From the IMG/VR virus record IMGVR_UViG_3300032073_000149, positions 1 to 30,258 of that record: a stretch of 30,258 nt of DNA. One strand, given 5' to 3'. Made by a program: the position numbers and the translations under genes. Source of the stretch: a virus. Shown piece by piece: positions 1 to 30,258 of the stretch (position 1 is the stretch's first letter; every line of letters starts with the position of its first letter). Below the pieces are notes generated by a model. The model was given only the letters and a program-made list of their open reading frames with translations. It made no database searches and was not told the DNA's origin.

Positions 1-1787
1 TCGTGATATAATTCCTCAAGACCCTTTATTGTATTAACTTTATATTTTTTGTTTGATGGATCTTTTACTACCTTTCTTTGAAGTACTCCTGGGTTATTTT
101 CATCTTCTCCCTCAAGAGCTTGTTGTGATTGAATGAAATTTACTATAAGATCTCCTGAGTTATCAACGTAAGCGCCTTGTACTTGTTTAACTTGGGATTT
201 TCCCCCGTCACTGAAACTAATTTCACTAAACCCTAAATCTGCTACTGAAATATCCATATTCGGAGGGGTTGTTGAAAGAGGATCACGGTTTGCTGCATTT
301 GTAGATATTGTATTAACCATAGGAACAAGATCTAATGTAGCTTGTGTTCTTTGAGCGGCCCAAGTTTGAGCTTCATTTTTTTCATCAAGATATTTTACCA
401 AAGCAGCTGAGGGGCTTCCTCCACCACTAGCTTTTGCTGGCGGAACATAAGCCTTATTTAATAAACCTCCATCCATTACATCTTTCTTAACACTCTCATG
501 ATATATTGCAGCTTTTGTAATAGCTTGACCATCATGAATACTTTTTATTACTTCAGCAGGTGTCTTTCCTTCTAATTCTAATACAGATTCCTCATATCCT
601 TCTGATACACCCGCGTTTTTAAGAAGGGTTTTATTTGCTTGGAAATTTTTAAAGACCTTATTAAAATCATCACCTAATATAGATTTAATTTTTTCAGTAC
701 CCATATTCATATTGCTATTTAATATTAATTTTAGTTTACTATCATCAATATTTTCAAGTGAAGGTACTGTTCTTTTTAACATATTTATTGCGCCTTGAGA
801 ATTTGTTTTTAGATACTTTATCCCATGATTAGCATACAACCCAGCTAACTCACTTTCTTCATCAACTACTGCCGCATAGGTCCCATCCGCGTTTGGTTGT
901 ATTGTCTCATAAACCCCTTGGTCGTTCTTTATATAAAACGAGTCTGTTTTTATTTGCTCTGCAATACTTCCATGTAAGTGATCTTCAGGTCTAAGCACTT
1001 GTGCTTTAGTTGAACCAGGTTTTAGAGATTCTTCTACTTGTAAATCACTTCCTTTATTTGCTATGGCTGAAGTCACTTTGTTTACAGCAATAGTACCAAT
1101 CTCTTCATCCCTCGCATCAATACTCTCTCGCATTTGTTTAGTATTAGTACCCATTATTCGGGATAAGTCCGCGGCGGAATATTCTTTTATTACATTACCC
1201 TTATCATCAAAAACCTTTAAACCGGAATCCCAACCCATTGGAATTTTTTTATCTTTATCTCCTTCTATAAATTTAATACCAGTATCTATTCGACCTGCTT
1301 CAACAGCATTTTTAATTATTTTTAAGTCATCATAATGATCACTATTTTTATCAACATCTTTACCAAAGTCCCACTCTGGATCATATATCTTATTATACAT
1401 AGCATTAATAGGAGCCATTTTGTCGCTAAAATCATTTTCTAGCCTTTTTAAATCCATATCCCCCAGCATTTTTCTACCGCCTGTAAATAAACCACCTATT
1501 CCTTTACCACCAGGTTCTATTTCTAAAGCCTTTTTATAAAATTTATCTAGTTCTCCTTCTAATTGTTCTCTAGTTTTTTGACTATTTGCTATAGCTGCCT
1601 CGCCTTTTTTTCTCATTGCATCAGCTCTCTCCTCGACACTCGATACATAATTTTTATCCTCTTCAATTTTCCTCTGGCCTTCGGCAAAGCCTTCTTTTAA
1701 ACCTGCTTGAAACTTTTTATCAAAGTTTTCAAAACCTGTTGCGAAGTCTGGCGCGTTTATTAATCTTGGATTTTCGTATGCTCCCAT
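1..1787 (-). CDS. Large internal-virion-type structural protein, 3' end beyond window
   Basis: An open frame runs without a stop from an ATG at 1787 down to the left window edge, about 595 codons, so the C-terminus is missing. My translation begins MGAYENPRLINAPDFATGF. It continues with a charged, probably helical stretch (about residues 20-75), a glycine-rich patch (GGKGIGGLFTGG) and a long soluble region without transmembrane segments or a signal peptide. I recognise no catalytic motif. It follows the gp14-like gene directly, the place where T7-like podoviruses keep their large internal virion (ejection) proteins, and its size fits that role. The role is therefore inferred from position and size. 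The start is preceded by an A/T-rich leader, as elsewhere in the window. A lytic transglycosylase or peptidase domain could lie in the unseen part. Confidence 0.7.
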   Translation of the reverse strand, partial: MGAYENPRLINAPDFATGFENFDKKFQAGLKEGFAEGQRKIEEDKNYVSSVEERADAMRKKGEAAIANSQKTREQLEGELDKFYKKALEIEPGGKGIGGLFTGGRKMLGDMDLKRLENDFSDKMAPINAMYNKIYDPEWDFGKDVDKNSDHYDDLKIIKNAVEAGRIDTGIKFIEGDKDKKIPMGWDSGLKVFDDKGNVIKEYSAADLSRIMGTNTKQMRESIDARDEEIGTIAVNKVTSAIANKGSDLQVEESLKPGSTKAQVLRPEDHLHGSIAEQIKTDSFYIKNDQGVYETIQPNADGTYAAVVDEESELAGLYANHGIKYLKTNSQGAINMLKRTVPSLENIDDSKLKLILNSNMNMGTEKIKSILGDDFNKVFKNFQANKTLLKNAGVSEGYEESVLELEGKTPAEVIKSIHDGQAITKAAIYHESVKKDVMDGGLLNKAYVPPAKASGGGSPSAALVKYLDEKNEAQTWAAQRTQATLDLVPMVNTISTNAANRDPLSTTPPNMDISVADLGFSEISFSDGGKSQVKQVQGAYVDNSGDLIVNFIQSQQALEGEDENNPGVLQRKVVKDPSNKKYKVNTIKGLEELYH

Positions 1788-1789
1788 AA

Positions 1790-2521
1790 TTACGGTAGTT
1801 TATTTAAATATTGTTGATATTGTACTTGACCACCAAGTGTTCCAAACATGCCACCTATACTCCCTAGAGCAGTGCCCATCATAGAACTGGCTTGTCCTTG
1901 AAGTTGATTTGCTTGCATTTGTGCATTTTGTTGTTGACCAGCTAATCTATTTAGTTTTTGCATATCTCTTTTTTCTTGTGCTCCAAACATAAATGCTTTA
2001 CCTTGTGCTTCAGCACCTTGTACTCTAGCTCCTTCTCTCATTTGTAACATTTGCATTTGTTGTTCACCTTGTGCCCTTAATTTCATATTAGCCGCTTCTT
2101 GTTTTTCTATATCAGCTGCAATACCAGCTTTTGATCTTGATGCTGCTTGTGCTAATGCTGTTGCACCACCCGCTCCAGCTCCTGTCGCTCTTAATGTATC
2201 TAAAGTAGTTGCTAATGAAATATCTTGTTCCCTAGCCTTCAGTTCCGCGGCCTCGGTTGCTACTTGTAAATTTTCAAATGGATTTGAAACCATACCACTT
2301 AAATCTTTAACATTAGCATATGGATTTATAACTGCTTGTCTATTGTTTTCTAAACTTGTTATTTGTCTATTTAGCCTCGCAGCTTCCGCTCGTTGCCTAC
2401 GCATTTCCCTTCTAGCTTTACCAGATCCAATAAGGCCACCGATTAAACTAACACCCATGCCTATTAAAGAACCTCCGCCACCGCCGAGAAATTTACCAAA
2501 TCCTGATTCTGCAAAACTCAT
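1790..2521 (-). CDS. gp14-like internal virion protein
   Basis: This 243-residue protein opens with a very glycine-rich hydrophobic segment (GKFLGGGGGSLIGMGVSLIGGLIGSG, about residues 9-34). A basic helix rich in Arg and Ala follows (about 35-50), then INPYANVKDLSGMVSNPFENL. The rest is long, Ala/Gln/Met-rich and helical (TLDTLRATGAGAGGATALAQAA about 108-130; Q- and M-rich to the end). The 'NPYAN...NPFENLQVATEAAE...LDTLRATG.GAGGATALAQAA' layout is one I know from uncultured marine and Bacteroidetes podoviruses, usually annotated as an internal virion protein in the position of T7 gp14. T7 gp14 is about 196 residues, so the length is comparable. In T7 this class sits in the capsid core and is ejected to build a channel through the outer membrane. 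The glycine-rich N-terminus could insert into a membrane. It lies between the nozzle pair and the larger internal protein. Confidence 0.7.
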   Translation of the reverse strand: MSFAESGFGKFLGGGGGSLIGMGVSLIGGLIGSGKARREMRRQRAEAARLNRQITSLENNRQAVINPYANVKDLSGMVSNPFENLQVATEAAELKAREQDISLATTLDTLRATGAGAGGATALAQAASRSKAGIAADIEKQEAANMKLRAQGEQQMQMLQMREGARVQGAEAQGKAFMFGAQEKRDMQKLNRLAGQQQNAQMQANQLQGQASSMMGTALGSIGGMFGTLGGQVQYQQYLNKLP

Positions 2522-2527
2522 AATTTT

Positions 2528-3808
2528 TTATTTTGATGATATTACAACCTCGCTTGAAGTTGCAAATAATTCTTGTTTACTATTTTCTGTTGTTTTTAAT
2601 GTAACATTTAAGTACATCCCTTTTAGACCAGAAACATCTGCTCCAAATAATATTTCATTTTCTTGTCCTGCTATTGAAGCATTTTGTAATACTGAAAAAT
2701 ATTTATTTTCTTTCTTTTCAAACATTGAAGGTAATATATTTACGAATACATCACCATCTCCATCATAACCAAAATCAAATTGATATTTAGCTACGTCTGC
2801 GCCCATGTCTGTATAATTAGCACCGTCTAAATCTGTATAGATGCTTTCAGCAGTCCACCCTGAAGTTCCTTCATAACCTACTGTTTTGAAGTTTTTAATT
2901 ATAGATCCGTCCATGTTAACCACTGCTGTTATACTAGATGCAACAGCAGGTTGCCCATAAAACACATTATAATCAGTATTTTTATAATGAATATATACAT
3001 TTCCTTTATGGAAAGTGTACATGTTATTATTTAATGTAAATCCAGCTTCTGGATAATAACTATAAAAACTTGTCCAACCTTTTGAAGTTTCGTCGAAAGC
3101 AATATTTTTATTAGTTTCTTTTAAATGAAGAATGTATTGATCTTTTACGTTATCATACATTCCAATCATTTTTGTATTTAGTTTAAGATTATCTTTGAAA
3201 TAATCTCTCATGCCATAATTAGATACCTCAGTTAAACCATCTCTTGTTAGTCTTAAAACAACACCTCGTTTTTTATCTGTAAAGTATTTCCTATTTCCTT
3301 TAACAGCAAAACTTTCTGGATTTAAACTTATACCATATATACCTAAATATGTTCTTACTTGCCCAATAACTATATTAGAAGCTGTTGATAATGGTTGTCC
3401 TTCAGCTGTAAATATAAAATCTTTATTTATACCAGCAGCATTACATTTATCTTCTTGTAATATAAATAACTCTCTATCCTCAGCATGTAACTTCTGTATT
3501 GAGCCATCTGTTATATCTACTGCTTTTGTAATATTAGCGCCAATAGGAAATTGGTTTGTTTCGTTTACTCCAGTTTTTGAATTATAAATACCAGAATAAA
3601 TCATTGCGTTTTTTCTATCTATAACAGTATAGTCATCATTAGAAGCGTAAGCCCTAACACCTAAGTCCATTGCAGTTTCATTAAAACCACCCTTTATTCT
3701 TGCTTCTTCTATATAATATCTTTCATTAGAGACATCACCAGTATTTGCAAAAGTAACACTTTTGACAAAGATAGAGTTAAAATAACCGATTTCTAAAGTT
3801 TTAGACAT
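2528..3808 (-). CDS. Nozzle/stabilisation-associated virion protein
   Basis: A 426-residue protein with strand-rich, propeller-like character and no membrane segment. Middle motifs include LHAEDRELFILQEDKC (about residues 105-121), FAVKGNRKYFTDKKRGVVLRL (about 165-186) and LTEVSNYGMRDYF (about 190-203). Lines of the type 'RGVVLRLTRDGLTEVSNYGMRDYF' are typical of the C-terminal part of tail stabilisation or 'muzzle/nozzle' proteins in crAss-like and related Bacteroidetes podoviruses. The N-terminus (GYFNSIFVKSVTFANTGD.SNERYYIEEARIKGGFNET) looks like an entry strand region. It directly follows the 1329-residue nozzle-like gene, so the two may be halves of one larger assembly that is a single chain in relatives. 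The role is inferred from motif resemblance and position; I cannot check it by alignment here. Confidence 0.65.
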   Translation of the reverse strand: MSKTLEIGYFNSIFVKSVTFANTGDVSNERYYIEEARIKGGFNETAMDLGVRAYASNDDYTVIDRKNAMIYSGIYNSKTGVNETNQFPIGANITKAVDITDGSIQKLHAEDRELFILQEDKCNAAGINKDFIFTAEGQPLSTASNIVIGQVRTYLGIYGISLNPESFAVKGNRKYFTDKKRGVVLRLTRDGLTEVSNYGMRDYFKDNLKLNTKMIGMYDNVKDQYILHLKETNKNIAFDETSKGWTSFYSYYPEAGFTLNNNMYTFHKGNVYIHYKNTDYNVFYGQPAVASSITAVVNMDGSIIKNFKTVGYEGTSGWTAESIYTDLDGANYTDMGADVAKYQFDFGYDGDGDVFVNILPSMFEKKENKYFSVLQNASIAGQENEILFGADVSGLKGMYLNVTLKTTENSKQELFATSSEVVISSK

Positions 3809-3839
3809 ATTATTAATTATTACATATTTTTATGATTCT

Positions 3840-6800
3840 CTAACAACTATAACCACTACAATTATTATCATACTCAAGATCATCAATGGTTCCAGATGTA
3901 ACATAAATACTTATACCAGTTCCATCACTACCACCAACTAGCTGTTTTACAATAAATCCATGAGTAAACGCTGTTGTTAAAGCCGCGTCTGTATACACTA
4001 AATCATTAAGCTGTGGTGTTAAACTAGATGATGTGTTAGAAGTAGGCCTTTTTATATAGAAGTTTTGTGTTGATCCATTGCCACACCAAGCATTACATAA
4101 AGCAGTACCACCACTAAATCCAGTTGAGAACCTAAAATTACCATAAAAGTAACCACCTATTGTAACATTACAAAAAGCAGTGTCTGTATTTGTTCCACTT
4201 TGGCCACTATTATCATTAGACATAACAGTTACCTTATAAATTTTACCAACTTCTTCAGCAGGGAAAACATGATTATTAGGGGATACAGCGCCTGTAGTAC
4301 TATTAATAGCAAATTTATTTTTATGCGTATTATTAGTTTCATTAGCGCCAGCCGCGTCGTATGTAACACTATCTATAGTATAAGTAATGTTTAAGTTATC
4401 TTGATCTGTATCTGCACTACCATTTACTGAAGACGTAGGGCTAAATATAGTGGATGCCGCGGCAAAGTGTGCATGGGTAGCTGTTGCTGGCACAGCTAGA
4501 ATAGGTGCATTGTTTGTTATTGTTATTGCAAAATCTTTTTGTACAGATTGATTACTAGTATTAATAGCTTTAATTCTTACTGTATAATCAATATCAGCTG
4601 ATCCACCAGCATTAAAATAATATTTACTATTTGTTATTTTAAGTTGTTGTTGGTTATTACCAGGATCATGTATACCAAAAAAGTTGTTTGCTGTTGTATC
4701 AATTTCTACACCATTCTTTTGGACATTAACAACAGAATAAGTTATACCTGAATTGGCTATTTGTGCCCCATCTTGATCAAATGTTTGAAGATGTGTTGAA
4801 CCTACAACATTTCCAGCTGCTAGCGCTTCAGCTAAATCACTTGCTCGTGTTCCATCACTAAATTTTATATCTGATGGTAAACCACCACCTGCTGTACCAC
4901 CACCAATAGCATCATTTAATTCTGATATTAAACCACAAGTTACTGTTTCATAATATATATCTAAAGAACTTTCAAATGGTTTTGTTTCCCATACAGTAAA
5001 AGGACCAACGTTACTAACCCCTGTTAATGGACTTTGATTTGTAGCAGATATTGGATTTAAATTAAATCCAAATCCATCGGGCAATTTAGCTAATAATGGA
5101 TTACTTCTCCAGTTATAAAATGGTAAATATGTGTGCCCTTGTTCTTGATCACTACCAGTATAACCAGTAGGATTAACCAATTCTAATCCGTGATCCATAG
5201 CTTTACCAACGCTTATAACATCTAAAAGTGGAGAATCTGACATAACATCTCCTAAATCATTATTTACTTTAGGATATAAACTTACATCAGTTGGAAACAC
5301 TGAATTATCGTCTTCAGATTGTTGAGCGGTATCTCTAGGTACTTTATTTATATTATCAGAATGTAAAACTAACCAAGTGGCCTTATCGTCATCGCTCCAT
5401 AATAAACCTGAATGCGCTTTTAAAGTTTTAGAATCAGGTAAACTATCCATTGCTCTTGGGGCATATACATTATAATAATCTTGTTCTTGTTGTTTTACAA
5501 CAATTTTATATGAATACCATCCAGTTGGGTTTGTTGAACTGTATAAAACAGATGTACCCGATGAATCTGAAGAAGGTATTTTTTGATTGAATGTTATTTC
5601 TAAAGCTTCTCCATTCCAACTAGGGCCTGTTTCAGAACTACTTTTAGCCGCTACTTTTATTATAGATTTTTCAGCATCATCAGATAAAAATACAGGGGAT
5701 TGTCTTCCGTATTTGTCAGCTAATACAACTCCAACTTGATATGACCTTCGGCTTTTAATAGTATGATAAGGGTATTGTGTGCTAAATTTTTGATCATCAT
5801 TTTTATCACTTACAGTAACATTATAATCAAAAGAATAACTTAAATCATTATCATAAGGTTTATTATTAGGATTTTCTTGGAAGTTACCATAAACAACCCT
5901 ATTGCCAATTATTTCTTGTGCTTTAGCTTTAGTAGGAACATTATCATATACTCTTGTTAATTGTTGTTCTGGTAATGTTTTATATGGTAAACTACCTTTA
6001 TAAGTATAGTTATATATTTTATCGCTACCCACACTGGCATCAGTTATATCTAATTGAGCTATACTTTTTATATCAGGCCTATCGGACTCTTTCATTAAAA
6101 ATTCAATCTTTTCAATTTCAAATTCAGCAGTAGGATTTTCATGAGGAAATTCTACTTGTAAATTAACATGCGAAGCATCATTCATAAAACTTGCTAACTG
6201 CGTAGTTGTTGCAGCTAATGTTTCTTGAGCTGTTGTTAAGCCAGCCGCATTATGATTTGTATATGAATCATTATAAGTTTGAGGTATAAAACAATGTTGT
6301 GTAAAAGGCGATATTAATGAATATTCACTATCTTTAAATTTAAACCTATAAGCAAATCTAGCAAATTTTTCTTCAAGTCTATTATTTTGATTTAAAAAAG
6401 TTATCACATCCCCTACACTTAAGCTTACATTCGCATCAACAGTAATGGTTAAACCATCATCACTTATCGAAGCAACCTTAGCTTCTAAAAAAACCCCACT
6501 AGCATTATATAACTCTTGTCCAACATGAATTTCATGACTTGTATCTGTAGCAGCATCAATTTTTAATTCTTTACTAGAACTAGGCGCTGGCGCAACTAAA
6601 GTCGCTTTTGTTTTCAATGCTTGCATTCCACCATGCTCCGTACCATCGACTTTCCTTAAAACTTTAGGCGCTGAGTATGGAAAATATTTTGCAACAGATA
6701 TTTTATCCTCATTGTCATAGTGCGTTTTATCAGCTTTAGCAGTTATAGTATTTATTTTTCTTGGTTGGTTTTTATCATCAGTCCAAAATAATAAATCATC

Positions 6801-7829
6801 TATTAAATTAACACCTGTTATTAAAAAGTCTTCATCAAATTTTAAAAAATTACTAGAATTATCTATTAATACTACGGGTGCAGTAGCACTGCCTTCTTGA
6901 TAATAATATATATTATCTTTATGTGCTGAATTACCTTTTACAAAATAGTATATTGAATTCGCTGAATTTTTTTCTTCACTATCAGCAAAATAACCAATAA
7001 CAGTACCAACATCCCCTGTCATTAATAAATCCTCTAGTCTTAATGTTAAAACAACACTCGTAGAGCCTCCAATTGCAGGAGTACCTTGAGTTTTACTTAT
7101 TGTTATAGTATCACCAACTTTATATCCAGATGCTGAACCACTTAAAGTAACTTTAGTTACCGTGTTGTTATCTATTATGATATTAACCGTTCCACCGACT
7201 CCACTACCGCTTGTTAAAAAACCAGATGTAACACCAGGTGTGCCACTATATCCAGCCCCAGCGGCATTAGTTCCATCTGTTGTGTTTGTAGTAACAATTT
7301 CTGCAGCAGAACCTGTTAACATATCTTCTGCTCTTAAAGTTAATACAACGCTTGTTGATCCACCTATTGCAGGAGAACCTACATCTTTACTTATTGTTAT
7401 GGTATCTCCAGCTTTATAACCTTTTCCAGCAACATTTATAATTACTTCTGTTACAGCACCTCCAGTTATTTTAACAGTAATATTACCTCCAATACCATTT
7501 CCATTAGTAGTAAAGCCAGATGTTGAACCTATAGTTCCACTATAACCAGCTCCTGCTGAGTTTGTTGCATTAGAACTATTAGTAGTTACAATACCTATAC
7601 TAGGAGTGCCAACTTTTAATTCTCCTATAGTTTGTGTTCTATTATTAAATGCACCAACTGTGTAATTTAATTTATTACCTAAAATATTTTGTGCAGTACC
7701 TACATCGGAACCTTCAGACTTGGTTACATGTACATTCTGCGCATCAAAGTATTCTCCGTTTTTTAACAAACGAGCATCAAGGTCTTTATTCATTTTACCT
7801 TCTAAAAAGGTATTCTTGATTTCTGGCAT
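3840..7829 (-). CDS. Giant nozzle / tail-stabilisation-like protein with inserted domains
   Basis: At 1329 residues this is the largest product in the window. The N-terminus (IKNTFLEGKMNKDLDARLLKNGEYFDAQNV, residues 4-33, then SEGSDVGTAQNILGN, 38-52) is a signature I associate with tail nozzle or stabilisation proteins of Bacteroidetes podoviruses, functionally like T7 gp12 or P22 gp10. Residues 81-178 and 179-269 are two copies of a roughly 98-residue Gly/Thr-rich module ending GYKxGDTITISK...PAIGGSTSVVLTLR. After it the propeller-like chain resumes (VIGYFADSEEKNSANSIYYFV, about 277-298). A large strand-rich body follows. About residues 1020-1240 contain cadherin/Ig-like segments (ITYSVVNV, DTDQDNLNITYTID, FAINSTTGAVSPNN). 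The end is a small Cys-bearing module (GGTALCNAWCGNGSTQNFYI ... LNDLVYTDAALTTAF). The protein should plug or line the short tail, and the inserts are probably surface decorations. Head-tail role: fairly sure; exact boundaries: approximate. Confidence 0.75.
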   Translation of the reverse strand: MPEIKNTFLEGKMNKDLDARLLKNGEYFDAQNVHVTKSEGSDVGTAQNILGNKLNYTVGAFNNRTQTIGELKVGTPSIGIVTTNSSNATNSAGAGYSGTIGSTSGFTTNGNGIGGNITVKITGGAVTEVIINVAGKGYKAGDTITISKDVGSPAIGGSTSVVLTLRAEDMLTGSAAEIVTTNTTDGTNAAGAGYSGTPGVTSGFLTSGSGVGGTVNIIIDNNTVTKVTLSGSASGYKVGDTITISKTQGTPAIGGSTSVVLTLRLEDLLMTGDVGTVIGYFADSEEKNSANSIYYFVKGNSAHKDNIYYYQEGSATAPVVLIDNSSNFLKFDEDFLITGVNLIDDLLFWTDDKNQPRKINTITAKADKTHYDNEDKISVAKYFPYSAPKVLRKVDGTEHGGMQALKTKATLVAPAPSSSKELKIDAATDTSHEIHVGQELYNASGVFLEAKVASISDDGLTITVDANVSLSVGDVITFLNQNNRLEEKFARFAYRFKFKDSEYSLISPFTQHCFIPQTYNDSYTNHNAAGLTTAQETLAATTTQLASFMNDASHVNLQVEFPHENPTAEFEIEKIEFLMKESDRPDIKSIAQLDITDASVGSDKIYNYTYKGSLPYKTLPEQQLTRVYDNVPTKAKAQEIIGNRVVYGNFQENPNNKPYDNDLSYSFDYNVTVSDKNDDQKFSTQYPYHTIKSRRSYQVGVVLADKYGRQSPVFLSDDAEKSIIKVAAKSSSETGPSWNGEALEITFNQKIPSSDSSGTSVLYSSTNPTGWYSYKIVVKQQEQDYYNVYAPRAMDSLPDSKTLKAHSGLLWSDDDKATWLVLHSDNINKVPRDTAQQSEDDNSVFPTDVSLYPKVNNDLGDVMSDSPLLDVISVGKAMDHGLELVNPTGYTGSDQEQGHTYLPFYNWRSNPLLAKLPDGFGFNLNPISATNQSPLTGVSNVGPFTVWETKPFESSLDIYYETVTCGLISELNDAIGGGTAGGGLPSDIKFSDGTRASDLAEALAAGNVVGSTHLQTFDQDGAQIANSGITYSVVNVQKNGVEIDTTANNFFGIHDPGNNQQQLKITNSKYYFNAGGSADIDYTVRIKAINTSNQSVQKDFAITITNNAPILAVPATATHAHFAAASTIFSPTSSVNGSADTDQDNLNITYTIDSVTYDAAGANETNNTHKNKFAINSTTGAVSPNNHVFPAEEVGKIYKVTVMSNDNSGQSGTNTDTAFCNVTIGGYFYGNFRFSTGFSGGTALCNAWCGNGSTQNFYIKRPTSNTSSSLTPQLNDLVYTDAALTTAFTHGFIVKQLVGGSDGTGISIYVTSGTIDDLEYDNNCSGYSC
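7023..7589 (-). repeat. Tandem duplication of a ~98-residue module inside the nozzle gene
   Basis: The two copies encode residues 81-178 (7589-7296) and 179-269 (7295-7023). Each begins VTTN, passes GAGYSGT.G.TSGF.T.G.G.GG, then a V/I-T strand with 'VT.V', then GYK.GDTITISK and PAIGGSTSVVLTLR, and ends in an acidic LEDL/AEDM. The linking octads are identical in protein, but the DNA has diverged at synonymous sites. The duplication is therefore not brand new and is being kept at the protein level. 'GxGYxxGDTITI' modules are common in marine phage structural proteins. Confidence 0.85.
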
Positions 7830-7834
7830 ATTTA

Positions 7835-8938
7835 CTATTTAATTTGTTTAGACTTACCTCTCATTGTCTGAGTAATTTCCTCAGTTTTTAAATTTGATAA
7901 TCTTATTTTAGCATTACGCATTGCTGCTCTTTTTTCTTTTCTAAATCTATTTATAATATACTCAGGCATATTAGCTTTAGAAGAAGCTATACCGTGAGTT
8001 ATGTATTTATATATTGCATCTTCTGCAAATTTATGTACTTTTATTTCTTCATTAGTTGCTAAACTATCAGATATATATCTAAGTGTTATTACTTTTTCAG
8101 CTAACTGACTACTAAAATTAATAGTACCACCAGCTTCATCAATTATAAACATTCCGTTTTCTTGTGTAGTTTCAGCATTTAATCCATGCCTTGCACCATG
8201 TAATGAAACCCTATCCACAGTAGTATCATGTACACTGTAATTTATTTTTTGATTTGGAACTGATCCTGTAATTTTAGTTGTATCTAAATCTTTAAATCTA
8301 GCATCTATTATAGAAGATCCAGTTAATGGTTTACCATCTGCATCAAACATATAATTAAAGTCTTCATCTTGTAAAAGTGGTTGTGAAGCTTTTGATGTAA
8401 TTCTTGTCGGGTGAATTAATCTTTCTATCCCTGAATCATCTACCCATGATATTTTAACATAGTTAACATAATCATTAGGCATCGGCATTGCTAAACTTGG
8501 TCCTAATTCAATTTCTTGTATTTTCTCAACTCTTGATATATCGTAACTAAATTCCTGTATACCACGCTGAGCATGAAACATTATATCAGTTTTCTTAGCA
8601 CTATCTATAATTTTTCCATCACCTACATAAGCAACTAAATAGTTGTTTATAATATCTTTTAAAGTTATATGTCTATAACTACCTAAAATAGTATTTATTA
8701 ATGCCACTCTTACTACATCTTGTGCGGCTCTTGCTGTTGTAAAAGTTATTACACCATTAACATAAGTAAACCCTGTTGACACCTCAGAATCATTAACATA
8801 TAAACGAAACTTGCCATTATCATTTTTAATGGCTATTTCTATATCTTCAGTTAATGTAAATTGAGTTTGATTTGCTTCGGCAATAAATACCTGAGCAGAT
8901 TCGTAATATTGATATGCTGATGTTGTGAGTAATGCCAT
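7835..8938 (-). CDS. Head-tail connector/ring protein with N-terminal fibre-type module
   Basis: A 367-residue virion protein. Residues about 90-260 (SYRHITLKDIINNYLVAYVGDGKIID..KKTDIMFHAQRGIQEFSYDISRVEKIQEIELGPSLAMPMPNDYVNYVKISWVDDSGIERLIHPTR) match a pattern I know from connector proteins of Bacteroidetes and crAss-like podoviruses, the functional counterpart of T7 gp11 or P22 gp4 adaptors. The N-terminal 85 or so residues are different. They look like the small strand module found at the start of many tail fibres (NQTQFTLTEDIEIAI...LYVNDSEVSTGFTYVNGVITFTTA), so this may be a fusion. The C-terminus is basic (RFRKEKRAAMRNAKIRLSNLK). The start codon overlaps the stop of the preceding gene by one base (TAATG), which points to coupled translation. 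The nozzle gene starts 5 bases after its stop. Confidence 0.7.
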   Translation of the reverse strand: MALLTTSAYQYYESAQVFIAEANQTQFTLTEDIEIAIKNDNGKFRLYVNDSEVSTGFTYVNGVITFTTARAAQDVVRVALINTILGSYRHITLKDIINNYLVAYVGDGKIIDSAKKTDIMFHAQRGIQEFSYDISRVEKIQEIELGPSLAMPMPNDYVNYVKISWVDDSGIERLIHPTRITSKASQPLLQDEDFNYMFDADGKPLTGSSIIDARFKDLDTTKITGSVPNQKINYSVHDTTVDRVSLHGARHGLNAETTQENGMFIIDEAGGTINFSSQLAEKVITLRYISDSLATNEEIKVHKFAEDAIYKYITHGIASSKANMPEYIINRFRKEKRAAMRNAKIRLSNLKTEEITQTMRGKSKQIK

Positions 8939-9699
8939 TATCTAGTTATTTCAAGTTGTATTTTCTTTTGTTCCTCTTGCCCTGCTATTTGTATCAATTG
9001 GGGATCTTTTACTATTATACCTGCGTGAGCAAGTATTTTTATAACTAAATTAACTTGTTCAGATTTATGTAGTTCAAAGTCATATGAACTTGATGCTTGA
9101 AAATTATAAGCATTATTAGCTGTTCTCGTAAAGCCCCATTTAGGTTCTTGTGGAATTTTAATATAATCTATCTGAGCAGACGTTAATGTAGTGGGTAAAA
9201 ATTTTATTTTGGTACTCATAGATGGCGTTGCTGTGTTAGCAGTTACCGCTTGATTTGAAGTGCTTGCGGATGCCGATTCTAAATAATATACCGGATAGTC
9301 TAAGGTAGGCTTAGTTAATTTTGAAGCATTTATATAAGACAATTCAGATTTTTTAACTTCTTGTAGATTAATTGTTCTATCACCTGATGTTATATTTATA
9401 ATTCTATATATATCTGCTGGTAAAGTTGAAGTGCCTGTTGATATACTTAATGTAGCTTCTTTAGATAATATATCTATTTTTTCTTTTATGTTTCTTGGCA
9501 AATCTCCATATTCATCATTTACAACAAAACTTTTCTTTCTATTCAACGCCCTGTTGTAATCAAAAAATGATTTTTCAAGTAAGTCTAATTGCACTTGGCC
9601 ACCTATTTTATTAAACTGGTCAGGTGTTAAATATCCTCTACCTTCTTTATTCATTATCGAAAGGACGGTTCTATATACTGCATTTACTGATATTGCCAT
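8938..9699 (-). CDS. Connector / ring protein
   Basis: A 253-residue soluble protein. The opening (VNAVYRTVLSIMNKEGRGYLTPDQFNKIGGQVQLDLLEKSFFDYNRALN, residues 5-54) is a helical signature I know from a conserved structural protein next to the adaptor in Bacteroidetes podoviruses. In crAss-like virions this position is occupied by ring proteins between portal and tail. The middle has strand-rich segments (TLSISTGTSTLPADIYRIINI, about 82-103) and an Ala/Thr/Ser-rich loop (about 145-165). The C-terminal helix (EQVNLVIKILAHAGIIVKDPQLIQIAGQEEQKK) is amphipathic. It is the first gene after the hairpin at 9723-9738 and is joined to the next connector gene by a TAATG overlap. The ring role is inferred from context and resemblance. 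Confidence 0.65.
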   Translation of the reverse strand: MAISVNAVYRTVLSIMNKEGRGYLTPDQFNKIGGQVQLDLLEKSFFDYNRALNRKKSFVVNDEYGDLPRNIKEKIDILSKEATLSISTGTSTLPADIYRIINITSGDRTINLQEVKKSELSYINASKLTKPTLDYPVYYLESASASTSNQAVTANTATPSMSTKIKFLPTTLTSAQIDYIKIPQEPKWGFTRTANNAYNFQASSSYDFELHKSEQVNLVIKILAHAGIIVKDPQLIQIAGQEEQKKIQLEITR

Positions 9700-9722
9700 A
9701 ATATTTTTTTATATAATGATTA

Positions 9723-9738
9723 AGCCGCCGTAGCGGCT
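9723..9738 (-). terminator. Hairpin terminator candidate with UACG loop
   Basis: On the minus strand the arms AGCCGC and GCGGCT form a perfect 6-bp GC-rich stem closing a TACG tetraloop, that is C(UACG)G in RNA, a member of the very stable UNCG class. It lies just past the stop of the 268-residue gene and before the connector gene. An A/T-rich stretch follows (TAATCATTATAT), not a clean U-run, so termination may be partial or the stem may act as a processing or stability element. Confidence 0.65.
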
Positions 9739-9752
9739 GAACCACTATCGAC

Positions 9753-10559
9753 TTATTTTAGTCTTTTTTCAATTGTTTGGTAAACTTCAACACCTTCATC
9801 TGTTTTAAACCATACAGCTAAAGCTGAATATGGATTTTCATCAAATGGAACTGTCATAAGTTTTCTATCATTAGATCCCCACGTAAATGTTCTTTGGTCG
9901 TTGGAAAGCTTTATAATATGATTTTCTACGGCTTTTATACCTAAGTTTCTAATATTAATGTTTTCGTCTTCGACTAATTCTAAGAACAGTTCTGGGTTTC
10001 TTTTAGCAAATAGTAATAAATCTCGTTTAAGTTCCTTAGAAGCCATCTGAGATACCTTAGATCCCAATTCTGACCTCAAAATTGCCTCTGCGTGATCAAC
10101 TTCGATATTTTGTGCAGCTGTTAAAGCTGTAATTTCTAATTGAAGTGTATCTAATTCATCTTCTGCAATTTGTACTGCATCATACTCTTGAAAATGCGTT
10201 CCATTTTTTGGATGAACTAAAAGAAATTTTTGTAATGTTTGCTGTTCTTTTGGTACAAAAAGTTTACCATCTCTAAAAGAAATATGTGATAATCTTTGGC
10301 TACCTTTCATTTCGTCTATAAATATTGTGTTTTGATTTTGACAATATTTAACTTCTCTTTCATATCCTTTCTCTGCATCAAAATGCAAAATTCCTCTACT
10401 ATTTAATATGTATGTAATAGGTGTATCAGTAATAGTTAATTCATACAACCTATCTTTTACTTCCCATTTTGGTTTTTTAACCTCAATAGGTTTTGTTTTT
10501 GGTGGAGCAACCATTACTGGTTCCTCAGCAGCCACCTCTGCTTTTTGTTTTTTTGCCAT
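9753..10559 (-). CDS. Conserved virion-module protein after the capsid gene, function unknown
   Basis: A 268-residue protein. The N-terminus is lysine/alanine/proline-rich and probably disordered (MAKKQKAEVAAEEPVMVAPP...KKPKWEV, residues 1-33). A compact mixed domain follows (about 34-130), containing YILNSRGILHFDAEKGYEREVKYC and ISFRDGKLFVPKEQQTLQKFLLVHP. A helical, acidic C-terminal half (about 130-268) includes 'AEDELDTLQLEITALTAAQNIEVDHAEAILRSELG' and 'ENINIRNLGIKAVENHIIKL'. I have seen similar proteins downstream of the major capsid gene in marine phages but know of no assigned role. A capsid-associated, head-completion or decoration role is possible. The gene is isolated between two hairpin terminators (9723-9738 and 10594-10609), so it has its own expression level. 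No Shine-Dalgarno precedes the ATG. Confidence 0.6.
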   Translation of the reverse strand: MAKKQKAEVAAEEPVMVAPPKTKPIEVKKPKWEVKDRLYELTITDTPITYILNSRGILHFDAEKGYEREVKYCQNQNTIFIDEMKGSQRLSHISFRDGKLFVPKEQQTLQKFLLVHPKNGTHFQEYDAVQIAEDELDTLQLEITALTAAQNIEVDHAEAILRSELGSKVSQMASKELKRDLLLFAKRNPELFLELVEDENINIRNLGIKAVENHIIKLSNDQRTFTWGSNDRKLMTVPFDENPYSALAVWFKTDEGVEVYQTIEKRLK

Positions 10560-10593
10560 AATTTAATAAAATAAAAAAGTTAAAATAAAGGTA

Positions 10594-10609
10594 GGGTGCC
10601 GAAGCACCC
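10594..10609 (-). terminator. Intrinsic terminator after the major capsid gene
   Basis: On the minus strand GGGTGC-TTCG-GCACCC is a perfect 6-bp GC-rich stem with the ultra-stable C(UUCG)G tetraloop. An outer AAAGG/CCTTT pairing can extend it. It is followed by TTTATTTTAACTTTTTTATTTTA, a good U-rich tail. It lies 16 bases past the capsid gene stop, a classic place for a strong or attenuating terminator that gives the capsid gene a high transcript level relative to the genes after it. Confidence 0.85.
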
Positions 10610-10625
10610 ATCCCTTTAATAAATA

Positions 10626-12035
10626 TTAAGAATCAAATCTTATGAAGTTGTTTGCAGCTTGCACTACTAAACATCTTTCAGATAGATAATGAATCTCCAT
10701 TTTGTCAAAGCCAGTTGTTGCAGCTCCAACAGAACCAGTAACCCAAGTTTTCAGTTTTCTGTCATCAGCTTGAGAAGCTCTATATCTTACGTGTAAGAAA
10801 GGTCTTCTAACATTTGCAGCTAATGTTTGATCATAAACTGAAGAACTACCAGCTGGAAGTAAAACTCCTTTTAAACCTCCTGTTAAACCTCTTGTAGATT
10901 TATCGTTAAGATATTTCCAGTCAGTTTTATAGAAGTCGTAAGAACCTCTTCTAAATCCAGAGAAACCAAGATTAAGTGCCATTTCTTCAGAGTTGTTAAA
11001 TACACCCCAAGATGTACCACCTGAATAGTAAGCGTTTAATCCTGCTAATAAGTCATCCATTACGATGTTAGCATCTCTGTCTAAGAAAAGCATGTTTTCC
11101 TCGATAGCTCCTTGTTTGTCTAATTCTTTCAATAAGTCATCCCATTCACCGATTTCTGGTGATGCGTTGAATTGTTGAGTTGCTACGATACCTCTACTAC
11201 CGATAGCTGAAAGTAAACCTTCAGATCCATCAGGAATATCAGCATCAGCGCCTGCAGCAGATTTTTCAGCTTCGATTAATGCCATTTCCATGTAATCATC
11301 GAATCTAACGTTTGTATCGCCGCTAGCTTTTAAGTACCATAAGTATCCGCCTTGACCACTTTCGCCAGTAACTTCAACCCACCCAATTTGAGCAGTATCA
11401 GAACCGTTGATTTCAAAGTGATCTTTAAGGATCATTGGTTTATTTGTAAAAGTTTTGAACGAAGGCTCAACTGATTCAGTCATTGCGTCAGTGCCTTTCT
11501 TAAATTCAGAACCGTAAACGAATAACTTGATTGTTTGCGTTGCACTTCCACCTGAAATAGTAGAAGAAACGTTAGTTACGTTAGCAGCCCCATAAGGTTT
11601 AAGTACTGGGTTTGCGCCCACTGATTTTACAAATGCTTTAAACACAACACCTGCAACTTCACATACAACTGTGTTACCAATTCTTAGTGAGTGTGCAATA
11701 TCAGAACCACTTGTGTTGTCAATATCTTTAATTGCAGCTAGTGATCCACTTGCGATAGTTACTGTTGCTTGATAAGCGATGTGTAATCTCCCTTGTTCAG
11801 ACCAAATTACTTGATCAGATTGCATCGGCATTTCTGCTCCTGCCATTTTTAAGAATCCAGCTACGGTTCTATTACCGTATCTTTCAACTTCTTTTTCATA
11901 CAATTCCGGTAAGTATTGTTTTGCCCATCCGTCATTCTGAATGTCTAAATAACTACCTGCAGTAGTCATTTTAGTAGCATTCGGAGTGGCTAAACTGGCT
12001 ACCGCCGGTCCTGTAAATACATTATTGTTTGCCAT
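10626..12035 (-). CDS. Major capsid protein
   Basis: 469 residues, soluble, with alternating strand and loop character, in the exact slot for the major capsid protein (terminase, portal, scaffold-like, capsid). The N-terminus (ASLATPNATKMTTAGSYLDIQNDGWAKQYLPELYEKEVERYGNRTVAGFLKMAGAEMPMQSDQVIWSEQGRLHIAY) matches capsid proteins of uncultured marine and crAss-like podoviruses as I remember them, and an HK97-type fold is expected. The C-terminal part (FLHVRYRASQADDRKLKTWVTGSVGAATTGFDKMEIHYLSERCLVVQAANNFIRFDS) looks like a final P-domain/A-loop region. Its codons look more like a highly expressed gene than the neighbours do, with more C-ending Phe, Tyr and Asn codons. A strong terminator follows directly. 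An A-rich leader (AACAAAACAAATTAATTAAAA) precedes the ATG. Confidence 0.85.
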   Translation of the reverse strand: MANNNVFTGPAVASLATPNATKMTTAGSYLDIQNDGWAKQYLPELYEKEVERYGNRTVAGFLKMAGAEMPMQSDQVIWSEQGRLHIAYQATVTIASGSLAAIKDIDNTSGSDIAHSLRIGNTVVCEVAGVVFKAFVKSVGANPVLKPYGAANVTNVSSTISGGSATQTIKLFVYGSEFKKGTDAMTESVEPSFKTFTNKPMILKDHFEINGSDTAQIGWVEVTGESGQGGYLWYLKASGDTNVRFDDYMEMALIEAEKSAAGADADIPDGSEGLLSAIGSRGIVATQQFNASPEIGEWDDLLKELDKQGAIEENMLFLDRDANIVMDDLLAGLNAYYSGGTSWGVFNNSEEMALNLGFSGFRRGSYDFYKTDWKYLNDKSTRGLTGGLKGVLLPAGSSSVYDQTLAANVRRPFLHVRYRASQADDRKLKTWVTGSVGAATTGFDKMEIHYLSERCLVVQAANNFIRFDS

Positions 12036-12054
12036 TTTTAATTAATTTGTTTTG

Positions 12055-13239
12055 TTAATAATTTTTGAACTTTAATTTTAGCCCTGAATTATCATCCCCG
12101 GAAATAGCTTTTACCTTAATACCACCAGCATCAACAAAACCATCAGCGGTTTTACGCGGGTTCATATTGATATTTTTTGCATCTGCTGTCATTTGTTTTA
12201 CAGCATCCGCTTTACCTTGTTGGTAAAAATGATTTGCTATTGAGTCGGGATTGGAAGCAGTAAATAAAGCTTTGTGGAAATCACTTGTGTTGGTCAAAAG
12301 ATTATTTTTGTCAACGTATTTATCAAAGACACTTGATAAATTTTGTGTATCCTTAACTTTATTAGCATCCTTAACATTGAATCTATACTTCTTGTCTCCG
12401 ACATTGAAATTAAAACCTTTAAAATCTTTGTCAAAAAACTTGTTAGTTTCTTGTTTAAAATGTTTTGTTTGCTTCTCTAATAATTGCTCAGCTGATTTTT
12501 GCTCAGTATTATAACGATTAAAAAATTCTATAGCTTTTTGTTGTTCAGGTAGTAACTTAGAACCCAACTTGACTTCTTTGTAATACTGATCCTTCAACCC
12601 TGTCAAAAAGTCTTTAGCATTTGCAACCGCTTCTTTGTGAGCTAATTTTTTTCTTCTAACATCTCTTTCTTCATCTATTTCATCATCATATTCAAAACTA
12701 TCTTCTATTAAAAAAGATATTTCATCATAACTGAGATGTGGTTTTTTGTGTTTGTAATATTCCCTTAATAAAGTATCGTTATCTACATTAGCATAATCTG
12801 CACTTAATCTTACATAATCTTCTAATGTTCCACCAGTTTCTTCCATAAACTTTACTAAGTCTTGGATATTTTCTGGTAAATCTACAGGTTCTTGTGTTTC
12901 TTCTTCCTGTGATACTTCTTCTTGTTCCGGTGTGGCGTCGGTAGCTTCAATGCTTCCATCCACTCCTGTCTTGTCAATATTATTGGTTTCATCGGTTTCT
13001 TCTATTATTTCTTCAAGAATAGGAGAGTCTATTTCTTCTTCAACTTCTTCTTGACCTTGTTTAGTTTCTTTTTCGTTGCTTTCTTGTAAGGCATCTTCTT
13101 GATTTTTATCGGTTTCACTTAAATTAACTTTGTACATTCCAGATTCCTCATCAAATTTAGAATCTTTCTGTACTACTTCTTCTTTTTCGGCTGGAGTCAT
13201 TATTTCGTCTTCCAACACTTTTGCTTTAATTTCTGCCAT
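12055..13239 (-). CDS. Scaffold-like / capsid assembly protein
   Basis: 394 residues between portal and capsid genes, the usual site of a scaffolding gene. The first 130 or so residues are strikingly acidic and low in hydrophobics (long Glu/Gln/Asp runs such as KETKQGQEEVEEEIDSPILE), so they are probably disordered. The middle is charged and helical (about residues 165-300, for example KSAEQLLEKQTKHFKQETNKFF). The C-terminus has a short conserved-looking end (NMNPRKTADGFVDAGGIKVKAISGD). A hydrophilic, helix-rich, acidic chain with a basic or mixed C-terminus is the usual composition of scaffolds. No catalytic triad of a capsid protease is visible. Function is inferred from position and composition. 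It is separated from the portal gene by 30 bases. Confidence 0.7.
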   Translation of the reverse strand: MAEIKAKVLEDEIMTPAEKEEVVQKDSKFDEESGMYKVNLSETDKNQEDALQESNEKETKQGQEEVEEEIDSPILEEIIEETDETNNIDKTGVDGSIEATDATPEQEEVSQEEETQEPVDLPENIQDLVKFMEETGGTLEDYVRLSADYANVDNDTLLREYYKHKKPHLSYDEISFLIEDSFEYDDEIDEERDVRRKKLAHKEAVANAKDFLTGLKDQYYKEVKLGSKLLPEQQKAIEFFNRYNTEQKSAEQLLEKQTKHFKQETNKFFDKDFKGFNFNVGDKKYRFNVKDANKVKDTQNLSSVFDKYVDKNNLLTNTSDFHKALFTASNPDSIANHFYQQGKADAVKQMTADAKNINMNPRKTADGFVDAGGIKVKAISGDDNSGLKLKFKNY

Positions 13240-13269
13240 AATAAAATATTATATAATTGTTAAAAAAAT

Positions 13270-15687
13270 TTATCTTGGATCAAATTGCTCTAACCCAAAT
13301 CCACCTAAGTTATCAAATCCAGCGGATTCAAACCTTTTAGGGGCTTTGCCAGATTTTCTCTGGTCTATTAATTCACTTTGTTGAGAAGCTTGAATTTTTG
13401 TTCGTTCATCTTTACGATCTTCTTTATACTTCTCTTTATCATTAATTACATTCGATTCAACTTCTTTAAGCTTCATATTCAAATCAAATTCAAATTGCAT
13501 TAATTCTTTTTTAATAGCCGCTTCTCTTTCTAATTTTTGAATATCAAAACCAGATTTAGCTTGTTCTATTTGAACTTTACTTTCAGCAATACCTTGCTGT
13601 TTTTGGATCTCAGCCGCAGCAGCAGCTTGAGAAGACTCTTGATTAGCTTGAGATTGAGCTTGTATATTTTCTTGCTGTATTTGTCTGTCTTGGTCAAATT
13701 TCTTTTTTCTTCTTATTTTTAATAATTGATTAGCAAGTTTTAAATTTCTAACTTCTCTAACATCAATAGCGTCTTCAAGGTTTATAGCTTGTTGTTGAAT
13801 AGCCATTTGAATGTTATTTTCAAGCAGGGCTTTTTCTTCTTCATCAGGTGCTAATTCTAAAAATACACCGAAATCATGTATATGTAAGTCTTTAATTTCA
13901 TTTAAATTACCTACATTTATTTTACCCAATGTTTGCATAAATTGATTACTAGTATTAGAATACTCCAATACATCTGATATCCTTAGCGATACCGCTTCAG
14001 CTGTTTTTAATGTTAAATATAAACCACCCTGTAATATATGTCTAGTGGCCGTATTGCTATTAGCAGCTGCTAATTTTTGTAACCCAACTAAAGCATGTTT
14101 ATCTGGTGTACTACCATCTCTCGCTTCATTTAAACCGGTTACATCTCTCATCATTTGTAAATACATATTATAAGACTGTATCAAACTAGCTATCTTATTA
14201 TTGCCTCCTGATGATTGGAGTTCTTGAATAGGCACTTTACCAGGATTCATATCACCATCTTGTGTCATTGATCTACCAATAACAGAACCGGTTTGGAAAT
14301 ACATATTCAACGCTTCTTGCGGATTGTAATTTGTACCATTACCTAAATCCACTTCAGCAAGGCCGTCCGCATCTAAATACACACCGTCTGGTACAAGTCT
14401 GGAAAGAACCTGTTGTAGTTTTAAATGCGTTATTTGAATCATGTCAGCAAAAGATGTCATTCTACCAACTAAAGATTCAGGCTTTCCTTTATATATTCTT
14501 GGAGCTACAATACTATAACTCATAGCTACTTTTGTAATATCAGACTTAGGCCTAGTCATATTAACAGCTTTTTGCCATTTTAACAACTTTTCATGACCTA
14601 CAATTTTTGCACCTTCATATAAACATTCAATTGCCCTATTTACTTTTTTAAATCTAGGATCACTTTCTTCTGGAGGATTAAATCCATCATCCTTTTTTAA
14701 TGCTTTAGAATAACCTGTACTACCTTCTTTTATTTTATATACTTGATTTTCAAAAGTTTTATACTCAAAATGTAATACATATACATAATTACTATCTACG
14801 CTATCTGATGTAGAAAACTTATTACGTAATTTAGTACTACCTGATCCATAAGATTCTAACTTCTTTATATCTTCAGTAGTTAATTCTGGGAATTGCTTTT
14901 TAAGTTCTGCAATAGTTATTTTTTTAACCTCCCCAATATAATATAAATCGTCAAAGTATGGAGATTCTGTATATGAATAAACTAAATCAGAAGGATCAAC
15001 GTAATTTAATTTAATACCTTCTGCTGTATTAAAACTATTTTTAACACAAGATATACCTAAAACAGTTATATCATAATCTAATCTCTTCTTAAGAAGATCA
15101 TATTTGTTTAAATCGAATACATTGGTTATTGCTTGTTCTTGAGCAATTTCTATGCTTTGCTTGTAGTTCAATTGCATGTGCAATTCTAACTCTTCATCAG
15201 ATTCAGGTAAATTATTTGGATCATTTTTAAATGTATTTATCCCTGTTTGTGCTTCTACGTTTTGTTTAAATTCAAATAAACGCATGTCTTCTAAATAACC
15301 CTTAACATATTCAGTCCTTGCAGCTGAAGCTACACTATCCACAGAATATGCTTTTAAATCATATGTTCTTTCTGCAATACCATTAACCACTATATCCACA
15401 AATTTTGGTATAATAGGGACTGGTTTCCAATCCAAATTAAGGTATGATAAATCACCATTGATTGATAATTCGTTTTTATATTTTTCTACACTTTGTTCAC
15501 CTCTTGCATATAGTCTTAATCTATGAAAATTATCTCTATTTGCAAAGTAACGTGTATCCGACCCGTCTTTTCTAAACCACTCTGCTTCTATTGCATTACC
15601 AATCTGTAAACCATATTGTTCACTAGATTTCTCAGCATCGCTTACAGCTTGACTTGGGAAAATACCTTTTTTAATCCCTTTACCCAT
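13270..15687 (-). CDS. Portal protein
   Basis: 805 residues, directly after TerL (the stop of TerL and this ATG are adjacent) and before the scaffold-like and capsid genes. The body is mixed helix and strand, with motifs such as NGIAERTYDLKAYSVD (about residues 112-127), DVTGLNEARDGSTPDKHALVGLQKLAAANSNTATRHI (about 515-552) and VSLRISDVLEYS. 'VTGLNEARDG...ALVGLQKLAAANSNTATRHIL' is a stretch I know from portals of Bacteroidetes podoviruses. About residues 650-780 form a long Gln/Glu/Lys-rich coiled coil (QAQSQANQESSQAAAAAEIQKQQGIAES...), resembling the long C-terminal barrel helices of P22-type portals. The size (about 800) is large but typical of that group. It should form the dodecameric vertex ring and dock the terminase. 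High confidence from order and motifs together. Confidence 0.85.
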   Translation of the reverse strand: MGKGIKKGIFPSQAVSDAEKSSEQYGLQIGNAIEAEWFRKDGSDTRYFANRDNFHRLRLYARGEQSVEKYKNELSINGDLSYLNLDWKPVPIIPKFVDIVVNGIAERTYDLKAYSVDSVASAARTEYVKGYLEDMRLFEFKQNVEAQTGINTFKNDPNNLPESDEELELHMQLNYKQSIEIAQEQAITNVFDLNKYDLLKKRLDYDITVLGISCVKNSFNTAEGIKLNYVDPSDLVYSYTESPYFDDLYYIGEVKKITIAELKKQFPELTTEDIKKLESYGSGSTKLRNKFSTSDSVDSNYVYVLHFEYKTFENQVYKIKEGSTGYSKALKKDDGFNPPEESDPRFKKVNRAIECLYEGAKIVGHEKLLKWQKAVNMTRPKSDITKVAMSYSIVAPRIYKGKPESLVGRMTSFADMIQITHLKLQQVLSRLVPDGVYLDADGLAEVDLGNGTNYNPQEALNMYFQTGSVIGRSMTQDGDMNPGKVPIQELQSSGGNNKIASLIQSYNMYLQMMRDVTGLNEARDGSTPDKHALVGLQKLAAANSNTATRHILQGGLYLTLKTAEAVSLRISDVLEYSNTSNQFMQTLGKINVGNLNEIKDLHIHDFGVFLELAPDEEEKALLENNIQMAIQQQAINLEDAIDVREVRNLKLANQLLKIRRKKKFDQDRQIQQENIQAQSQANQESSQAAAAAEIQKQQGIAESKVQIEQAKSGFDIQKLEREAAIKKELMQFEFDLNMKLKEVESNVINDKEKYKEDRKDERTKIQASQQSELIDQRKSGKAPKRFESAGFDNLGGFGLEQFDPR

Positions 15688-17898
15688 TTATTGTATCATT
15701 TTTGAAATATTTCCTTTATTGTTATATTTAGCAAAGCTAAAATTAACTTTATCTTTTAATTGTATCTCCGCACGAGGTGCGTATAAATTCTTATTACATG
15801 CCATAACAGCTAATCCAGAGCTTATCGCGGCATCAAATTTTGTCCTTTTATTTATATCAAACTTAGCCCAATCATTTAATGTAACATTAAAATACATATC
15901 TCCATAATCCCCGTGCCCTTTATCACCTACATACGAGTTTATATAACTTTCAATTGCAGCAGCATGAGCTTGCCTTATATCTTCACTTGAGTTTGGTATT
16001 CCGCCTATTTCTTTTTCAGCAACAGATAATCTATTCCAAACTTTATCAGGTCTATTCATCGAATAGCCTCTGTAACCTCTTCTTTTTAAATAATATAATA
16101 ACCTAGGTTTGTTATTTTCAGCAAGTATTGGCATACCATAAAAATATAATGCCATTAATATATCCTCAAAAAATATTTCTGCGGTTTGAGGTCTTGCAAT
16201 ATATTCTAAAAAGAACCTATTCGGAGGGGCATCCTCCATACTAAATTTTGTAAGACCGTGTAAAGAACCTTTAGATCCTTTGCCATCTGTTGTACCGGAT
16301 ATATCATAACTATCACAACCAAAAGCTCCAACATGCTCATTACCGGGATATTTAATACCATTTTTTATTATTACTTTATTTTGTAAATTTGCACTTGGTA
16401 TCCAACTTACATTAAATCTTCCATTAGGGTTGGGCGTAAAATCTACTTTTGTATCTTTGATCCCGTTCCTCCACGAAAAACTCCCAGTATTGACATTACC
16501 ACTATATCTAGCTTCTTCATTGTAGTCAATCTGTTCGTAAATCTTAACAAGATTAAATATGCTATTTTTAGTTTCATCTCTGAAAGCGTGCTCTTCAGTC
16601 CTTGGAAATTGTCTATAAAATTCATTTAATGCGTCTTGATCACCTTTTAATCCCTCAACTTCATTCTCCCAATGCTCAACAACTCCGACGTCAATGTATT
16701 CGCCGTGGCAATCTTTGACCGCCTTTTCTGGCGTATCGAATACAGGTACTCCATAAGAATCAATGAATCCTTCGAAGTTCCATTCCATAGGTATGAACAA
16801 ACTATATAATCCCGAGCGAGTCTGTCCATTGCGGTTTCTTTTTGTAACGTCTGAGTCATTATATAGTTTTTTAAAGTTTTCACCTCCTTTGTCAAGAGCA
16901 TTGCTTGTTGAACCCATCATGCATTTACCAATAATTCTACTACCTAATCTTAAAGTAGTTTTTGTAACTCGCCAGTTATTTAATATGTTTTCTGGTCTTT
17001 CCCATTTACCAGCTTCATCATGTACTAATAAAGCTAATTTTTCACCATCATAACTGTTATCCCCTGTATTTTTCCAGTCTATTGTTGTATCAAGTCCTGA
17101 AAGTTGTTCGGTTTTTTGGTTTGTAAGAATACTCTTTTTTGTAAACTTACTTGCGGGAACTCTATAGGCCAATTCTGTTTTAGGCCTATCCATTCCATCT
17201 TGTATTGGTTTAAAGAAAAATGGGTAGTTAACTGATATTGGGACAACTTTGTCGGTAAACATTTTTTTTGCGTCAGCTCCTGATTTTGAAAGTATACCAT
17301 ACCTTGAGTCAGAACTGATTGTTGCAAGATTAACTGTTTCTCCCGATGCCATGAATGAAAAGCCACTCCGTCTATTTTTGAGGTAGCACATTCCGTAACA
17401 TCTTGTATCTGCTTTGCAAGCTTCCCAGAAAATAAAGAATAATCTATTTGCTTCTCTAAACTCTGGTTTCCCAACATCAATTTTGGTCCACTGCAAGTAC
17501 ATATAATGAGTCCCAGTAATATAAGTAGGATTGCCCTTATTATAGAACCAATAGCCATTATCTCTTTTAGTAAACTCTTTATCAATATATTCATGCCACT
17601 TATTCTGGTACTCTGTTGGTAAATCTTTCCAATCAAATATATTTTTTATTTTTTGGAGTTCTTTTGGATACTCTTCAACAACCCACTTATCGTACTTTTC
17701 ACAAACGCCTTCGGGTTTAGGTAAAGCAATACGTAAATTTTGGATTTCATATATTTCGCCAATTTGACCAGTTTTTGATATAACGGTAATATCATGCTCT
17801 TTATTGTACCCATATTTCCACTTTTTTGCTTTATTGAGTCTTTTTATAGTATTTATTTTTATAGGCTCAATTATCTTATATAAAGTTTGCTCGTACAT
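15688..17898 (-). CDS. terL: Terminase large subunit (packaging ATPase-nuclease)
   Basis: 736 residues. The ATPase half shows a non-canonical Walker A, KNRRSGFS (residues 174-181), with an Arg/Lys-rich loop in place of GKS/T. Walker B is LALLVHDE (288-295) with the expected Asp-Glu pair, and MMGSTSN (327-333) looks like the coupling motif (motif III). The nuclease half shows GAFGCDSYD (524-532), giving the first RNase-H-like aspartate. LLYYLKRRGYRG (600-611) is typical of the Bacteroidetes podovirus terminases I know, and a late FD (RTKFDAAISSGLA) is a plausible third acid. It would package the genome through the portal and cut concatemers. The start overlaps the stop of the preceding small gene by one base (TAATG), and the portal follows at once. 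Several out-of-frame ORFs inside it are shadows. Confidence 0.9.
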   Translation of the reverse strand: MYEQTLYKIIEPIKINTIKRLNKAKKWKYGYNKEHDITVISKTGQIGEIYEIQNLRIALPKPEGVCEKYDKWVVEEYPKELQKIKNIFDWKDLPTEYQNKWHEYIDKEFTKRDNGYWFYNKGNPTYITGTHYMYLQWTKIDVGKPEFREANRLFFIFWEACKADTRCYGMCYLKNRRSGFSFMASGETVNLATISSDSRYGILSKSGADAKKMFTDKVVPISVNYPFFFKPIQDGMDRPKTELAYRVPASKFTKKSILTNQKTEQLSGLDTTIDWKNTGDNSYDGEKLALLVHDEAGKWERPENILNNWRVTKTTLRLGSRIIGKCMMGSTSNALDKGGENFKKLYNDSDVTKRNRNGQTRSGLYSLFIPMEWNFEGFIDSYGVPVFDTPEKAVKDCHGEYIDVGVVEHWENEVEGLKGDQDALNEFYRQFPRTEEHAFRDETKNSIFNLVKIYEQIDYNEEARYSGNVNTGSFSWRNGIKDTKVDFTPNPNGRFNVSWIPSANLQNKVIIKNGIKYPGNEHVGAFGCDSYDISGTTDGKGSKGSLHGLTKFSMEDAPPNRFFLEYIARPQTAEIFFEDILMALYFYGMPILAENNKPRLLYYLKRRGYRGYSMNRPDKVWNRLSVAEKEIGGIPNSSEDIRQAHAAAIESYINSYVGDKGHGDYGDMYFNVTLNDWAKFDINKRTKFDAAISSGLAVMACNKNLYAPRAEIQLKDKVNFSFAKYNNKGNISKMIQ

Positions 17899-18170
17899 TA
17901 TTTAGATCTTCTTTCGGCAAAGCCTTTAAATGTATCTACCTTTTTATCTAAAGGTTTATTTTCAAGTAAAGCTTTTTCAGATTCAATCCGATTTAATATT
18001 TCAAAAGCATCGAATATAGCTAGCTTTTTTGTAGCAGCCGCATTCTTTAATCTATCCGCTGAGATATCGTCTTCTGAATCAACTATAGGTTCTTTTGCAA
18101 CCTTAATTAATTCATCAACAGCTTTCTGTCCAGCTTGGATTATATTCTTTTTCGTTTCCTTGACGTTCAT
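17898..18170 (-). CDS. Small helical protein, putative terminase small subunit
   Basis: A 90-residue, highly charged, mostly helical protein (VKETKKNIIQAGQKAVDELIKVAKE... RLKNAAATKKLAIFDAFEILNRIESEKALLE). It is immediately upstream of TerL with a one-base TAATG stop/start overlap, and its own start lies 56 bases inside the end of the preceding gene. Position and size (small terminase subunits are often 80-180 residues) suggest TerS. I do not see a clear helix-turn-helix, so this rests on context. The first half (about residues 1-30) and the second (about 40-75) could be two helices of an oligomeric core. It may instead be a small packaging accessory. A weaker + strand ORF covers the same bases and is rejected. 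Confidence 0.6.
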   Translation of the reverse strand: MNVKETKKNIIQAGQKAVDELIKVAKEPIVDSEDDISADRLKNAAATKKLAIFDAFEILNRIESEKALLENKPLDKKVDTFKGFAERRSK

Positions 18171-18714
18171 ACTTAATAGATACTGAATTAGTTAATACTC
18201 TATATAATCTTTCACCATCAACAATGAATTCATATTCACTGCTAGGTGTAAAACCAACTAAATCTCCTACATGTATATTATCAAGTTTACTATCAACATG
18301 TTTTATAATTCCTTGATACGGAATTTCTTTTTCTTTAGAAAATATATTATTAGATACAATTGGTTTAATAAAACAATAGCCTTCTGGTATATACCATTTA
18401 TTATTTCTTTTAAATAAAAATATTTGGTCAGGCATTACAAAGTATTCATTTTCTTTGTAAAAACTCCTAGTATTTTTTTCTTCACCGTGTTGATCATACC
18501 ACCTTCTAAAAACATTATGATGAACTATAACTTCATCACCGATTTTAATTTTTGTATCGTTTTGCTTAGGGGTAGATGTCACTATACCAACGCGACTAAC
18601 ATATCGATGATCAGAGATCTCTGTAGTTAACAGTAACTCTGATCCATCAATATATTTTTTATTATCGTAGCGTGTATTTTTAGGTTTAACTATAAAGTTA
18701 AATAAACTTCGCAT
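18115..18714 (-). CDS. Probable tandem Cpn10 (GroES-fold) protein, unrecognised by name
   Basis: 199 residues that read as two consecutive GroES-like units. Unit 1 (about residues 4-101) has an entry strand LFNFIVKP, a loop DGSELLLTTEISDHRYVS resembling a GroES mobile loop, then VGIV, KIKIGDEVIV (57-64), YFVMPDQIFLF (91-101). Unit 2 (about 112-182) repeats the order with YCFIKPI, YQGII, IHVGDLVGF (147-155), ERLYRVLTNSVSIKY (168-182). The GroES core pattern 'x-G-x-V ... v-k-x-G-D-x-V ... y-x-I/V-x-x-x-D/S-I' appears twice. Unit 2 has no clear mobile loop (SNNIFSKEKEIPY is much more polar). It could be a phage co-chaperonin that caps the phage or host GroEL, or a structural use of the same fold. 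The pattern match is visible; the function is inferred. Its first base is the last base of the preceding stop (TAATG), and its end overlaps the TerS-like gene. Confidence 0.65.
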   Translation of the reverse strand: MRSLFNFIVKPKNTRYDNKKYIDGSELLLTTEISDHRYVSRVGIVTSTPKQNDTKIKIGDEVIVHHNVFRRWYDQHGEEKNTRSFYKENEYFVMPDQIFLFKRNNKWYIPEGYCFIKPIVSNNIFSKEKEIPYQGIIKHVDSKLDNIHVGDLVGFTPSSEYEFIVDGERLYRVLTNSVSIKYERQGNEKEYNPSWTESC

Positions 18715-18932
18715 TAATATTCTAGGTTATACTCAACGGCTATAGCCATATTTTTATTAAAATCCTTCCACGGTAATACTTCTTTTCCTTTTTTAATATA
18801 AATAGAAAATTTTTGTGACTCCTCTACAATATCACATATTGTGTGACCACCGTAAACCTCTTGGCCTACTGCATAATGCATAGCGTCATTTTTATAGTCT
18901 CTACCTATACTAATTTTTCTTACCAGTGACAT
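18714..18932 (-). CDS. Small conserved protein of unknown function
   Basis: 72 residues, soluble, with mostly strand-like segments (VRKISIGRDYKNDAMHYAVGQEVYGGHTICDIVEESQKFSIYIKKGKEVLPWKDFNKNM). 'VRKISIGRDYKNDAMHY.VGQ' is a stretch I associate with short genes near the terminase of marine phages, but I know no function. The strand pattern could be an SH3-like or single-domain beta fold. It ends in a TAATG overlap with the double-Cpn10 gene and is 4 bases after the coiled-coil gene, so it belongs to the same transcript. Likely real because of its tight packing with both neighbours. Confidence 0.6.
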   Translation of the reverse strand: MSLVRKISIGRDYKNDAMHYAVGQEVYGGHTICDIVEESQKFSIYIKKGKEVLPWKDFNKNMAIAVEYNLEY

Positions 18933-18936
18933 AATT

Positions 18937-19209
18937 TTATTCCTCTAATATTAATTTTTTAGGGTCTACTTCTTCTTTAGGAAGTTCAACATAAGTACCG
19001 TCTTTAATATTTATATTTACTTGTCCATAAATTTCCTCAAGTGCTTTTTGTAAACCTTGCAAATTACTCTGAAGTTCTTGTGAAGCATGCAATAATTGGT
19101 GTTTTTGCATCTCTATATTGCCTAATTGATTAGATGCTGAATTTAGTCTACCTACTATTCCTTGTAAATTTTCTAATTCTTCTTTGGTTATTTTATTTTT
19201 TTTACTCAT
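18937..19209 (-). CDS. Short coiled-coil protein of unknown function
   Basis: 90 residues. About residues 8-65 form a coiled coil (heptad-like Leu/Ile with Gln/Glu/Asn: LENLQGIVGRLNSASNQLGNIEMQKHQLLHASQELQSNLQGLQKALEEIYG). A short strand tail follows (VNINIKDGTYVELP, 66-79) and an acidic C-terminus ends it. Helix pair plus strand resembles a prefoldin-like shape. The arrangement occurs in short marine phage proteins near the terminase, but I know no proven role. It is the first of a run of small genes between the glycosyltransferase-like gene and TerS, and its start has a 28-base A/T leader. Confidence 0.6.
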   Translation of the reverse strand: MSKKNKITKEELENLQGIVGRLNSASNQLGNIEMQKHQLLHASQELQSNLQGLQKALEEIYGQVNINIKDGTYVELPKEEVDPKKLILEE

Positions 19210-19237
19210 GGTTTTTAAAATTTATTATTGTATTTAA

Positions 19238-20137
19238 TTATTTTTTAGGGGAAGAACTTACGAACCACCCTTTGTATTTTTCTCTTTTAGCGCATATATA
19301 ATCTATATACTTATCAACTTTTTCTTTCCAGTTTTTATCTATTTCAGGATTTATAATACCTGATTTAAAATTAGAAAATGTTTTATTAACATATTCTTTG
19401 GCATTATCCTGATTATATAGTAAATGATTATTTATACAATAAAATGATCCTCTTTGTATATTGTTCCAAACGTCTATAGGTGATGTTTCTTTATTCATAA
19501 CAACACTATATATAGCGCTTTCGCTTATATGAGTTGTGTATACACCTTTAGCTTTTTGTAAGTAATAATACATATTTATATTTCTTGGCAATATATTTTC
19601 TTCACCAAAAAAATCTTTTAATTCACCTATAATCTGATGTGTTGTTATAGGGTGAGGTTTAAAATATACATTATTACCGTGTTTGCTTCTTATATGTTTT
19701 AATCTATTTAAACAAACATTTTCTCTAACCTTATTAGAACCTGGTAAAACTACTAAATAGTCTTTAGGTTCATATTTCGAGAAGGCTTTTTCGTCTCGAC
19801 CGCTATATTTATTAGCTCCGTTATCTACGATTCTATTTATAAACCATGAAGAATAATCAACAATCTCTTCGTTGCTTGGTTTTGCAGCGTCGATCATTTG
19901 TTCATTCCTTATTTTATAGTTTAATGGTTGTAAATAAAAACAACCTGCATACTCTGTGTATGCTAAGGTTTTGAAGTATGGCATTTCTTCTGCCATAACA
20001 TCGTAGCTAGATTCCAAACCATTTTCACTAGCTTTTCGAATTACATAACCTTCTACTTGTTCTAGGTCATATAATTTCTTGTCTTTCTTTAAAGGGCCGA
20101 TTCTACTATCCAGCTCTTTTTTGTTAAACATTTCCAT
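19238..20137 (-). CDS. Glycosyltransferase-like protein (capsule-polysaccharide type)
   Basis: 299 residues, no membrane segment. The C-terminal half has the outline of the second Rossmann-like domain of capsule polysaccharide synthesis and export enzymes (the KpsC/KpsS-type family): DYLVVLPGSNKVRENVCLNRLKHI (about residues 126-149), VYFKPHPIT (157-165), LPRNINMYYYLQKAKGVYTTHISESAIYSVV (about 183-213). The 'HP' after a strand and the later 'S-x-x-x' helix start after a strand are the parts I rely on. The N-terminal half is not recognised. It directly follows the Thr-rich fibre genes, so modification of the fibre or of host surface glycans is an attractive guess. The activity itself is inferred and unproven; a degenerate or non-enzymatic relative is possible. 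Confidence 0.45.
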   Translation of the reverse strand: MEMFNKKELDSRIGPLKKDKKLYDLEQVEGYVIRKASENGLESSYDVMAEEMPYFKTLAYTEYAGCFYLQPLNYKIRNEQMIDAAKPSNEEIVDYSSWFINRIVDNGANKYSGRDEKAFSKYEPKDYLVVLPGSNKVRENVCLNRLKHIRSKHGNNVYFKPHPITTHQIIGELKDFFGEENILPRNINMYYYLQKAKGVYTTHISESAIYSVVMNKETSPIDVWNNIQRGSFYCINNHLLYNQDNAKEYVNKTFSNFKSGIINPEIDKNWKEKVDKYIDYICAKREKYKGWFVSSSPKK

Positions 20138-20189
20138 AAAATTAAATTTAAATTTGTATAATATATTTATTACATGCTTTTAGCAAATT

Positions 20190-22739
20190 CTAATACTCTT
20201 CACTAGAAACGCTTGATCTCGGGTGATTCACTCTATCCCCAGGCTGATTATACTCTTCTGCATCTGCATACCACGAAGTTTGCTTAGTAAACGACGTATT
20301 AAAACTAGTTGTGTATGTTGTTATCGTATTATACACAGTTAATGTACTCAAGTCAGTCTGATAAGTTGTTGTAGTAGTGGTACTAGTATTAAATGTTGTA
20401 GTCGTGTTCCTATTTGTACTCCATACAGTAATTGTAGCTGTACTCGTATTATATGCTGTAGTAGTATTTTTAGATGTTTCCCAAGTTGTAGTAGTATTAG
20501 TACTAGTATTATATGCTGTTGATGTTGATTTACTAGTAGCAAATGTTGTTACTGTTGATGTACTCGTATTAAACGCAGTTGTAGTACTCTTATTAGTAGC
20601 AAATGTTGTTGTAGTAGATGCAGTCGTATTATAAGCAGTAGATGTAGATCTCGTTGTACTAAATGTTGTTACAGTTGAAGTACTTGTATTGAATGTTGTT
20701 GTCGTCGTCGTGCTTGTGTTAAATGTAGTAAGCGTGCTCGTACTAGTGTTATAAGCAGTAGATATAGAAGTTTCATATGTTGTAACCGTAGACTTACTAG
20801 TATTATAAGTTGTGGTTGTGTTTCTATTTGTACTAAATGTCGTTGTGGTGCTTTTAGTAGTATTATAAGCAGTAGTAGTCGTTGTCGACGTATTGAACGT
20901 TGTTACAGTTGCAGTTGACGTATTAAACGTTGTAATCGTAGCTGTAGTTGTATTATACGTTGTGGTAGTATTTGTACTTGTATTGTATTCAGTAGTAGTA
21001 CTAGTACTCGTATTGAAAGTTGTTGTTGTATTTGTACTCGTATTAAATACAGTTGTTGTATTTGTACTTGTATTATAAACAGTACTTGTTGACCTTGTTG
21101 TTTCAAAAGTTGTTGAATATACTGTATTTGTAGTCTTCGTAGTATTAAACGTAGTAGTAGTACTTTTACTAGTTGTATAAGCAGTTAAAGTAGATTTAGT
21201 TGTAGCAGTACTCGTGTTAAATACTGTTATTGTATTTGTCGAAGTATTAAACGTCGTTGTCGTAGTAGTGCTTGTATTGTATGTGGTTGTTGTACTTCTT
21301 GATGTTTCAAAAGTTGTCGTTGTACTTTTTGATGTGGAAAAAGTAGTTGCAGTACTTGTATTATACGTAGTTGTTGTACTAGTATTAAAAGTTGTCGTAG
21401 TCGCTGTAGTTGTGTTAAAAGTTGTAGTCGTTGACTTAGACGTTATAGTGCTAGTATTAAAAGTTGTAGTATATACAGTTGTTGTACTCTTACCTGTTTC
21501 TTGTAATTGTGTACTTCTTGTTGTGTTATATGCTGTTGTTGTACTCTTTGATGTCTCAAAGGTAGTTGTATAAGCAGTTGTAGTATTTGTACTGGTGTTA
21601 TACGTTGTCGTTGTACTTTTACTTGTACTAAATACCGTTGCTGTACTTTTCGATGTAGAAAATGTTGTTGTAAATGTTGTTGTAGTGCTTCTACTTGTTG
21701 AAAATGTAGTATTTGTATTTCTTGATGTAGATACAGTTGTAGTCCTATTTGTTAATGTAGTTGTACTTGTATTATACGCTGTTGTTGTTGAATACGTTGT
21801 TGTAGTGTTTCTTGTTTCAAGAGTATTTCTAGCAGTTGCCCAAGTTGTATTAGTACTCCTTGTTGTTGAAAACGTAGTAGTATATACAGTTGTTGTTGCT
21901 GTCGAAGTATTAAATACAGTATTAGTTGTATAAACTGTTGTTGTATTTCTTGTCTCAAGTGTGTTTTTATTAGTACTCCAAGTTGTTGTTGTATTTTTAC
22001 TAGTTACTGTAGATGTGTTAAATGTGGTTGTCGTTGCTGTACTAGTGTTATATACAGTATTTGTAGTATATGTAGTTGTAGTAGATCTTGATTCAGCTGT
22101 AGTTTTACTTGTTGCAAAAGTTGTAGTATAAACAGTAGTTGTACTTGTGTTATATGTAGTTGTAGTAGACCTAGATGTATTAAAGTAACTTGTATATGTT
22201 GTTGCTGTACTGGTATTAAATGCAGTACTTGTACTTCTTGAAGTAGCAGTATTTCTGCTCTCACCCGTAGTATGAGACGTGTTAAAACTAGTTGTTGTAT
22301 TTCTTGATGTAGAAGTTCCTCTACTTTCACCTGTACTTCTCGATGTATTATATGAAGTCGTCGTATTATATGAGGTTGTGGTATTAAAAGATGTGGTTGT
22401 ATTCCTAGAAGTACCTGTACCTCGACTTTCACCAGTACTATGAGATGTATTAAACGAAGTAGATGTACTTTTGGATGTTCCGTATGTTGTGGTTGTACTT
22501 TTACTTGTATTATAAGTAGTCGTAGTATTATATGCCGTAGTAGTATTCCTACTTTCCCCGGTACCTCTTGAAGTTCCGTATGTTGTTGTTGTATTATAAG
22601 CAGTTGTTGTATTCCTACTTTCACCTGTTCCATGGGATGTACCATAGGTCGTCGTAGTATTAAAACTCGTCGTAGTATTGTAAGCTGTTATAGTATTATA
22701 ACTGGTTGTTGTTGCTGTACTTCTACTAGTATTTGGCAT
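20190..22739 (-). CDS. Giant Thr/Ser/Asn-rich repeat fibre protein (no S74 domain)
   Basis: 849 residues, almost wholly built of short units such as NTTTAY, NTTTTY, GTSRGTGESR and NTSTTTTTF. The unit lengths are mostly 6, 8, 10, 14 or 16 residues and each ends in Tyr, Phe or Trp. The first 165 or so residues carry the GESR-type units, the next part carries TAESR/TLETR and YTTTF units, and the rest is mainly plain decads (NTST-STTTTF). No signal peptide or membrane segment. The C-terminus is different (TKQTSWYADAEEYNQPGDRVNHPRSSVSSEEY, last 31 or so residues) and could be the virion- or partner-binding end. It lacks the S74 domain of its sister at 23312-26293. I infer a long thin fibre or filament, beta-structured. 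The start (MPNTSRSTA) is 1 base after the methyltransferase-like stop. Confidence 0.7.
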   Translation of the reverse strand: MPNTSRSTATTTSYNTITAYNTTTSFNTTTTYGTSHGTGESRNTTTAYNTTTTYGTSRGTGESRNTTTAYNTTTTYNTSKSTTTTYGTSKSTSTSFNTSHSTGESRGTGTSRNTTTSFNTTTSYNTTTSYNTSRSTGESRGTSTSRNTTTSFNTSHTTGESRNTATSRSTSTAFNTSTATTYTSYFNTSRSTTTTYNTSTTTVYTTTFATSKTTAESRSTTTTYTTNTVYNTSTATTTTFNTSTVTSKNTTTTWSTNKNTLETRNTTTVYTTNTVFNTSTATTTVYTTTFSTTRSTNTTWATARNTLETRNTTTTYSTTTAYNTSTTTLTNRTTTVSTSRNTNTTFSTSRSTTTTFTTTFSTSKSTATVFSTSKSTTTTYNTSTNTTTAYTTTFETSKSTTTAYNTTRSTQLQETGKSTTTVYTTTFNTSTITSKSTTTTFNTTTATTTTFNTSTTTTYNTSTATTFSTSKSTTTTFETSRSTTTTYNTSTTTTTTFNTSTNTITVFNTSTATTKSTLTAYTTSKSTTTTFNTTKTTNTVYSTTFETTRSTSTVYNTSTNTTTVFNTSTNTTTTFNTSTSTTTEYNTSTNTTTTYNTTTATITTFNTSTATVTTFNTSTTTTTAYNTTKSTTTTFSTNRNTTTTYNTSKSTVTTYETSISTAYNTSTSTLTTFNTSTTTTTTFNTSTSTVTTFSTTRSTSTAYNTTASTTTTFATNKSTTTAFNTSTSTVTTFATSKSTSTAYNTSTNTTTTWETSKNTTTAYNTSTATITVWSTNRNTTTTFNTSTTTTTTYQTDLSTLTVYNTITTYTTSFNTSFTKQTSWYADAEEYNQPGDRVNHPRSSVSSEEY
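20280..22736 (-). repeat. 6/8/10/14/16-residue repeat tract, fibre 2
   Basis: The basic unit is [NSGAE]-T-[ST]-[TKRN]-[SNTG]-T-x-T-[TAV]-[FYW], 30 bases long, mixed with 18-base units (NTTTAY type) and a few 12-, 24-, 42- and 48-base ones. The coding strand is A/C-rich and very low in G. Repeated peptides use different Thr and Ser codons from copy to copy, so few long exact DNA repeats exist. Confidence 0.9.
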
Positions 22740-22740
22740 C

Positions 22741-23310
22741 TTAACTTATTGTTTCACCTGATGTTGGTATTATTATTCTACCGCCAGACTTTAAATTATT
22801 TGTATAATTGTTTAATAATGTTGTTTTATGGTCTTGTGTTACATCTCTTGACATAGCCCATAAATCACATATTATAATGTCATATTTTTTTGATGTTGTA
22901 TATGCCCATTCATCGCCTTGTATAACAGTTATATTATTATCTATCCAAGTAACATAATCTATTATTTCTTGGTCTTCTTCTATTACATCTAAAGATGTTA
23001 CAGACTTATTTCTATAAATATATTCAGGAGCATTCCCTAAATATAAACCTAAATATAATACATCTCCCCATGTTACACCTTCATATTGCTCGGCTGTTAC
23101 ATCCCATCCACAACATTCCCCACCATCACCAACAAAGTTCTTTGCAGGAATTTCATGGTTGTATCTTTGGTGCATAACATCTTCTTTATATTTAAATCTA
23201 GACATAATATATGGATCAAGTGTTTCCGGCTCCTTCTTGTTCATTTTCTCTACTACAAAATTTGTTCCATTATGTGCGGCGATTAAATTTTCGTCAAAAT
23301 AAGCTCCCAT
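22741..23310 (-). CDS. Class I SAM-methyltransferase-like / spermidine-synthase-like protein
   Basis: 189 residues. The order fits a Rossmann methyltransferase. WGDVLYLGLYLGNAPEYIYRN (residues 81-101) is the nucleotide loop, with LGLYLG in the place of the usual G-x-G-x-G. TSLDVIEEDQEII (105-117) has the acidic residues after strand 2, ITVIQGDEWAY (127-137) is strand 3, YDIIICDLWAM (143-153) is strand 4, and LKSGGRIIIPTSG (173-185) is the last strand. I see no motif for a specific substrate. 'LDV.EEDQEI' plus 'CDLW' is reminiscent of spermidine synthases. The first 75 residues contain a Cys pair and an acidic patch (FVGDGGECCGWD). The gene sits between the two giant repeat fibres, so methylation or another modification of the fibre is possible. 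Family: fairly sure; substrate: unknown. Confidence 0.6.
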   Translation of the reverse strand: MGAYFDENLIAAHNGTNFVVEKMNKKEPETLDPYIMSRFKYKEDVMHQRYNHEIPAKNFVGDGGECCGWDVTAEQYEGVTWGDVLYLGLYLGNAPEYIYRNKSVTSLDVIEEDQEIIDYVTWIDNNITVIQGDEWAYTTSKKYDIIICDLWAMSRDVTQDHKTTLLNNYTNNLKSGGRIIIPTSGETIS

Positions 23311-23311
23311 A

Positions 23312-26293
23312 TTATATTTGTTTAAATTCTACATCAATTCCTTTAGCAAGATAATCTACAGCTTGATAACCTCTGACTTTCATTACTGCTCCTTCAATAT
23401 GTTCAACTTCATCAGCCATAACACCTTGCCATACTCCTTTACCATATTTCTCATCTTTATATTCGAATAGATATATATTTATTCCATTTAATGATTTACC
23501 ATATTGTCTAATATTCTTTTTAAGTCTTCTATCTGAGAAACCACCACTACATTGACTCACACCTACACAAGTTCCACCTGCACCAATTTCGTATTTATGA
23601 GTAGGCATAAATGCAGACGCGTTTTTAGCACCATACCAACCAGAATTTAATGGTGAACCTGTATTATTTGATGAATAAACATTTGATCCATATGCAGGTA
23701 AACCACTGGATACATTATTGCCATAATAAGTATAATCGAAACTTTCAAAACATACAAAACCAGAGCTACTATTTGCAGTGGAATCAAATGCTACTAATGA
23801 TGCCGCTGTGTTATATGTAGTAGTTGTGTTTGTACTGTGACTAGTTCCTGTACCTCTACTTTCTCCTGTGCCTCTACTAGTTCCTGTAGCTTTACTTGTG
23901 TTATAAGATGTAGTAGTATTGTACGCTGTAGATGTAGATCTACTTTCTCCTGTGCCGTGAGATGTATTAAACGAGGTCGTAGTATTGTATGCCGTAGATG
24001 TGCTTCTGCTTTCGCCAGTACCTCTTGCTGTATTAAATGTAGTCGTTGTGCTTTTAGAAGTATTAAACGAAGTTGTTGTGTTTCTACTAGTACCATAAGT
24101 AGTTGTTGTGTTATACGCAGTTGTCGTATTAAACGCTGTACTTGTACTTCTTGATGTTCCAGTTGATCTACTCTCACCCGTACTGTGACTAGTTCCAAAA
24201 GTGGTAGTAGTATTATACGAGGTTGTTGTGTTAAATACTGTAGAAGTTGCTTTACTTGTACCATAAGTGGTTGTAGTATTGTAAGCCGTTACAGTATTAA
24301 ATGTAGTTGTCGTATTTCTGCTGGTACCGTAAGTAGTTGTTCTTGTTGTGACAACACTCGTTTGGAATGTGGTAGTTGTAGAACGTGAAGTCGAGAATGT
24401 TGTTGTCTTGCTAGTTACAGTCGATGTATTATACGTCGTTGTAGTCGAATATGCAGTTGTCGTACTTCTACTTTCAGTTGTATTTTTATTAGTACTATAT
24501 GTTGTTGTAGTACTCCTAGATGTTGAGAAAGTTGTTGTATAAGCTGTACTAGTAGCAGTGCTTGTATTAAATACAGTATTTGTTGTATATTCAGTAGACG
24601 TGCTTCTTTCTTCTGTAGTATTCTTATTTGTACTAAACGTTGTAGTTGTACTCTTACTTGTAATTGTACTAGTGTTAAACGTTGTAGTAGTTGCTGTTGT
24701 GGTATTGAAGGTAGTTGATGTAGTATACTCTGTAGACGTACTTCTGCTTTCTAAAGTTGTTGTGCTCGTGTTATAAGCTGTTGTAGTAGAAAATACAGTT
24801 GTAGTACTAGTGTTAAACGTTGTGGATGTAGCAGTCGTAGTATTAAACGTGGTCGTTGTGGATTGACTAGTATTTGTAGATGTATTGTATGTTGTTGTTG
24901 TGTTGGTAGTGGTATTATAAGTCGTTGTAGTAGACTTACTAGTACTAAATTGAGTAGCTGTACTTTTTGAAGTTACAGTTGATGTATTATATGTTGTTGT
25001 TGTCGACGTACTAGTATTGAACGTAGTTGTAGTACTTGTATTATAAGTAGTAGTGGTACTTTTATTAGTACTTCTGCTTGTTGAAAATGTTGTAGTATAT
25101 ACTGTAGATGTACTTCTATTTGTTGAGAACGTTGTATTGGTTGACAATGTTGTTGCAAATGTAGTTGTTCTTGTTGTTTCAAAAGATGTATTAGTACTAG
25201 TATTATATGTAGTAGTCGTAGCGGTTGATGTATTAAACGCTGTTGTAGTTGACTTACTGGTATTATAAGCAGTAGTTGTTGATCTACTTGTGCTGAAAGT
25301 AGTCGATGTACTTATATTAGTCGGAACTGTTGTACCAAAACTTGTTATTGTTGTTGTTGTAGTATTATATACCGTTGTTGTACTAGTTGAGGTATTATAT
25401 GTTGTTGTTGTATTTTTATTGGTTATAGTCGACGTATTAAAAGTCGTAGTTGTACTAGTTGTTGTATTATAAGCAGTACTTGTCGCTCTACTAGTAGAAT
25501 ATACAGTACTTGTCGCTCTTGTAGTATTATATACAGTAGTTGTTTGTTTTGTAGTATTGTAAGTAGTAGTTGTAGATCTTGTAGTGTTATATTCTGTAGT
25601 TGTAGATCTTGTGGTACTAAAAGTCGTAGTGGTTGACCTTGTAGTAGAGAATGTAGTTACAGTAGATGTACTTGTGTTATAAGTTGTAACTGTTGTAGTA
25701 CTTGTATTAAATATAGTATTTGTAGCTGTACTAGTATTATATGTGGTAGTTGTTGAAGTAGTGGTATTAAATACAGTACTTGTAGAAGTATTATATACCG
25801 TTGAGGTATTTCTAGAGGTACTAAATGTAGTAGTTGTTCCTCTTGATGTAGCAAATGTTGTTACAGTACTAGTGCTAGTATTAAATGTAGTTGTGGTAGC
25901 TGTGCTAGTATTAAATGTAGTAACAGTAATTGTTGACGTGTTAAATATAGTATTCGTGCTTTTTGATGTAGCAAATGTCGTTACAGTATTAGTACTTGTG
26001 TTGTATGCAGTAGTTGTATTAGTACTAGTGTTATATGTAGTGGTGGTATTTGTTGATGTATTAAACGCTGTACTTGTTGTTTTAGATGTTGCAAAAGTAG
26101 TAGTTGTAGATGTGCTAGTGTTAAATACAGTACTAGTAGTTTTACTTGTATTAAAGGTTGTAACGGTACTTGTACTAGTATTAAAAGCAGTTGTAGTATG
26201 CTTTTGAGTACTTGTTGACTTTGTCGTGTTCTTGCTAGTAGATTTAGTTGTAGCAGTATTCCAAAAATCTATTCTGTTCCAAAGCCATCTCAT
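23312..26293 (-). CDS. Giant Thr/Ser/Asn-rich repeat tail fibre with S74 self-cleaving chaperone
   Basis: 993 residues. The N-terminus is a short hydrophobic tip (MRWLWNRIDFWNTATT). Residues 12-827 are repeats: plain decads first (NTSTSTVTTF, ATSKTTSTAF), then ESR/YTT-type units, then GESR-type units near the end. Residues 828-919 are a globular stretch with three Cys (CFESFDYTYYGNN, GGTCVGVSQCSGGF). The end is a peptidase S74 / intramolecular chaperone domain, SDRRLKKNIR... (from residue 920), with the conserved Ser (920) and Lys (925) of the self-cleavage site. S74 domains trimerise phage fibres and spikes, then cut themselves off, so the mature fibre should end at 919. It follows the fibre base protein by 11 bases. 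The repeat tract is inferred to be the shaft. Confidence 0.8.
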   Translation of the reverse strand: MRWLWNRIDFWNTATTKSTSKNTTKSTSTQKHTTTAFNTSTSTVTTFNTSKTTSTVFNTSTSTTTTFATSKTTSTAFNTSTNTTTTYNTSTNTTTAYNTSTNTVTTFATSKSTNTIFNTSTITVTTFNTSTATTTTFNTSTSTVTTFATSRGTTTTFSTSRNTSTVYNTSTSTVFNTTTSTTTTYNTSTATNTIFNTSTTTVTTYNTSTSTVTTFSTTRSTTTTFSTTRSTTTEYNTTRSTTTTYNTTKQTTTVYNTTRATSTVYSTSRATSTAYNTTTSTTTTFNTSTITNKNTTTTYNTSTSTTTVYNTTTTTITSFGTTVPTNISTSTTFSTSRSTTTAYNTSKSTTTAFNTSTATTTTYNTSTNTSFETTRTTTFATTLSTNTTFSTNRSTSTVYTTTFSTSRSTNKSTTTTYNTSTTTTFNTSTSTTTTYNTSTVTSKSTATQFSTSKSTTTTYNTTTNTTTTYNTSTNTSQSTTTTFNTTTATSTTFNTSTTTVFSTTTAYNTSTTTLESRSTSTEYTTSTTFNTTTATTTTFNTSTITSKSTTTTFSTNKNTTEERSTSTEYTTNTVFNTSTATSTAYTTTFSTSRSTTTTYSTNKNTTESRSTTTAYSTTTTYNTSTVTSKTTTFSTSRSTTTTFQTSVVTTRTTTYGTSRNTTTTFNTVTAYNTTTTYGTSKATSTVFNTTTSYNTTTTFGTSHSTGESRSTGTSRSTSTAFNTTTAYNTTTTYGTSRNTTTSFNTSKSTTTTFNTARGTGESRSTSTAYNTTTSFNTSHGTGESRSTSTAYNTTTSYNTSKATGTSRGTGESRGTGTSHSTNTTTTYNTAASLVAFDSTANSSSGFVCFESFDYTYYGNNVSSGLPAYGSNVYSSNNTGSPLNSGWYGAKNASAFMPTHKYEIGAGGTCVGVSQCSGGFSDRRLKKNIRQYGKSLNGINIYLFEYKDEKYGKGVWQGVMADEVEHIEGAVMKVRGYQAVDYLAKGIDVEFKQI
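23315..23536 (-). other. S74 intramolecular chaperone domain and predicted autocleavage point
   Basis: The last 74 residues of the 993-residue fibre. SDRRLKKNI begins at residue 920 and GVWQGVMADEVEHI follows, both hallmarks of the S74 family. Cleavage is expected just before Ser920, near base 23536, releasing the 74-residue chaperone after trimer formation. Confidence 0.85.
23813..26260 (-). repeat. 6/8/10/14/16-residue repeat tract, fibre 1
   Basis: Mostly 30-base decads, with 18-base units concentrated near the 3' part of the gene. The aromatic residue closes each unit. The unit classes run from plain decads at the N-terminal end to GESR-bearing units at the C-terminal end, the reverse of the order in fibre 2. 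Confidence 0.9.
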
Positions 26294-26304
26294 TTAACTA
26301 AAGT

Positions 26305-26805
26305 TTAAGAGGGTTGAGGATAAGGACCAAAGTTTCCTACATAATTAACTAATATTGCGGTTGTGCTTGCAACAAAATAATTTAAAATACCAATTTTACC
26401 TGCTGTTGCATCAAAACTAATTGATCCACCGCCAGGAGTGTAAATACTAGCAGGGAAAGATTCCCAAGCCAAAGAACCAACACTAGATGGATTCGTTATT
26501 ACAATTGTACCTGTTTTACCAACAACATTAGCGTTAATATTTTCAAATATTAATTTATTTGGTGCATCAACAGCAATTACATTATAATTATTTACAGTTG
26601 TATTTAAATCTATGCCATGAGTATGTGCACTACCTGAAACAGGTGCCGCAGATGTAATATCCGCAAATCCAGTTGCACCTAAGTTACCAAAGCTAGCTAC
26701 GTCTGACATTCTGTAATTCCTAGTAGTTCCATCAATATCTGTACCTAATAACTTGTCATCGGCCGATAAAATATGATCTCTTAAAATATCTTTTATTCTT
26801 GGCAT
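26305..26805 (-). CDS. Fibre base / tail appendage adaptor
   Basis: 166 residues. The opening (LRDHILSADDKLLGTDIDGTTRNYRMSDVASFG, about residues 8-40) is the short 'LSADDKLLGTD..G.T.NY..SD' signature I know from the N-termini of many marine phage fibre proteins, where it probably holds the fibre on the virion. The rest is strand-rich with Gly/Ser turns (TPGGGSISFDATAGKIGILNY). It is directly before the 993-residue fibre, which lacks this module, so the pair may be a split fibre: base here, shaft next. No membrane segment. The gap to the holin gene is 5 bases. Confidence 0.65.
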   Translation of the reverse strand: MPRIKDILRDHILSADDKLLGTDIDGTTRNYRMSDVASFGNLGATGFADITSAAPVSGSAHTHGIDLNTTVNNYNVIAVDAPNKLIFENINANVVGKTGTIVITNPSSVGSLAWESFPASIYTPGGGSISFDATAGKIGILNYFVASTTAILVNYVGNFGPYPQPS

Positions 26806-26810
26806 ATTCT

Positions 26811-27272
26811 TTATTTTTTATATAAGCTTGTCGCTTTTTCAGTTGTACGTCCACCGAAATAGGCTAGAACGACGGCCATCATCACTTTTTCAAAAGTGTC
26901 ATTCCATGTAACTCCAATGTTAAACGGTATTGATTCAACGCTGTCCAGTATTCCAGCTAATGAAAATATAACAATACACCACACTAAAACTAGTGGGCGT
27001 ACATTTTTCGAAAGCCATGAATCTGATATTGAGTCCGCTTGCCACCTTGAAGTGACAGCTTCCATTTCTTTATTTTGTTGATCAAATATAAGTTGTTGTA
27101 ATTTAATTTTATCTTCACCGCTTACATCGGATTTACCGATAGCAGCTATAGCTTCAGCTGGCGATGTTACTCCTTTAATTATATTTCCAAGTGTAGGATT
27201 TACTAATGAAGCAGCACCAAATAAAAGTTTACCCACCGTGCTTTCAGCAAATTTCTTTTTTGGCTTACTCAT
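26811..27272 (-). CDS. Holin, 3-TM / gene-transfer-agent type
   Basis: 153 residues. The layout (soluble N-terminal part with a Gly/Ala-rich segment, then EAVTSRWQADSISDSWLSKNVRPLVLVWCIVIFSLAGIL, then VMMAVVLAYFGGRTTEK) matches the family known as 'holin of 3TMs, for gene-transfer release'. Key points are W-Q-A-D...S-W-L-S-K-N-x-R-P-L before the first long hydrophobic segment (about residues 90-108) and Y-F-G-G-R after the last (about 130-142). A third weaker hydrophobic segment lies near 15-33. It should permeabilise the inner membrane at lysis. I see no endolysin in the window. The start overlaps the stop of a tiny ORF (ATGA), suggesting coupling. Confidence 0.75.
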   Translation of the reverse strand: MSKPKKKFAESTVGKLLFGAASLVNPTLGNIIKGVTSPAEAIAAIGKSDVSGEDKIKLQQLIFDQQNKEMEAVTSRWQADSISDSWLSKNVRPLVLVWCIVIFSLAGILDSVESIPFNIGVTWNDTFEKVMMAVVLAYFGGRTTEKATSLYKK

Positions 27273-27370
27273 GATTTAATTTTTTTTATTTTAGATATTT
27301 TAAAGTTACTCTTTTTAAAAGTTAATTTTGAGACTTTAAAACCTTTAAATTTTTTAGTTGTTTTTTTCAT
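27269..27370 (-). CDS. Tiny Lys-rich ORF coupled to the holin
   Basis: 33 residues, MKKTTKKFKGFKVSKLTF then KKSNFKISKIKKIKS, about 45% lysine. Its ATG follows the previous tiny ORF's TAA directly and its TGA overlaps the holin ATG (ATGA). That tight packing on both sides is the main argument that it is real. It could be a very small basic or leader peptide. No function is known to me. Confidence 0.4.
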   Translation of the reverse strand: MKKTTKKFKGFKVSKLTFKKSNFKISKIKKIKS

Positions 27371-27478
27371 TTATATTCTAGGCGGTAGTGAACCTTTCCT
27401 TTTCTTACCACTACCGTAACCTGTGGTTGGAGGTTTGTTCCCGTTTTTCTTATTCTTCTTAAATATTTTTGTTGGCAT
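27371..27478 (-). CDS. Tiny Lys/Asn/Gly-rich ORF
   Basis: 35 residues, MPTKIFKKNKKNGNKPPT then TGYGSGKKRKGSLPPRI, strongly basic with no hydrophobic core. It starts 3 bases after the stop of the winged-helix-like gene and is followed immediately by the Lys-rich ORF, so it fits the one-transcript packing. A disordered basic peptide, possibly nucleic-acid- or membrane-binding, but this is a guess. Confidence 0.4.
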   Translation of the reverse strand: MPTKIFKKNKKNGNKPPTTGYGSGKKRKGSLPPRI

Positions 27479-27480
27479 AA

Positions 27481-27921
27481 TTATCTATCTTTATCTTTAA
27501 TCATATCATCTATAGCTTTATTATAAACTTTATCTGTATATGATTTGTTATCATAAAATTTACTTCTTTCGCTTGTAGGTAAATCTTCTTCACCTAACAT
27601 TATTCTATATATTCTAGATATAAGTTGACTACATTTAAAAGATGTTTTATAAACACTGTATTTAATTGTAGTCCTATTTCTATGTCTCCACGTTTCTATC
27701 CATCCGCCACGCCTTAAGCGTTCCCATCTGTCTTTATCCCAGGAATATGTATATACCCCATCAATAAAATCATTACGCGTAAATCTATTTTTACAATCTA
27801 AATAGATTAGTAATTCAAGATCAGCGTCTTTTAGGTTATAAGTTTTACAGGCCCATTTACGAACGAGCCTGTAATACTTAAATAACTTAAGTTCACGCAA
27901 ATCTTGCGCGCTTAGTCTCAT
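27481..27921 (-). CDS. Winged-helix-like protein, putative DNA-binding
   Basis: 146 residues. The layout is three helices and a wing: FKYYRLVRKWACKTYNLKDADLELLIYLD (about residues 14-42), FTRNDF (47-52), YSWDKDRWERLRRGGWIETWRHRNRTTIKYSVYKTSFKCSQLISRIYRIM (about 59-108). The 'helix - short helix - R-x-x-L-x-x-x-GWI - wing - KYxVT/YxT' order resembles MarR-like winged-helix proteins that occur beside structural genes in marine phages. It is basic. It could regulate the late genes, or act in packaging or as a structural protein. It lies 3 bases from both neighbours. The fold is inferred from pattern only. Confidence 0.6.
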   Translation of the reverse strand: MRLSAQDLRELKLFKYYRLVRKWACKTYNLKDADLELLIYLDCKNRFTRNDFIDGVYTYSWDKDRWERLRRGGWIETWRHRNRTTIKYSVYKTSFKCSQLISRIYRIMLGEEDLPTSERSKFYDNKSYTDKVYNKAIDDMIKDKDR

Positions 27922-27924
27922 CTA

Positions 27925-28251
27925 TTATGTTGCGTACGTAATAGAATCTACAGCTGTAATACCAGAGTCTGCTAAGTAAACAGAATTTTCATCATCAGCT
28001 ATTACTAATAATTCTTCTCCTGTTGGACTAGCCATAGCTTCTGCTATATACTTAAGTGAAGCTTTTTCGTCTGCTCCACATGATAAAACGATATGATCGT
28101 TAGTATCACCTGTAGCAACTGCATCACCAATTCTGTGCGGCTTAAAGTACATGTGTACTTTTCCAGCAGCTGTATCTATACCTTTTAATGCAGATATTGG
28201 ATAAGCAGCAGCGTCATCAGCGGCGTTTGAAATGTAAATAAATTTTACCAT
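27925..28251 (-). CDS. Small acidic protein of unknown function
   Basis: 108 residues, alternating strand and loop with many Ala, Asp and Gly (MVKFIYISNAADDAAAYPISALKGID; VHMYFKPHRIGDAVATGDTNDHIVLSCGA; LKYIAEAMASPTGEELLVIADDENSVYLADSGITAVDSI). 'FKP..IGDAVATGDTNDHIVLS' then a helix and strand is a layout found in short conserved marine phage proteins, and a head-decoration or capsid-associated role is sometimes suggested. I have no motif to prove it. It lies between GroES and the winged-helix-like gene, with a poly-A leader before the ATG. Confidence 0.6.
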   Translation of the reverse strand: MVKFIYISNAADDAAAYPISALKGIDTAAGKVHMYFKPHRIGDAVATGDTNDHIVLSCGADEKASLKYIAEAMASPTGEELLVIADDENSVYLADSGITAVDSITYAT

Positions 28252-28288
28252 TTTTTTTAATAATTTTTAAGGGGGTTAAACAATAATT

Positions 28289-28306
28289 TTGAATGCGACT
28301 ATTCAA
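28289..28306 (-). terminator. Weak hairpin at the groES stop
   Basis: On the minus strand TTGAAT-AGTCGC-ATTCAA is a 6-bp stem with a 6-base loop that contains the GroES stop codon. A/T-rich sequence with a few Ts (AATTATTGTTT) follows. The stem is AT-rich and therefore weak, so it could be chance or a partial terminator. Confidence 0.3.
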
Positions 28307-28556
28307 CTAATACTATGTCGCCGAGCTTTAACACGTAATATAATTTATTTTTCCATTCGATACCGTGACCAGCATGTTTATCGTAGTGAACTATATCATC
28401 TTCGTTAAGTACATCCGCTAGTGGCCCAGCAGATATAACTCTTCCTTTTAAATATCTTACGTCTTTGTTTTGCTCTTCTGTAAGTTCCAAGCCACCTACT
28501 TTCTTCGGGGCTTCTTTTATCTTTTCAATAACGACGTAAAAATTAATTGCTTTCAT
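28299..28556 (-). CDS. groES: Co-chaperonin GroES (Cpn10)
   Basis: 85 residues, close to but shorter than bacterial GroES (about 97). The order is correct: entry strand INFYVVIEKI (residues 4-13), mobile loop KKVGGLELTEEQNKDVRYLKG (18-38) with GGLELT in the place of the usual GGIVLT, then RVISAGPLA, DDIVHYDKHAGHGIEWKNKLYYVLKLGDIVLVE. LELT should dock into the apical domain of GroEL. It overlaps the end of groEL by 14 bases and lies after it, the reverse of the bacterial groES-groEL order. The roof loop is short. As a partner of the phage GroEL it would close the folding cage, probably for capsid or fibre subunits. A second, tandem Cpn10-like gene is at 18115-18714. Confidence 0.9.
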   Translation of the reverse strand: MKAINFYVVIEKIKEAPKKVGGLELTEEQNKDVRYLKGRVISAGPLADVLNEDDIVHYDKHAGHGIEWKNKLYYVLKLGDIVLVE

Positions 28557-30108
28557 TTATTACTCTAATGTTATTGATTACACAATCTGCTGAAAATATT
28601 GTTGTAGCAACACTAACTGCATTTTTTAATGCTGTTTTAGTTACAAGCACAGGGTCAATAATACCTTTTTTGATCATATCAACTTTAGTATTATTTACAA
28701 CATCTATACCTATACCAGCTTTACTATATTCTTTATATTCTAATGCTGCATTATCTAGTATAATTGCATATGGTGCTTTTATAGCTTCTAACAAGATTAC
28801 TTCACCATCATTCTCTGGTACTATTGCAAACGATGCATCTAATAGTGCGACACCTCCACCAGCAACAATTCCTTCTTGTAATGCTGCTTTAGTTGCATAT
28901 ATAGCGTCTTCAACTCTGTCCTTCTTCTCTTTCATTTCAACTTTAGAGCCAGCACCAACTTTAATTATTGCTACTTGTCCATTTAACATTGCTAATCTTT
29001 CTTGTAACTTTTTCTTGAAAAATGGATTCTTTTCTTTTTGTACTTTAGATTCTACAGATTTTATTCTTTTCTTTAAAGTATCTCCTGCACTTGTTATTTG
29101 TAAAACAGTACTACTATCATCTGTAACGGATTGAATAACTTCACCTAAAACACTTGGTTCTATTAAATCTAAATCATCTCCTAATTCTTCATTCATAATA
29201 GTTGCTCCGGTAAGTATCGCAAGGTCTTCAATTGTATCTTGTTTTGTTGGCCCAAATCCAGGTAGATCCACAACATTTACTTTTATGTTACCTTTAACTT
29301 TATTTGCTAGCAACGCAGCCAAAGGTTGTTGTTCTACACCTGCGACGATCAACAGGCTCCTTTTCTCTTTAATAACAAACTCCAATACGCTTTGTATTTT
29401 ACGAATATTAGGTATTGGCGATGATACTATTAGTACGTACGGTTTATCTAGTACAGCCTTACCTTTATCCTTATCTGTTATAAAATGTGGCGATTTGAGT
29501 CCGCAATTTATTCTAGTGCCCTCAACGAATTTCACGTGTGTGTCATGGGTCTCAGACTCTTCCATAAGGACGACACCATCCTTTCCTACTACTGAATAAG
29601 CTTGCGAAATTATTTTACCGAGTTCTCTATCGTTGTTACAACTAATAGAACTTACGTTTTCAAGCATATTATCCTTTACTTCCACTGCACTTTCATCAAG
29701 GTATTTATTAACCTTGTCAAGACCAGATAAAATTCCATTTTTTATAGGTCTTACACTTTGTGCATATTTTTTTTCATTAGCTAATTGCAATAATGAATGT
29801 GCAAGCACGGTAGCCGTTGTGGTACCATCACCTGCTTCTCTAACTGTATTTCTAGCTGCCTCTTTTATTAAAGTTGCACCTATATTTTCAACCGGATCAT
29901 ATAAGACTACGGATTCTGCGACCGTTACACCATCTTTTGTAATCACCGGTTTACCTAGCGCATCTTCGTAGATTACGCATTTACCTGAAGCACCTAAGGT
30001 AGATTTAACTGCATTAGTCAGTTTATTTACCCCGTGCATTATTTTTTCTCTAGCATCTATCCCGAAAGACAGATCCTTTACTATCTCACTTGGTTGATTG
30101 TATTCCAT
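28543..30108 (-). CDS. groEL: Chaperonin GroEL (Hsp60), phage-encoded
   Basis: 521 residues. The equatorial domain shows TKDGVTVAES (57-66), AGDGTTTATVLA (92-103, nucleotide and Mg site), RVEDAIYATKAALQEGIVAGGGVALL (398-423) with Asp401 in the place of the catalytic Asp398 of E. coli GroEL, and a final KGIIDPVLVTKTALKNAVSVATTIF. The apical domain has the expected FVEGTRINCGLKSPHFIT (194-211), PIPNIRKIQSVLEFVI and VDLPGFG. The chain has no Gly-Gly-Met tail. All main parts are present, so it looks functional. It is shorter than E. coli GroEL (548), mainly at the ends. It is the first complete gene upstream of the structural cluster. The leader before ATG is AT-rich without a Shine-Dalgarno. Confidence 0.95.
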   Translation of the reverse strand: MEYNQPSEIVKDLSFGIDAREKIMHGVNKLTNAVKSTLGASGKCVIYEDALGKPVITKDGVTVAESVVLYDPVENIGATLIKEAARNTVREAGDGTTTATVLAHSLLQLANEKKYAQSVRPIKNGILSGLDKVNKYLDESAVEVKDNMLENVSSISCNNDRELGKIISQAYSVVGKDGVVLMEESETHDTHVKFVEGTRINCGLKSPHFITDKDKGKAVLDKPYVLIVSSPIPNIRKIQSVLEFVIKEKRSLLIVAGVEQQPLAALLANKVKGNIKVNVVDLPGFGPTKQDTIEDLAILTGATIMNEELGDDLDLIEPSVLGEVIQSVTDDSSTVLQITSAGDTLKKRIKSVESKVQKEKNPFFKKKLQERLAMLNGQVAIIKVGAGSKVEMKEKKDRVEDAIYATKAALQEGIVAGGGVALLDASFAIVPENDGEVILLEAIKAPYAIILDNAALEYKEYSKAGIGIDVVNNTKVDMIKKGIIDPVLVTKTALKNAVSVATTIFSADCVINNIRVINESN

Positions 30109-30132
30109 TAAATTAAATTTATAAAGTGGTTA

Positions 30133-30258
30133 TTATTTGAAAGTCTTGACTACTTTAGGTCCTTTAGCGAACTCTAATCTTTTGTTATAGTGTTCAATAC
30201 TTCCGTCAATTGCAGCCTCAGCTGATTCGATTGTTTCCCTTCTGGTTACGTCATGCCA
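30133..30258 (-). CDS. C-terminal end of an unidentified phage protein
   Basis: The last 41 codons of a gene that starts beyond the right edge (the edge falls on a codon boundary), ending VTRRETIESAEAAIDGSI then EHYNKRLEFAKGPKVVKTFK and TAA. Charged and helical, without a known motif. 24 bases separate its stop from the groEL start, so the two are probably co-transcribed. Confidence 0.6.
   Translation of the reverse strand, partial: WHDVTRRETIESAEAAIDGSIEHYNKRLEFAKGPKVVKTFK

Follow-up and report, generated by a model that had tools for sequence, protein, structure and literature searches.

Cross-strand cation-pi contacts, in which a Lys or Arg lies opposite an aromatic residue, are familiar from designed beta-hairpins, where they occur as single pairs in short peptides. 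In a tandem beta-zipper, a long flexible chain lines up as antiparallel strands on the folded F1 modules of another protein, so that the order of its motifs is reversed. Fibronectin-binding proteins are the example (PMC7480013). Among fibres, those of the S74/ICA type (endosialidase, the T5 L-shaped fibre, the MyRF stalk) combine an S74 domain, which cleaves itself by means of a Ser-Lys dyad, with a long alternating beta shaft (PMC8326128). Several proteins contribute to one fibre in the T4-type long tail fibre (gp34-gp37) and in S16 gp37-gp38, where gp37 bears gp38 as a separate adhesin (PMC6851490). In the Crassvirales, gp22 of phiCrAss001 is a trimer, and phi13:2 has been called an outgroup (PMC10172136).

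The locus described here shares single traits with each of these systems. One of its two giant fibre proteins ends in an S74 domain behind a long alternating shaft, more than one protein is proposed to build the fibre, and a muzzle of the crAss type together with a related virion module are traits that the window has in common with the Crassvirales (PMC10172136).

The fibre genes and their surroundings

The window, by which we mean the whole stretch of DNA that was analysed, is the 30,258-base virus record IMGVR_UViG_3300032073_000149. Its minus strand carries a virion module of TerL, portal, structural proteins and the crAss-type muzzle (2528-3808; PF25731, E=3.6e-11; PF25729, E=4e-8), and the window also encodes a holin, GroES and GroEL. 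Two Thr-rich genes, referred to as fibre A and fibre B, flank a methyltransferase-like gene; both being read N to C, B comes first and A last. The features are as follows:

20190..22739, minus strand: fibre A gene, an open reading frame of 849 aa
20286-22739, minus strand: Thr-rich two-residue-periodic chain of fibre A, N-terminus to ~residue 818
after ~residue 818 of fibre A, minus strand: short C-terminal tail, WYADAEEYNQPGDRVNHPRS...
21513..21515, minus strand: unpaired (bulge) residue 409 of fibre A, from the A:B register step
22741..23310, minus strand: 189-aa methyltransferase-like ORF between both fibre genes (weak Pfam Spermine_synth)
23312..26293, minus strand: fibre B gene (993 aa), encoding the Thr-rich chain up to ~832, the tip domain and the S74 chaperone
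23798..26293, minus strand: repeat region of fibre B, residues 1-832, antiparallel complement of fibre A by sequence
23537..23797, minus strand: globular domain of fibre B, residues 833-919, between repeats and chaperone; probable distal tip (AF2 pLDDT, orthologue conservation)
23312..23536, minus strand: Peptidase_S74 intramolecular chaperone/autocleavage domain, fibre B residues 920-993 (PF13884 match)
26305..26805, minus strand: 166-aa protein immediately upstream of fibre B (phmmer)

The S74 domain of fibre B matches PF13884 with 29.5 bits (cut-off 22; E=9e-7). Residues S920, D921 and K925 are invariant in 14 orthologues, and S920 and K925 presumably form the autocleavage dyad. Fibre A matches no Pfam family and hence has no S74 domain. 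Its C-terminal tails are conserved across related loci (QPGD..HPRS, GQLGxxPF..GR, STER.D). In AF2 models, all of them of monomers, residues 833-919 of B reach pLDDT values of mostly 70-90 versus ~25 in the repeats, and this globular domain is conserved among the S74-type orthologues. For the C-terminus of B, the tip and S74 were modelled confidently and the repeats unconfidently, with no significant fold match.

The Spermine_synth match of the methyltransferase-like ORF (Pfam, E=0.025) lies under the cut-off, and homologues of this ORF were found in 43 loci among the matches listed. Residues 1-39 of the 166-aa protein resemble a protein of Elemovirus, a related flavobacterial phage (phmmer, E=1.4e-4), and the protein is a possible anchor or adaptor. 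Directly downstream of fibre A, a 299-aa protein (19238-20137; phrog_26179) recurs in 99 related loci among the matches listed and has distant relatives in Caulobacter phages. PHROGs assign GroEL and two GroES-like proteins to 28299-28556, 28543-30108 and 18115-18714, with Pfam Cpn10 confirming 28299-28556; these proteins are possibly linked to the folding of the giant fibres.

A metagenome search, proposed in an earlier note on this DNA, was carried out with one degenerate DNA pattern for two of the repeat units described below, a probe that relatives outside the clade may escape. At least 119 stretches in IMG/VR match the pattern, and a single contig does so among bacterial genomes, in a Flavobacteriales MAG. 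Among the matches listed, 115 of 119 have further genes in common with the window, above all those for the 299-aa protein, the GroES-like protein and TerL, indicating that they form one clade of related phages. The TerL is closest to that of an unclassified Manatee Spring phage (61%), followed by Elemovirus (45%), phages of the Cellulophaga phi13:2/phi46:3 type (39%) and Tenacibaculum phages (31%). The named relatives are phages of Flavobacterium, Cellulophaga, Tenacibaculum and Maribacter, which makes a marine flavobacterium the probable host. The crassvirus muzzle domains sit together with a TerL closest to flavobacterial podoviruses outside the classical Crassvirales.

Even spacing and two-faced repeats

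The earlier note had claimed that aromatic residues of the 849-residue protein, and of its sister fibre, are almost always an even number of residues apart, and had suggested comparing all gaps with shuffled sequences. A full count of Tyr/Phe/Trp bears this out. Even gaps account for 78 of 81 in fibre A (residues 1-815; 3 odd) and for 78 of 78 in fibre B (residues 11-835; 0 odd), versus ~47% in composition-preserving shuffles, where ~52-53% of gaps are odd and the minimum in 2000 shuffles is 31% odd. The three odd gaps of A are exactly the exceptions named at the time, the YTSYF cluster (gaps of 3 and 1) and a 19-residue gap at 404-423. Gap sizes are 4, 6, 8, 10 (~55%), 12, 14, 16, 22, 24, 26 and 30. 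Gaps outside the dominant ten-residue unit are likewise even, and indels are almost only even, so that unit length varies while parity is kept, again as described earlier. Among the matches listed, 160 T-rich ORF stretches from 118 related marine-virus loci contain 8815 even and 729 odd gaps, 257 of the odd ones being of size 1 and 169 of size 3.

The periodicity is wider than the aromatics, as Lys and Arg obey the same face rule. In 143 unique repeat regions among the matches listed, the first face, which holds ~95-98% of F, Y, K and R, is composed of 63% T, 18% F/Y/W and 12% K/R; the second face consists of T/S/N/A/V. The alternating, beta-type periodicity with aromatics on one face, postulated from a partial reading, is supported. 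The dominant unit is the decad N-T-S-[TKR]-x-T-x-T-x-[FY], with Thr occupying positions 2, 6 and 8 in 99% of the 3149 units among the matches listed. The decad complements itself, the K/R/T of position 4 lying opposite the aromatic of position 10 and, on the small face, Asn1 opposite Ser3 (N-S 1586 observed, 1013 expected), which hints at a second, weaker code. Gly and Pro are nearly absent from the repeats, with 15 Gly in the 849 residues of A and 17 in the 832 of the B repeat.

Third-base agreement between units at the shared Thr codons is 0.36 versus 0.37 by chance. Third bases are thus saturated, which indicates that the units are not fresh DNA duplicates and that selection acts at the protein level. 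DNA slippage or recent duplication as the source of parity was rejected on the same grounds.

The suspicion that no described family follows this rule is consistent with our searches, in which the repeats gave no match to Pfam, PHROGs or PDB sequences. Searches of annotated phages by tblastn and blastn gave no match either, a weak negative because low-complexity filtering was on and affects these repeats. AF2 modelling of 11 decads of A alone yielded a low-confidence strand array with pLDDT 63 in one model and ~31 in the others; compared with the PDB, this model has no significant match, the best being ice-binding solenoids and CsgA (E of at least 0.27).

Matched lengths and antiparallel register

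Over 22 pairs, the length of A follows the repeat length of B with r=0.999, across a range of 439-1379 aa between phages. Comparison of the window with related locus L086 gives indels of +10, -12, -56 and +40 in A and of +40, -56, -12, +10 and +20 in B, the last of which matches a +20 near the A N-terminus. An equal-size B indel near the mirrored site accompanies 5/5 A indels in this comparison and 5/5 in L016 versus L044. The 98%-identical loci L022 and L072 differ by 68-residue indels at A304 (partner B124) and at B126, and the DNA around and between these two 68-codon indels is 96-99% identical. In 5 of 7 comparisons the net change in A equals that in B, and in the other 2 it is at most 9 residues off. 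With strict matching of size and site, 19 of 47 A indels are matched and some phage comparisons are only partly so; net lengths agree or nearly agree even there. Mirrored order together with near-equal length led to the idea that B[k-i] is the partner of A[i]. The even-step indels of the earlier note thus hold, but its picture of separate, self-contained shafts finds no support, as the indels of A and B are mirrored in the manner of antiparallel partners.

These observations raise the question of how two genes change length in concert. Given the order B, methyltransferase-like gene, A, mirrored sites enclose one contiguous block of DNA, and one idea is that recombination between nested blocks could keep the partner genes length-matched. 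Class changes among close pairs are too few for a decisive site-by-site comparison of compensatory substitutions.

Register was scanned ungapped at every constant offset, matching aromatics against K/R/H of the partner chain. The first scan gave an aromatic(A)/cation(B) signal at a single antiparallel offset, with z up to 9.0. All 11 of 11 cognate pairs display a single sharp antiparallel register with 51-73 aromatic-cation matches (z 8.9-13.1), whereas the parallel orientation reaches best z values of 3.0-5.2. Non-cognate pairs give 19-44 matches, and 49-51 only for the 98%-identical L022/L072. Shuffling the order of units in the window's A gives 26.4+-3.2 matches (maximum 37 in 1000 shuffles), compared with the 59 observed. 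Nearly every locus with two T-rich ORFs shows the signal, and pooling yielded 35 pairs, 30 of them distinct by 8-mer clustering, among the matches listed. At ungapped constant register these 35 pairs contain 2239 aromatic-cation oppositions (285 expected), with cation-cation reduced to 14 (98 expected) and aromatic-aromatic to 35 (204 expected). Beyond +-10 side peaks and bulge shifts, no second A:B register, as a closed barrel might show, was detected. Pairing A with B in parallel, or either chain with itself in antiparallel orientation, gave lower scores and was rejected.

For a residue-level map we used dynamic programming (DP) that allows a few register changes and maximises aromatic-cation matches. 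Residue i of A lies opposite residue 833-i of B, with 824 residues paired and one one-residue bulge: A1 faces B832, and i+j is 833 until A408 and 834 over A410-A818, the frayed ends A819-849 and B1-12 being unreliable. The window pairing contains 100 aromatic-cation, 0 aromatic-aromatic and 0 cation-cation oppositions; cations (K/R/H) face an aromatic of the partner chain in 49/49 cases for A and in 51/52 for B. Since this map is chosen by maximising aromatic-cation matches, the ungapped figure is the fairer one. DP controls with shuffled A or a non-cognate B introduce many gaps and score between about half and two thirds as high. The method can overfit: unit-shuffled controls still have 0.73-0.79 of cations satisfied, although they take 11-14 gaps and score about half as high. 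On the bulky face of the 35 pairs, F-R (933, 140 expected), K-Y (615, 91), R-Y (560, 124) and F-K (457, 103) are enriched, while R-T (8, 966 expected), K-T (18, 707), K-R (0, 83) and F-Y (0, 154) are nearly or entirely absent. The faces match as well, with 10456 bulky-bulky, 10149 small-small and 103 mixed oppositions. At the level of sequence, A and B are antiparallel complements of one another. The aromatic parity first described from this DNA is hence part of a larger pattern; the complementarity of A and B had been missed, and Lys and Arg, which are equally important, had gone unmentioned.

The exceptions to parity find their place in this register. The 19-residue gap at A404-423 coincides with the step of i+j from 833 to 834, A having one extra residue inside the conserved motif TTRSTQLQETxKST; L086, L128 and L057 have this motif at the same step of the register. 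The net parity shift in A is thus a bulge in the pairing at residue 409 and no failure of the rule. The YTSYF cluster leaves the register unchanged: Y182 faces Arg651, Y185 faces Val648 and F186 faces Val647.

Some loci depart from the common layout. In the A protein of L040 the register jumps by 164 at ~96-259 (k 599 to 763), a stretch with no partner in B, as if ~160 residues had been inserted in A with the flanking pairing undisturbed. Long T-poor N-terminal parts occur also in L060, L108, L050 and L096. A second type of fibre B has no S74 (L010, L019/L058, L021, L026/L071, L048/L077, L091, L098, L102) and instead a short terminal Cys motif, for example GGCARGCI or GGCFRNCI. Its pairing code is identical wherever the A protein is available, with 129 matches in L026/L071 and 150 in L077/L048.

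A proposed two-chain fibre and its counterparts

The complementarity between the chains points to a heteromer rather than a one-chain homotrimer, and we consider it very likely that A and B together make up a single hetero-oligomeric phage fibre, each contributing one half. The Thr-rich chains would run antiparallel and side by side in a continuous extended-beta register of ~820 residues. A would begin beside the tip domain and the end of the B repeats, and its C-terminus would lie where B starts. Each Lys/Arg would stand opposite a Phe/Tyr (rarely Trp) of the partner in a cation-pi pair on one face of the ribbon, the rest of this bulky face being mostly Thr opposite Thr; the opposite face would carry small Ser/Asn/Thr/Ala/Val. 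Contact between A and B would then be edge to edge. By analogy with studied phages, the S74 domain is likely to trimerise B and to release itself by cleavage, which would make a shaft of three A:B ribbons plausible. The whole would serve as a tail fibre, with the C-terminal tip of B probably distal. At the virion end, the conserved C-terminal tail of A would meet the N-terminus of B (MRWLWNRIDFW), next to the 166-aa protein. Fully extended, ~820 residues would span ~270 nm at ~0.33 nm per residue.

Parity would then be a consequence of one continuous antiparallel beta register. An odd change of spacing would bring large residues onto the wrong face and out of register, so that almost only even changes survive, and these would do so when the partner gene changes equally at the mirrored place. 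A lone extra residue would be accommodated as a beta-bulge.

Several other readings account for part of these data. Because the i+j constant holds for antiparallel face packing too, and the bulky faces coincide, A and B might lie face to face between two packed sheets; the exact opposition of aromatic and cation fits edge-to-edge strands better, and single-residue bulges and the Asn-Ser excess on the small face favour the same geometry, so that face packing appears unlikely. The code speaks to pairing and not to its permanence, and A has no recognised virion-attachment domain in Pfam or PHROGs. A could accordingly be an antiparallel-pairing assembly partner (a chaperone, a template or a temporary cover) rather than a lasting part of the fibre. 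This is quite improbable in our judgement, as A matches the whole shaft of B in length and has conserved C-terminal tails, as expected for a structural component.

Strict two-residue periodicity and an S74 domain at the end of B, the driver of homotrimeric triple-beta-helices in studied phages (PMC8326128), would also suit a homotrimeric fibre formed by each protein on its own, a triple-stranded beta-helix or similar in which parity reflects in/out alternation only. Such fibres do not predict antiparallel complementarity, equal lengths or mirrored indels; with almost no Gly/Pro in the repeats, several B proteins of the clade devoid of S74 and a cognate-specific A:B register speaking strongly against it, this arrangement is highly improbable. 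There is next to no chance that the complementarity is an artefact of repeats, alignment method or inverted-repeat DNA. Repetitive sequences do yield the side peaks at +-10 residues and gapped DP inflates matches, but the signal stands in the scan at constant register without gaps, and neither shuffled unit order, nor non-cognate partners, nor the parallel orientation reproduces it. A reverse-complement origin in the DNA was rejected, complementarity by codon position being 0.44/0.15/0.46 for paired versus 0.39/0.20/0.38 for random codons.

Returning to the hetero-oligomeric fibre, the two genes likely encode a protein duplex with chains of up to ~1,400 residues, a residue-level code, mirrored indels and a very long fibre. 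Aromatic would stand opposite cation and Thr opposite Thr, with the order of units writing cognate specificity much as in nucleic-acid strands. If physical, this would be a protein counterpart of strand complementarity, in which the sequence of one chain largely predicts the charged and aromatic positions of its partner over hundreds to more than 1,000 residues. Phage appendages would gain a new architecture, and coevolution between proteins an unusually clean example from nature in which mirrored indels provide a built-in test; simple rules for long, ordered beta pairing could be drawn from it as well.

The two-gene pairing code found no counterpart in PDB, Pfam or PHROGs, and neither a family nor a two-chain fibre of this kind is described in the open-access literature searched. 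Thr-rich paired fibres are not described among the Crassvirales tail fibres in PMC10172136, and Cellulophaga phi14:2 has no Thr-rich fibre ORF of this kind. The closest likenesses all differ from this arrangement. The proteins of T4 and S16 fibres join end to end, whereas A and B are proposed to lie side by side over their full length. Unlike the tandem beta-zipper, A and B are two periodic chains with a residue-wise aromatic/cation code and no folded modules, and in contrast to the isolated contacts of designed hairpins, they line up about a hundred such pairs in order over the length of two genes. The stalks of S74/ICA fibres, finally, are one-chain homotrimers (PMC8326128) with a Gly-marked octad repeat, in place of which the decad dominates in A and B; here, a second gene encodes what reads as the antiparallel complement of the whole shaft.
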